Below are positions 1 to 64,000 of a stretch of 64,000 nucleotides of DNA, piece after piece. The translations under genes and the position numbers were made by a program. Source of the DNA: Blakeslea trispora (Eukaryota > Mucoromycota > Mucoromycetes > Mucorales > Choanephoraceae); NCBI GenBank assembly GCA_025331445.1, contig JAIWNE010000087.1, forward strand, positions 1-64,000. Reading direction: 5' to 3'. The notes below the pieces were generated by a model, which was not told where the DNA came from, ran no database searches, and saw nothing but the letters and a program-made list of their open reading frames with translations. Within the stretch, counting starts at the first letter, position 1. Each line of letters starts with the position of its first letter.

Positions 1-1475
1 CATATCTTTCTTTGCTAACAATGTACAGCGCTTTTTGGTGGGAGTCCGCTTATGGTGTGACAGTCATGTTAAACATGCTTTTGATGACATACCCAGGTTT
101 ATTAGAAGTAACTTTGGAAAGCACACCCCATATATTAGCAAGCATCTGTCGCTACTTATTAGGCTTGCTTCACCTAGGACTCTGGTTATTGTTGACTGCT
201 GAATTCTATCAGATCAGACTGCCGGTATTGATCAATAGGCGGTATGGGTCTGTAAGCACTGAACCTCTATTGGCACTTAAGGCTACCATAACAGAACTGC
301 GTCTTTTGTATCATCTTGGAATGATGGTGTTCTCTGTAATAGGATTGTTCTACCCAGGATTCTACTCTATTCATCTTTTAGATTTACTTTTCCGTGACAG
401 CGTACTACAAGGAGTTATTTCAAGTATCACTTTGAATATCCATTCCATTTCTCGTACTGTAAGTATCATTCAGTGATTGTTTCCTCATTCACTCACCAAT
501 ACTTGTAGGCTATTTTGGGCATCATTGTAGTTTACATTCATAGTATCATTGCCTACATGTATTTCCGAACAGAGTTTGATGCATCAAAAGGCTTGTTTTG
601 TGGATCTTTGTCAGAATGCTTTGTTACCGTTTTGTCGCACGGGTAAATATGACGAACAGACAGAAGCATAACTGTTTGCTAAAAGTAAGAATGATTAGTG
701 TGCGATCTGGTGGAGGTATTGGTGATATCCTAGAACCTGATGAACTTTTGAAACCAAGTGGATGGCGAACTGTTTTTGAAATGTCATTCTATCTGGTGGT
801 GGTTGTTTTCTTGCTGAATGCTATTTTCGGTATCATCTTTGATACGTTTGGGCATCTCCGTGATGGTAACTACTTGTTTAGAAATATCAGACTCAGCAGA
901 TGACTTATCCTTTTTCATTTTCTATAGAGCGATCATCTATTCAGCAAGACATGAAAGATTGTAAGTTCTTTTTTTTTTTGAAAAGCTTTATTGTGGAGGA
1001 CTTGTGTACTTACTGTTGATGCATAGCTTGTTTCATCTGTAGCATTCCAGCAGTAGAATTTCAGCGTCATACCAAAAAAGGATTCGAAGACCATGTGAAG
1101 AATGATCATAATATATGGTATTGTTATATATAGGATCGATGTTGAGGTACACTACAGACTAACCCCTTTCACGCATAAAGGCAATATCTATTTTTCTTGG
1201 TTCATCTCCGAAACAAAGATCCAACAGAATATACTGGGCCAGAATCTTACGTTGCAACCTGTCTTAAAAATGGAGACTACAGCTTCTTTCCTATCAACAA
1301 AGCGCTAGGATTGAAAAAGGAAGAGCAGGATGATAATGAGAGATTAGACAAACTTGAAGAGACTCATGATATCATGTTAAAGAGACTTGAAAAGTTGCAA
1401 GAACAACTAGAAAAACTCAACGAGATTCAATCTCGCTCAAGGCAAAATAGTGCAATAATGCCAAGTTTTGCTTAA
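1..1475 (+). CDS. IP3-receptor-like Ca2+ release channel, C-terminal part (5' end outside window)
   Basis: This is the pore and tail of an inositol 1,4,5-trisphosphate receptor (ITPR/RyR superfamily), a tetrameric Ca2+ release channel of endomembranes. Exons that keep frame: 1-458, 509-642, 699-865, 928-960, 1027-1117, 1181-1475. Exon 1 encodes several membrane segments. Exons 2-3 join to CFVTVLSHGVRSGGGIGD, matching the IP3R pore helix and the GGGxGD selectivity filter, followed by a last hydrophobic helix ending NAIFGIIFDTFGHLRD. Exon 5 holds the C-terminal zinc-finger module: CFIC, then H-x4-H in FEDHVKNDHNIW. Exon 6 carries the diagnostic NKDPTEYTGPESYV and ends in a Glu/Lys/Leu coiled coil, as in animal IP3Rs where it aids tetramerisation. 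The ligand-binding N-terminus is off the left edge, so IP3 binding cannot be judged. RyR is less likely because of the TEYTGPESYV tail. Confidence 0.93.
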
Positions 1476-3154
1476 ACGTGATAAATAAAGGAACCAATCG
1501 AATTTAGTTGAAGATGTTGCTTATTTTGAGTTTGCAATCTGAGTGATAAGTTGGTTTTGTAATATATCACCTAGTCATTTTGTTTATAGTACAATCTAAT
1601 AAAATATTGAAGTGTGGATACACTAGTAGTACCCCCCCTTTTTTTTTTAGCTCAAGAACAGAGCACAGCTGACTCAATAAGATGCTTTTTCGTTTTCTTT
1701 TCTTAGTTTGATCTTCTCAAGAAATCTGTTGTATCGTGTGTATGAATTTCACTAAGCAGATTGACAGTGATACAGCTCTCTATATCGACCAAATCAACAT
1801 AAACTAATCCTTGAAAACGAGAAACGGAAACGATTATTAGCTATGAAGGTGACTGCAATATGCTTTCAATGATGAGATTACTAGACTTTTTATGGATAGT
1901 CTCAGATTCTCGGAATGATGATCTGATGTTCCTATTGACTTTTATGCTCCGCCTGACTTGTACTACTACTCTTTTAAGCTGGATTCTGGAAAAATAGCAG
2001 ACAAATTAAGATTTGTAAAAAAAAAACAGCCTGTTACTCAGAATATTTAGAATAGGGTTTTTGAGGAGTATCCAATCTAAATGATGGGTACAATGTTGAT
2101 AACGACAATGCGCCACCTTCAATGTGGTATTCTGCAAAGGGTTTAAGAACTATACCACTTTATATATTGTTCTATCACTCTCTCATAGTAATAAATCATT
2201 TTTTTACTGTTATCTGTTTTGGTACTGGCTCAGTCTATTCTCTCATATTGCTGGCCTGACATTGTGACATACCTCGTCGATAAAACTTTTTACTTTCTCT
2301 ATGTTAATGCTTCGTCTGTTTGTCCTGCTTTCGCATCTCTCACTATTTCTAGCTCCTTGAGCTGAAATTTTTATGATTATTAGATAACATACTCATTGAA
2401 GATTGGCTGTCTGTTTCTCTTCATCCCTTTTCTCAAGCTAAATTGCTAAGTACCGCTTTCTATTTAGATACTTACAGTAAATAAAGCTCCTTCAGAACAT
2501 AAAGAGTTTGAACGTATTAGAGGACAAAATACATAATAAAAAGGAGTTGCAATCATATGATTTTCTTAACAATATATTTCTTGTTATTGTAATAAAGTAA
2601 AATAGATTGCAAATCGAGAAAAAAAATGCCACAGCGAAGCAGCACAAAGACAGACCCTACAAAAGTATGGCCTAGTCTTTTTGCAACGTAAGCAGAGTCT
2701 AGGCATTTGTTGCATAAATTACTGTGTGAATGACAAGAGCACAAAAAGGCAGTTAGAGTGAGTTGAGATAATGACACGTCCCTGGTACCTAGTCTCTATA
2801 CCTATTTTAGAAAAGGTCTCTTTTATACTTGTCATACAGTCCTAAGAAAGAAAGGAGAAAGGAAGGAGGACAGGCCGATATATCAAATCTGGTTCCTCTC
2901 CCTATGCTCCCCCCTAAGCCCTCCTCTCTTCTTTTACTTCCCTCTACAAGTCACAGAGGAGCTGTTTGAATTTTATGAAAATTGAAAGATAGAGTTATCT
3001 CTTCACTTTCTAGCGATTTCCTTGATCAATAACATTCACCTTGACCATGATCCTGTCATTTGTATTACCTTTGTATCACGCTTTATTTTTTATAGAAAAA
3101 AGAAACAACCTTTCTTCTTGTGAGGACAGTGGTTTTTTATTATGTTTGTGCCTT
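1476..3154. other. Intergenic, no gene recognised
   Basis: AT-rich DNA of about 1.7 kb between the channel gene and the Gcr1-like gene. It begins with the 3' UTR of the channel gene and a C7-T10 tract at 1632-1648. Both strands are broken by stops. The one longer minus-strand frame, near 2553-2777, has no recognisable domain and I do not call it. Confidence 0.6.
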
Positions 3155-4119
3155 TTAAGCAAAAATCCTTTTGGTATTTTTTGATAAAAAGTCAAGTGTC
3201 TTTTTGTTTCTTAAACGATTTGCTTCAGCTATCTGAACTGCATCAAGCAGTGATATATCATGTTCACTTGCATAAGTCATAATAGTCCGCATTAATGTTC
3301 TTCTTCGTCTGTAGAACGTTCTGTCTCTCAAATTCCAGCCCTTGTGATGCGCATTTAAATATTCAATAGAAGGACTTCCATTAATGCCTATCGTCCATTC
3401 CTTGTGCAGATCAGGGATTGTGCGTACATTACGGTTCAGTCTGTAAGTTACACCAGGCGTATCGTCAGTGGCGTGATTTGTAGTCGGGGGTGCGGGTATA
3501 GATGGCTCAGCTAAGGAGGAATGGAGGGCATCTTGAGACGACTGAGAAGCAGAGGCTATATAGGCATTGGGCGTAGGTGTAACAACAGGAGGAACCATAC
3601 CAGCATAGGTAGAGGGAACTGTTGTAATAAAATTTAAAGCAGGTCTTTTTTGAGACGGATTAGGATTTAAGTGGTAGTGTGAATTTGATGCTGTAGCAGT
3701 TGCAGCTGAGGAAGATGTAGGAATAGGGCTGTTGAGATCTTCAGATCCGCGAATGTTGAGTTGAATAGATTCACCGCTAGATGGGTTTAGATTGACTTGT
3801 ATAGTACTTTTGTTGTTGAGTGCGTTAACTGTAGCCCTTAGCTCATCAATTTGTGTTGACAGTCTTTGAAAGGCTTCTTCCTGAAGAACATGAATAGCTG
3901 CTAAGCGCCTCTCAATATTGGGCACAACACGACGCAACAAATCCATATCTTGTTCATATTGATTCATATCGATGGTGATTGATCTAAATGATAGAGAGAT
4001 CGAGGTGGTTCAGTGTTAAAGCATAGAATAATCCATTTGATGACTAATTGCCTTTACCTTGCGTCTTGAAAAGAGGATTGACTTTCAAGCTCGTCTCTAC
4101 TACTTTCTCGATGTGACAT
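3155..4119 (-). CDS. Gcr1-like (GCR1_C) DNA-binding domain protein
   Basis: Predicted 296-aa protein in two exons, 4058-4119 and 3155-3983; a GTAAAG donor and a TTTAG acceptor keep frame across a 74-bp intron. The N-terminal third is helical/coiled-coil (heptad-like Leu/Ile after DMDLLRRVVPNIERRL). The middle is a Ser/Thr/Pro/Asn-rich linker. The last ~95 residues match the GCR1_C family: TYRLNRNVRTIPDLHKEW, then GxxGxPSIExL and a basic RRRR helix. This domain occurs in yeast Gcr1, Msn1 and Hot1, and also as the DNA-binding module of fungal Crypton tyrosine recombinases. No recombinase domain is visible here, so a stand-alone transcription factor or a domesticated transposon fragment are both possible. 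It is divergent from the MFS gene at 4431 and shares a ~310-bp GA-rich promoter region with it. Confidence 0.8.
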
Positions 4120-4430
4120 TATCTTTAGATTTGGATAAGAGTAAAAGGGGGTTTAACGAAATAACAATAAAGACAAAGGAGGAACAAAAAAAAAGAGAGA
4201 GAGAGAGAGAAAAGAAGCAAAACAAATAAGGGTAAGAAAGAGGAAGAGAGTCAGAAAAGAAAGAGAAGGAGACACAGACAGGGCAGGCAAGGTGCCTCTG
4301 AGATTTAATTGAATTAGGAGATAATTAACCGAGGAGGAGGAGAGTGTGTGTGAGGGGAGGCGGAGGACAATTGTTTCTAATTCTTTTCCCTTTCTTCTCT
4401 CTTTTTCTTGGATAGTCTCCTTTAATAAAT
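4120..4430. promoter_or_regulatory. Shared divergent promoter region, GA-rich
   Basis: About 310 bp between the start codons of the Gcr1-like gene (minus) and the transporter (plus). It contains a GA microsatellite at about 4195-4211 and strongly purine-biased plus-strand DNA up to 4370, then a pyrimidine-rich stretch just before the transporter ATG. No specific factor site is identified. Confidence 0.45.
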
Positions 4431-6077
4431 ATGTTGATTCATATTGATGAGCAGCAGGGCGCGCACCCCCGTGCAGAAACCAATCATCGATTTATTGGCC
4501 TAAAGCTCCTGAGTGTTTTTAGTATTGGCTGTATAGGTTCAGCCCAAATGTTTTTACCTGTATTTTATAAAAAAGTGCTAGAGTTGGGTAATGATAAAAT
4601 AGGTTTTATGTTTTCCATTAGTAAGTATGAAACTCTTTTTTTGGATACACATATACCTATTTTCTCTTTTTGAAAAGAAAATTGATCAAAACAAAAAAAA
4701 AAAGCACCTCTGGTATCACTTGTTGCAATGCCCTATTGGACTTCACTTGTTGATCGAACAGGTGAATATAGAAGAATAATGATAAGGAACATGTTGGTTG
4801 CTTTAGGCGTATGTTTGTCTGCTTTTCTTTGCAAGCAGTGTAGTATGATCAGAATGTTAACCCTTTTTGAAATGAATCACAGTGTATTTGGTCTATTGCG
4901 TTTGTTCCACTTCTTTCTGAACAAGACTGGGTACGCATCTTGTTGACCTCCATTGGCTGTTTTGGTTATGCTTTCTTTGGATATCCAGTCATAGCCGCAT
5001 TAGTAGATGCAATCACTCTAAGAGTATTAGCAGACCGAAAAGATCTCTATGGCCGACAAAAAATTGGTGTGCCTATTGGATTTGCCTCTTCTGTCTTTCT
5101 GACTGGCTTTCTGATAGAGAAATTTCATTCGCCTTATGCCCTTTTCGTTGTATTTGGGGCTTTTGCTATTCTGTTTATATTGACCATTGTCTTGATAGAC
5201 TTGCATCCAACTGAATATGAACCTGTATCAGCAACCGAAGGTATAGATTATGGAGCTACCACCCCTCCATTAACTGTCCAAATCAAGGATGATGATGATG
5301 GTGACAGTGCCATCCTAACTGATGAAAATCAACCCGTCTCTCTCTGGTACTTGTTACAAACACCCGAATCCATTCAGTTCTTCACCTTTGTCATCCTTCT
5401 CGGCTCGACGTTTGCTGTCATTCAGGCCTTTTTGTATTTGTTTTTTGAGCATGACATAGAAGGAGGAACAACTTCTATGCTGGGTTTGTTTGGACCACTA
5501 GGAAGTAGTACCGAGATTGTTTGCTTTTTCTTTTCAAAACAGGCAAGTTGATTATTTCGATTCAAGAAACCTGAGGGGAGAGGGGAAAGTCCAGCCTCTT
5601 TTTTTTATGATTTACTAACTTTAAGGGCCCTCTAACCCTCTCTCTTTAAAGATTTTTCATTGGATGGGGCCTAATGCCATGTTGATCTTATCTCAATGCC
5701 TTATCATCTATCGTTGTTTAGTCTATATGATTGCAGCAGAATTGAAGTTTGGTGCATGGTTAGTGACTGTAACGCAATTGCTTCATGGTATGGGATTCTC
5801 TTTGGCTTGGAGTGCAGGCGCTTTGCAAGCAGATCGTATTGCACCCCCACACCTCAAAAGCAGCGCCCAAGGCTTACTTAATATGGCATACAATGGCGTC
5901 AGTGGGATTAATGTACTTCTTACTGGCTACATATATGAAGCCTATGGAAGCAAAGCTATGTGGGGCTTTACATTCGTTTTAGGTATTCTCAGTATTTTCA
6001 TTTACCAATCGGTTTACTTGCGTAAAACTGTCTTTACTTGGGCCGCACGTCTGGTTCGACAAAAAATGGTTGCCTGA
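4431..6077 (+). CDS. Major facilitator superfamily transporter (MFS_1-like)
   Basis: Predicted 459-aa polytopic membrane protein with four exons: 4431-4620, 4705-4808, 4883-5542, 5652-6077. Exon phases all agree. The sequence fits the MFS_1_like group (MFSD6/LacY-like symporters): PxxSLVAMPYWTSLVDRTGEYR between the first helices (the loop 2-3 signature D-R-x-G), a second half with LLHGMGFSLAWSAGALQADR and SSAQGLLNMAYNGVSG, and about 12 hydrophobic segments. A long acidic loop (about residues 245-285) separates the halves, as usual for the MFS. The substrate cannot be predicted. The third intron (5543-5651) uses a GC donor, CAG/GCAAGT, supported by frame continuity into FHWMGPNAM. A GA repeat starts directly at the stop codon. 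Confidence 0.82.
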
Positions 6078-6505
6078 GAGAGAGAGAGAGAGAGAGAGAT
6101 GACACATTTTTTGATAATAAAAAAAAAGTGATTCAATTCTTATCTGTAATCCTGACTAAAAATGTTGACCATATCGTTATCGACCTATAGGATTAGTTAT
6201 TTTATTTTTTGTGAGAGTTATGGCACAAGTTGTTGCCATGAGTACAACTTGCAGATGAACTTGAACAACGGTTTGAGTCAAGAGATTATGAAGCTGATTC
6301 ATATGCTATAGGTTAATGTTTTACTGTATTGTGGCAATGCTCAGCTTTTTTTTTTTTTTTTTTTTTCAAAACAAATACTTTTAATGTTCATTGTATTCAA
6401 AGACTATAACGGCACACAAAATGTAATAAACGAGTAATAAGACAAGCAAGAGTCGATTAGACCGGTGACGGTCAAAAAAAGATAGATAAAATCTGAACTG
6501 CTCTA
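6078..6505. other. Intergenic between transporter and transposase relic
   Basis: Contains a (GA)n run at 6077-6099, a T18 tract near 6342-6366 and otherwise low-complexity AT-rich DNA. No coding signal is recognised. Confidence 0.5.
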
Positions 6506-7375
6506 TTAATGAAAATGTACATTGGTATCATTACCCAAAGGTTCAACTAAGCCTTCAAAAGCAGGAAAGTCTTCAAGTTGAGTTGCTTGCTGGATCTGCA
6601 AAGCAGGATTGTATCTTCTTGCAAGATATATATGCTTACACGCAGTTTGTCTTTGTGCGAAGTACGGACAGCTGCAAGACACTATTTTGCCCTCATCAAC
6701 ACATACATTGACATGAGTTCCTTCATTGGTAAACAAAGTTATCCTCAGGTTCTCATGTGTACTGTCTCCGGCTGATACTTTGCTGACATACTCTGCCAAA
6801 ACACTTGCTGGAATTTGCTCTGCACATAACTCTCGTTTTCTTGCTTCTCTTTCTTGTGGACCCATTCGACCTATGCGTAGGTTCAGACGGTTTATATTTT
6901 GAATGTAATCCGGCTCAACGTCGTTCACCAAGATATACACCAGTCTATCAACACGCCTGTTGGCCTTTCGCTTTAAATAAGTTGTTTTGAGTTGGTTGTG
7001 CCAACTCTCAACATAGTTGTTCGTTTCCATGTTGGTATAGCGAGAGGGTTGGTGAGCCACTGACCAGTTTCTGTACGCATTGTTCTTAACATAGTAAGTA
7101 TCAAAATACGACAGAAAATCAGGAAAACGACTCCATTTCAGTACAAAGTCTGCCATCATAAGCTGGAACTTATTTGCATCTGCTTCGTGTGCTAACTGCT
7201 TCATATCAGCAATCATCCTTGCATGCAAGATTTTTGACTCCTTAAATAAATCGCCGTTGACACGCTCAGACCAAGCACCGAAAACATGAAAAAGACACCA
7301 TTTCACTGACACATAGAGGAAGGCAATACGAACGGTCACCAACTCAAAACGACCATGGATGTTTGATGGATGATG
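6506..7375 (-). pseudogene. Mutator-like (MULE) transposase C-terminal fragment with SWIM finger
   Basis: An open frame of about 289 codons, with no convincing start, runs from just after an in-frame stop at 7378-7376 to a stop at 6506. It matches the C-terminal third of MULE transposases: a CLFHVFGAW motif (the conserved C-x2-H after the second catalytic Asp), then TNMETNNYVESWHNQLK, a DRLVYIL helix, and a SWIM zinc finger CSCPYFAQRQTACKH (C-x-C-x11-C-x-H as read). The catalytic Asp residues upstream are missing, so it cannot be an active DDE transposase. The fragment itself shows no internal stop, so it is either a recent fragment or a domesticated SWIM protein. No terminal inverted repeats were recognised around it. 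Confidence 0.75.
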
Positions 7376-7730
7376 TTAACATGAACATATATCTACTGAT
7401 AATAGGTGTCATGAAGACTGTAATCCGGAGAATTACGAATAGCCTTCCCTAGAGTTTCGATCGGCCATGATGCAGGAGGTACTGCGAGTTGTTATTGTGA
7501 TTTTTTTCAGCCATATTTCTTCAATTAAGTTGTGGCAGCCTCATCATGCAATGTTCAAACGCGACAGATAAAGTAGGAGAAAGATGCTCTTTCTTCATAT
7601 TCATAGTCAGAAAGATTTTATATCAAGTAAATCTGAAAAAGACAGTCCTATTTTTACACTTCGTTTTTTTTTTGCAATAGTAAAAAAAGCTCTTCTTTTT
7701 TTTTTTAGAAAAGGTTTGAAATAAACAATC
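7376..7730. other. Upstream region of DBP4
   Basis: About 355 bp with T-rich and A-rich tracts (7669-7707) just before the DBP4 ATG. It presumably holds the DBP4 promoter and 5' UTR. Nothing further is recognised. Confidence 0.4.
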
Positions 7731-10207
7731 ATGGCCAAAAATAAGAAGCAAGAAGTTCAAAAGGTCAACGCAAAGTTGGTCAAGCGTAGCAAGGATAAAG
7801 AAACCCTCCAAGATCTCGAGGAAAAAGCTAGTCATCCTGTAAGTTGTTCATATCGATCTCTGTTTCTTTTGCTCATCGATCTTATTATATTAGGAAAACT
7901 ATACCAATACTAAACTATTTTCAGAACTCCCTTTGACAGAAAAGACAAAAAAGGGTTTGGATCGGGCCAACTTTAAACAAATGACCGAGATTCAGCGCAA
8001 GGGCATTCCTTTGGCCTTAGCTAAGCGTGATGTTCTTGGTGCTGCCAAAACAGGCAGTGGTAAAACATTGAGTTTCCTTATTCCTGTAAGTACATGCACT
8101 TTTTCAAACACAAGTTGACGCAATTCGAACTCACATTGTACGCTATAGGTCTTGGAAATCCTATTCAGACAACAATGGAATGTAGCTGATGGATTAGGTG
8201 CCTTGATTATTTCACCTACTCGAGAATTAGCTGTTCAGATTTTTGAAGTGTTGAAAAAGATCGGTAAATCACACACCTTCTCAGCCGGTTTGATTATTGG
8301 TGGTAAAGAGTTCAAGGTTGAACAAGAACGTATCTCTCGTATGAACATCTTGGTCTGTACACCAGGCCGTCTTTTGCAACACATGGATCAGTCTGTTGGC
8401 TTTTCATATGATAATCTTCAATTACTTGTGTTGGATGAAGCTGATCGTATTATGGATATGGGCTTCCAAAACACCATGAATGCCATTTTGGACAACTTGC
8501 CTCCTTCGAGACAGACATTGATGTTTTCAGCTACTCAGACTCGTTCTGTAAAGGATCTTGCCCGACTCTCACTTAAAGATCCCGAATATGTTGCTGTGCA
8601 TGAAAAGGCCGAGCACAGTACACCCAAGACACTCTCTCAACATTATGTTGTAGCTGAGCTCCACAAGAAGTTGGATGTCTTGTACTCGTTCATTAAGACG
8701 CATCTTAAAAACAAGACGATTGTATTCCTCAGTAGTTGTAAGCAAGCTCGATTTGTATATGAATCATTCTGTAAGCTGCAGCCTGGTGTACCCGTGATGC
8801 ATCTGCACGGTAAACAAAAGCAAACAAAGCGTGTAGAGATTTTCAGAAAGTTTACCTCTAGTCAGCATGCCGTATTGTTATGTACTGATATTGCTGCTCG
8901 TGGTCTCGATTTTCCTGCTGTCGACTGGGTCTTGCAACTCGATTGTCCCGAAGACGCTGATACCTATATTCACCGTGTGGGTCGTACTGCTCGTTTTGAT
9001 GCAGATGGTCATGCTCTACTCATCATGGTACCTTCAGAGGTAGAAGGTATGTTGGAAGAACTCAAGAAAAAGCGGGTACCTATCGAAGAGATCAAGATCA
9101 GAACAAACAAGCAACAGTCGATTCAAAAGCAACTTCAAAGCTTCTGCTTCCAAAACCCCGAAATCAAGTATTTAGCTCAACGTGCTTTTGTAGCCTATAT
9201 GCGATCTGTTTATCTTCAGCGCAATAAGAAGGTGTTTGATGTGGCAGCTTTGCCTGCTGAAGAATTTGCCCATTCTCTTGGTCTTGCTGGTGCTCCCAAG
9301 ATTAAGTTTGTTAAGAAGACAGAGAAGAAGAGCATGGGTCCTCAGGCATCTAAGGAAAGTGAATCAGAAGAATCAGAATCAGATGAAGAAGAAGAAACAA
9401 AACAACAAAAAACAAAATACGACCGTATGTTTCAAAGAAAGAATCAAGACATTTTGTCGGAGCATTATCACAAGTTGGTGGATTATGAAGGCGACAAGAT
9501 GCCATTGACTGGTGGTGCTGTAGAAGAAGATGATGACGAGGACTTTATGACTATTCAACGTGCTAATCATGACCTGGAAAGTGAGCCAGAATCAGAAGAA
9601 GAAGGCATGGACCAGATTGCAGGCGAAAATATATCCAAGAGAAAGCTTAGAATGACTAAGAAGGAGAGAATTAAGAGTATGCCTCGAGGTGAAAAGATGA
9701 TCTTTGACGAAGAAGGCAATGCTCATGCCATGTACGAATTGATTGATGAAAAGGATTTCCTTAAGGATGGTGATGCCAAGTCTCAGATCAAGTCATTTAT
9801 TCAAGAAAAGGGTGAATTAATGCAGACAGCAGATAAGGAAGACAAAGAATATGCCAAACAAAAGAAATTGGAAAAGAAGATCAAGCGAAAGGAGCGAGAA
9901 AGAGCTGTAAGTGTTTTAGGTGTGTAAAAGCATATGTGTTTCTAATTACCTTTCTTTTTTAAAGGCTATGAATGATGAAGAAGATGGTTCAGAGAATGAA
10001 GATGTTTCTGACGAAGAAGCCATGTCCGAGTCAGAATCAGAAGAAGAAGAAGAAGAAGAAGATCGTAAACGTAAATGGTTCGAGGATAGCGAATCAGAAG
10101 AAGAAGAAGAAGAAGCTTCCAGCAAGAAGAAGAGAGTGATTGATATTGAAGAGCCTCAAACATTAGAAGATCAAGAAGCTTTGGCACTCAAGTTGTTGGG
10201 TGCTTGA
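7731..10207 (+). CDS. DBP4: DEAD-box ATP-dependent RNA helicase Dbp4 (DDX10 family)
   Basis: Predicted 766-aa nucleolar helicase for 18S rRNA maturation, acting in release of U14/U3 snoRNAs in the small-subunit processome. Exons 7731-7838, 7894-8085, 8149-9906, 9965-10207 all keep frame. Visible motifs in order: Q motif region ([16 protein letters not shown]), motif [10 protein letters not shown], Ia PTRELA, Ib [25 protein letters not shown] (ARGLDF) and [10 protein letters not shown]. The family-typical entry [14 protein letters not shown] precedes the Q motif. The C-terminal third is Lys/Glu-rich with several acidic Ser-Glu blocks, as in yeast Dbp4 (about 770 aa). The length matches and the gene looks complete. 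Confidence 0.96.
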
Positions 10208-10420
10208 GTTACTTCTTAATTATTACCTTTTTTTCTTGTATATTATCATTTTAGATCTCTCAATAAAGTAGTTTGCTTTTTTTTTTCTTTGCAATGAATT
10301 GGAATTTAATTGGCTAAGAAATCATGAATTTTTTCACACTCATTGAACTATCTTGTAAAGGCAAATTTTTTGAGTGAGCGAGTTCCGGACTTCACATGAC
10401 AGTTTTTTTTTCCTTTAGAC

Positions 10421-10894
10421 ATGTCAACAGAAGAAGACGTTGAGGCCATTGCGTTAACGCCTTATCGTTTTTCGTTCGAACTCAGGAACGATCCGGTACG
10501 AGGTCGAGGCGTCTTTACAAACGAGCCACTCAAACGAAATACACTGATCGAGATCTCACCCATTTTATTCTTTAATGCAACCGAATATAAAGATCATGGC
10601 AAATTTACCATTCTGGATCACTATACCTATTGCTGGAAAGATGGGTTTGCTTTGGCACTCGGCCTAGGCTCCATGTTCAACCATGACAATTCACCCAATG
10701 TTGGCTTCATTCGAGATATACCCAACAAGTTAATTCGATATGTTACACTAAGACCTATTGAAAAAGGAGAGGAATTATGCATATCTTATGGCCAAAACCT
10801 TTGGTTTGAAGATTCACAGAAGCCTATAGAGATAGAAGATTCTTCAGACGAAGAGCCCTTGCCGTTTTACGACACAAGTGATGACGATGCATAA
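10421..10894 (+). CDS. Small SET-domain protein
   Basis: Intronless 157-aa protein that is almost entirely a SET domain, the lysine-methyltransferase fold. Visible signatures are the N-terminal DPVRGRGVFTNEPLKR (RGxGvfa motif), GLGSMFNHDNSPNVGF (the NHS-like pseudoknot strand, here NHD) and GEELCISYG (the EL-x-x-x-YG motif with the catalytic Tyr). Pre-SET and post-SET cysteines are absent, so it resembles the short SET proteins of fungi whose substrates are often non-histone or unknown. The tail is acidic (EIEDSSDEE). It starts about 215 bp after DBP4 ends, on the same strand. Substrate unknown. Confidence 0.85.
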   Translation: MSTEEDVEAIALTPYRFSFELRNDPVRGRGVFTNEPLKRNTLIEISPILFFNATEYKDHGKFTILDHYTYCWKDGFALALGLGSMFNHDNSPNVGFIRDIPNKLIRYVTLRPIEKGEELCISYGQNLWFEDSQKPIEIEDSSDEEPLPFYDTSDDDA

Positions 10895-11055
10895 CTCAGA
10901 ATAAACTTTCTTCCACACTTCCATAAAATCAAACGTGTACCCAATATAACATAGATGCCATCACATTAAACACATTTAATTAAATCATTTAAAAAAAAAG
11001 AAAGACATTTGGTTGAAATGACAGGTAAAAAAAATAGAAAGCAAAGGCGATGCGC

Positions 11056-11732
11056 TTAGAGACGACGACCACGACGACCACCCTTTCTACGGGTAGAGTC
11101 AGTGGGGATGGGAGTAACATCCTCAATACGACCAATTCTCATACCAGCACGGGCAAGGGCACGGAGAGCGGCTTGACCACCAGGACCAGGGGTCTTGGTA
11201 CCAGTACCACCAGTAGCTCTGAGCTTAACGTGGAGAGCGTTGATACCGAGTTCCTTACACTTGGCAGCAACTTGTTGGGCAGCCAACATGGCAGCATAAG
11301 GAGAAGATTCATCACGATCAGCCTTGACTTGCATACCACCAGTGATACGAGAGATGGTTTCACGGCCAGAGAGATCAGTAACGTGAACGAAGGTATCGTT
11401 GAAAGAAGCAAAGATGTGAGCAACACCGAAGACCAATTCGCCTTCACGAACTTGGGGACCGAGTTGGACCTTTTCAACAACCTTAGGAGCAGCAGCCTTC
11501 TTGGACTATATAAACCAAAAAAAAAGACAATCAGTCATCATGAACCTTTTGATTATGCATGAGATCAACTGCTATGATTCCAATTCCACCCATAATCCAT
11601 ACGATAGCCAAATCTGTTTCGTTTGTCCATCCATCCATCAAACTGTACAGATAAGCGGTACCGTCTGAAGGGTGCTGGGTAATCATTGCATATTGGTTGA
11701 TTCTCTCTTGCTGTTCAAGTGTTAATTACCAT
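11056..11732 (-). CDS. RPS14: Cytosolic small-subunit ribosomal protein uS11 (Rps14)
   Basis: Predicted 150-aa uS11, a platform protein of the 40S subunit. The main exon (11056-11505) encodes the whole conserved body: [36 protein letters not shown], then [16 protein letters not shown] and the basic tail [11 protein letters not shown]. The upstream joining puts only the ATG in exon 1 (11730-11732), followed at once by a GTAATT donor and a 224-bp intron ending TATAG, giving [20 protein letters not shown]. The resulting length matches human RPS14 (151 aa). The body is certain; the single-codon first exon is an inference supported by the same arrangement in RPS15 in this window. The region upstream has a GC box (GGGGCGGGGC at about 11836). 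Confidence 0.94.
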
Positions 11733-12690
11733 GTTGGATCGAAATGAAAGAGAAGGATTTCATAGTACCTTCACCTGTCAACTATATACCGAAATTCGAG
11801 ACGAGGTCGCTTCTAAAGTCCGTCCAGTTGAGTGCGGGGCGGGGCTGCTATTTCTTAAGACTACTCCGCTTGTAATAAGCAATTCGATTGGACACTGCCA
11901 GCCAATAAAAGTTGTTATAACTGTCGCTCATTTAAGCTTTCGCATGCAATGCCTTTTGATGAGTGGGCTCAAACAGAACATTACTAAAAGCTACAAAATT
12001 TTCTCTCTTCTACCAAAGAGATTTGGCAAGAAAGCTCCAGCGATTGCAAACTTGTTCGATTGCGAGTAAGAAACGAAAGCAAGTTAGACAATTAAGCTAA
12101 TGAAGTAAGCTTTGTCTCAGAAACGAAGCCATTAACGCCTTGCAATCCTTACAAGGACCTGGAATTCGCTTAAACAACGCTGCCAGAATCTTGGAATTAT
12201 CTCATATAGTATAATGAATAGGCTGAGTATATTTTCCAGGAACGAAACAAAAATTTAGCTGAATGACAAACTTTCAAGTATTATTCTCCTGGTTAAGTAA
12301 TCTATGAATCTACTGCAAAGGGATGTGACTATCAGCTTAAAAACTTATTTGCTCCACGTCTTTTGCTATTTGGACATTAATAAAGTTACAAATAAAAAAG
12401 CTGCGTTCAACAGAAATTTTGACTAAATCATTCACATATGTCAGGCAGTTATTGCTATTAATGGCGGTCAATTTAAATATCAAAAGTTACTTTTCTTCTT
12501 TTATTTCATTAAGACTATGTTCTGAGCTACGTTCCTATTGAATTTAAGAAAACAAGAGCCCTTCTTGGGCTTATGATGTTTATTGCATGATACAGCATGC
12601 TTCTCGGCATTTCAAAAAAAAAATTAAAATTGAAGGCAACTTTTTTTATGGGGGGCTGTAGTTATCCTTACTTTTTTTTTTTTGCAACAA
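11733..12690. other. Intergenic, RPS14 promoter side then featureless
   Basis: The first ~150 bp contain a GGGGCGGGGC box that may serve the minus-strand RPS14 promoter. The remainder, up to the helicase relic, is AT-rich with scattered stops on both strands and no recognised element ends. Confidence 0.4.
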
Positions 12691-14546
12691 GTCAAAATCT
12701 ATCGAGCCAAGACAGAGAAAGCGCAGAAGATATTCAGACTTTGTGTATGAAAACAATTCAACTGACGAGCTGCTGCTTATTAAACAGCCTACCGACGTAC
12801 CTGAAGCCACTGCAAATGAACCTATAGAAGCCCAAGAAACAGTTATAGTTGAAAGTGATAGTTTAGCAGAGAGAGAGCGAGACAATAAGAAGAACAACGA
12901 AAGAGAGGCTGTCGTCAGCGAGCATGAGAGGCTTTTGCTCTGCGATCTGGAGCAGAAGAAGAAAGTTTTTCAGCAGCATCCGATAACCCCTTCAATGCTA
13001 TACGCGATCACGTCTTTAATGTTGAGAATGGAAACAACAACAATGATAGTCATTTAGAAGATTATAAAACGTTTATTAGTACAGAGGACAACAGAATTAC
13101 TATTAGATGCTATGTTAACCAAATCCAGGAAGTCACTGAAAGAACAGCCAGTGCTGCAATCGATAGATATACTCGACCTGACAAAATTAGCTCCTATGAG
13201 TTAAACTCTTTACTCTCCCAACTAAATTTGTTACAGCGAGCATTTTTAAACCATGCCGTCGACCATATAAGACATAGCGAAGACTCTCTCAATGAGTCTA
13301 CATCCCTGAAGTTGTTTGTTACTGATGGTGCTGGTACTGGAAAGAGTATGTTGATACGAACATTGTACCAAGCTCTTATTAGATACTATGATCAAGATGC
13401 CAACAGAGACTTCAACATTTATACAGTTATGTTGACAGCCCCTACAGGCAAAGCAGCTTATTGCGTTCTCTTGGATTGACAAAAGGTTGAGGGATATTTT
13501 CAATTCTGAACAACCTTTTGGCGGTCACCATGTCATACTGCTTGGTGATTTTTTGCAGCTATCTCCCAGTCATAGGCTCTTCCATATACACTGATCCAGT
13601 CAGCAATATAAACTACCTTGCTAGTTGAGATGCGAATGAAGGAGATTTGGAATAGCTTTAAAATCCACAAGTTGACCGAAATTATGCGTTAAAAAGACGA
13701 TGCTCTTTTTGCAAAAGCTTTGAACAACATGGCTATTGGAACAATGTCACAAGAGGATGTTAATATCTTTAAAAGCAGATTGGTTCCTTCTTTGCCTGTG
13801 ACTGTATAAAATGAAAGAGAAGATAGTATCATTAGACTCTATTCAACGAATGATGCTGTCAATGCCAATGTTTCAACAACGATTGATGGTGAATGTACTC
13901 TTTCACTTTGCTTCGACCAAGTTGTTGGTAATAGTGGCAATGCTGCTGCAAGAAAGAGTCTTCTAGGCTACTTTAACAGTAGTGAAATACCAGCACATAA
14001 AACAATGGGATTATTCAAAGAACTAACACTAAAAGTGAATGGAAGGTACCTGATCACAAACAATCTTGACACAAGCGATGGATTGATTAATGGTACAGCT
14101 GGGATTCTAAAGAGGATTAGTTATGGTCAATACAAACCATCGCCCCGATCAGGACCTGTTGCCAAAGCAATAAGGGTATGGTTATTGCTGAACGATAAGA
14201 CGAGTGGTAGAAAGAAGCGTTCGGCACTCTCCGAGCTATATGCTAGTGAACCCTTACTTTTCAGAACTACAATCCTAGGTGCCCTTCTGTCCAACATGGT
14301 TGCAATACCAGTTCAAAAGACAAATTATCTGCCCTTTCTATTGCTATTTCCGGAATTACAACTTTGCTGTTCCAACAAACTCTTCCTGCTTTCTCTCAAA
14401 CCATCAGTCCCTCCAACACTGATTTCGATTACAAAACAGCATCCTTCTGTACAAGAAGCGGTGTATTGGCTGCACGTGAACTTTATCTGTCTCACAGTGC
14501 TAAATCTTCTTCGAGTGCGGAGTTGTTTTACAGCTTGAGATTTTAG
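12690..14546 (+). pseudogene. Decayed PIF1/Helitron-type helicase
   Basis: Fragments in shifting plus-strand frames match PIF1-family helicases as found in Helitron transposons and in expanded fungal families. In order: a basic RQRKRRRYSDF stretch, LNLLQRAFLNHAVDHI, motif I DGAGTGKSM (about 13325), TAPTGKAAY (about 13438), RLRDIF with GGHHVILLGDFLQLSP (motif III area, about 13490-13570), and the C-terminal VNGRYLITNNLDTSDGLINGTAG. It is broken by a frameshift near 12975, a junction near 13465 where the DEISM (motif II) segment of about 70 residues is missing, in-frame stops at 13690-13692 and 13807-13809, and another frameshift near 14330. No Rep (HUH) domain was found, so Helitron membership is not proven. 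Confidence 0.78.
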
Positions 14547-16303
14547 CAGTTCTACAACTCATTCAATTTCTCCATTTGTTTCCTGTTGTTGTTCTCATAC
14601 CTCATACTGTGTTTCTGGTCTGGTTTCTGTGACTTTACACCCGGTTGTGTTCCTTGACGTTGATCGCATTGTCCACTGGATTATGTTTGTCCGTTCCCCT
14701 TCTGTAGAATAATCATTCCCAATGTAGTTTAGTTCATCACTCTGTAAAAATATTGTTCATAGCCTAGCTATCTAGTCCACTGGACTTTAAGCGAAATTAT
14801 ATAAGCCAAAAAACACTGTAGGACAGAAAGAATCATTTTCAAATACCCAGATTCTATAACCAATAAACCACTGCGAGGGTCGTAAAAAAAAAAAATTCAA
14901 TTTCTCCATCAAGTATCATGCAAAATAAAACTATCATATTTATCCTTTCCATATTTTGGGACAAATCTGAAGCTCAATCTTTTATTGTTTTTGCGGCTCT
15001 GACTATGTGGTCTGTTCAAGGAAGTGCGCATCTTGTTTCTCCCCATATGCGATTTGTCTTTGAAGACAGCATAGTCATATCTTGCTCTTTCAAAATCTTT
15101 TGAAAGAGTAAAAAAAAAGCAAACAACACAATCAGAGTCAACAATGCATGAAGAATAGTATCAGTTTCAAGACAAGACAAGACAAGGAAAAAATTTATTA
15201 CAAACAAACTTCTGTTGAAGAAGATGTTTTTGCATTGGTTAAGGTCTTGACAGTTGAATGTTCAAGATTATAAATTTCTTCTAGAACTGTATAGTCCAAA
15301 AGACGTCATTCAACGATTGAGCTGTAGCTGTCTACAACACAACGACTTTCATATAACTTGGCTACATCATACAATATGTTTAGTTGAATCAATGGAGCCT
15401 ATTTAGCCACATAGCCAATGCGGTTCGTGTTAAGGCTATGGAGCATTTGAACAGAAGCGATACATCAAGAGCCTTCTGAAAACATCACCTGTTATTCAAA
15501 TAGGTAATTTTATCAAGCAAACAAAGCTATTAATTGCAAATCAACAGTCATTAGCTATTGCCTTTAAAGTTGTTTGATTTCTCTGCACTCTTTTTTTTAT
15601 TACTCTCATTCGAAATATAAACATATTCTTTTTTTAGTCAACAAACAACTGCAATTCCTGGCAAGGTAATTTGAATTTGCATATTTTGTTGAAGCTATTC
15701 TCTCTTTTTTAGCAGTGATGTATAGGAATTGCATCAAGAAAACAAAAGAAGTACTACGAATTGATAGCTCTAGTTCATGACAAGGTAACTCAATACTTAC
15801 AACTCAAAAACATAATATTCGGGAGGGGGGGTTCATACTCTTTTTAAAAGTGATTGCAAAAAAAAAACGGCACACCAGAGCGGCACGCCCTTGAATTCTT
15901 TTCGTCATAAATAATCTTTTCAAGAACAATGCTTAGATCGTTGATATCAGTCAAAATGCCTTTTATGGAATCATACAATTTCTCTCCTCGCTCGTTGTAA
16001 AGGTTGTCAAGTTTATCTTCGTAAAAAAAAAAGCACCCATTGGTTTTAGAAAGAGAAGCGGTATAGCTAAACTTTAGAACAGAAAGCGCTTTTACGCCAA
16101 GTCAATTTAGCACTTATGAACATTTGTCTACAGCCTAAAGAACAAATCATTTCTCCATTTAGGCCAATCATTTTTTAATTTTGGCCATTCATTTTGAGTT
16201 TCCGCCATTTTGACTGTATTGTTTGTTTATTGTTTGTTAAGCATTTGCATATCAAAGAAATAATAATAGATAGATGTACATTTATTTTGTGTTTTATTCT
16301 TAC
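14547..16303. other. Intergenic, nothing recognised
   Basis: About 1.75 kb of AT-rich DNA with A-runs and a G-rich spot at 15822-15831. Short frames on both strands (for example near 14918-15103) lack any family signature and I do not call them. Confidence 0.5.
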
Positions 16304-17728
16304 TTAGGAACTTTTAGCGAATTCAACTCTCAAGATCAAGTTATCGTAACCATAACCATTGATAGCTTGTTGAGCTCTTTCAGCTTGCTCACGTTCACTG
16401 AAGGAAACGAAAGCAAAACCCTTACAGAGATTTGTGACACGATCACGAGCAAGATAGACACGGGCAATGCTACCGAAGCGGTTAAACAAATCGTAGATAT
16501 CATTATCAGTTACATCTTCAGACAAGTTAGTCACACGAAGTGTGGCAGAGTCATCACGCTTTTGTTCACTACGCATGGATTCACCAGTAGGAGCACCACC
16601 GGCAGCAGCAGGAGCACCGCTACCAGCTGCCTTGTTTCGGAGATGAGGAGGTGTGTATTTGCTAGGACCAGAGCCAGAGACGCTTGAACCAAGATCGATA
16701 GAAGGACTAGCACCACCGGCAGCAGCAGCAGCAGCGTCTAAGCTATCCAACTTGACAGCTTCAATGGTGGAAGCAATCTCATCCATAGGTTGCATTGTAT
16801 CTTTGTAAGGACATTTACTTGTAAAGTGCTCACCCTTACAAATACGACAAGCAATGTTCTTTGTCTTTGCTTGAGCCTTGATCTTGTTCTTGGTCTCTTC
16901 TTCGGCAACATCCTCAGCAGTCTAAAGAGAAACATGTAAATTATACATTCATCTTTTTCGTTTCTCTCTTTCTTTCCCTTCTTCCTTCTTCCTCTTTCCC
17001 TCTTTCTCCCCTTTCATTACCTTGCCAGTAGTAGAACCGAGCTTGAGAGGAATATTTTCACCAATGGTAGTTGTGGAAAGATCGGGGCCGGCTTTCTTAC
17101 CAGCTTCTTCGCCAAATTTAGCCCACTTTTTACGTTCAGCTACAGCTTTGTTGACATGTTCAGTAACGAGCTTGGCGCGAATCTTACGGGTAACCTATTA
17201 ACAAGATGAATAAAATTTTAGAAATCAATTCAAGTATATGGTTGTATAAAAGAAAAAAGGAGAGGAACAGAAGACAATGATGGTGCTATATCTCGGCTCC
17301 GAATTTAACTTTCGTCATGCTTTCCCTTCTTCACTCAAATATACAGACAGACACACATATTCTCTCGTTCTCTCTTTTTCTTTCTTCTCTAATACTGGCT
17401 ATTGATTCCAATTATCTAACCTTGACTTTTTTGCCGTCGTCGTTTTCTCTATATTCAATGATAACCTTGTTTCCATCTTCGTCGGTATATACTTGAGACT
17501 GAAAGTTTTCTATGGCGTAATAACATGCATTAGTAAAGAGAAGAAGGGAAAGTGTTGTAACGAGTTCTTCGTCTACCTTCTTCATCATATTCATCAGCCC
17601 AAGAAGCCTTGCCAGGCATGCTAAAATGAAATGTCAGTCATTAGTTTGATCTCTTCATTCTCATCAAATATTGCCGTTTTAGCTTTTCTTTCTTGTAGAC
17701 AAGTTACATACGTAGTATCAACAGCCAT
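16304..17728 (-). CDS. TIF35: Translation initiation factor eIF3 subunit g (Tif35)
   Basis: Predicted 313-aa eIF3g, an RNA-binding subunit of the eIF3 complex acting in 48S scanning. Exons (minus strand) 17712-17728, 17577-17620, 17421-17509, 17021-17194, 16304-16921 all keep phase. Visible: N-terminal GKASWADEY, the conserved core [20 protein letters not shown], a zinc-knuckle-like [17 protein letters not shown], an Ala/Gly-rich linker, and a C-terminal RRM with RNP2 [10 protein letters not shown] and RNP1 [10 protein letters not shown]. Domain order and length match human eIF3g (320 aa). An alternative start is the second methionine (MPGKASW), which would make the 17-nt first exon untranslated. 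Confidence 0.95.
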
Positions 17729-17889
17729 AATGAGTTAAAATAAGCAACAAAAAAAGGGAAAAAAATCGCCTTTTTCTTTTTTTATTTTTTCGCTGATATA
17801 ATAAGCCACTCAAACATTTTTAGTTACTGAAGATGTCCGGTCAAGAAATACTCATCTCTGTCGGAGAACTGTGATTATAGCTGAGAAAA

Positions 17890-18292
17890 GTACGTTCATG
17901 CTTGCATGTCAGTTTAATGCTACATAACTGATTGAAAAACATTGACTGTTCCTCTTTTATGAGCACCTTTCTTTTTTGCAAAAAGAAAAAGAAAACGAAA
18001 AGACAAATGATATACCCTTTGGGTTTATGGTTGAGAGTAATGCGCTTCAAGATATCCTTAGTGTAATTGATGCCAACTAGTTGAACAAAGTTTCTTCCAA
18101 GTGTATTGTTTTGGTCCAAAATACGGGGTTTCTTCTTTTGGTTAAATCTCCAGGGAAAACTCTCTTTTTTTTTTGGGGAAGAAAAGAGTCCTGAGATGGA
18201 GCACAACAGTTGAATGACACATAGCCTATAAGAGAAGAGAAAGTTACCTTATCCTCCTCAATTGCGAGCGCCAAACAATCATCATCATTCAT
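17890..18292 (-). CDS. Possible small unrecognised gene or pseudogene
   Basis: A weak candidate. From 18292 the minus strand reads MNDDDCLALAIEED, which resembles a ubiquitin-interacting helix (acidic, then L-x-x-A-I), followed by a GTAACT donor and a possible CTCAG acceptor leading into a Lys-rich stretch. A coding-looking segment RNFVQLVGINYTKDILKRI lies in a different frame just beyond an A10 run (about 18165-18175), so either a frame error at the homopolymer or a wrong splice choice separates the two halves. A GTATAT donor follows NHKPKG. I do not recognise the family, and the existence of the gene is uncertain. Confidence 0.3.
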
Positions 18293-18720
18293 TCACTTGA
18301 CACTGTTTCCTTCTGACTATATAGCTGTCTTTCTTACAAAAAGTGAAAAAACTAGTGCAGCTTAAGTCATGCCTTTGAAGCAATGGTGACTTGTTTGTCT
18401 ATTGATTTTTGACTCTCAATTGTTTTCTTTTATACGGCTAATACTTTCAAGATACAGTATTTGCCTGCAAAATGATATGTCTTCGTAGGATTTTGTTTGA
18501 TTCAAATGTGTGAATGCATTTATTTATTTATTCTACAAAGTAGGGACAATGTAACACAAGAGTCACACAGCTGGGTTAGCGATCTGCTTGGCTGTGAAAA
18601 ATAAGGCATTTATTTTTAAACTCTCTATTTTTTCTTTTTCTTTCTATATCTCTCTTTTTTTTTCCCCTTTAGATCGTTTCTTATACGCAAACCTATTCAT
18701 TTTTGCTTTGAATTTTTATT
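18293..18720. other. Intergenic upstream of the deubiquitinase gene
   Basis: About 430 bp, AT-rich, with T-rich pyrimidine tracts at 18623-18670 just before the start codon at 18721. It is the presumed promoter/5' UTR; no specific site is assigned. Confidence 0.4.
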
Positions 18721-21170
18721 ATGTCAAGTACATCCTTATTCAAATGGATGGGATTGGTAAATAATCATGAATGTGCCTATGCTCACTCATTCTAATTTCT
18801 ACATAACTCGACAGGGCCAACCCTCTGGAAAGCCTACGCATGGTGAGGGTGTGTTTGAAGAAGGCGAGCGGTTCTTTGGGTTAGAAAATGTAAGTTTATT
18901 TACTTTTTTCTATTCTGGGTTTGTTAATTAGGATGACAGCTGATTCTTTCTTTCTACCATAGTTTGGGAATACTTGGTAACGAGTCTACAGGAAAGAAAC
19001 ACAACAATCTTATGACTAATTTTTTTTTATGATATGGCAACAGCTATTGTAACTCTGTTGTCCAGGCATTGTATTTCTGTAAGCCATTCCGAGAATGTGT
19101 TCTCAGTTTTCCTCATCAAGTGAACCCACCACCATCACATCCTTCAATGTCACCTCTTCAGTCAACGTTTCCAAACTCGCCTTCAGCAACAGCCTTTCAT
19201 CAGACATCTTTATCCACCTCTTATTTTCCTAATGGCACTAACGCACTGAATGGCAAAGTGAATGGCTCCACACCTAACATGAACTTGATCAGCAACAAAC
19301 CTCGAATGGTTAGCAATGGAGTTGCTATGCAGAATGGTAATGGCTATGCTTCTTCTACTACTACCAGCTCATCTTCATCCTCAGCTACTACGACAGCAGC
19401 AACCATGATGACTAATAACACAACCATATCTACTCCATCCAATAATACCACTTTGAATACGTCAGCTCAGACAACGGTTGAAAAAGATCAAAACAATATC
19501 AATATTGCTCCCGGTATGGAAGATACTATGTTTTATTCACTCAAAGATCTCTTCTGGAAAATATCTACCAATAAGAAAAAGACAGGCGTGATTGCACCAA
19601 TGAATTTTATCAACAAAGTCAAAAAAGAGAATGGTGCGTTTTGCTTATAAAGAAAAGCATAAGAAAACAAAGACTAAAATCATAGTCCTCGTTTTATAAT
19701 AGAACTTTTTCGCTCGAGTATGCATCAAGATGCACATGAATTTTTGAATTATATCCTTAACACCATTGCGGAAGATGTACAGAAATATCAACAAAAAGTC
19801 ACAGATGATCAGGACAAAAAGGAAAATAGCATTGACAGTAATAGTAGTCAAGGTAACAACAAGGCTCAATTAGTTCAGAGTGTTTGCTTACCTTTTAACT
19901 TAGGCAATGATCCAAAGAACACATGGGTACATCAGCTTTTTGAAGGTGTTTTCTCGAATGAGACCAAATGTTTATCTTGTGAAACTGTAGGTAAAAAAAA
20001 AAAAAAAAAAGACAGGCTACATAACAGCAAGGCTCAATTGACTAAGAAAATTCATGTATTAGATTACAAGTAGAGATGAATGTTTTATGGATCTATCAAT
20101 TGATGTAGAAATGAACTCATCCATCACATCTTGCTTGAAGCAATTCTCTGCCAGTGAAACATTATGCCATAAAAACAAGTACTTTTGCGATGTTTGCTCA
20201 GGTCTTCAAGAAGCTGAACGAAGGTAAGCAAACGAGAGGAAAAACAAAGAGGAAGCAAGAATGAAAGAAATAACTAACAATTTTCTTTTTTTTTAAGAAT
20301 GAAGATAAAAAAGTTACCTAATATTTTGGCCCTACACCTGAAGCGATTCAAATACCAGGAGCAACTACAGAAATATATCAAATTGACTTATCGAGTTGTC
20401 TTTCCATTCGAACTCAGGTTGTTTAATACTGTAGGTATCATTCTATTGTCAAATTTATACAACAGATAGCCCTAATTGATATTCTCTATTGTAGAGTGAT
20501 GATACGGATGATGCAGACCGCATGTACGAACTTTGGGGTATCGTTGTTCATATTGGAAGGCAAAAAGAAAAATCGATTATTAGTGGTCCCATTTGAAGTT
20601 TAACACTTTTTCTTTTTATATAGTGGGCCTCATCATGGTCATTATGTCTCTATTATCAAAAGTCATGATCAATGGATGTTGTTTGATGACGATGTCGTAA
20701 CAGTAAGTTGAGCCTTTCTGAAGATGGATATCCGATGTTCACTTTCTTTTTTAAAGCCAATACAAGAAGAAGATATTCAGAAATATTTCAGTGATCTTCC
20801 AGGCAGTGGTTCTGGTTACGTTCTGTTCTATCAAGCTGCCAATTTGGACATGGATGCAATTCATCCTAATCCTTACGATCTAACCGTACAACAAAATGGC
20901 AATATGTTTGACTCTCAAATCAACTCGTCTGTAGCCACTGTAAATTCAGTTGAGCAACAACAACAACAACATCCGTTTGAGTTGAAAGCACCTCAAATGC
21001 ACAAAAAAGATGATGTGGATTTGCCAGTGAACGAGTCAGTTTCTGCTACTGAAACCATCCATAACACAACAACATCTATACCAGAACCCATTGCCCCAGT
21101 GCCGCAGGAAGAGAAGAAGACACGGTGGGGATTAGGTAGAAGATTTAGAGAAAAAAAGGAAAAGAAATAA
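18721..21170 (+). CDS. Ubiquitin-specific protease of the USP12/USP46-CreB-Ubp9 group
   Basis: Predicted 616-aa cysteine deubiquitinase. Ten exons: 18721-18756, 18815-18889, 18963-18976, 19044-19633, 19703-19986, 20063-20223, 20298-20430, 20495-20559, 20624-20702, 20757-21170, all in phase. The Cys box GLENFGNTCYCNS puts the nucleophile at about Cys42, and its codon is split by intron 3. An Asn/Ser/Thr-rich insert of about 120 aa follows. Then [20 protein letters not shown] (QQDAHEF box), the zinc ribbon [20 protein letters not shown], and the His box [14 protein letters not shown] with FDDDVV. The closest families are animal USP12/USP46 and fungal CreB/Ubp9/Ubp13, which work with WD40 partners. 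Intron 8 seems to use a GC donor. The C-terminal tail is Gln-rich and ends basic. Confidence 0.94.
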
Positions 21171-21709
21171 ATGGTACCTTTGAAGGAAGATTCTTTGTTT
21201 GTTTGTATTTGTGAAGTTTTCAAGTGCAAGCAAAAAAAAAAAAAACGTTCAATTGTCATGGTTTTCCATATCTATAATCATCCATTCAAATCAGGCAACT
21301 GCTTGAAGCCCAAACCCCTTTTCTCCATTTAATCCAAATTATTTTCATCGATTTGAGTGACAATAATTGCTTAAAAAAAAAGAGCCGATAGGACAGGTTT
21401 ACAGAATTTTTGATTGAGAGGTTAATTCATTTGTCTCTCTAAGAAGGTTTATTGCCAGATGCTCGAATAGTCATTGCGTACAAGATATTAGAAGGGATTT
21501 GCTATACAGATGATGACATGTTCTTTTTGCAACATAATCACATAAGAGTGTTTAGCTGTGCCTAACAAAAAAAAATGAATGAACAACTTCTCTCCGAGCT
21601 ATGTTTCATGCGTTGATGTTGAGAAACCCCTATTCATATCCCAAGAAAATCAGCTCACGCAAGATGCTGTTTTTTCAATTTAGTTTTTTATCTTCTGTCT
21701 CCCTGTATA
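21171..21709. other. Intergenic between deubiquitinase and RING gene
   Basis: About 540 bp with A13 at 21230-21244 and no recognised coding or RNA feature. It presumably contains the 3' end of the USP gene and the promoter of the RING gene. Confidence 0.4.
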
Positions 21710-23212
21710 ATGATACATTGTAAACCAAGCATTACTTATCCTGTAGGGATTATTTTAGTCTTGTGGGTCCTGATAGGTGCCATTGTGTTACCGAATGCAA
21801 ACCATTGGTTAAAAGGCACAAGTTCTTCCATTGAGCAAGGTAGGGAGGCATACTTTAATAGAAAAGAGGGAAAATTGAGTCACTTTTGAATTTCTAGATA
21901 CTGTATCTTTTGATTTAAACCAACCTATACAAAATAATCATGCATTTTTCGAACCCACAGAGCATAAAAGTTATCGAGAAAACGTATTTTCCATGCTACA
22001 TACACCTAGTCCATCTTTTTATGGTAGTCGTGTAAGTCTGATTTCTTTTACGTATAAGAGAGGTATTGCTTTCTTACAAAGTCCTAAATAGGGTGTACTT
22101 TATCATCAACATGATTTATGCCTTCACCCAAATGAATCTGATCCAGTACCAATCATATTAAAACAGCCCTCTTTTTCTGATCTATCCAAGATAGTTTTGA
22201 TCGAAAATGACCAATCCTGTCATTTGTTGGATAAGATGCTTTTTGCAGAGAAAAGTGGAGCTGTTGCAGCCATTGTATTCTCACCTCATTATGAACAAGA
22301 TACATCATATAACAAGTCAATACAATCACTTTTTTCTGAACAAGTAATGTCATTTTTTTAGGGCCTGAATGTATATTGACTTGTTTAATAGGATTCAATA
22401 TCAAGTCAGATTCAAATTCCCTGTTATTATGTGGACTTGAACATTGGCACTAATTTGTTACGAGACATCTATCGACTGAACCACCGAGTACCACAAGAAG
22501 GATTCAGTCAACCTATTATTCGCGTTCGACTCTTGGCGAGTAGACCACCTATTCTGGACCATTGGCAATTTGGTTTGATTATTGTAGGTATCATGCTTGC
22601 TTCATGTATCATTGTTATCAGTAAGTAAGTGATGGTGTGTCCCTCTCTTGAGCTTCCCCCCTCCTCTTCCACTTCAAATAGTATCATTTGCTGACGTCTT
22701 GAATTGTTCTAGCCATACTCCGTTGCCATGCAATGCATATCCGCAGGTTACGACGTGAACATCAAACGGATCGACCTCAGGAAATTTTAACTTTGGAAGA
22801 ACAACAACTCATGAACGAGACGCATCAGCAGATTTGGCGTTATCTTAATACACCTACGAAACAGCGGGACCGCCATCGTCTTGAACAACATGTGGTTGAT
22901 ATGTTGCCTTTACGTACATTTGAAACGAACGATAAAAACCGACAAGGCTGTGTTATTTGTCTGGATAGTTTTGAGGAAAACCAAGAACTGCGTCAACTAC
23001 CTTGTTCGCATGAGTATCATCGTGAATGCATTGATAAATGGTTGACATGCAAAAACAATACATGCCCCTTGTGTTTACAGCGTATTGAAATGCCTTCTGT
23101 ACCTGAACAAGTCTATATAGCACCCACCATGCCTGAAACGCAACATCAATTGGAACAATCCACTTTAAACCGAACCTACTCAAAATCATCACATTCACAA
23201 ACGAATACATAG
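21710..23212 (+). CDS. PA-TM-RING E3 ubiquitin ligase (RNF13/GRAIL-like)
   Basis: Predicted 414-aa membrane ubiquitin ligase. Exons 21710-21839, 21898-22031, 22092-22343, 22392-22620, 22713-23212, all in phase. Layout: an N-terminal hydrophobic signal or anchor (VGIILVLWVLIGAIVLP), a lumenal protease-associated-like region (GAVAAIVFSPHYEQ and IPCYYVDLNIG), one transmembrane helix (FGLIIVGIMLASCIIVI), then a cytosolic RING-H2 finger with CVICLDSF, CSHEYHRECIDKWL and CPLC. This is the order of PA-TM-RING ligases, which work on endosomal or Golgi membranes. The gene is tail-to-tail with the Mga2-like gene, with only 45 bp between the two stop codons, so transcripts very likely overlap. Confidence 0.9.
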
Positions 23213-23257
23213 CTCTAAATAAATAGTTTTATTATTAATAATAGTATTTCTTTTTCT

Positions 23258-24584
23258 TTAAAAAGGGTCCAGCATAAAATGATAAAGCTGTCCTGCAGAA
23301 TGTGTCATACGTTGTACACACGATGTAGTAGATGTTACTGTGTACAATCGCATCAATGCGCTAGTCAATTGAGAAGGCAAGACATCATATAAATAAGGCA
23401 TGCATTCTGTCAAAGGAACACGCACTTGGGTATGATAGCAGGGTGTGTGACGCTGCTTGAACAGGTTGATAATGTCTTGATGTCCTTGCTCGATGGCCAG
23501 TCGTTCTGCTGTCTTGCCGACGCGATTGATCAGCCGAAGATTGCTAGAATGGATCAAGAGTTTTACAATATCTGCTTTGCCTGACCAACTAGCAAAGTGA
23601 AGGGCCGTAAATCCATTTTTGTCTGCTTGATTAACGTCCACACGTAATGCAATCAGAGTCTTGACAAGTTTGGTATAACCACACAAGGTAGCTAAATGAA
23701 GCAGGGTATGTTGATGGCTGTTGGTGAGTGAAAGATGATATGTTGAAGCACTCATAACCTGGAGTGCAAGTAATGCTCTACTGATCTGGTCCTCTAGATG
23801 AGACAAGAATAAGGTACGGGCATTATCATACACGGCTCTATGTGCCATCAAGGTCAGGTTTGCAGATGTGTGATTTTGGTCATGACGCGTACTACTACTG
23901 CTGTTGCTATTGGATGGTTGATCACCCTGCACGATCCGCATCGCAATCTGACGCGCATCTTCCACCTTGCCCATCGTTTTTAATCCTACCACCTGTAAAG
24001 CCAGTTCCATTAAGGCACGATCACTCTCATCGAAATAGGTAAACAAAACCACGTCTTGTCCTTCAAGCATTAGAGGGTGCTCCTTGAATGATACGACGAC
24101 AGGTCCTGCTGAAGTGGCTGGAGGCAAGATGCATAATAGCGTGTTGGCTGACCAGCAATGGGTAGGGATTGCTGGGTTTTCGCCAAAAAGACAGGTAAGA
24201 CCTTCATAAAAGTTCGAGCCAAGCACAGTCACCTCAGCACCACCATACACAGGCCCCTCATTTGGAATCAATCGATGAAGACGAGGTAGATTAGGCGTCT
24301 TGCTTCCTTCGATAGCGTTTTTTTCTTGGAGTTTAGCATAGACATGTTGAGCAGCATGAGGGTTGATGATGTTGTTGTTAGTGCTAGTGATATCAGTGGC
24401 ACTAGAGGCATTAGGGTAGAGGGATGGATGAGTGAACCCGAGTTCGCTGGGTAAGAAGCGGCGTCGGTGAGCAAGAGCTTGTTGGGCCTGAAGAGAAGCA
24501 TTTTGGTTGAACTGATTCAGAATATGCTGTTGTTGCTGTTGTTGTTGTTGCTGTTGTTGCTGTTGTTGCTGTTGTTGCTGTTGT

Positions 24585-24616
<32 letters not shown>

Positions 24617-26907
24617 TTGTTGTTGCTGTTGTTGTTGTTGCTGCTGTTGCTGTTGTTGCAGGTGCTCCAACTTGTATGACTGTTGTTGCTGTTGTTGCTG
24701 CTGCAAATGCTGCTGTGGATGATGATGTTGTTGATGCTGTTGATGATGCTGTTGATGATGTGGATGCTCTAACGGATGTGCAGGTGTATGTTGCTGCGAA
24801 GTTTGGTTATTCTGAGACGAAAGTAAGACATGTGAATTCAGGAAATCAAACAAGTCTGTGCTGTGTTCATTCGTAGCTGTTGCAGAGGTAGCAAGTGTCA
24901 TTTGAGATGAATGAGCAAGTTGCTGGTCCGAATAGATAGACTGTAAGGATGGTGTAGATGATACTTGATTCATAGAAATAGGCAAACTCACTGTCTGCTG
25001 TTGTTGTAGAGGTGTAAGAGTGTCTTGATGATGAGGTGAATGTAATGCAGAATGAGTATGATAGAAGTGATTGAATGGTTCTGTAGACTCCAACATGTCC
25101 GACTCCTTCTTTTCGTCCTCCTCTTCCTGGTTTTCTTCTAATAGTTCATTGGGTATCTCTTGCTCTTCGATAGGTGATGAAGGTGTAGCAGGTGTAGATG
25201 CTACAGGACTGGATACGCCTGAATCCGTTTCTAAAGGCTGCGATAGATCCACCGTCATCTTGCGCTTGGTTCTGACAGGCACATCACTTTCGGATGCATT
25301 GTCCGTGTCTCCACCTGCACGTGCCCGCTTACGAGCAGCTGCTTGTTGTTGCATCTTGCTACTCTTATGATCATCCGTGATCATAATAGGTGGTGAACGT
25401 CCAACACCAACGACTTGACCTAAAGAATCTCTCATGGTGAATACAATTCTATTTTTGCTTGTTAGTTTACTTTCTCTCTAAATATTTCATCTTACTTTAC
25501 CTGAACCCTCTTTTCTCACTGTGGTGTCGGCAATAACAGGTAACACGTGTCGGCAAGGTAGCTTCTCCTTTATTGAATTCTACATATTCGTTGCAATTGA
25601 ACAATAAGATGCGTTTTCTTTCTTCTGCCATGACGCTTTCGTTACTGAGATCAGGTAGCTCATTGGCGAACAAAGCAGCCAACTTGGCAGCCCCTCCTTC
25701 TTTATTGGCAGCTCGCACCATCTTATTATCTCTCTTTCGCTTCAATCTCTTACGCTATAAAACCAATTAGGAAACCAGATGCATAGTTTCGTATTTTCTT
25801 TTACTTTACCTCTCGGTGAACACAACTTGGACACATAATAATTTCTCGATCAGGTTGTCCATCACAAACAACAGCTGCTTCTAATGTCAATATCTTTGTA
25901 TCCACTATACTCGTCTTGTCTTCGGGACTGATTTTTTGATTTCTCTTTTTCAACTTGTCCTTGGCTACCAGATACTCGGGCAATTTTAAATGGGACCATT
26001 GTGTGGCCAATTCGCCTTTTGTATCTGCCAGTTGCAAACATATCTTGATCTGTGTCTCTACTCGAGACTTGGCACCCGTATGAGGCAGGCCCAATACACG
26101 CACATGCCAAGGACTATTGCTATCATTTATCCTATAATATAATCAGTGGACTTGTCTAGCTTTTATAAATCATGCTTGTACTATACATGGGTGAAGACAT
26201 GGTATAGTTCGTCTCGGCATCATCCTCTATCTCACCTGGGCCCAATAAGCTTTGACTAGAAAAAAAACAGAGCAAGATGAGTGTATATAATCAAAGATTT
26301 TTTGACAATATCTTACCCAGGCAACGATGTTTGGGCCAAAAAGTCTTCGAAATTTGAAAAGTTTCTAGCCAAGATAGGAATAGCATGTAACAAAGGATTG
26401 GTGATGGCCTATTTGCAACTTGTTATCAATAACATGTATTAGCTTTCATTTAGTAAACTGCTTACCTGAAGCAATGAAGAGTGACCATTTTCTTTAGCTT
26501 TTTGTTTGCCTTTCTTTGCAGGTGTAGAAGGTTTAGCAAACTCTACTACTTCGATTGTCTCTCTTTTCTCTGCAATATCGTCTTGATGAAGCAAAAGTTG
26601 AGAAGGGTCTAAGCCTGTGTTTTAGAAAAAAGAGTGATTAAAGAAGAGACTAGCCACTAGGGGAATGGATGGACTTACTTTGACTGCCATTGTAATTGTT
26701 GCTAGTGCTGCCACCAATGTTTTGATGATTGAGCTGATTGAAAGATGACGACTGACGACGATTGTAATCTGTTACTTGGCTTAGAAAGAGATCCATGCTT
26801 GGATCGCTTTGAAGTCCAAAGGTTTCATGCTGTGGTTGTGGCTGTGGTTGTGGTTGTGGTTGCCTGTCAGACTTGTGCTGTTCATGTGTTTCCAGTGGAG
26901 GAGACAT
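23258..26907 (-). CDS. Mga2/Spt23-like transcription factor (IPT + ankyrin repeats)
   Basis: Predicted 1101-aa protein. Minus-strand exons 26679-26907, 26466-26614, 26317-26408, 26187-26255, 25810-26131, 25501-25754, 23258-25448, all in phase. The N-terminal conserved block reads WHVRVLGLPHTGAKSRVETQ, RILLFNCNEYVEF and RVTCYCRHHSEKRGFR, the hallmark of Mga2/Spt23, which control fatty-acid desaturase (OLE1) in yeast. A nuclear-signal-like basic patch follows, a run of 44 uninterrupted glutamines (about residues 636-679, CAA/CAG mix), an IPT/TIG domain at about 764-841 (IPNEGPVYGGAEVTVLGSNF) and ankyrin repeats at about 951-1021. Yeast Mga2 and Spt23 end in a transmembrane anchor; this protein stops about 80 residues after the ankyrins and has no hydrophobic segment there. 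Confidence 0.92.
24527..24658 (-). repeat. Polyglutamine-coding CAA/CAG tract
   Basis: A 132-bp imperfect trinucleotide repeat in the Mga2-like gene encodes 44 consecutive Gln, and further Gln/His-rich repeats follow up to about 24790. Codons alternate irregularly between CAA and CAG, which usually stabilises length. In the other frames it produces spurious Leu or Val runs. Confidence 0.9.
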
Positions 26908-27597
26908 GGATGTGGTTTGTGTTTATAGGCTTGCTCTGTTATCTCGGTTTTCTTTTTGAGTGTGTATACAGTTTGCAGTGTCGTTTTATTATTTATCTCT
27001 AAGCAACATATAAATGTTGTTTCTATACTGTTTTTTAATTGAAAATCAACAATGGAAACCCAGAGAAACAATTTGAAACAAATGTCTTTTTTTTTCTCTC
27101 TCTCCTTCTGGCTTTAAACTTCGGATTTCCTTGTTAATGGACAAGCTTGTAAAGAACAAAGATTGCCTTTGCTTATCATAGAAAACATACATAGCTAAGT
27201 TACTTTAGTTCAGGAAACTGATTTTTCCTCTTATCTGCTTAAATTCTCATCACACAAACCAAACAATTCCTTTTTTTTTTTAATATGACCATAAGCTTAA
27301 TTACCTGCATAATTGTAGTTTAAGCTTCTATTGTCGCGCACTGACAACTTAGTTAAAGACGAAGCAAAAAAAAAAAAAAACTCAGCAGATGTTTGTTGAT
27401 TGTTGAGGGTGATACAAGAGCACAGACATTAATATAGTTGAATACAATTAACTCTTTTTAAAAGGAGGTTAATCACCTCAGTGCTCTACTTTCCAAAAGC
27501 TGAAGGCCTATATAGACTAATGAATCTCAATAACTAACAAGCAACTTCACAAGACATATCAATGTTTATTTTGGTCATGTATAAACCATCTGATAAT
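26908..27597. other. Intergenic between Mga2-like and FAD oxidoreductase genes
   Basis: About 690 bp holding the minus-strand promoter of the Mga2-like gene (left) and the 3' flank of the oxidoreductase gene (right). It is AT-rich with T/C tracts near 27090-27110 and an A14 run at 27367-27381. No other feature is recognised. Confidence 0.4.
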
Positions 27598-28753
27598 TTA
27601 AGGTGCAAAGTGCTGCATTACTTTGCTATCTAAACAAGAGACTTGACCATCTAATAACCATTCCGATACAATCTTTCCGGTGATAGGTGCATTCAGGATT
27701 CCCCAACAAGAGTGTCCAGTGGCCAAAAACACATCAGGGTATTTACGATGGGGCCCAATCAATGGCATACCGGTCGATTCTGACATGGGCAAATAACAAG
27801 CCTGCTGCTTAACAACGTCAACACCAGCCAGATGAGGAGAGACGATTTCGGCTTGACGAACAAGACGTGCAAATGCTTTTTCATCAAGAAGAATATCAGC
27901 AGCAGACTTGGGTAAAGGTTCATCATCAGGAGCACCACACAAATACACAGTACCATCCTAACATAATTGTTATTTCTTCTAGTTGAACGCCATTTCGCTC
28001 TTTACTTACAGGACGAGGATAGACTTCAGGTTCTGATGTTTTGCCTTGATCTAGAATAGCTGTGAAAATAGCATCATTGGCAATAGGGGCATCCGGCTTA
28101 AGAATGATGGAGTGTACACGAGATCCATGGACAGGAATATCTAGATTAGACTGCCCACTCCATGGACCCATGGCAATGACAACTTTATCAGCCGAGACAG
28201 TGCTGTCATCATCCAGGACGACACATGGTTTGCCCTCCTTTGTTGAGACTTCTTTCACGCCGGTGCCTGTCTTCACCTGAACCCGGCCTGTCTCGATGGC
28301 TGCCTTCAGCACTTGGTTTGTAAACAGATAAGGCGTCACTTGTGCCGTCGTTTCCGGAGTGCCCATCCTCTCAAACGATCTTACATGGCTCTGGTGAATC
28401 CAATGAATCTCAGGGGGTGTATTCTTCTTTTTTTTCTTACCACCTTGATCGCCAAGTGTTGGGTCAAACACAATGGAATACGTGTTCATAGCACGGTATC
28501 CGTAGGTCTCGGCTCCATTCAGTTCTTCAGCCAATGCTTTATGAAGCTGAAACGAAGCACGCGATAATTCCTTCATGCCTGGTTGAGAGTCACTCCAATC
28601 CAATGCCAAGAATCCGCCTGATTTACCACTAGCACCACACGCAATATCCGTTTTCTCAATCAAGGTCACTTTAGCGTTATCATGCTTGGATAAGAAATAA
28701 GCGGAACACGCACCAATGACACCGCCACCAACAATAACAATATGTTTACTCAT
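27598..28753 (-). CDS. FAD-dependent oxidoreductase of the DAO family (Tda3-like)
   Basis: Predicted 367-aa flavoprotein; exons 28010-28753 and 27598-27957 join in phase (intron GTAAGT..TTAG). The N-terminus has the dinucleotide-binding loop IVIVGGGVIGACSAYFLS followed by an acidic residue (LIEK), then GASGKSGGFLALDW, the DAO/glycine-oxidase class II signature. The C-terminal block STGMPLIGPHRKYPDVFLATGHSCWGI is the second FAD-contacting motif (GxGH/W-G type). It resembles fungal Tda3/FAD-dependent oxidoreductases rather than a true D-amino-acid oxidase; the substrate is not predictable. An odd KKKKK insert (QGGKKKKKNTP, about residue 105) could be a retained sequence or a surface loop. There is no peroxisomal SKL tail (ends HFAP). 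Confidence 0.88.
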
Positions 28754-29495
28754 ATAGTTTGATACGTGAGAAAAGAAACAAACATTTCAACTATCGTCAT
28801 GCATGGCTATATTTTCAGCGGAGTTGCATAAACCCTAAAAGCGTATATGCCAAAATGGTCATTATTAAATCATCTACTGCTGTAACATTTCTGTTCTAAT
28901 TCAGATCTTTCGAGACTAATCAGATTATTTGCCTTGGATTATTAATGGAGGAAATGGAGCATTGAGATCGTTGTCTAATACATCGAGCTGAAAGAGGGGA
29001 AAGGATAAACAGATTAACTCATACATATCATTGTTGTCGTTATGATGCGAGTTATTGACATGGTTCACCCAAAGTCGAAATGTGGAAACAACACTTTGCT
29101 AGATGCAAGCATTTGTTTCGTATGATTAAGAGAACGCAGTCAGAACAGCGTACCACAAACCCAATTGTATGCTCATGCAATGACTCCAGTCTGTTTTGAT
29201 TTCTTTTGCTCATTTTCAACAAGCAGTTTATTTGTTTTTCCTTTTGTCAGTCTCTTCAGAAGATAATAACGTATATTCTTTTTGGTATTTGCTTTTCTTG
29301 TTTTTGCCTTGTGCAATCATAGACTATCAGCTCGTCCAAAAGCAAGCATTCCATTCTACTAAAAGAAAAAAATCCTCTAGCAAGATTCAATCAAGCCGAC
29401 TCGCAGGAGTTTTTTTCTTTTGTAGAAAGTATAAACTTTATTAAAGAGAGTCATTATACATCACCAAACCCATTTCCTTTTTTAGTAATTTCCAT
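28754..29495. other. Intergenic between FAD oxidoreductase and solo LTR
   Basis: About 740 bp. A telobox-like AAACCCTAA lies at about 28829-28838, roughly 80 bp upstream of the oxidoreductase start codon, and could be a regulatory site. A plus-strand frame near 29196-29444 has no family signature and is not called. Confidence 0.4.
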
Positions 29496-29499
29496 ATCA

Positions 29500-30069
29500 T
29501 GTAAGATTTGAGGGGATTGATTTGTTTTAATTTCAGTAAGAGTAATGTAGATTATTATTACAGCACACTCGTATCAAATAATTCTCGTAAGACTTATAAA
29601 GAGTGACAATTCACGTAGTTTTAGTGAAGAGGCCAGTAAGGACTCAAGGACTTCGTAATAGACTGTTAAAACTTTATAGATTTGGTCTAACTGTCTGAGT
29701 GAAGTAACTTATTTACGATCTGGCGCGGTAAAGTTACAAGAGACAGAAGAAATTGTTATCACTTAAGAACTTGAGGGTTCAAAGATAATCAAGATGTTTT
29801 TAGACGTTTTATTTAGAGGGTCACTCGACTTCAGTTAACGAATATAATTTATATTTCGAAGAGTCGAACAAATAGATACTTAGTTAAAATAACTTCAAGG
29901 AATCGATCAGATAGGTAGAGTTATTAAAGGTATCTCTTTTGATAGTGAAAATAAGGTTTCTAGACAACTTCGGGCAGACAGTTGTTTGGAGAAAGGTCAA
30001 TTTTTAAAATCAAAGGGTAAGATAAAGTTATAAATTTTATATTTTTCGTGGTCACGCTGGGGCGTTACA
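29500..30069. mobile_element. Probable solo LTR of a retrotransposon
   Basis: A 570-bp non-coding stretch begins TGTAAG and ends CGTTACA, giving the TG...CA ends and a 5-bp terminal inversion (TGTAA/TTACA) typical of Ty3- or Ty1-type LTRs. It is flanked by a 4-bp direct repeat ATCA (29496-29499 and 30070-30073), as expected for a target-site duplication. No internal gag-pol sequence or second LTR lies in the window, so it would be a solo LTR. The call rests on the ends and the duplication only, not on homology. Confidence 0.5.
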
Positions 30070-30421
30070 ATCACCACGCCAACGTCCATTTTAAGCATTT
30101 CAGAAAAAAATCACAGCTCATCACCAATTTCAGATCTTATTTTCCTTCCCACAAAGGTGGGCCCAACTAGATATTAGTTGACTACTAATTCAATTATGTG
30201 TATGTTTTCAAAAGCAATAAAAAGTCTAAAAGTAAATCCAGGCAATCCCTAACAAATATTTGAGCATTTCAAGACATTTGGTAGTAGTTTAATGGTGCTT
30301 GGTAGGTCAAAACCAATGATGATGGTAATTTGGATTTTGGAAGGAAAATTAAAATTTTATCTTATTTTTTGTAAACCCACTGTACTAGGAACATAAATCA
30401 AAGAACAAGATTCTAATTTTT
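30070..30421. other. Gap between solo LTR and mariner relic
   Basis: About 350 bp, AT-rich, presumably the left non-coding flank of the Tc1/mariner relic. I looked for a terminal inverted repeat matching 31250-31450 and found none that was convincing. Confidence 0.35.
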
Positions 30422-31248
30422 AAGGGATTTAATTGATGGAGAAGAAGAAGGAAACATCTTAACTTTGGAGCAGCTACGATTAAAACTCATGACAAAGTTT
30501 CCTGAAGAATTTCCTAAAGATAAATCCATCAGCATAACCGCCTTGCACAAGCACATTGATAGCCACCTCATGTTAACATTGAAAAGAAGCTCACCCTTGG
30601 AGATAACCCAAACTACAGAGCAGCTAAAAGCCAGCAGAAGACAGTATGCCGAGGACCTGTCAATTAAAGGCATTAGTGATGCTGCTAATTGTGTTTTTGT
30701 TGACAAACGTTTCTTTAATGCTTGCATGGTTCCAGGTCAAGCTCGATCAAAAAGAGGAAAGAAAGCTCACGTGGTAACCAAAGTGAAAAGAAGCAAGAAC
30801 ATCTCAATCGTTGTTGCCATGAGGTTCACAGAGTGAAGTCACTTCAGTATATGATGATCAATGGGCCCACCAATCGATTCATTCTTGCTGAATTCATGAA
30901 GCAGTTGATTGAGTGACTTGGCAAAGAGTATCAGCAGCCCATGTTTATCATCATGGACAATGCTAGATTTCATCATAGCCAAGAAGTTCAGGAGATTATT
31001 AGCCGCTCAAAACACACATGTCATTTTCTTCTCCCTACTCTCCCATGTTTAATCCAATCGAGTCATGCTTTGCTAAACTCAAGAACTTCGTAAGAAGATC
31101 CCCAAGAGAGGAGAAGGAGATGATGAACAAGGTCATCGAGCAAGCAGAAAGAAGCGTCCGGCCCGAAGATTGTGAAGGGTGGACAAAGCACTGCATTGAA
31201 AATCTAAACAGATGTATTAGAGGAGAAGATGTTACTTTTGATAATTAA
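30422..31248 (+). pseudogene. Tc1/mariner-type transposase relic
   Basis: Remains of a DDE transposase. The catalytic blocks are recognisable: CVFVDKRFFN with a following ARSKRGKKA (first Asp block), FIIMDNARFHHS (second Asp block) and SPYSPMFNPIESCFAKLKNF (third, acidic Glu block). An N-terminal helix-turn-helix-like segment precedes them. The reading frame is broken by a shift near 30815-30830, a TGA at 30914-30916 and another shift near 31015-31030, so no full protein is possible. It ends with a stop at 31248. The three catalytic residues are still present, which suggests moderate age. Confidence 0.8.
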
Positions 31249-31591
31249 TAAAGTTTTGTATTCTTTGTGAAATTCATGTTATTTTTCTCTAGTGGTAGTT
31301 TATTCCTGTATAAAAATACAGAATTGAAGCCCCATAATCTCTCTGCAAACTGGAAGCCCTATCTGTAAACAACACTGGGCAAAAAGAGTATTTAATATTT
31401 AATTTTCAATCTCGTTGTGCTTTTTTACACTCCAAAGCATGAGTCGGTTTTTTTCTCATATACCTCATCAAATTTCAACAGGATTCATCTTTTCGTCCTC
31501 TACTTAGATTCTATCCTATTCGAATTTCTATGGTCTGTACGACTTTGTCTTTTCTTTTTCCTTTTGTGTCTTTTTTTCTAGCTAACTAACC
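31249..31591. other. Gap left of the palindrome
   Basis: About 340 bp between the mariner relic and the first degenerate subterminal repeat unit. It is pyrimidine-rich on the plus strand (31470-31580), with no recognised coding signal. It may belong to the left end of the element that supplied the palindrome arm. Confidence 0.3.
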
Positions 31592-31900
31592 AAGTCTGCC
31601 ATATAAGACTACCATAGTTAATCTTCGAACAACCAAGTCATTATTCGAATCACCCTTCTTTACTTTTAAATAAGTCTGCTTTTTAAGACTATCATCGTTC
31701 TTCGAATAAACAAGTTCTCCAGAACTAATATATTCTTTCTTACAGCCTACAAGATAAACAAGTCTGGTCTTAGGCTACCATAGTTATTTATCGCATTCGT
31801 ATTTACATAGCCAAGTATTTTACTGATTAAACATATCCAGGTATCCTATAAAGCTAAACAAGTCTTGCAATTAAACCATCTTATTGTTCTACTTGTCAAG
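31592..31900 (+). repeat. Degenerate subterminal tandem repeats (left)
   Basis: Three clearly related units begin with AAGTCTG at about 31593, 31672 and 31760, spaced roughly 80-90 bp, each followed by AAGACTAYCATMGTT (the third as AGGCTACCATAGTT) and, in the first two, TTCGAAYAA. A weaker fourth copy is near 31861. Units two to four recur inverted in the right arm; the first does not. Such subterminal repeats are typical transposase-binding regions, but no function is shown. Confidence 0.6.
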
Positions 31901-33933
31901 CTTTTAAGTCGCAACTCATAACTAATAGCCCTAACATATCATAAGATAACCAAGAACGTCTTAGGATACTTTGTTTCTTCTTTGTGCCTTACATTCGCTT
32001 TATCTAAAAAGCACTTTGTACGAATCTTCAATCTTCTTCAAACCTGTGCTACTACTTTACAAAACGAGCAATCATACACTCAACCTGCTGAAAATTCCGA
32101 CGTTTTGATGAGTCTTAGCTATGTACCTCTTTGTTCTCCACATCTGCTGTCTCAAATAAAAACATCACTCGTAAATTGATTTCGAAAAGATTTTTTTACA
32201 GATGAATAAAGTACTCAAGTTGAGCACAAGAGAAAGAAAAAACAGCAAATGCTTTTATTAGTCCAGCTTTCTTTTTTTTTTGATGGCTTCTGGGGAAAGG
32301 ACATCGAACAGTGTCGACAATGACAGGGAGAGAGAATGGAGCACCAGAAACTTGTCAGCTGTATTGTCCTTTTCAAAGCAGAAGGTCTTGTACACATGCA
32401 CAAACTTCATCAAGTTGTTCATGTCATTCAATGACATGTCTATGTCCTTCAAATCAGTTGGGATGCGGAAGTCACAGAAGTGTGTGAGTGTGCACACATT
32501 GTTGCATGCAAGCTTCATTAGGTATGCCTTTGCATTGCCGCCCCAGATCTGAAAACAAACAATGTTTTTGGCATTGGTCTTGAGAAGCATTTCTTTTCCA
32601 TACAAAGCAAGCTTGTACAAATCAAAATTCAACAGGTGCTTGTCATGTATGTTTGAGGGCTTGACCTCACCGTATGCATTAGTAAAGGCATATTCTCCAT
32701 CTTCATATACCAAGCACTTGATATCTGGGCGACACTTTTCTTCTACTTCTTCTAACTCATCAACAACACGATCGGACTGATGGGGGTCGTTGTTCTTCTC
32801 TTGAAGAAGTCGGCCAACAAAAGGTTGTACAAAGGATGCACACAGATCCAACTCACTAGACTTTTTCTTTTGAGGCTTCACTACCTCAGGGGCAACATGC
32901 ATTAAAGCATCAAGTATCTTCTTTTGAGGCCCGTCTTCTTTCTTCTTCATCATTATTACTTCTTCTTGGAATTCTTCTCTGTAGTCATAGCCATTGTTTA
33001 ACAGCTTTTGAGCTGCAGCAGAATATTCAGCATACAACTGCAGTGGAAAGAGAGGCAAGTGGTCAAGAAGCTCCTGACTGCAAGAGTCAACAAGTGCAGA
33101 GTACTCGATTGTATTAAAACAGCTATTGAGCAAAGGGTGCTTGATATCTTTGCTTAAAACCAGAACCCCAGAAAGCGACAACAACACAGCGAGATCATCC
33201 TTCAAGAGCAAGGTACCCTTGAATCTTCTAGCCAACTTGAGTGATTCATCTTGGAATTGCTTGAAATCGGGCAGGATGTCTTTGCTGTCTACAAGCCATT
33301 GATCAGAAGATCGATATGTATCAGTTGTAAAGTCATCAATCTTTATATAGTCAAAGTCTCGCTTGAGACCAGAGAAGGTGGTGGAGGCATCATTTTCAGT
33401 TTTAGACTGAGTGTCTTCTGTTTCCTTGCTTTTTTTGATCTTGATCAGATCGATTATAGCTTTCCACTCTTCAGCATCGGTTTCTAAGTAGCTTTCATCT
33501 TCATACATATCAGGTTTGTGTTGCTTCAAAGCAGAAATCATGGCTTCTTGCCACACGTGTCTTAATTTTTTGTAATTTGTTGTGAAGGAGACAGCAGCAA
33601 TACGTTCTTTTTCGCTTTTCAAGAAGTCAGAGAGCGTTGGATTTTCATTGGATTGGACGTATTTTGAAGCAAGAGAGAGAGGTGAATTGTCCATTCTGAG
33701 ATACTGTTTTTACTAAAGAACAAGTGAAAAAGCGAAGAGAGTATCTATCTATCTATCTGTCTATCTATCTATTATATTGAAAAGTTAACGGCGACGTATG
33801 ACTTTCTTTTGTTTTATTCTATTAAACAATAAAATCCTAATATAGAGATGTATTCAAAAAGTTTCACCCTGAAATTTATCTGTGATTGACAACCATTCTG
33901 CAGGAAATAGACTTGAATGAATCAGGATCTCAT
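31665..33933. repeat. Palindrome, left arm
   Basis: Left 2,269-bp arm, the reverse complement of 33967-36235. It contains, from outside in: subterminal repeats, about 350 bp of non-coding DNA, the minus-strand 478-aa gene, a (TATC)n microsatellite at about 33742-33776 and the 5' flank near the centre. Confidence 0.9.
32258..33694 (-). CDS. PD-(D/E)XK-like protein of unknown function, left copy
   Basis: Intact intronless 478-aa protein, identical to the copy at 34206-35642. The C-terminal half reads like the PD-(D/E)XK nuclease fold: P323-D324, then 18 residues on E343-V-K345 (YGEVKPS), followed by a Leu-rich helix LYKLALYGKEMLL and a hydrophobic strand NIVCFQIWGGNAKAYLM. This P-D...E-x-K spacing is what restriction-endonuclease-like proteins show, but the assignment is by pattern, not by a search. 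The N-terminal half is helical and acidic. The tail EAIKKKRKLD looks like a nuclear localisation signal. Similar RPD...GEVKP proteins are, from memory, common orphan families in Mucorales. No introns and no linked recombinase gene. Confidence 0.8.
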   Translation of the reverse strand: MDNSPLSLASKYVQSNENPTLSDFLKSEKERIAAVSFTTNYKKLRHVWQEAMISALKQHKPDMYEDESYLETDAEEWKAIIDLIKIKKSKETEDTQSKTENDASTTFSGLKRDFDYIKIDDFTTDTYRSSDQWLVDSKDILPDFKQFQDESLKLARRFKGTLLLKDDLAVLLSLSGVLVLSKDIKHPLLNSCFNTIEYSALVDSCSQELLDHLPLFPLQLYAEYSAAAQKLLNNGYDYREEFQEEVIMMKKKEDGPQKKILDALMHVAPEVVKPQKKKSSELDLCASFVQPFVGRLLQEKNNDPHQSDRVVDELEEVEEKCRPDIKCLVYEDGEYAFTNAYGEVKPSNIHDKHLLNFDLYKLALYGKEMLLKTNAKNIVCFQIWGGNAKAYLMKLACNNVCTLTHFCDFRIPTDLKDIDMSLNDMNNLMKFVHVYKTFCFEKDNTADKFLVLHSLSLSLSTLFDVLSPEAIKKKRKLD

Positions 33934-33966
33934 AGTATGCTTGGGAAGAAAAAGAGCTTTTTAATG
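33934..33966. other. Palindrome spacer (33 bp)
   Basis: The only unpaired segment at the centre of the inverted repeat. It is AT-rich and does not resemble a known library adapter sequence. The two genes start 240 bp to either side, so this is also the centre of a perfectly symmetrical divergent promoter region. Confidence 0.85.
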
Positions 33967-36235
33967 ATGAGACCCTGATTCATTCAAGTCTATTTCCTGC
34001 AGAATGGTTGTCAATCACAGATAAATTTCAGGGTGAAACTTTTTGAATACATCTCTATATTAGGATTTTATTGTTTAATAGAATAAAACAAAAGAAAGTC
34101 ATACGTCGCCGTTAACTTTTCAATATAATAGATAGATAGACAGATAGATAGATAGATACTCTCTTCGCTTTTTCACTTGTTCTTTAGTAAAAACAGTATC
34201 TCAGAATGGACAATTCACCTCTCTCTCTTGCTTCAAAATACGTCCAATCCAATGAAAATCCAACGCTCTCTGACTTCTTGAAAAGCGAAAAAGAACGTAT
34301 TGCTGCTGTCTCCTTCACAACAAATTACAAAAAATTAAGACACGTGTGGCAAGAAGCCATGATTTCTGCTTTGAAGCAACACAAACCTGATATGTATGAA
34401 GATGAAAGCTACTTAGAAACCGATGCTGAAGAGTGGAAAGCTATAATCGATCTGATCAAGATCAAAAAAAGCAAGGAAACAGAAGACACTCAGTCTAAAA
34501 CTGAAAATGATGCCTCCACCACCTTCTCTGGTCTCAAGCGAGACTTTGACTATATAAAGATTGATGACTTTACAACTGATACATATCGATCTTCTGATCA
34601 ATGGCTTGTAGACAGCAAAGACATCCTGCCCGATTTCAAGCAATTCCAAGATGAATCACTCAAGTTGGCTAGAAGATTCAAGGGTACCTTGCTCTTGAAG
34701 GATGATCTCGCTGTGTTGTTGTCGCTTTCTGGGGTTCTGGTTTTAAGCAAAGATATCAAGCACCCTTTGCTCAATAGCTGTTTTAATACAATCGAGTACT
34801 CTGCACTTGTTGACTCTTGCAGTCAGGAGCTTCTTGACCACTTGCCTCTCTTTCCACTGCAGTTGTATGCTGAATATTCTGCTGCAGCTCAAAAGCTGTT
34901 AAACAATGGCTATGACTACAGAGAAGAATTCCAAGAAGAAGTAATAATGATGAAGAAGAAAGAAGACGGGCCTCAAAAGAAGATACTTGATGCTTTAATG
35001 CATGTTGCCCCTGAGGTAGTGAAGCCTCAAAAGAAAAAGTCTAGTGAGTTGGATCTGTGTGCATCCTTTGTACAACCTTTTGTTGGCCGACTTCTTCAAG
35101 AGAAGAACAACGACCCCCATCAGTCCGATCGTGTTGTTGATGAGTTAGAAGAAGTAGAAGAAAAGTGTCGCCCAGATATCAAGTGCTTGGTATATGAAGA
35201 TGGAGAATATGCCTTTACTAATGCATACGGTGAGGTCAAGCCCTCAAACATACATGACAAGCACCTGTTGAATTTTGATTTGTACAAGCTTGCTTTGTAT
35301 GGAAAAGAAATGCTTCTCAAGACCAATGCCAAAAACATTGTTTGTTTTCAGATCTGGGGCGGCAATGCAAAGGCATACCTAATGAAGCTTGCATGCAACA
35401 ATGTGTGCACACTCACACACTTCTGTGACTTCCGCATCCCAACTGATTTGAAGGACATAGACATGTCATTGAATGACATGAACAACTTGATGAAGTTTGT
35501 GCATGTGTACAAGACCTTCTGCTTTGAAAAGGACAATACAGCTGACAAGTTTCTGGTGCTCCATTCTCTCTCCCTGTCATTGTCGACACTGTTCGATGTC
35601 CTTTCCCCAGAAGCCATCAAAAAAAAAAGAAAGCTGGACTAATAAAAGCATTTGCTGTTTTTTCTTTCTCTTGTGCTCAACTTGAGTACTTTATTCATCT
35701 GTAAAAAAATCTTTTCGAAATCAATTTACGAGTGATGTTTTTATTTGAGACAGCAGATGTGGAGAACAAAGAGGTACATAGCTAAGACTCATCAAAACGT
35801 CGGAATTTTCAGCAGGTTGAGTGTATGATTGCTCGTTTTGTAAAGTAGTAGCACAGGTTTGAAGAAGATTGAAGATTCGTACAAAGTGCTTTTTAGATAA
35901 AGCGAATGTAAGGCACAAAGAAGAAACAAAGTATCCTAAGACGTTCTTGGTTATCTTATGATATGTTAGGGCTATTAGTTATGAGTTGCGACTTAAAAGC
36001 TTGACAAGTAGAACAATAAGATGGTTTAATTGCAAGACTTGTTTAGCTTTATAGGATACCTGGATATGTTTAATCAGTAAAATACTTGGCTATGTAAATA
36101 CGAATGCGATAAATAACTATGGTAGCCTAAGACCAGACTTGTTTATCTTGTAGGCTGTAAGAAAGAATATATTAGTTCTGGAGAACTTGTTTATTCGAAG
36201 AACGATGATAGTCTTAAAAAGCAGACTTATTTAAA
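33967..36235. repeat. Palindrome, right arm
   Basis: Right 2,269-bp arm, the reverse complement of 31665-33933. It contains the (GATA)n microsatellite at about 34124-34158, the plus-strand gene, its 3' flank and two to three inverted subterminal repeat units (about 36000-36230). It stops inside the repeat array, one unit short of the left side. Confidence 0.9.
34206..35642 (+). CDS. PD-(D/E)XK-like protein of unknown function, right copy
   Basis: Second, identical 478-codon copy, head-to-head with the left one, with 511 bp between the two start codons. Because the flanks are also duplicated, both copies have the same promoter, 3' end and presumably expression. Keeping two identical intact frames implies either a very recent duplication or gene conversion between the arms. 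Sequence features are those of the left copy: helical acidic N-terminus, D324 and E343/K345 motif, basic C-terminal tail KKKRKLD. If the fold assignment is right, the protein would be a metal-dependent nuclease or a degenerate nuclease acting in the nucleus; this is inference. Confidence 0.8.
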   Translation: MDNSPLSLASKYVQSNENPTLSDFLKSEKERIAAVSFTTNYKKLRHVWQEAMISALKQHKPDMYEDESYLETDAEEWKAIIDLIKIKKSKETEDTQSKTENDASTTFSGLKRDFDYIKIDDFTTDTYRSSDQWLVDSKDILPDFKQFQDESLKLARRFKGTLLLKDDLAVLLSLSGVLVLSKDIKHPLLNSCFNTIEYSALVDSCSQELLDHLPLFPLQLYAEYSAAAQKLLNNGYDYREEFQEEVIMMKKKEDGPQKKILDALMHVAPEVVKPQKKKSSELDLCASFVQPFVGRLLQEKNNDPHQSDRVVDELEEVEEKCRPDIKCLVYEDGEYAFTNAYGEVKPSNIHDKHLLNFDLYKLALYGKEMLLKTNAKNIVCFQIWGGNAKAYLMKLACNNVCTLTHFCDFRIPTDLKDIDMSLNDMNNLMKFVHVYKTFCFEKDNTADKFLVLHSLSLSLSTLFDVLSPEAIKKKRKLD

Positions 36236-36476
36236 GGGTATGTCTACTAAAATCATGACAAATTTTGAAACATAACAGTAATTGCACATACACACACTAT
36301 GGTACGGAAAAAAAAGAGCTTTTCTTTCTATTTGACAACTTGGATAGGATAGTTAGTTGCCATGGTGATGAATTTTGATTTTGATTTTGCGGAGTAGCAC
36401 CATCTGTCTATTTTTTCTTTTTTCTGTCTGTGTACCAAGACTCTGCCCCCTTTTTTTTTCTTTTTTTCAAGAAAAT

Positions 36477-37276
36477 ATGCAACTCTTTAATAGTCACTTA
36501 GTGATCGGCTTACTTGCTATCAGCCTAAACTATGTTGCCACATTCAAACTACCTACTGCTTCCTTATTAAAAGACCCAGTTCAAGCACTCTCAACCACTG
36601 TGCCTGTTTTGTTTGTTGGCCATGTCTTGTTGATCAGTCTTTCCCGGCTATTTCAAGGCAATCTACAGTCATCTGTTGCAAGTATTCAATTTACCATGCT
36701 GGACTCAAGTTTTGTTTAATTGTTTTATATATCTATAGAAACCTATGGGGTATGGTGTTGTGTTGACTCTTTTGACAACAGGTCTGTTATATGTCTTGAC
36801 AGTTTTGTTTGGTGCACCTTTAATAGAGTAAAGTACATGAATCGTCTATTAAAGTGTTGTAACATGAACCATTTCTTTTGTGTAGAAAGTTTCCAAACAC
36901 CTTCTTGTTTGCCGCTTATTTATCCATCTTGACTGTGATGCCCTGTTTCCAGACGTTAAGAGAGAATGTGATGATGAAAGTGTTTTTACAACATAGGTAA
37001 AAGAAAAAAATTGAGCCATTTGATTTTCCCTCCCTAAAATGTATCTATGTTAGCCCTACCACCACATCTGAAATCTATGCTTATGTTCAAGTGATCTGTG
37101 CTCTTTCTGGTGCTTGGATAGGTGCAATTGTACTACCTTTGGATTGGGATAGAGAGTGGCAAGCTTGGCCTATCTCCTGCATCATTTCTACTTATGTAGG
37201 TCATGCAGTAGGTGTAATTGCAGCTTTTGTTTGGTCTTCTTTAAAGTCTTTATTTGGCAAGAAGAAGAGCGAATAA
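36477..37276 (+). CDS. GPI11: GPI-anchor assembly protein Gpi11/PIG-F
   Basis: Predicted 206-aa ER membrane protein. Exons 36477-36674, 36739-36827, 36886-36996 and 37054-37276 join in phase. PIG-F/Gpi11 stabilises the ethanolamine-phosphate transferases (Gpi7/Gpi13) that add phosphoethanolamine to GPI precursors. The signature is near the C-terminus: SGAWIGAIVLPLDWDREWQAWPIS, followed by a last hydrophobic helix and a KKK tail that could serve ER retention. About six hydrophobic segments; length close to yeast Gpi11 (219 aa). The first intron uses an unusual GTTGCA donor, chosen because it alone keeps frame into KPMGYGVVLTLL. The gene starts about 240 bp from the right palindrome border. Confidence 0.88.
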
Positions 37277-37509
37277 AATATGTATAAAAGAGGAAGAGGG
37301 AGAGAGAGGAAAATCTATATGTAATATGCTTTAAATAGATTAAAAGAAAAAAGAGAGAGTCAGCAAATAATAATAAGAAAGAGAGATGTACAAGTGAAAG
37401 CAGTATGGTTGAGTATAGAAGATACATTCTCTCTCAAGAAGAGAAAATGTGACCCATCAAAGTGTGTTTGTATGTGCAAATGAGCGGATATGTAAATGAA
37501 AAAGAGTAA

Positions 37510-39421
37510 TTAACTGCCATAAATATCATTGGCATGTTCCTCATAAATAGATGTCTTTGGCATGGTCATATTCTTATCCTTAAATATGCCACCCAATGCA
37601 CCGATCCATGTCTTTCGCTTTTCCATTGCATATAACGTGTTTTCGGATAAGGTAGCTTTGGGTCCATTGGTCTTGCGCTTTTTTGATTTTTGAGGACGCT
37701 ATAAGAGAAAAAGTTAACAAAAAAAATCAAACAAAAAACTACAATTCGACTTACAAATCGCTTGATGTACCCTTGTTCTACTTGACTATCTAATGTATCC
37801 AAGACTTGACGGTATTGTTCATACTGCAATTGACATTCAACCACTTCCAGTAATCTCTTTTTGCGATACTCATTCATCTTGACCTGCTCCTTAAATTCAC
37901 GACCCAAGGTACGAAGTTCTGCACAAATCTCATCATCTTCTCGAGCATTCCAATCAGCCTAATATCAAAAAAAAAAAAAAAATCAGCTTTGATCCCCTTT
38001 GAATTCATCTAATCAACATTACATCGTCATCATTAAACAAACCAGCATATTGAAGTTCTCTTTTCAACCTCTCCTCAAAACCAACAATCTCTTCAGGTGG
38101 TTCCGATAATAACATAGCCTTACTATTGTACCTTTTATACTCTGTCGTATGGTTTTCCATTGCATTGTCTTCTTCCAGATCACTTTCATCCCCATGAAGT
38201 GATTCTTCTGTAATCAAGTCCTCTGCCACTAAACTTGAAATCAATCGTTCCGTAAGCGTACCACATCCAAGGTCATCGTACAGCAAATGCTGGTCTGTCA
38301 GTGCTTGCTGAGATTGCAAATATTTCAATTTATGCTGTTGTAGCTGAGGCTGTAACAATTCAACCTCTTGCATCGTCTGTTGATCTTCCTCGGCCCATTT
38401 CTCAAGATAGTGTTGCCCTAAGGGTGGTATCAAGTAAGGCTTGCCTTGGTCGGATTTTTGCAACAGTATCTGTCGATCTTCCTCGGTCAAGTTGCGGAAA
38501 TAAGGTTCCAATGCTGTCCAGAAAGTCGTGATTTGAACTTGATCCTTGGGCTTCACGCGGACGAAATCAATGTCCTCGGTCTCTGATGAGGATGGGAGTT
38601 GTTGTGATCGAGCTGTTGATTTCTTGGCTTTTTTCAGGTCATGGTTTAGCTTGGGTGGTTTTGAGGTTGGTGGTGATTCACTTCGAGAGACAAGGGATGG
38701 CATTCCCTCTAATTTCTTTAATTTGACCAGATGAGGAGACTCACTTCGACGAGTGATGGCTATTGAAAGTCGGATTTAATTGTCTGATTTGAAACAAGGC
38801 AGAGACTTACCATCATCTGTACTTTCTCGTCTTCTCTTCTTTTTGATCTGCTCTAGTGCCCTATTTGTTCTCTTGTAAGTCTGAATTGCATTTATCAATC
38901 ATAACTGTTCATTTACGCTTGTCGACTTAATTCATTCCTCGATAGACTGTTATTCTGAAGTGTATCATCATCTATCACACTCTGGGAGGTTAACCATCTC
39001 TTTGAAATAACGATAGAATAGACACTTTTTTTTTACCCAATTCTTGTTTGATTCTCATTCTTTCAATCATGGCGTTGACGCTTTTGCCTGAAGTGGGCTC
39101 TATTGTATTTAAACTGTCAAGATAAAAGAAAGTCGAAATAGTTTGTTTTGTAGGGAAGGAAGCGAGATTCTTCTTACCTAACATCTCACGACTCTTGTGA
39201 TCAATCGTATTCAAGCCATACTTTAGATCTTTTGTTCGTCTTTCAGCTGAAGGAAGTAAAGATTCCAAGTCTGCTTTTATGCTTAAAAGGTCATTGGCTT
39301 CAGGAATGGCTTCTTGATGTTGACCGTTACTGTGGAGCAGATTGTACCGATGTTGGTCAATAATAGAACTGGTTGAAGGTGATAAAGTCTTTGGTAAGTC
39401 ATATCTACGCGCTGCTTCCAT
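37510..39421 (-). CDS. NGG1: SAGA/ADA histone-acetyltransferase module subunit Ada3 (Ngg1)
   Basis: Predicted 516-539-aa nuclear adaptor that links Gcn5-Ada2 to SAGA and ADA complexes. Minus-strand exons: 39037-39421 (possibly with a 69-nt intron at 39114-39182 that is frame-neutral), 38917-38971, 38811-38860, 38023-38759, 37755-37958 and 37510-37698. The C-terminal Ada3 domain is clear: DWNAREDDEICAELRTLG, KMNEYRKKRLLEV and LDTLDSQVEQGYIKR, followed by a Lys-rich KKRKTNGPKA and a conserved end. Upstream are SGKSVNAMIERM, an ALEQIKKKRRR block and a TFWTALEPYFRNL region typical of fungal Ngg1. Length is shorter than yeast Ngg1 (702 aa). The 39114-39182 segment looks like an intron but has no stop, so two isoforms are possible. 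Confidence 0.9.
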
Positions 39422-41091
39422 AGTGTGTGAAGGGGGAAATACTTGATTATGTACAGATGGAAGTTTTATTGGAAATAAGGAAAGAGACTGTGTGCGTGTG
39501 TGTGTGTTTAGAAGAATGAGTGAATGATCAATACTACGAAAGAATGCTTGTTAAAGAAAAAAAAATATGAAAAATAAAGCAAATTTCATTTGGTGTGCAA
39601 AACATTCCTAAAGCATTTTGTCAAACCAAATCGGTTTTCTTTTGCCTTTCATTGCTACTATCCACATCACTCGTTCTCTCGAGGTCTCTTGTATCCAAAC
39701 GAATAACATATACATATTTAATTCAGCAGCAAACTATTCAAGAGAGGGTAGAAGCAAGCAAGGGATCTTTTTTATTGCAGCTATCCGTTGAAGGATAAAT
39801 CAATCATCTGTAAAGAACAGACATAACATTGTTTAAAGCAGAGCAAAGATGCCTTATGGTTTAGTTGAATCGATCGATTATGCTGTCTCTTTTGCTTTTG
39901 TCTTCTAAAGAGACAAGCATAATATAAAGAAAGCATAATTGACTTGTTTTATACCCAAAAAAAGCTTACTTTGTTTCATAAACACTTGGAATACAAATGA
40001 AATATAATCAGCAAAAAGTAAATCATGAGATGATAAATGAGAGCAAGAGAAAAAAAAATCAAAATGTTACATGTCGGATGAATTGGTTGGTTTATTTAAA
40101 ATAATACGAAGCACAAGGTATATCATTCAATCTCTTCTAAATAGTATTTATTGAATTATTATTTGATACAAGTGAAATTCAGTTTGCTTATCACTGTTAA
40201 GCATTTTGTTTTCTTTTGTGTTTCCAAACTGTATATGATGATCAAGAAAAATAAATTGCTCAATACTAAACAAGTAAATTTCTCTTTGTAGGATGCAGCT
40301 ATTTTCTCGAGAAAAGAAAAAGAAAATTTACAGTGTTTAGACAATACCATTGCTTAATAAACAAAAAAAAATAGAGACAATTCTTTTCAAATTGGATTAT
40401 GAATACATTGAGTTCTCTCTGCACTAATTTTCTTTACAAAGGGGTGTTACTTTGAATTTAAAGAGGAGTTTGGCTGTCATACTAAATATAAAAAGGAACA
40501 GAATTGAAAAAAAAAAAGAAAGTCGGCATAAACAGTTATTTTTTCTTCTTTCTCTTTCTCCTTCTTTTTTATCATTGTATGCATATGGTTTCTCTGCTTT
40601 TGACACTCATGATGGTATTAATAAAGAGAGAGAGAAAAGAGGCTTAAACAAAAGATTTTCTGCTTCATTCCGATGACATTGGTTACAATCTATTCTCTCT
40701 GTAAATTCTTTGTGTTGATAATTCGGCAATAACTCAACATAAAAAAAACTCTTGTATTTGGTAAATGAATGAAAATGATCTCTCTCTTCTTTAACTATCT
40801 AGACCAAAAAGAAGAGACACATTTAAACAAAACAGCGTAATTATCATCAAGATAAAGAAAGAGCATTCTCGACCATCATACCGTGTATTAGATTGGAAAT
40901 TGTTTATCTCTTCTGCTGTCGGGTAGCCTTTGCTGTAGATGTTTCTGAGGATTCATTATAATCACTTTTTTTTACCCCTTCAACAGTTTTGTTTTCGAAA
41001 TAGCAAGTCACAAATCTGATTTTTTGAGTAATTTTCTTTCAAGCAGAATCACAAAGAAAAGTTTCTACTCTCTCTTTTTTTTTATCAAGTT
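39422..41091. other. Intergenic, about 1.7 kb, no gene recognised
   Basis: AT-rich spacer between the NGG1 start (minus) and the CGR1 start (plus), so it carries both promoters. Short frames on both strands (for example 39595-39798 and 40452-40676) lack family features. A T-rich pyrimidine tract directly precedes the CGR1 ATG. Confidence 0.5.
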
Positions 41092-41600
41092 ATGGTTGCT
41101 GTCACAAAGAACAACTCGAAAGCGAATGTAGGTGGTGCTGTAGATACTGTCAACAAGAGTGTATCAGGTAAAAGAGAGAGAGAAATACAGAGATCGAGAT
41201 CAAGTAAGATCTAACTTTTTAAAAAAAAATAAGGCAAGAATTGGAAGGTACAAAAGTCAGCTACTGTTCGTAATCAACAACCCAAACAACTTCGTAAAAA
41301 CTGGGATCAGAGATCAAAGGAACGTGCAAGAAACGATGCTGTCAAGACACTTGAACGTCAATTAAAGGCCGATAAGCAAGCAGCCAAGGATGTAAGTTAC
41401 TTCTCTTATATATAAAAACAGTGGTGGATGTTCATATGTTTGGAATTTTTTTTTTTATAAAGGCCAAGAAGGCTGTCAGTTTGGAACGCAAAAAGATGAG
41501 AGAAGAGAAGGAAAGAATGGAGGCTTTGGCTGCCAAGATGTCAGCTAAGCGATTGGAAAGATTAAAGAGAAGAGAGGCTAGAAAGAAGGCCAGAATTTAA
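41092..41600 (+). CDS. CGR1: rRNA-processing protein Cgr1
   Basis: Predicted 123-aa basic nucleolar protein involved in 60S subunit rRNA processing. Exons 41092-41167, 41234-41391 and 41463-41600 keep frame. The conserved block is GKNWKVQKSATVRNQQPKQLRKNWDQR split over the exon 1/2 junction, followed by a long charged coiled coil (RQLKADKQAAKDAKKAV, KKMREEKERMEALAAKM) and the terminal KRLERLKRREARKKARI. Length equals yeast Cgr1 (120 aa). The short exons mean it is easily missed by single-frame scanning. An 11-C run (41637-41647) lies in its 3' flank. Confidence 0.93.
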
Positions 41601-42566
41601 GCAAACAGATAGACTAGATTGCATGAACATACAGCTCCCCCCCCCCCTCATACATATATAAGCATATATACTTGAACTCCCTCTACGAGAGGAAAAAAAT
41701 GGATTGTTTCTCTGTAGAAGTTCAGTACTCTTTATTGAGAACTTTTCAACTTTGTTATCAATAAATCTTTTGTCCTTTTTTTTTTTGGAAAACAGTCAGT
41801 TTTTTCGTGTGGATGTAGGAGAAAGTGAGTGAATGAGATATATATATGGAAACCTCTCAAGTTTAGATGGTAGAGTTGAGCTATATAGTATATTTACAAG
41901 CACTTGTATTGCAATGAATATGATTAAACCAGCTATTTGCTTTTTTCTTTTTTCTTACTTCTTCAAACAGTCATATCTTTCTTAGCCAATATTGGTGAGG
42001 GATATTTGAAAGTTCAGTCCTTCTATTATCAAAAGTTGCGGCCATCATCTTGACAAGAGAAAGGTATATAGTTATTGCAGTCTAATTAAAGTTTAGCGTA
42101 CCTGACTTGGCCTATGTACGACAAACAAAATCAGCATTGTTTTTAGTTGAGAAACCAATGAGCTTTTTCTTTTCCTAGGGACAGCGTACTTTATTGAAAG
42201 ATCAATCAAGTTGACTAACATTTCGCTTGGCTCATTTAAATAGAATAAGCCTGTATTACTTCTGCCTCAGTAACATGTCATTGTGCTATGCATTTCAACA
42301 CTTTTTTTTTCGGCTATTTCTAACCTTTTGCACTAAACAAATGCATAGATTGCTCTCCCAATATGAGAAAATCAAGCAACTATTTTTCTATTCACCCCCT
42401 TTTATCGCCGGACTGCTATAAAAAAAAAGCTTAGCAACTTTAAAGCAGCTCTCAAAATTCTTTTGAGTTTTAAATTTAGCCCGATCCGAGCATTCTGACG
42501 AACTCCCCCCCTATCAAGCAAGCACCAGCTGGTTTCCGTAAATCCTTCCTTTTTGCATCTTTAAGT
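41601..42566. other. Intergenic between CGR1 and RPS15
   Basis: About 970 bp: CGR1 3' flank with an 11-C tract, AT-rich middle, and the RPS15 promoter. A plus-strand frame at 42227-42421 has no family signature. No consensus ribosomal-protein promoter element was identified with confidence. Confidence 0.4.
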
Positions 42567-43454
42567 ATGGTATGTATATAGGAGGCAAATAAAACCATCC
42601 ATCCATCTATCCACTCTCCCATCAAAACGCAGAAACAACGCAACCTTTTTTTTTTTGTGGAATACAGATCAAATCAGAGCAGAACAGAACAGAGAACGAG
42701 ATTGTGTGTAGAGCAAAAGAGAGAGAGAGAGACATCAACAAAAAAAAAACAAGTTTAGAGATGAGTCAATAGTTGAATAGACAAGCGCATGGAAAAAGAG
42801 GGGGTGGAGCCATTCCTATTTTCTTTTTGTTATATACGTCAGTCAGCTCACGGTCCATCAGAAAACAACGTATTCCATAGTCAACTTCACTTGTGCAACA
42901 AAAATAGAGAAAGAGTTGTTTCTGTGTTTTCTATGTTGGAGAATGGAATAGAAAGGATAACATTTGAAACGAGATGAAGTGTATATTTATGCAAGAAAAA
43001 AAACATCATCTATTGTTAGGCTGACGAGCAAACTCCCAGAAAGAGAACCTTCCGTAAGTTCACCTACCGTGGTATTGACCTCGAACAACTCTTGGACTTG
43101 TCCTCTGAACAATTCATGGACCTCGTCCACTGTCGTGCCCGCAGAAGATTCCAACGTGGTCTCAAGCGCAAGCCCATGGGTCTCATCAAGAAGCTCCGTG
43201 CTGCCAAGAAGAACGCTCCCTCTGGTGAAAAGCCCGAAGTTGTCAAGACTCACCTCCGTAACATGATCATTGTTCCTGAAATGATCGGTTCCGTCATTGG
43301 TATCTACAACGGTAAGACCTTCAACCAAGTTGAAATCAAGCCTGAAATGACTGGTCACTACCTTGGTGAATTCTCCATTACCTACAAGCCTGTCAAGCAC
43401 GGTCGTCCCGGTATTGGTGCCACTCACTCTTCCAAGTTCGTTCCTCTTAAATAA
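42567..43454 (+). CDS. RPS15: Cytosolic small-subunit ribosomal protein uS19 (Rps15)
   Basis: Predicted 145-aa uS19, a protein of the 40S head near the decoding centre. Exon 2 (43020-43454) encodes [18 protein letters not shown], the internal [19 protein letters not shown], and the uS19 core [20 protein letters not shown] followed by [20 protein letters not shown]. The start codon is placed in a minimal exon at 42567-42569 directly followed by GTATGT and a 450-bp intron ending TTGTTAG, which gives exactly the human RPS15 length. The body is certain; the first exon is an inference, consistent with the same design in RPS14 here. Codon use is strongly biased to C-ending codons, as expected for a highly expressed gene. 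Confidence 0.95.
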
Positions 43455-43943
43455 ATTGCTTTTTTTTTTTGGGAAAAAAAGAAGAGAAATGCGATTTTTT
43501 TTTTTATTAAAAAAATAAGATTGAAACCAATTTCATTTCCTTTTATTATGTGTAAGCTTGTTTTTCCATTGATTGAATTGGAAGAAAGGGTTGATATACG
43601 TGTTTGTCATTTCTTTTAAAATGGGAGAGATATGCATACATTTGTCCTAAATCCAATTACAGTTTTTATTACCCTCTAAAAAAAAAAGAAAAAGTCCCTT
43701 TTTTTTCTGACTTGCTTGATCTCCTATCTGTCAAATGTGCTTTCATACATACAGACACACGCATTTATATATACTCAAACGCAGTATTCTTCATTCAAGA
43801 GAAGAGTGTAAGCAACTTCACATGTGGGGATGGGACTGTCATTGTGACTACGTATGTGGTTGAGAAAGCTATAGAAAATCAAAAACCTTTTCGTTCTCTT
43901 CTTCTTTTTTTTTCTCTCTCTTAGTACAGCTCACAAAGACTTG
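43455..43943. other. Intergenic between RPS15 and DBP9
   Basis: About 490 bp with T- and A-homopolymers after the RPS15 stop (likely polyadenylation region) and a pyrimidine-rich tract immediately before the DBP9 start. No other feature is recognised. Confidence 0.4.
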
Positions 43944-45962
43944 ATGACAGAACAGACATTTGCTTCTTTTGACTTGGATCCTCGCTTAACTAGAGCTATT
44001 GCTCAGTTGAATTTCACTCATCCTACACCTGTTCAAGCTCAAGGTATTCCATTAGCACTCGCGGGTAAAGATATCCTTGCTCGTGCTCGTACAGGCAGTG
44101 GTAAAACTGCTACTTATGCTCTACCTATTGTACAAAAGATTCTTGCTGCCAAACAAGTGAGTGAATAGCTTAGAAAGATAGGACCTTGAGCACTCAACAA
44201 CCCCCTTTGTTTAGGATCTCGAAACAGAATCGACAACGAAAGCCTTAATTTTGGTGCCAACAAGAGAACTCGCAGAACAAGTCACTAACCATATCAATAA
44301 GCTTTTGACCTATACTAATCAACTCGTCAAAGTGGTTAATTTAGCAGGAAGCATGTCAGTACAACTTCAAAGGTAAGCAAAACATTTTTTCTTCTTTTTT
44401 CTTTTATTAAAGCACTTTATATTAGACCTTTGCTTGCAGAGAAACCAGACATCATTGTATCCACCCCTAGTAGAGCCTTGATTCACTTGGAAGCAAACAA
44501 TTTGGTATTGAAGGATTCGCTCGAAAATCTAGTCATTGATGAAGCTGATTTGGTCCTCTCGTTTGGATATGAAGAAGATGTCAGAAAAATCCTTACACAT
44601 CTTCCCAAAATTTATCAAAGCTTTTTGATGTCAGCTACACTTACCAAAGTAACGATCATCATTATCATCTCAAGAAGAAAAGAGAGACTAAAGTATCTGT
44701 ATTAGGAAATCGAGCAATTGACAGCACTTGTCTTAAGAAAGCCTGCTATTTTAGCTTTGGAAGACAGCAAGGAAGAAAATGATCTCCTTAGTCAATATGT
44801 TGTCAAATGTACTGAATTTGAAAAGTTCTTGTTCACTTTTGTCATCATCAAGCTTCGTTTGATCAAAGGCAAGATTTTGTTATTTGTCAATGACATTGAT
44901 CGTTGTTATAAACTCAAGCTGTTTCTCGAGCAATTCTCAATCAAATCATGCGTACTTAACTCGGAATTACCTCTGAATTCCAGATACCACATTGTAGAAG
45001 AATTTAACCGAGGCATCTATGATTATTTGATTGCCACAGATGAATCAGAGCTTAAGGGAGAACAAGACAGTGATGATGAAGACAATGAAGAAGCAGAAGA
45101 AGAAAGTGAGCAAGAAGAAGAAAAGAATGGTTTGTATTTGCGGATTGAAAAAGAAAAGTAACAGGGGGAAACTCATGCATTTGATTGAACAGCTCAAACA
45201 AAGAAAAACAAGAAGGGCTCAAAAGTACAAAAGGATAAGGAATACGGTGTTTCTCGAGGTGTTGATTTCCAAGGTGTGGCAGCTGTGATCAACTTTGATT
45301 TCCCCAGTTCTTCTAAAGCTTACACACATCGTGTCGGTCGTACTGCTCGTGGTGGACAACGTGGTATGAGTTTATCGTTTGTGGTCACAAGCGATTTGGT
45401 TGAAGAACGAAAAGAAGTAGCTCGAGGCAAGAATGTGACGGATGAAGCTGTCTATGACCGTGTTCAAAAGCAACAAGAGGGTAAGGGTGCTGAACTCAAG
45501 CCTTATAGCTTTGAAAAGAAGAATGTAGCAGGTTTCAAGTACCGTGTAGAAGGTGCCTTGAAGGCTGTGAACAAGGTAGCCATCAAGGAAGCACGTATCA
45601 AGGAGATCAAGCGTGAAATTATGAACAGTGAAAAGTTAAAGGCACACTTTGAAGACAAACCAAAGGATTTGGAGTTCTTACGCCACGATCATGCACTTCA
45701 ACCTGCTCGTGTTCAAGGTCATTTGAAGCACATTCCTTCTTATTTGATGCCACGTATTGCAGTCCCTACTGCCATGGCTAATACAGAACCTATTGATGTT
45801 CCCTTCCAGAGCCAAAAGCGTAAGCGTGGCAACTTTAAGAAAGGAGGTCCTAATAAGGTAAAAGAAAAAAGTTTCGAATACCAGCACTTTATTCATTTTT
45901 CTTCTTCTTTTTTTTTATTATAGAAACGTAAGGATCCTTTAAAGGTGATTCGTCGTCGCTAA
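43944..45962 (+). CDS. DBP9: DEAD-box ATP-dependent RNA helicase Dbp9 (DDX56 family)
   Basis: Predicted 573-aa nucleolar helicase for 60S subunit (27S rRNA) maturation. Exons 43944-44156, 44215-44372, 44426-44648, 44706-45129, 45193-45857 and 45924-45962 all keep phase. Motifs: [16 protein letters not shown] (Q), ARTGSGKT (I), PTRELAEQV (Ia), [11 protein letters not shown] (Ib), [15 protein letters not shown] (II), MSATLTK (III), then YLIATDES, an acidic insert [31 protein letters not shown] (V) and [10 protein letters not shown] (VI). The acidic insert between motifs IV and V is characteristic of Dbp9, and length is close to yeast (594 aa). The basic tail ends KVIRRR. The 3' end faces SEC2 across a GA microsatellite. 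Confidence 0.95.
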
Positions 45963-46161
45963 ACAGCTTTGGAAAAAAAAGAGAGAGAGAAAATTTTGTA
46001 CTATAGTCTTATCATCAACATCCCTCATTACAAAGTGTAATTTATTAGACACACACATACACACACACAAAAAATTGCATATGCCCCCCCCCCCCCGTTT
46101 TTTTTTAACTAAAATAAAATAATGAACAAGCAATTGTTGAACATCAACTGGTATTGTATCA

Positions 46162-46251
<90 letters not shown>

Positions 46252-46285
46252 ATTTTTTCATTATTAGTATTATTACATTGTATTA
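45963..46285. repeat. Convergent intergenic spacer with long (GA)n microsatellite
   Basis: Spacer between the 3' ends of DBP9 (plus) and SEC2 (minus). It holds a C13 run at 46084-46096 followed by T9, and an uninterrupted (GA) repeat of about 41 units at 46164-46245. The repeat would be transcribed as GA on one strand and as TC in the SEC2 direction. Confidence 0.85.
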
Positions 46286-48139
46286 TTATAATTCTGCCCA
46301 AGCTGCATTTTGTGGATGAATAGAAGTGCTCTTTGACTCTTCTTCGTCATCCGATATTTTATGTGAAATGTTTGATTCTGCTTGGCTGCTTGCAACGGAT
46401 GTAGTATCCGTAATATCATGATGGACAACATCAATATCATCCGCAATACTATCAGTGGCATGAACTGTATCTTCTTTGTTTTGAGTAGTGTTTTCAAGAA
46501 GAGGAGGGGTATCACCATATTAGGTGGAGATGCATGTCCAACCATGTCTCCTTTAATTCCCATATTTTGAAGTGTTTGAGATAATGTTCCCATTCTAAGC
46601 AAAGAAGGAGGTCAATTCATAACACGTTTTCTTGTTGTTTCAAGTAGCTTACCTTGCATAAAACATCTGCAACTTTAAACGGATGTTTTCTCCATATAAA
46701 TCATCCAATGTACGTCCATTGTAATAACCTTGACGCACATTTCTAATAAACGTATAGAATTCACAGACAGCCACCAGTCTATCTCTACAATAGCGATCAA
46801 TACAAGCCCAATCATCTACCATGGAAATTCTAAATCGATAAGGCAAATCCTTGGTCACTCGACCACATGCCTGACAGCCTGTGAACAGAGCAACGGGTGC
46901 ATTGGAGAGTCGTTCCCAAATCATGTTCTTGGCTGCTGAAATCTTGAGAGGCATGTCGTGTGGTCTCTTGGTCTGTTCTTTTGCAAACCCATAAGGTGTT
47001 TCCTCAATAAAACAAGTGTTCAACAGAATAGCCTCATACAGTCTTTTGGGTGATAACCTTGAATGAGGTCCAAAACGTAAACAAGGCTCTACATCCTCTG
47101 TCAGACTGCATTTCATAAAAGAAGTAGCACTGTGAAGTTTTCGGATAGGCACACTTTCGTCCAACTGAAAGAATGCCTTGAATTCATTGAGAGCCATAGG
47201 ATCTGTTGTCTCTTGTACTTCCAATGTGTTATCCTCATGCGTAAATAAGCCAGTCATATCACGTGATGCACGATTTGCATGAATATGTTCGTCTTCCACC
47301 AAGGCATCCTCAAGAGAAGCAGTACTACTGTTGTTATTTGTCAAGCTGTGAATCACGCTATTTCTTTCTCGGGCTTCTTCCATGGCACACATCTTCTGTT
47401 TGAGTTCTCTAAGCTGTAGTTCTTCCGCTTCCATTTGTTCTCGACAGAGTCTCAGCTCTTCTTGTAGATGTCTGTACTGAATCTCGAGTTGGTGTTTTTC
47501 CTTCTTTTCGTGAGCCACCATACCATTGGCTTCTTCAAACAGACGTTGTGACAGATCCTCAAGCTCGTTCTCGACAGCTGCTTTATCTTTCTTGGCCTTT
47601 TCCGCCTCTGTCTTTTCAAACTCGTATTTCTTTTCGAGAACAACAAGATCCTTTTGTAATGATGTGTGTTGCTCTGCTGTAGCCTTGATCTTTTCTGACA
47701 ATTCCTTTTCCTTTTTCGTCAAGACAATCACTTTCTTTTGTTGTTGTTCTGCTTCCTCTTGCTCCTTTTTCAGCAACAGTTTGATTTCTTCAATTTCGTT
47801 CCGTTTCTTCTCTCTATCATTCTGAATTTCGGCTAAAATGGGTATCACGTCGTCACACAAAGCACAGTGCTGAGAGTCTCTGGAGACGAGGATATGGTGA
47901 CAAGGACAGTCGGGTTCCTTTGCTGAACGCGCAGGTAGTGTTTTGCTTGTACTTGCGATATTGAGACTTGAGGAAGAGGCTGTAGGAGTTAAAGGAAGAT
48001 CAGGCGATGGTTGTTTATAACGAGGAGATTTGGGGACATTGTCAATCATGGTCTGGAGATGAGAATAAAGGTTGGCAATGTCCTTTGTGGTCACTTGCTT
48101 GTCTGTCGCCTTTGTTTCTTCCATATTCTGTGCTGACAT
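46286..48139 (-). CDS. SEC2: Sec2/Rabin8-like Rab guanine-nucleotide exchange factor
   Basis: Exocytic Rab (Sec4/Rab8) GEF acting on post-Golgi secretory vesicles. Exon 1 (46653-48139) encodes 495 residues: an N-terminal CxC...CxxC-like segment (CPCHHI..CALC), a long coiled coil from about residue 105 to 270 that includes the Sec2 GEF signature ELEDLSQRLFEEANGMVAHE, and a C-terminal conserved region (FFQLDESVPIRKLHSATSF, CGRVTKDLPYRFR) typical of fungal Sec2/Rabin. Exon 2 starts at 46594 and continues in frame to HASPPNM. Beyond about 46515 the original frame becomes atypical and hydrophobic, whereas the next frame is clearly coding-like (acidic, DDEEES) and ends at 46286. A 1-nt deletion in the genome or the assembly is the simplest reading. 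Confidence 0.85.
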
Positions 48140-49278
48140 TGTATGTAAAGAAAAGAAAAAAAGACAAAGAAGAAAAGAGAATTAAAATGAATCGGAATTT
48201 CCTTTTCTTTATTTTTTTTTAATGAAAAATAGCACTTGAAACAAACAAAATTCAAATGTATTTTTGAGCTTCTAAGAATAGCAACTTGTCAAAGTCAGCA
48301 AAAAGCCAGGGAGATGCCTTTTTTTTTTTTTTTACACAAGTCTAGTTCCGTCCTACCATTGGATGGAAGCCAAATTCAGGAACACACACTCCTCCTTCTA
48401 CTTTTAGTTTCTAACTTTGACATATTAAAGCGCTGAGTTACAAGCACAAAATAAAATGAAAATGACCAATTCCCTTCCCCCCCTTTTTTTGTCTCTTGTC
48501 TTTGATATCAAACATCAATTCTCTCTCTCTTGATATGAATTCACTAGACAATGGAAGAAAAAAAAAACAGATTTCCCTTCTCGGGGAGAACTAGCTTTTT
48601 CTTTTTCATTCTACTTTATCATTTACTTTTTTCGGTTTTACTTGCAGCAATTGATACTGTCGAGAATATTCTTGCAAAGGCGATGTGCATGTGCTTCATG
48701 CCTTTGAGAGAGTGAGAGAGAAAGTCTGAGATTTGCTGGTTGCTTTTTAGAATTCATGATTTGTGGGAAATCACATCCTCTTCTTTTTTTAAGCAATAAA
48801 GTATTCCACGCAGAAATCTATATCAGACTGTATCCTATCTGGAACAAATAAATAACAAAGACCGCAAAGTTCTATTAAATAATATTTATATACAAAAATA
48901 AAAGAAACCTTATTATTCTGTCTTTATATTCATACTTTGCTGTTAAGACATGCATCATTGTTCTTGTTCTTTCAAGAATAAGCTGATTAGGGAGCTTAGA
49001 ATTCCTATTGCATATCTTGTCTTCTTTTCCCTTATAACTATCGGTTAATTCAACAGCAAAGTGAGAGCTCATTGAAAGGAAGAAAAAAACAAGCTATACC
49101 TGTTTCATTTAAACAAGCTGAAAGTTTTGTCTAGGGCACAGATCTATATATATAAAAAATGTTATGAGCGCTGCATAAACTTATTAAGGCTAAAGGCAAA
49201 GTTTAAATATTTGTTCAATTATCCCCCCCCCCTAATTTTTTTTCTTACCTTCCCTCTTTCTTTCTTTTTAGAAACTTC
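48140..49278. other. Intergenic between SEC2 and the NGS1-like gene
   Basis: About 1.1 kb holding two divergent promoters. It has poly-C/poly-T tracts at 48477-48490 and 49223-49232, and a pyrimidine-rich sequence ending TTTTTAG just before the NGS1-like start codon that could be a 5'-UTR intron acceptor. No gene is recognised. Confidence 0.4.
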
Positions 49279-51843
49279 ATGACAAAACAGAGCTTAGAAC
49301 AGAATATAGGGCAATTATTTATGTGTGGATTTGATGGCTTTGAGCCCACACAAGGAATATTAGACCTTATTCGTAATCATGGTCTTGGTTCAATTATCCT
49401 ATTTTCACGCAACATTGAATCTCCTGAACAAACGCAACGCTTGACACGCGCTTTACAACAAGCCGCCAAAGAAGCAGGTCATGCCCGTCCACTTTTTATT
49501 GCTGTAGATCAAGAAAATGGTGTTGTGCGTCGTCTGGGAAAGAGCAACACTTATTTTCCAGGAAGCATGGCATTGGGTGCATTGAATAGCTCCAGCAACG
49601 CTTATCAGGTAGCCACTGCCACTGCAAAGGAGCTTTTGGCTTTAGGCATCAATTGGAACTTGGCCCCTGTGCTTGATGTCAATAGCAACCCTCTCAATCC
49701 AGTGATTGGCACCAGAAGCTTTGGTGAGGATCCTCAGTTAGTGGCACGATTGGGTCTTGCTCAAATCGAGGGCTATCAAAAACATGCTGTCATTACTAGT
49801 GTCAAGCATTTTCCAGGCCATGGTGACACAGCCGTCGACTCTCATTTAGGATTGCCTGTGATTCACAAAACGTTAAACGAGCTTGAGGCAACCGAGCTTG
49901 TTCCTTTCAAGCATGTATTGGGAGCGCATACCAATACACCAGCCTCTGTCATGATGGCGCATGTTGCTCTTCCAAACCTGATTCAAGAAGATAACCGTCC
50001 TGCTAGCATTTCTTCTGAGATTGTCACTGATCTCTTGCGCCATCGCTTAGGCTACAAGGGCATCATCATCACTGATTGTTGTGAAATGAATGCCATCAAG
50101 GACACAGTAGGGACAGCTAAGGGTGCCCTATTGGCTTTATGCGCAGGCAACGATATCAGTATGATTTGCCATACGTTGGAGTATCAGTCTGCAGCGATCG
50201 ATCTGTTGCGAAAAAAATTAAAACAAGGCACAATTAGTCAAGAAGCCTTAAGTAATTCCCTAGAACGTATATCCAACTTGAAAGATACCTACCTGAGCTG
50301 GGAAAAGGCACTCGGAGAGAACGATATGAGTATCATCAGTTGCAAGCAACATGTTGGTATGAGTCAACGAATCTATAATAAGGTTCCTACTGTTGTACGT
50401 GACGACCTGCATTTACTACCTATTCGACCCTCCAAAGAAGAAAAAATACTCTTTTTGGGTGCTCATGTACCACTTACTTTGGCTATTGATTCTGAGCCTG
50501 AGCCATTCAATTCAATGTATGTATCAGTGCAACAACGCCATGGTAATACAGAATATATAATTTTCAACCAGCATGAAAATGATGCTCTAGTCAAGAAAAT
50601 TCAAGAGGCAGACTATGTCATGATTGGAACAGCCAATGCCAACCTACATCCCTTTCAATCCAAATTAGTTCAAACAGCACACAAGCATGCTAAAAGACTC
50701 ATTGTGGTAGCCATCATAAACCCTTATGACCTAATGGTTTTCCCTCAAGTGAGTACGTTCGTCACAACGTATGAATATACTCCTCCCGCCAATGAGGCCT
50801 TCGTTCGTTTAGTATTTGGTGAAATCGATACATTTAGTAAATTACCTGTTACAATTCCTGTTCTTGCTGCTCCTGTGAGGGAGCCTTTTGAAAGGGTGGT
50901 TACATTTGATTGCTCAGCTGAAAATCTGCAGCAAGCGCATGCACTATGGGATACTATTTTCGGAGAAAATTGGCCACTTTTGTTCGAGAACTTCAAGACT
51001 GTTCTTTCTCGACTTCAACAGGGTCATCATCTTGCAGTCTACAATGATGAAGGCAAGCTTGTAGGATTTGCAGCCACACAAACGCTTGCAGCTGAAAATG
51101 CAGGACAACTCGCTCTCTTGATGGTCCATCCTGATCATCGCAATAAAGGAATTGGAAGCCGACTGAATGACGCTTGTTTGGACATGTTTCGTCTAAATGG
51201 CTCATCTGTGATGCTTGGGTCAACTTATCCACGTTTCTTTTGTGGTGTACCAAACGACGATTTGGGAGAAAAGGCTCAAGTATTTTTTGAGCGCCGCGGG
51301 TACAGCTTTAGCCAAACTGTTTGGGACATGATGGGTGACCTGAATGAATATGAGATACCAAAGGAAGTCCAACAGCGCATGACACAAGAGGATATTTGGT
51401 TTGGACAGATACGAAAAGATCAACTGCAAGAGCTGTTTGAGTTCCAATCGAGATATTTTGACTTTTGGCTCTCCACTTATCAGCATCATGCTGCATTAGG
51501 CGATGACCAAGACTTTCTTATAGCACGAGAACATGATGAACATGGTAGACTGATAGGTAGCTTAATTTTATTTACCACTGGAAAATCAAGTCCACTCCGA
51601 ACCGATCTTATTTGGACCCATGAAAGCTTATTTGGAAGCCAAAGTGGAGGCATGGCGTGTGTAGGCATTGCCAGTGAAGATCGAGGTAGAGGCATTGGTT
51701 TGGGTTTAGTTTGTTATGCCAACAGTGCACTCAGAAATCGCGGAGTACAGAAGTCTTATGTTGACTGGGTTGAATTGACTGATTTCTATAGTCGTACTGA
51801 TTACTACAAATGGAGAAGCTACAGACTTGGAGCAATAAAATAA
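49279..51843 (+). CDS. Ngs1-like GlcNAc sensor: NagZ-type GH3 domain fused to GNAT domains
   Basis: Intronless 854-aa fusion. Residues 1-345 form a family-3 glycoside hydrolase barrel of the NagZ (beta-N-acetylglucosaminidase) type: AVDQENGVVRRL, the loop KHFPGHGDT (176-184) with the His-Asp pair and DSH (187-189), and a TDCCEM motif in which D266 aligns with the NagZ nucleophile. A GH3 C-terminal-like segment follows to about 545. Two GNAT acetyltransferase repeats come last, with acetyl-CoA loops RNKGIG (621-626) and RGRGIG (802-807). This architecture is that of Candida albicans Ngs1, a GlcNAc-binding histone acetyltransferase that induces GlcNAc genes. The family is well supported; whether the hydrolase domain is active or only a sensor is not decidable here. 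No GlcNAc-catabolic genes are adjacent. Confidence 0.9.
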   Translation: MTKQSLEQNIGQLFMCGFDGFEPTQGILDLIRNHGLGSIILFSRNIESPEQTQRLTRALQQAAKEAGHARPLFIAVDQENGVVRRLGKSNTYFPGSMALGALNSSSNAYQVATATAKELLALGINWNLAPVLDVNSNPLNPVIGTRSFGEDPQLVARLGLAQIEGYQKHAVITSVKHFPGHGDTAVDSHLGLPVIHKTLNELEATELVPFKHVLGAHTNTPASVMMAHVALPNLIQEDNRPASISSEIVTDLLRHRLGYKGIIITDCCEMNAIKDTVGTAKGALLALCAGNDISMICHTLEYQSAAIDLLRKKLKQGTISQEALSNSLERISNLKDTYLSWEKALGENDMSIISCKQHVGMSQRIYNKVPTVVRDDLHLLPIRPSKEEKILFLGAHVPLTLAIDSEPEPFNSMYVSVQQRHGNTEYIIFNQHENDALVKKIQEADYVMIGTANANLHPFQSKLVQTAHKHAKRLIVVAIINPYDLMVFPQVSTFVTTYEYTPPANEAFVRLVFGEIDTFSKLPVTIPVLAAPVREPFERVVTFDCSAENLQQAHALWDTIFGENWPLLFENFKTVLSRLQQGHHLAVYNDEGKLVGFAATQTLAAENAGQLALLMVHPDHRNKGIGSRLNDACLDMFRLNGSSVMLGSTYPRFFCGVPNDDLGEKAQVFFERRGYSFSQTVWDMMGDLNEYEIPKEVQQRMTQEDIWFGQIRKDQLQELFEFQSRYFDFWLSTYQHHAALGDDQDFLIAREHDEHGRLIGSLILFTTGKSSPLRTDLIWTHESLFGSQSGGMACVGIASEDRGRGIGLGLVCYANSALRNRGVQKSYVDWVELTDFYSRTDYYKWRSYRLGAIK

Positions 51844-52139
51844 GTTGCTTCGTTTGTTCATGTCACACGTGTGTACCTATAAAAAAAAAGTAATTTTAAA
51901 AAATATATCCCTACTCTCCTCCCCTTCTCTCTCTTTCTTTCTTTCTTTATATTTCTACTTTTTTCTTATTTTCTTTCTTTTTTTCTCTCTTTTTCTTTTA
52001 TCATCTAACTATATTTATACTTTCCTTTATCCATTTGTTTTGAGAAAAAAGAAGAAGAAGAGAACAAGCTTCCTTTTTTTTTATATTATTATTCCTTCCT
52101 TTTTGTTTTGTTTTAAGCTTTTATAGATAAATAACGATC

Positions 52140-54361
52140 ATGGCTCTGGCAGCCCAACCTATTCAACAATCATCCAATAATTATTTTTTTAAATCAGAAT
52201 CAGAGAATCATCTCGGAAATCAATATTCACCCGAGCCAATTCAACTTACTTTAGCTTCCAATGAAAAGCCTCGATCAGCAAACCAACCACTTTCCATCTA
52301 TAATACCCCCATTCACGAATACCCAACTGAAGAAGATCTAGCAAGTGGGAACGAAGAAGAATCACCGGCTGCTCGACGTGGTGTGATGCCTCAGTTAGGA
52401 AAGTCTTCGAGCCAGAAAAGTGCTGAATCTGATCCTACACCTTTCAATCAACAAGTTCGACCTACACAGGGACCCAAGAGATACTCTACCAGCTTCAATC
52501 TTGCACCAGCTTCTAGCTTCAAGAACAAAGCAGAAGCAAAACAAAAGAAACGCTTGACTCGAAACAATACAACTATAGATGGTGATGAACTCTCTGAAGA
52601 TTTTGTCAAAGAGATGTCAGCACGACAAAAGGCATTCAGAAGAATGTCTCGTCGCAAGCCGCTAGGAGAAGAAGAAGATCGTGTATTGATGGGTACACGA
52701 ATCTCTGAAGGACATCAAAACTATATTTTGATGTACAACATGTTGACTGGTATCCGTATTGCTGTTGGTCGAGTTTCAGCAAAGCCAGACAGACCTTTAG
52801 TAGAACAGGATTTTACTGCTGCACACAAGCTTGCATTTGATGTGTAAGTTAAAATTTGATCATAAAAGAAACAAGATCTTATTCCATTTGCTATTTTTAG
52901 TACCGGTGATGAATTAACTCCAGGTGCTAAATATGACTTTAAATTTAAAGATTATGCACCTTGGGTCTTTCGTGGATTACGTGAAAGATTTGGTATTGAC
53001 CCTGCTGACTATTTGGTAGGACAGAAGAGCTGAATGTTTGAGATAGTTGTACTAAATCAATTGTTTAGATTTCATTGACAAGCAAATATATCTTATCTGA
53101 ACTGGGTTCTCCTGGTAAAAGTGGTAGTTTCTTTTATTATTCAAGAGATTATCGCTTCATCATTAAAACAATTCATCATACCGAACAAAAGTTTATGCTC
53201 AAGATCCTAAAGGAATATTATGATGTAAATCTTATTTTTTTTGGCGGCTTTTTTTTTTATATACATGAAGTAACCTCTTTATCTCCTTTCTTTAAAAAAA
53301 ATCGTATATAGCATGTCTGTTCAAACCCCGATACATTACTCTGTCGTTACTATGGTCTTCATCGTGTTAAACTTCCTCATGGTCGTAAAATTCACTTTGT
53401 TGTCATGGGCAATGTTTTGCCACCCAACAAAGATATTCATGAAACTTTTGATTTAAAGGTACACAAACAAATATGCAAGGTCTATCAATTGTGTTTGTGC
53501 TCTAATTATCTTTTATTCTTTTTAGGGTTCCACTCTAGGTCGTTTCCTTCCTGAAGAGGAAATCCGCAAGAATCCCTATGCTGTTATGAAAGACTTGAAT
53601 TGGGAAAAGAACGGAAAGAAGCTCCAATTAGGTCCCAAGAAGAGAAAGGTCTTCATTACTCAACTCCTTCGTGATGTTAAACTTCTTGTCCGTATGAATA
53701 TTATGGATTATAGTTTGATGGTTGGTGTTCATGATATCATTCGTGGCAACAAGGATAATGTTCGTAATTCTACACTTCAATTCTTCCAGGTAAATAATGA
53801 ATATATATATTAATGTGATTTATTTAAATTGGTTACACCTTGGCTAATTTTTTTTTTATGTATAGCCTAATACTAAGCTTGCTGAGCGCCGTGCTTCCAT
53901 GATGAAACGCCGTGAAAGTAGACTTTCGATCTATCGCAGAACTCTTTTGGAAGCTAACCCTGATCGTTTGAATGCTTCTGACTTGCCTGATTCTCCATTT
54001 GATGAGTAAGTTTAATGTTTGGTTTTCTTTTTTGGAAAAAATTAATCATTTCTATAGGCGTCGCAACTGTGTATTCTATTCTGATGATGGTGGTTTCCAA
54101 GCTACAGACGAGAGAAACAAGAAAGCACCCGCACTCTATTTCTTGGGTATTATTGATATCCTGACACCCTATGATATGAAGAAGAAGTCTGAACACTTTT
54201 TCAAGTCTATCACACAAGACAAAAATGAAATCTCTGCTGTCAAGCCTAGAATCTATGGTAATCGTTTCATGGGCTTCATGGCCAAGGCTATTGAGCACAA
54301 TGAAGATATACCACACGAATATCAAATTCAATCAGGCAAAGAAAGCAGAAAGCTTTTTTAA
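52140..54361 (+). CDS. MSS4: Phosphatidylinositol-4-phosphate 5-kinase (Mss4-type)
   Basis: Predicted 609-aa PIP5K producing PI(4,5)P2 at the plasma membrane. Exons 52140-52843, 52901-53015, 53069-53224, 53312-53458, 53526-53789, 53866-54005 and 54058-54361 are all in phase. A Ser/Gln/Pro-rich N-terminus (about 200 aa) leads into the kinase core: [55 protein letters not shown] (ATP-site Lys), [19 protein letters not shown], the catalytic [14 protein letters not shown], and [25 protein letters not shown] containing the IID metal-binding Asp and the KK activation loop. Product substrate of a Plc pathway; with the IP3R-like channel at the left edge this means the genome encodes both ends of a PIP2/IP3/Ca2+ route (inference). 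Confidence 0.94.
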
Positions 54362-54788
54362 GCTATTTAATTTAATCATCACTCCTCATTTTCTGTCTCT
54401 TTTTTACCCTTTATTATTTGTTAAAACAGATTAATCTTTACTTTTGTTCTATTAAAAAAAAACAGCATATAAATATGTACCATGTTTGGTATTTCTGTCC
54501 ATTTCAAGAAATCAGTAAAGTATTCAGTTTCTTTTATTACTTTTTTTTTTCTCGACGCACAAGAAAATTTGCTGAAATCAATGATTGCTTTACCTTTTCT
54601 AAAAATAAAAAAGAATTGAGAAGCTTACTCCCCCCCCCCTTAATACAACATTAGAAGAATTCATTCCAAGAAACTCAGATAACTTTTTTTTTATTTGGAC
54701 GCGTTTGGCGCGTAGGCATAAACGCGGTTATATAAAATTTTCCACCCCCTTTTCCGTCTTTCCTAATCAGAAGAAAGAAGAGGGAGCG
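54362..54788. other. Intergenic with CTF8 promoter
   Basis: About 430 bp: 3' flank of the PIP5K gene, with a C10 tract at 54630-54639, then the CTF8 promoter described separately. Confidence 0.5.
54699..54736 (+). promoter_or_regulatory. MCB/E2F-like sites and TATA box upstream of CTF8
   Basis: ACGCGT (54699-54704) is a perfect MluI cell-cycle box, overlapped by TTTGGCGCG (54704-54712), which matches the E2F consensus TTTSGCGC, and followed by ACGCGG (54722-54727) and TATAAAA at about 54731-54737. In fungi MCB sites bind MBF and drive G1/S expression of replication genes; the downstream gene is such a gene. The match is by sequence only. Confidence 0.6.
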
Positions 54789-55154
54789 ATGGTCAATATA
54801 GTGATTCACTCACACAACAACTCTAACAGAAAAGAGGAATTGATATGTCTCGAGTTTCAAGGCAGTTTTGATTCAGGCGATGCAACCGAGCTTGGCAATC
54901 TGGAGGTTGGCGATCTAACTTTAGAAGGAGATTCTGCCGTACTCATCACTGGTCATCATAGACTTGTCGGCAAGAAAGCAAAACTTTCCAAGCCATTAGC
55001 TGTTATGCATAAAAAGCAGAAAGAACCGGATTCGATGGAAGAAGGCACAGCTTATGAAGTTGTCACTCTACTCAAAGAAAAATATATTTTTTCAGGTCGA
55101 CCTGGATTGATTGTGCAAGAAAGCTTGCGGGGTTTGACAAAGATTGGCAAATAA
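54789..55154 (+). CDS. CTF8: Chromosome transmission fidelity protein 8 (Ctf8)
   Basis: Intronless 121-aa protein starting at the ATG at 54789; an upstream in-frame extension lacks an ATG. Ctf8 pairs with Dcc1 on the Ctf18 clamp loader, which loads PCNA for sister-chromatid cohesion. Visible: LICLEFQGSF, LGNLEVGDLTLEGDSAVLITGHHRLVGKKAKLSKPLAV, the family core (L-x-I/L-T-G-H-x-x-L-x-G-K). Length equals other Ctf8 proteins (about 120-135 aa). MCB and E2F-like sites sit about 60-90 bp upstream. Confidence 0.9.
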   Translation: MVNIVIHSHNNSNRKEELICLEFQGSFDSGDATELGNLEVGDLTLEGDSAVLITGHHRLVGKKAKLSKPLAVMHKKQKEPDSMEEGTAYEVVTLLKEKYIFSGRPGLIVQESLRGLTKIGK

Positions 55155-56241
55155 CAAGAGAACTTACACTTGTCCATCTATGATACCATTTTCTTTTTTT
55201 TTAAAAAAAAAACGTTTTTTTTGTATTATCTCTATAGACAATTCAAGTATCTGACATGATTGCTATATATCGCAGATAATTTTACAATTGTACACACCCA
55301 TACACATACATATATATATATATAAACTAGAAAGAAAACAATCCAAATGACCTAGCAAGTCTAATGAGACATTGTATAAATAAGCCTTGAAAATAGACTA
55401 GCATGAATGAGAGGAATTGGGATGGAAGTAATCTAGCCATATAGAGTTATGTTTTAATACATGTAAATCTAGCCTTGTTGAATAATGTCTATGCAGAGAA
55501 TCTTATTTATCACTCTTTTTATCTTCTTGTAAATTTTTTTAGAAAGTTGCGATATAACAAATCAAAGCCTCGATCTTGTGAATTGATATGACATTCAAGT
55601 CATGCAGATACATGCAAATACATAGATATATCTCACTATAGAGCAACAAGACAGTTGGTTGTTAGCAGTTGTATATATAACTCATTTTCCATGAAATGGC
55701 TTTTTTCTTTCTCATGCATTACCTGTTTCATGCAAAATCTCGGGAAATGAAAAAAAGAAGGATACAATGAAAACAGTATTGTGTTGCTATTGAACATAAA
55801 GAAATGCTCTATTATATGATGAGAAAAATAAAGAAAGAGTTTCCCTCTTGTTTATGCATTACTTTGCTTGGAGAAGACATGTGAAATTATTATTCATTGG
55901 TCAATACTTAACACTCAGTGAGCCTTCTATCAAAAAAGGAGAAGAGGATAACTTTAAAAAAATAAAAAAGCCTCGTAAAGTCAACTCCTTTTTTTGTCTA
56001 ATCCACTTAAGGCCAACAAAGACATAAGGTCATTGATAAATTGATGTAAAAAAAAAAATTTTTTTATTCTACTGTTTTCTACATTGGTTGGGAACCATTG
56101 AGTTTTCCGGACGATAATTGGCGATAGACATTGAAAATGCTGATGAATGAAAATGTCATCTATAAAACTTGACTTTTTTTCTTTTTTCCTTATTTCTATT
56201 TCTGTCCTTTGCTTTCTTTTCTATTTTATATTCGATCAAAC
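55155..56241. other. Intergenic between CTF8 and the GATA gene
   Basis: About 1.1 kb of AT-rich DNA including a (TA)n run near 55312-55325 and T/A homopolymers at 55193-55220. A pyrimidine-rich leader (56170-56225) precedes the GATA-gene ATG. No coding or RNA feature is recognised. Confidence 0.45.
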
Positions 56242-57502
56242 ATGACAGGTAACATAAGAGAGACCGAAAAGGAAAAAGTAACACAATGTTTACATGTATT
56301 TCATGCAAATTTAGCTTATTGTGCTAACCAAGTATTGAGAACCTCCTCTATGAGTCATGAACAGCACCCTGATGCTCATTCTTCTGTACCTGGTAATGCT
56401 GTTTCAGCCGAAGATTCATCCATCATGTCTCACTCAAACTCGGTTTCCCCTTTGGCAGACTATTCTTTGTCTTATCCTGCTGGACCTCTGGAAAGAGGTT
56501 ATTTTACCTCAACTGCTCCTGCTGTGACCAGTGTACTCTCAGTCATGGATAGTTACTCTGACCGCTTCAACCCAGATGCCATGGCCTACAGTTCGTCCTC
56601 TGGTTCTCCAGATGAACATGATGTTCTTCTCGATAGCTTCCATGGATCTATTACCCCACCTGTTCTGGTGTCCAATGATTCCATTCTGCGATTGTCCGCT
56701 GAGCATATGACACCCCAAGCTTCGTCTCAGTCATTGTACTCCATGCATCGTCATTCTGAGCAACAAGCTCAAGTACTACCAAGCTATTATGATCAAGACT
56801 ATCTAAATCGTCGTTATCACCATTCAAACTCCTTGGTACCCCTCTACCAGTCAGATCTCGATACCCCCACGAGTGCCTCTAGTATGCCGCAGCTAGGTCT
56901 GTCGCAAGACTGCTATGAGTCTCTTAACAAAAAGCCTTGCCATCAACCTGAATGCAGAAGAAACTCGCTCCCAGAACACTTTTGTCAAAAGACTCATTCG
57001 CATTCTACTGAGAGAAAGCATTCAAACAGCAAGAAGCAATCCCGTCATAAGGACAAGAAACGTTGTACCAACTGCCATAACTCTTCTTCCCCCTCATGGA
57101 GACGCAGTATCTCTAAGGATACAAAAGGAAATCTTTTATGCAATGCTTGTGGTCTATAGTAAGTTCCTTTCTTTTTTTTTAATTGCTATTTCCCTATCAT
57201 AATGATGAATCAATCAACTCAACATGTTTCAATAGTGAAAAGACAGCCAAAAAGAAGCGTATGTTGCTCATTCAACCAGACGGAAATACAAAAGTAATCC
57301 GCAAACGAGACTTTAGAGAGTTCAAGTGTTCAAACTGCAAATCAGATACAGGTGCTCGCTGGAGAAGAATCTCCAACAACAAGGAAGATCAAGTTGTTTG
57401 TAAGTTGTTCGATATAAGAATAATCTTTTGAAACACATGAACTAATTCTTTTTTTCTTTTTTCTTAGGTGAGAAATGTGCTCGTTCACTTGCTCGTCGCT
57501 GA
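56242..57502 (+). CDS. Two-finger GATA-type zinc-finger transcription factor
   Basis: Predicted 371-aa protein; exons 56242-57158, 57236-57399 and 57468-57502 in phase. The first two thirds are Ser/His/Gln/Pro-rich low complexity, typical of transactivation regions. The C-terminal third carries two consecutive GATA-like fingers: CTNCHNSSSPSWRR...LLCNACGL and CSNCKSDTGARWRR...VVCEKCARSLARR. The WRR and CNACG motifs are diagnostic. The loops are longer than the common 17-18 residues of fungal GATA fingers: 21 residues in finger one and 20 in finger two. The fingers are separated by a Lys/Arg-rich linker. Targets unknown; fungal GATA factors regulate nitrogen, light, iron or sexual development. 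The introns interrupt both fingers, close to their last cysteine pairs. Confidence 0.9.
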
Positions 57503-58009
57503 TATTTAAACCAGCAATAAGCAGGCTTTCTTTCTTTTCTTTTTCTTTTTTTGCATATTCGTACATTAGTCTCTGTCTCTTTTATATTCATCTTCATTAC
57601 TTGTGCACATATAATAAACATATCCTTATACTTTCTCTATAAGAAAAGACAATGATAAAATCAGTCTACAAGTAGTTTACGTATGCTCACATGACCATCA
57701 ACACAAATGAACCAATAATGGCTTCTAACAAGTAGTTTCCTCTATCCTGTGCCTGACGTTCTTTTTTTTTTTATCTCTTTTTAGGTGTTTTCTACACAAA
57801 CACCTTGTCTCTTTCTCTTTTATTTATTTTTCCATTTTATTCTTTATTTTTTTATTTTAATTCTCTCTCTCTCTTTTCTTTTACATATTTGCTTGTGCCT
57901 GCTTATTCAAAATAGATCTCAACTTGCTTTTTTTTCCGTTTTCTTTTTTTTTTTTTTTCTTTGTTGAATCTCAATCTTACATCTGCTCATCAAGTAACAA
58001 ACGTCATTC
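57503..58009. other. Intergenic, strongly pyrimidine-rich leader
   Basis: About 500 bp; from 57760 to 57965 the plus strand is almost pure C/T, probably the promoter/5' UTR of the next gene. The same pyrimidine-rich leader type precedes several other plus-strand genes in this window. Confidence 0.5.
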
Positions 58010-61000
58010 ATGTTGGCCAAAGAACAAAAGACTATGACAATCGAGGGTCTCCCGTTTCGAGTTCATCTTGACGATGCAAAGGACAAGGTGTTTGTGGCCA
58101 TCTTGAGAGCATTGGTTCTATTGAAAAACACACCTTCTTCCCCTAAAAAGTTAGCTGCTACAATTATAGAACATCACTTAGCAAAACTTGGGTAAGTTCA
58201 ATTGTTTCTCTCCTTACTTTATTTTCTAAACCCCCCCCCTTTTTTTTTTCTACCCCAAAACAATAAAGTGGTCAAACTCCTTTTGCCACTGTCTCTTCCC
58301 GAATCTCCCAACACTTTAAACGTTCCGCAGGCCATGAGCTATCTAGAAGACCATTGCTGATAAAGCATGTAGTTGAAAAACATGCTAGAAAAAGCAGTTA
58401 CTCCATTGATGATAGTCTACTCAAAAGTCCGATCCAGGCCAAGCATGAAATTTCTTTGCGGACCTCTAATTCACCAGCATTAGAAGCAAATGAACAGGAT
58501 ATTGCAGCTGCCATCACAATTACCAAAATGTCCCAACAGCCCCATTTTAAAGAGCCAAAAAAGCAGCCCGAGGTATTGGATTCAACTAGGGACAAATTAC
58601 CTGTGAGCTCGGAACAGGTACCAAAGATAAAGACCAGACAAGAGACAATTCAAGGACATACATTTACCTTGACCAAGCGATGGTTGGGTTATTTGGAACT
58701 ACATGAGCTTGATTCACCTAGTGATATACCAAACACAAAGGTATCCCGATTTACTTCAACAGACCCTAAATTGAATTATAGCTATGTGAATGCAACTCAG
58801 TTACGTAAAGCAGCTATCCCTGTTCTGGGTGAAGGTGTATTTGATATTGAGCGAGAAAGACGAGAAGGAGGTGGCATTGCAGTTGTCATATCCAGTGGCC
58901 CACTTGAAAGTAGTGATGTCTGGTAAGTTTAGTAAGCTTCTTTAACTTTTTAGTGTGCCTCAACCCCCTCTCTCTCTTCTCATATCCTTTTCATAGGATC
59001 CCTTTGGAGAGAGCAAGAGAATTGATGGAGGAATTTGAAATTGAAAGCTCTCCTGGCCTAACAAGGCTTTTAAGTGATGAATTGTTAAGTGAATGCTTTT
59101 CTGATGGTATGTGGCAATTGAATAAAAGAGTAGTGAGAAATCAGGGAGGAGTGTGCGAGACAGATGAATGAGGGAGTCAATAGTAAAATATTTAAGCATC
59201 TTTTTATCAGAAAGTTGCCCTAAAAGGAATATACCCGAGAGTAGAGCTCTCACACCACAAACACACTCATCCTATACAATTCAATCATCATCATCATCAA
59301 AAACACCTATTCGAATTGCACCCACACCACAGAAACTGTCAGAAGAGCTGAACCCGATACCTCAATTAAATATGAACACATTACAGCAGCTCATGATGGC
59401 ACTACCACAATTCATTCAGAGTCCTGCTCAATCAGCTCTTTTCTCTAAAGTACTCACGACATACCTTCAATATCTTGCCACATTTAATTCCGCTCCTCCT
59501 GGACCAAATGAACCCATCGCTCCTCAGACCAACCAAGCTAACTCGAATCATCCTATCAATGACACGAGTCATGTAGCAACTGAGCACGATGATAACAATA
59601 GAAGCAACGAAAGTCAGTTTCTGGACCACAAGATGGAAGATATCGGTGACACGAAATACAATGTACCTGATATACCTACTCCTCCGATGACAGAAATGAC
59701 TTCACCATTTACAATCAAAACAATAGAGCCTACAACACCCTATATGGAAATCACTGTGGTGGATCATGTTGCTGTCTGCATAGCCTTTCTCGTCAAAGAC
59801 GGTCAAGAATATCGTATCATGCGTCGATTGGATACTAGCTATATCAACGGAACTCAATTGCTGATTGCTGGTGGTATTGAGACAGAGAGTGAGCGCAGTA
59901 TGATCCTAAGTTTTGAAATGAGTCGAGTTCGAATGCCTAACCGACAAAGTGACCTCTTTGGTACTTGGATTCCATATCGACGTGCTCATGAATTAGCAGC
60001 CACTTGCTCAATTCAACATATGCTTCATTCATTTCTGGACGATCATGTGGAGCAACTGTTTCCTTCACCTTTACCATCATTTATCAATAATAACAAGCGG
60101 AGAACAAGAACTAATTCTATTTCTTCTACAGACGATGCTATGCGAAACCATCATCTAGCTGCTCTCACATTGGCTGCTCTTAGAAATCCAGTCATTATGC
60201 CAGACTTGCACCGTCATCATTTACCGCAACAACCGCAACAATCACCTTCTGAACTGAATTTAATGGGCACGATTGATCGACAAAACTCTCTCACTCACCC
60301 CAGCAGAACCCTAAAGACAGCAGCCGAATACACCTTGAAAGCACCTCATCTAGGTCATTTCGAAAGCACACAAACCGACATTCAAAAGCATGTAGTCATC
60401 ATTGATAAACCTGCACCTCAAAATCTCCCTGTTGCATCCTTTGGTTCCGAGTTCTCCTTTCTAGATACCCAGGATAGTGACATAGATATCGAGGCAATTA
60501 CCGAAGATGTCAGTGAGGATACCGATACAGATCATGATATTGAAGAAGTACGTAAGGATATGCGTAAACTAAGAGATGCAGCGATTGCCGCTATGGAATT
60601 AGATGATCTGCTTGGTGCGACACAATTACCTCATTCTGAGAAAAATCGTCGTCGAAGTGATGGTCAAGTCAGGTTACCTGAACGCAAGATAGACATGAGA
60701 AAACAGTATCATTCTGAAGAAGAAGAAGAAAGTGAAGAAGACGAAGAAGAAATAGAACGAAAAAGGATGGAGGAAGATGATGAAGATATTCGCTTTTCAT
60801 ATAAGGTATTTGATTTTCAACGAAAGAAACCTGCTGGTTATGTGAGTGGAGGTGGCAAATGGACCGTCAGTACCCATGCCAAGTTATTTGAACCTACTCA
60901 AATCAAGCGCTCAGCTACTTGGCATGGAAAAATGACTCCCGCAGCCAAGCGACAGCGAAAGCCAGACCAAAGCAATGCTTTGAAAAAAGACCATCTTCAA

Positions 61001-61129
61001 AAACCAACAGGAAAAATGTCACTGAAGCGTAAGGTGGCAACGATTGTTACCCATACAGTGGTGGATGAGAACGATGAAGGCGATGAAGTAGATATTGGTG
61101 GTAGTGACAACGATGACGATCTACGTTAA
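58010..61129 (+). CDS. Nuclear regulator with winged-helix (Gds1-like) and tandem KilA-N/APSES-like domains
   Basis: Predicted 954-aa protein; exons 58010-58191, 58269-58922, 58997-59106 and 59211-61129, all in phase. N-terminus (1-90): a winged-helix-like segment VFVAILRALVLLKNTPSSPK..GGQTPFATVSSRISQHFKR, as in Gds1-type proteins. Residues about 188-315 are a KilA-N/APSES-like module: LNYSYVNATQLRKAAIP and SSDVWIPLERARELMEEF. Residues about 494-600 are a second one: IMRRLDTSYINGTQLL and LFGTWIPYRRAHELAATC. The rest is low complexity, with an acidic block around residue 770-830 (EEEEESEEDEEE) and a basic tail. APSES/KilA-N domains bind DNA in fungal cell-cycle and developmental regulators; two copies plus a winged helix suggest a DNA-binding regulator. 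The family name and target are not known to me. Confidence 0.85.
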
Positions 61130-62414
61130 ACTCTGTCTAGAGAAAAAGAAAATGTTAAATATGTATTATGATTCCCCCCCCCCTTTTTTTTTTCCTCTTT
61201 CTTTTACTATAGTGATGCTCTAGTGCTGTAGCAATTCACAATAAAAACAAAGTTAACATGACATGATCTTTTTGTAAACTTGATTTTATGTTTGAATTGT
61301 AAATCAAGATATATTAATGTGTATTGATTTAGTTGAGATAGATGTTTATCTTTGAACCTCTTAAAAGAAAGGTATTTAATAATTTTGTCTTTAAAATGAC
61401 AATGCCCCCCCCCCTTTCTCTTGCCACCATAAACGCTTCTCTTCTTGTCTTAATACTACATTGACATGATTACACTCAAGTAGACACAGGCTTTTAGAAA
61501 TTGTGCATAAACCATCGTACAATTTAGTTTAGAGACAGCTAGAACTTTATAGCTCAAGTCAATTGATCAATGCTTAAATGTAAAACCAGCTATTTCAAGA
61601 GAATTCAGATGTACAAAACATCAAAGATAATGAAGAAAAACTGAGGTTTTTTTTTTTTTTTGCTTAAAGACGTTTTACAAAAGTTAGAAACTAGAGATCA
61701 TTTCAAATATTACCAAAGGTAATCCTGAAATCAAACATTGAACAAGCATTGGTAAAAAGCGACGATGTGATATATAAAGCGTTCAATAAGCCTAGCTAAC
61801 ACATTGAAAGCATGATCAGATTTATATTCATTGACTCTCTTCGCATCAATACTTGAAATAGCAGTATGACATGACACATGTGATAGCAAGATGGTTGCAT
61901 AGGCCTTATAATACCAAGGTAGCAGCATCTAACAAAACAAGCAATGATTCTAGAGATTTCATTATAAGAAAAGACTAAATCATTACTTGGATAAGGATAG
62001 TTCTGAGACATAATCACAAAGGGCTTGTCTATCGTTATCACCTAATCTAAACTGATCTAAACATCCAACGAAACAAGTGAACGAGTATGAAACAGTTATG
62101 CCTGATATATTGAAACACTAATCAAGATTAAAACATATCTTGTCGAGCATAATTATTATCTCTCCAAGATATAAAGTAAGTAAACAATATATCTCCACCT
62201 TATTCAAGGTGGGGGATGAAATCTGGCTACAGCCATCTTTCAATTAAGGTGACCAGTCATCCTAGTAGGAGAACTGCTCATACAGATAAAATCATAACGG
62301 AGTGATTGATTGAAACCGAGATAGAAATAATATATAAACACAACATGGACTTGCAGTAGAATTAGTTCGCTCTCTTTCTTTTTAATAAAAAAATCGAGTT
62401 CCCTCTCATTGAAC
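61130..62414. other. Intergenic left of transposon remnant
   Basis: About 1.3 kb with two poly-C/poly-T tracts (61174-61193 and 61405-61417), a T16 run at 61648-61663 and otherwise AT-rich DNA. Short minus-strand frames (for example 61731-62041) show no family feature. It may contain the undetected end of the transposon to the right. Confidence 0.45.
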
Positions 62415-63110
62415 TTATCTGAGGTCTTCAAGTGTTGCGATACCTTTCAACTCATTGCCTTCATAGTCATTTGGACGGTAGGCGTAGATACGTATTTCTC
62501 TCTGTCTTGACCTGTTGATCTTGATCTATACACATATCCTGTTACTTGTATTTTATTGGTCTTCTGTACTAGATTAGGTGCCTCAAAAGGCGTCTCGCAC
62601 ACCCTATGTTAATAAACTTTCGATCAATTCAAGTTCTTTTTACTCAAATCACTTGATTCCCTTTTAGGAAAAGAAACCAAAACACAGCCATCTTCTTGCA
62701 ACCGCTCAGAGTCTGTAGGATCTATGGCTTGCTTGGAAAACTCGGTAATATCTTCAGTTGGCAAGGCATCATCAACTCCAAATGATATGAGCTTTATGTC
62801 ATCGATAGATTAGGTCTGCCTATTGAGATTTGTTCAACTGTTTGATCCATGTTAATTACTATAGAGAAAGCTATTCTTTTGTAAAGGATCAACTAAATGC
62901 AAATAAAATTGTAAATATTGCACAACAATGTCAAGAATCGATTCTGTATCTTCAATATGCATATTGCATACATCACTTTCATCTGTTCGATTCTTACGCT
63001 CACTGCAAAAATGCCAACAGCCATTTTTTGAAAGACAAAGATGCTGTAGTTTGGAAAGGACTTCCATATTAGTTAGACTTGGGCTACATGGCTTTCAACA
63101 CAGATCCTTC
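62415..63110 (-). pseudogene. Coding-like remnants downstream of the Tnp2-like fragment
   Basis: Minus-strand segments that read like protein but lie in broken frames: about 63067-62850 (HFCSERKNRTDESDVCNM), 62815-62660 (SFGVDDALPTEDITEFS) and 62522-62415 (YAYRPNDYEGNELKGIATL). They follow the transposase fragment in the same orientation and may be its 3' exons or a second transposon gene. No stop-free path joins them. Confidence 0.3.
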
Positions 63111-63370
63111 TTTTTTTTCAAGACAGCCTGTAATGAAGATGTTGACATGTAAGCACGGCCGTTGACACGTATCAATCAAGAGGAAACATAATGCTCAGTA
63201 TGTCTTACAGAGTGATTTTATGAAACAAAGGACTTGAGCAAAATATTTTAGTTGGATATTCCAAAATGCGAATAATTTCGAAAGATTTCTCTTCAGACAA
63301 CTTTAGTTTATTCAAAAAACAGAACACAAGAAAAAGTATATAGATAACAAAAAGAAGCAAAGGAAGAAAT

Positions 63371-64000
63371 TTAGCTGGAAGTATAATGAGCAACAGAAGC
63401 ATAATCGTTTGAGAATATAATAGACTGCACTTTATCCATGTAAGTTTTTTCGAGACCTGACTTGTGGTTGGTACTGATGTTCTTAACAAATAAGTTGTTT
63501 CTTTCAAAACCAAAGCCTCAGAAGCAAGAGATTGGTCCAAACTTGTAGATGCACTGACGAAGATGGAGCATGAAGAGAAAATTTGGTGTTACAGCTTGTT
63601 TGCCAAAGCGTTGTTCAAAGCCTTTTGCGAAAGTAAGAAGATGGCTATGCATAACTTCTATGTCGGATTTTCTAATAGCTTTGCTATTAAGGATCTTAAG
63701 TGCATTTATAAGATGCATGATCAAAGAGTGATCAGAGGCATCGAGCAAGGGCGGGCTGAGGACATGTTCGGCAACAGAGGTCATGAAATCTTTAAGTTCG
63801 GAAGCTTTAACATACGCAAAGTTTTCTTTGGCGATTTTTCTGGCCAAGGGACCACAGGAAGCATGATGGTTGTATTCAATCTTGTCTTGCATTATAGCTT
63901 TTATTTTAAGAAAGGCATCCCTGGGTAGCATCGTTTTTAGAGCCTTCTTGGCAACACCAAGGTATAAAGCGTGCATGGGCTCAATGGTAATCAGATCGTA
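63371..64000 (-). pseudogene. Tnp2/DUF4218-type (CACTA/Plavaka-like) transposase fragment, runs off right edge
   Basis: Minus-strand coding remnant entering from the right edge. It contains EPMHALYLGVAKKAL (the D/E-P-M-H motif of Tnp2-type transposases) and a DUF4218-like region: DHSLIMHLINALKIL, HLLTFAKGFEQRFGKQAVTPN, FMLHLRQCIYKFGPISCF, then GFGFERNNLFVKN. The frame is interrupted by a TGA at 63518-63520 exactly where family members have a Trp after GPxxxF, and ends at a TAA at 63371-63373. This identifies a class II element of the CACTA-related type in decay. The catalytic core and terminal repeats lie outside the window or were not recognised. Confidence 0.65.

Follow-up and report, generated by a model that had tools for sequence, protein, structure and literature searches.

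A 4.57-kb palindrome in the genome of Blakeslea trispora, in which the same 478-aa gene stands twice, probably arose as an inverted duplication seeded by a transposon hairpin, and three more palindromes of this gene family are best accounted for by the same process acting at inverted ends that belong to other elements. The palindrome lies in a window of 64,000 nucleotides (the whole stretch analysed, bases 1–64000 of contig C272), which was compared with the whole genome, 285 contigs totalling 37,198,342 bases. It has a MITE at its centre, one truncated arm, a unique flank beyond that arm, and arms that are identical outside the MITE. That the inverted ends of transposons start such duplications is suggested by the other cases, because most of the similar structures examined in this genome are also centred on transposons.

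The inverted repeat at 31665–36235 is confirmed in the sequence by checking the pairing of position x with 67900-x at every base. The initial annotation had described this pairing, with arms of 2,269 bp, a 33-bp spacer, a single mismatch at 33927/33973 and two intact, identical genes, all of which was reproduced base by base. It had made no mention of the dispersed hairpin MITE exactly at the palindrome centre. The components are as follows.

31665–33933, minus strand: left arm, the inner part of a longer dispersed repeat unit (base-by-base pairing and repeat search).
33967–36235, plus strand: right arm, a truncated inverted copy of the left arm (base-by-base pairing and repeat search).
33934–33966, no strand: spacer of 33 nt, the loop of the central MITE, aligning with the loops of seven other MITE copies.
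33927 against 33973, no strand: the sole arm mismatch, A against C, inside the MITE stem.
32258–33694, minus strand: left copy of the 478-aa gene, an intact ORF.
34206–35642, plus strand: right copy of the 478-aa gene, an intact ORF identical to the left copy, with equal search scores.
33842–34058, no strand: central hairpin MITE of 217 bp with 92-bp stems and a loop of ~33 nt; its axis at 33950 is also the palindrome axis.

An inverted-repeat search returned arms of 2269 nt each, separated by 33 nt, with the two genes head to head. Mispairs across 31665–36235 are confined to the spacer and the pair 33927/33973, and arm pairing ends from 31664/36236 outward. Since the spacer and the mismatch both lie inside the MITE, the 2177 bp of arm outside it contain 0 differences. 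The other inverted pairs within 31–37 kb span at most 27 nt (one is a TATC microsatellite belonging to these arms, the rest measure 20–26 nt at 73–82%), and the self-comparison that had been proposed as a check, run across all 64 kb with an E limit of 1e-8, found this palindrome as the only inverted repeat; the structure is therefore far above chance expectation. A short tandem repeat at 46164–46246 gave self-matches 6 bases apart and recurs as a longer array at C220 (L031 4682–4820). Neighbouring genes in the window are eukaryotic and fungal-like, encoding Sec2p, an SPB4-type helicase, a GATA finger and an ankyrin/TIG protein.

The central element exists independently of the palindrome, being found in at least 40 places (40 of 161 candidates scored), and its copies elsewhere terminate within about 1 base of the 33842/34058 limits. 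Such dispersed short copies with terminal inverted repeats are those of a MITE, and the element resembles TA-type MITEs in its size (~217 bp), its 92-bp inverted repeats, a length too short for a transposase and its at least 40 dispersed places. Some copies have TAGAG...CTCTA ends, and the symmetric flanks in the window would hide any TA duplication. Eight copies were aligned, six of them compared over 92 bp, with stem identities of 91 (window), 91 (C37), 84 (C218), 87 (C8), 90 (C210b) and 87 (the second C8 copy); stems of the remaining two matched at 90/93 (C210a) and, in a truncated copy on C12, 74/83. The near-perfect stem in the window was considered as a sign of copying and dropped, as other stems reach 91/92, 90/92 and 90/93.

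The two arms are unequal in their relation to the rest of the genome, as is apparent when the gene unit is traced to its other copies, the nearest of which (C272b) lies at 129.8 kb of the same contig.

30359–34078, minus strand: parent repeat unit, common to C272b (to 33848, 99%), C218 (30382 to 33750, 97%) and C37 (to 34078, 98%, with an insertion).
36235–36236, no strand: point where the truncated right arm meets single-copy DNA (flank comparison and genome search).
30382–31258, no strand: Tc1-like remnant inside the parent unit and outside the palindrome, present also in C254, C216, C36 and C27 at 90–92% identity.

Across the left border, C272b and C37 carry the same 60 bases as the window and C218 has one difference, and the left arm runs on as repeat to at least 30382; on the other side, 36236–38300 has one match in the genome, itself. 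Thus, a full left copy stands opposite a truncated inverted right copy, because the left border falls inside a shared repeat and the right arm ends in single-copy DNA. C272b, C218 and C37, the three remaining close copies of the gene unit, all lack a long inverted partner, and the palindrome is not itself an element; the idea that both its borders are element ends was abandoned, the left flank being common to other copies. The Tc1-like remnant has a weak DDE_3 match (E 0.037), and its C254 copy overlaps a strong one. Left of the parent unit lie dispersed repeats at about 30139–30386 and at 29473–30070, each matching several other contigs. The C37 copy of the gene (C37:11279-12868) is broken by an insertion of ~150 bp.

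These features are those expected of a fold-back event. A double-strand break would have occurred on the side of the MITE that faces a conserved upstream block, U, followed by resection; the 92-bp inverted repeats would then have folded the 3' strand back onto itself, a polymerase would have extended it by ~2.2 kb copied from the gene side, and its end would then have been joined to the other side of the break at 36236. In line with this expectation, the window palindrome has an independently existing inverted repeat at the centre (a feature of four of the five close-spaced palindromes of the family, this one included, C232 being the exception), a spacer that corresponds to the loop of the repeat, and one arm continuous with the parent while the other ends at a new junction. 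Block U adjoins the site in C272b and C12 and has no match in the window; the second junction is unexplained because no ancestral right-flank sequence was found in this genome.

Related palindromes were sought through the gene family. Searching the genome with the protein returned 39 matches, from which 36 rows were used after leaving out three second fragments of the same copies. Among them are six inverted pairs of identical score, the members of each pair lying on the same contig, and a near-identical pair on C220; direct pairs comprise one that is near-identical and one whose members are unlike. Including the one in the window, five close-spaced palindromes were chosen in this way, and counts among them describe a family sample rather than a genome-wide rate. 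The four remote ones are listed here.

C242: 1585-bp arms, genes head to head, 1 substitution at alignment column 14 and 2 adjacent gap columns.
C113: 1901-bp arms, head to head, 0 substitutions and 1 gap.
C232: 2139-bp arms, head to head, 1 substitution at column 2128/2139, in a microsatellite, and 1 gap.
C57: arms of at least 4844 bp, the right end lying beyond the stretch compared (C57:116501-130500), tail to tail, 0 substitutions and 8 gaps.

Arms of these four thus hold two substitutions in total, both at edges. Where gaps were viewed in their sequence context (C113, C232 and C57), each is a single base within a short one-base run.

In four of the five close-spaced palindromes (the window, C242, C113 and C57) a TIR element shares its axis with the palindrome, to within about one base. 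Dispersed copies of the C242 central element span query positions 104–765 (exactly so in C215, C238 and C253), equivalent to 5003–5664 of L025, and the element axis and palindrome axis coincide at 5333.5. The limits of the dispersed element at C113 are query 132/135 and 1180/1183, and both axes lie at 4956.5 (L026). In both C242 and C113 the arms stop, on the inner side, exactly where terminal inverted repeats of ~37 bp have their own inner ends. The centre of C113 retains a Tc3/Tc1-type transposase remnant (HTH_Tnp_Tc3_2, E 1.1e-11), and that of C242, which we call Tc1-like from its TACAGTG ends, has weak helix-turn-helix matches only (best E 0.01). In C57 the inner arm ends lie in both stems of a second MITE, of which C37 has a complete copy that follows the first MITE and measures 820 bp with 369-bp stems; by alignment to that copy its axis is at about 411.5, against 411 for the palindrome, and nested at the edge of its loop are ~3.5 kb that carry a MULE transposase.

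Several observations weigh against the fold-back reading. At C232 no dispersed element is symmetric about the centre, and the inner ends are inverted CACATA/TATGTG microsatellites. Only C57, among the five, has its genes tail to tail, and the family match is weak both there (65 aligned residues) and in C232 (159). In C37 a short inverted extension lies beside the MITE, and no ancestral sequence accounts for the second junction in the window. For two inverted pairs of the Tc1 family, C216 and C168, inspection of the inner ends themselves, rather than a search for dispersed copies of the centres, revealed no TIR element. The C216 pair (62001–70000) has 0 substitutions in its first 1740 bp and 60 in the rest, in and beside a minisatellite of ~21-bp units, and its outer borders read TACAGTG, which we take to be a Tc1-like end; the arms of C168 differ by 4 substitutions in 1762.

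Inverted pairs also occur outside the 478-aa family, since DDE_3 has five of them, and three direct pairs, among the matches listed of 167, as counted by eye. MULE matches gave 0 inverted and 2 direct pairs of 148 (by eye). In two host families, kinases (150) and mitochondrial carriers (153), no identical-score pair within 20 kb on one contig was seen by eye among the matches listed. On C270 (70511–87172) a family gene at 75435–76460 sits between opposed Tc1-type transposase matches of identical score, ~16 kb apart.

The order of events bears on an alternative in which the palindrome came first, arising without a spacer by some other route, after which TA-targeting elements entered its exact axis, perhaps drawn to a cruciform tip, and stabilised it. 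Tc1-type elements may favour palindromic targets. Once the central element is removed, the flanks in the window and in C242 would meet without a spacer and with TA at the axis (the ends in C113 are less certain), and the C37 MITE likewise has an inverted extension beside it: ~19 bp of gene-side sequence is inverted beyond the MITE, before the second MITE starts, which could be a trace of an older palindrome or an inverted target site. However, this route requires exact-axis insertion by different elements in four independent palindromes, and C12 and C272b, neither of which has a long palindrome, carry the MITE or its end directly beside U. A truncated MITE is joined to U in C12; C272b reads U, then TCTCTATA (the last eight bases of the MITE end), then the gene. 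The MITE is therefore apparently older than the window palindrome, and these junctions favour an order in which the MITE would have come first and the palindrome second, the eight bases in C272b being modest evidence. Insertion into a ready-made palindrome is accordingly held to be rather unlikely.

Kilobase palindromes are usually short-lived, and the initial annotation had named recent origin, active arm-to-arm gene conversion or a special element type as ways to account for the persistence of this one. Recent origin gains support from comparison with C272b, which is the nearest relative of the window copy, 0.7% away, and is not palindromic. With C37 and C218 as outgroups for polarity (two further sites, 32227 and 32263, being ambiguous), the window arm is seen to have gained 8 substitutions since the C272b split, all 8 in both arms and 0 specific to one arm, and the unduplicated left flank (1283 bp) acquired 4 substitutions and one 1-base indel on the same lineage. 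Zero arm-specific changes at the rate of this lineage would place the duplication within about the last 19% of the lineage since that split (a 95% Poisson bound that assumes no conversion), though conversion would give the same pattern.

Conversion thus stays compatible with the data, and the alternative that these are old palindromes kept identical by exchange between arms, rather than recent events, draws on several of them. All five close-spaced palindromes are free of substitutions except for the MITE mismatch in the window and the edge sites in C242 and C232, and in C168 none of the 4 substitutions is more than 80 bp from an arm end. Wide-spaced inverted pairs diverge more, by 6 substitutions in 1350 for C210 and by 71 in 2353 for C220, where they are clustered: the C220 pair (348–364 kb) is a mosaic with 5 substitutions in columns 0–820, 66 in 829–1495 and 0 in 1496–2353, and its 666-bp stretch with 66 of the 71 is suggestive of what partial gene conversion may leave behind. 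Active maintenance has been inferred for inverted repeats of C. elegans (PMC1803023). On the other hand, fast loss of older palindromes would look alike, and the palindrome in the window need not be old because its nearest relative lacks one. Great age with conversion alone is decidedly unlikely, and the best reading is that the arms are identical from a recent event, from mutual conversion, or from both.

It is also conceivable that snap-back chimeras primed at inverted repeats were assembled as if real. Artificial palindromes are known from long reads after whole-genome amplification (PMC6218980), and away from the edges the arm differences in C113, C232 and C57 are single-base run indels, as would come from sequencing error. 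Against this, both outer flanks in the window are unique, which requires a second false join, the right flank matching only itself; within C113 and within C232 the two outer flanks also differ from one another; and the right arm stops within the repeat unit instead of continuing into an inverted left flank. An assembly artefact is unlikely, since a right arm that breaks off within a repeat, between two unique and dissimilar flanks, is not what simple snap-back reads produce, and it is an explanation we give little credence. The special element type, a DNA transposon with 2.3-kb terminal inverted repeats, is very improbable and was rejected: it would fit the identical long inverted arms around a short centre and the TACAGTG at the C216 outer borders, but visual inspection of the outer borders in the window, C113 and C232 revealed no target-site duplication (C242 is ambiguous in AT-rich sequence, and C57 was seen at its left end alone), the left border lies within a longer repeat, and a search of the same genome for copies with the same borders, as had been proposed, found no second locus.

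The fold-back duplication proposed here has precedents, and transposon-centred palindromes are a variant of an already known rearrangement. In E. coli an interrupted 246-bp palindrome yields inverted duplications centred on itself (PMC3315005), breaks near natural inverted repeats in yeast lead to inverted duplications in cells deficient in Sae2 or Mre11 (PMC10622511), and human inverted duplications have a spacer bounded by short inverted sequences (PMC3907307). Fold-back duplication of this kind is expected to depend on a double-strand break and on lowered activity of an Mre11-type hairpin nuclease. The shared features are a central short inverted repeat, a loop-sized spacer and inverted arms, and the material of the cited work is repair-deficient cells and patients, with large or dicentric products. 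The present cases differ in being natural, in their arms of 1.6 to more than 4.8 kb, in their interstitial position between unique flanks, in the occurrence of several in one family, and in the transposon end as seed. Among the titles and abstract openings returned by a literature search, no transposon-centred palindromes were described for Mucorales.

Mammalian Y palindromes likewise have near-identical arms with the same gene in opposite orientation. They are mentioned in PMC5490193, together with palindromic gene blocks in animals such as Folsomia candida. Near-identical arms and opposed copies of the same gene are common to the Y palindromes, the inverted gene pairs of Caenorhabditis (PMC1803023) and the structure in the window, for which, in contrast, recent origin suffices and which is known here from one genome. 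Mu killer of maize, a natural partial inverted duplication of a repeated gene and its terminal inverted repeats for which a long hairpin RNA has been proposed (PMC3440606), is similar as a partial inverted duplication with terminal inverted repeats, and differs in that no transposase is known to correspond to the gene in the window.

Among named relatives of the 478-aa protein, one in Gilbertella persicaria comes closest (74%), and a remote one is in Rhizopus arrhizus; like the fungal character of the neighbouring genes, this points to a Mucorales-like genome. Pfam gave no match for any of nine family members, even at E 10, PDB searches with the 478-aa protein gave none of note, and an AlphaFold2 model from five sequences was unusable (pLDDT 33). 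The family has conserved RPD and GEVKP stretches, a motif (RPD...GEVK) that to our eye recalls PD-(D/E)XK nucleases; no profile or PDB match supports such a fold, and the motif resemblance stands by itself. Values of dN/dS among the intact copies are 0.30 for the window against C272b and 0.52–0.55 otherwise, with 0.52 for the window against C218 (C37, with its interrupted reading frame, was left out), which suggests that the gene may be under mild constraint.

Taken together, these observations allow a broader and more tentative picture, which we regard as possible but doubtful as a whole. Within one gene family, transposons with inverted ends would repeatedly have provided the axis, exact to the base, about which palindromic duplication took place, arm identity being preserved by conversion or fast turnover; insertion into the loop, such as that of the MULE in C57, would lengthen the spacer and stabilise the palindrome, and long hairpin RNAs from read-through could silence dispersed copies of the family via RNA interference. 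If the proposed origin is true, MITE and Tc1-like ends drive gene duplication by fold-back in a natural genome, a process that in the cited papers comes mostly from repair mutants and disease, and the several exact natural palindromes of this family would be ready substrates for studying how such structures form, how they are stabilised and how the identity of their arms is kept.
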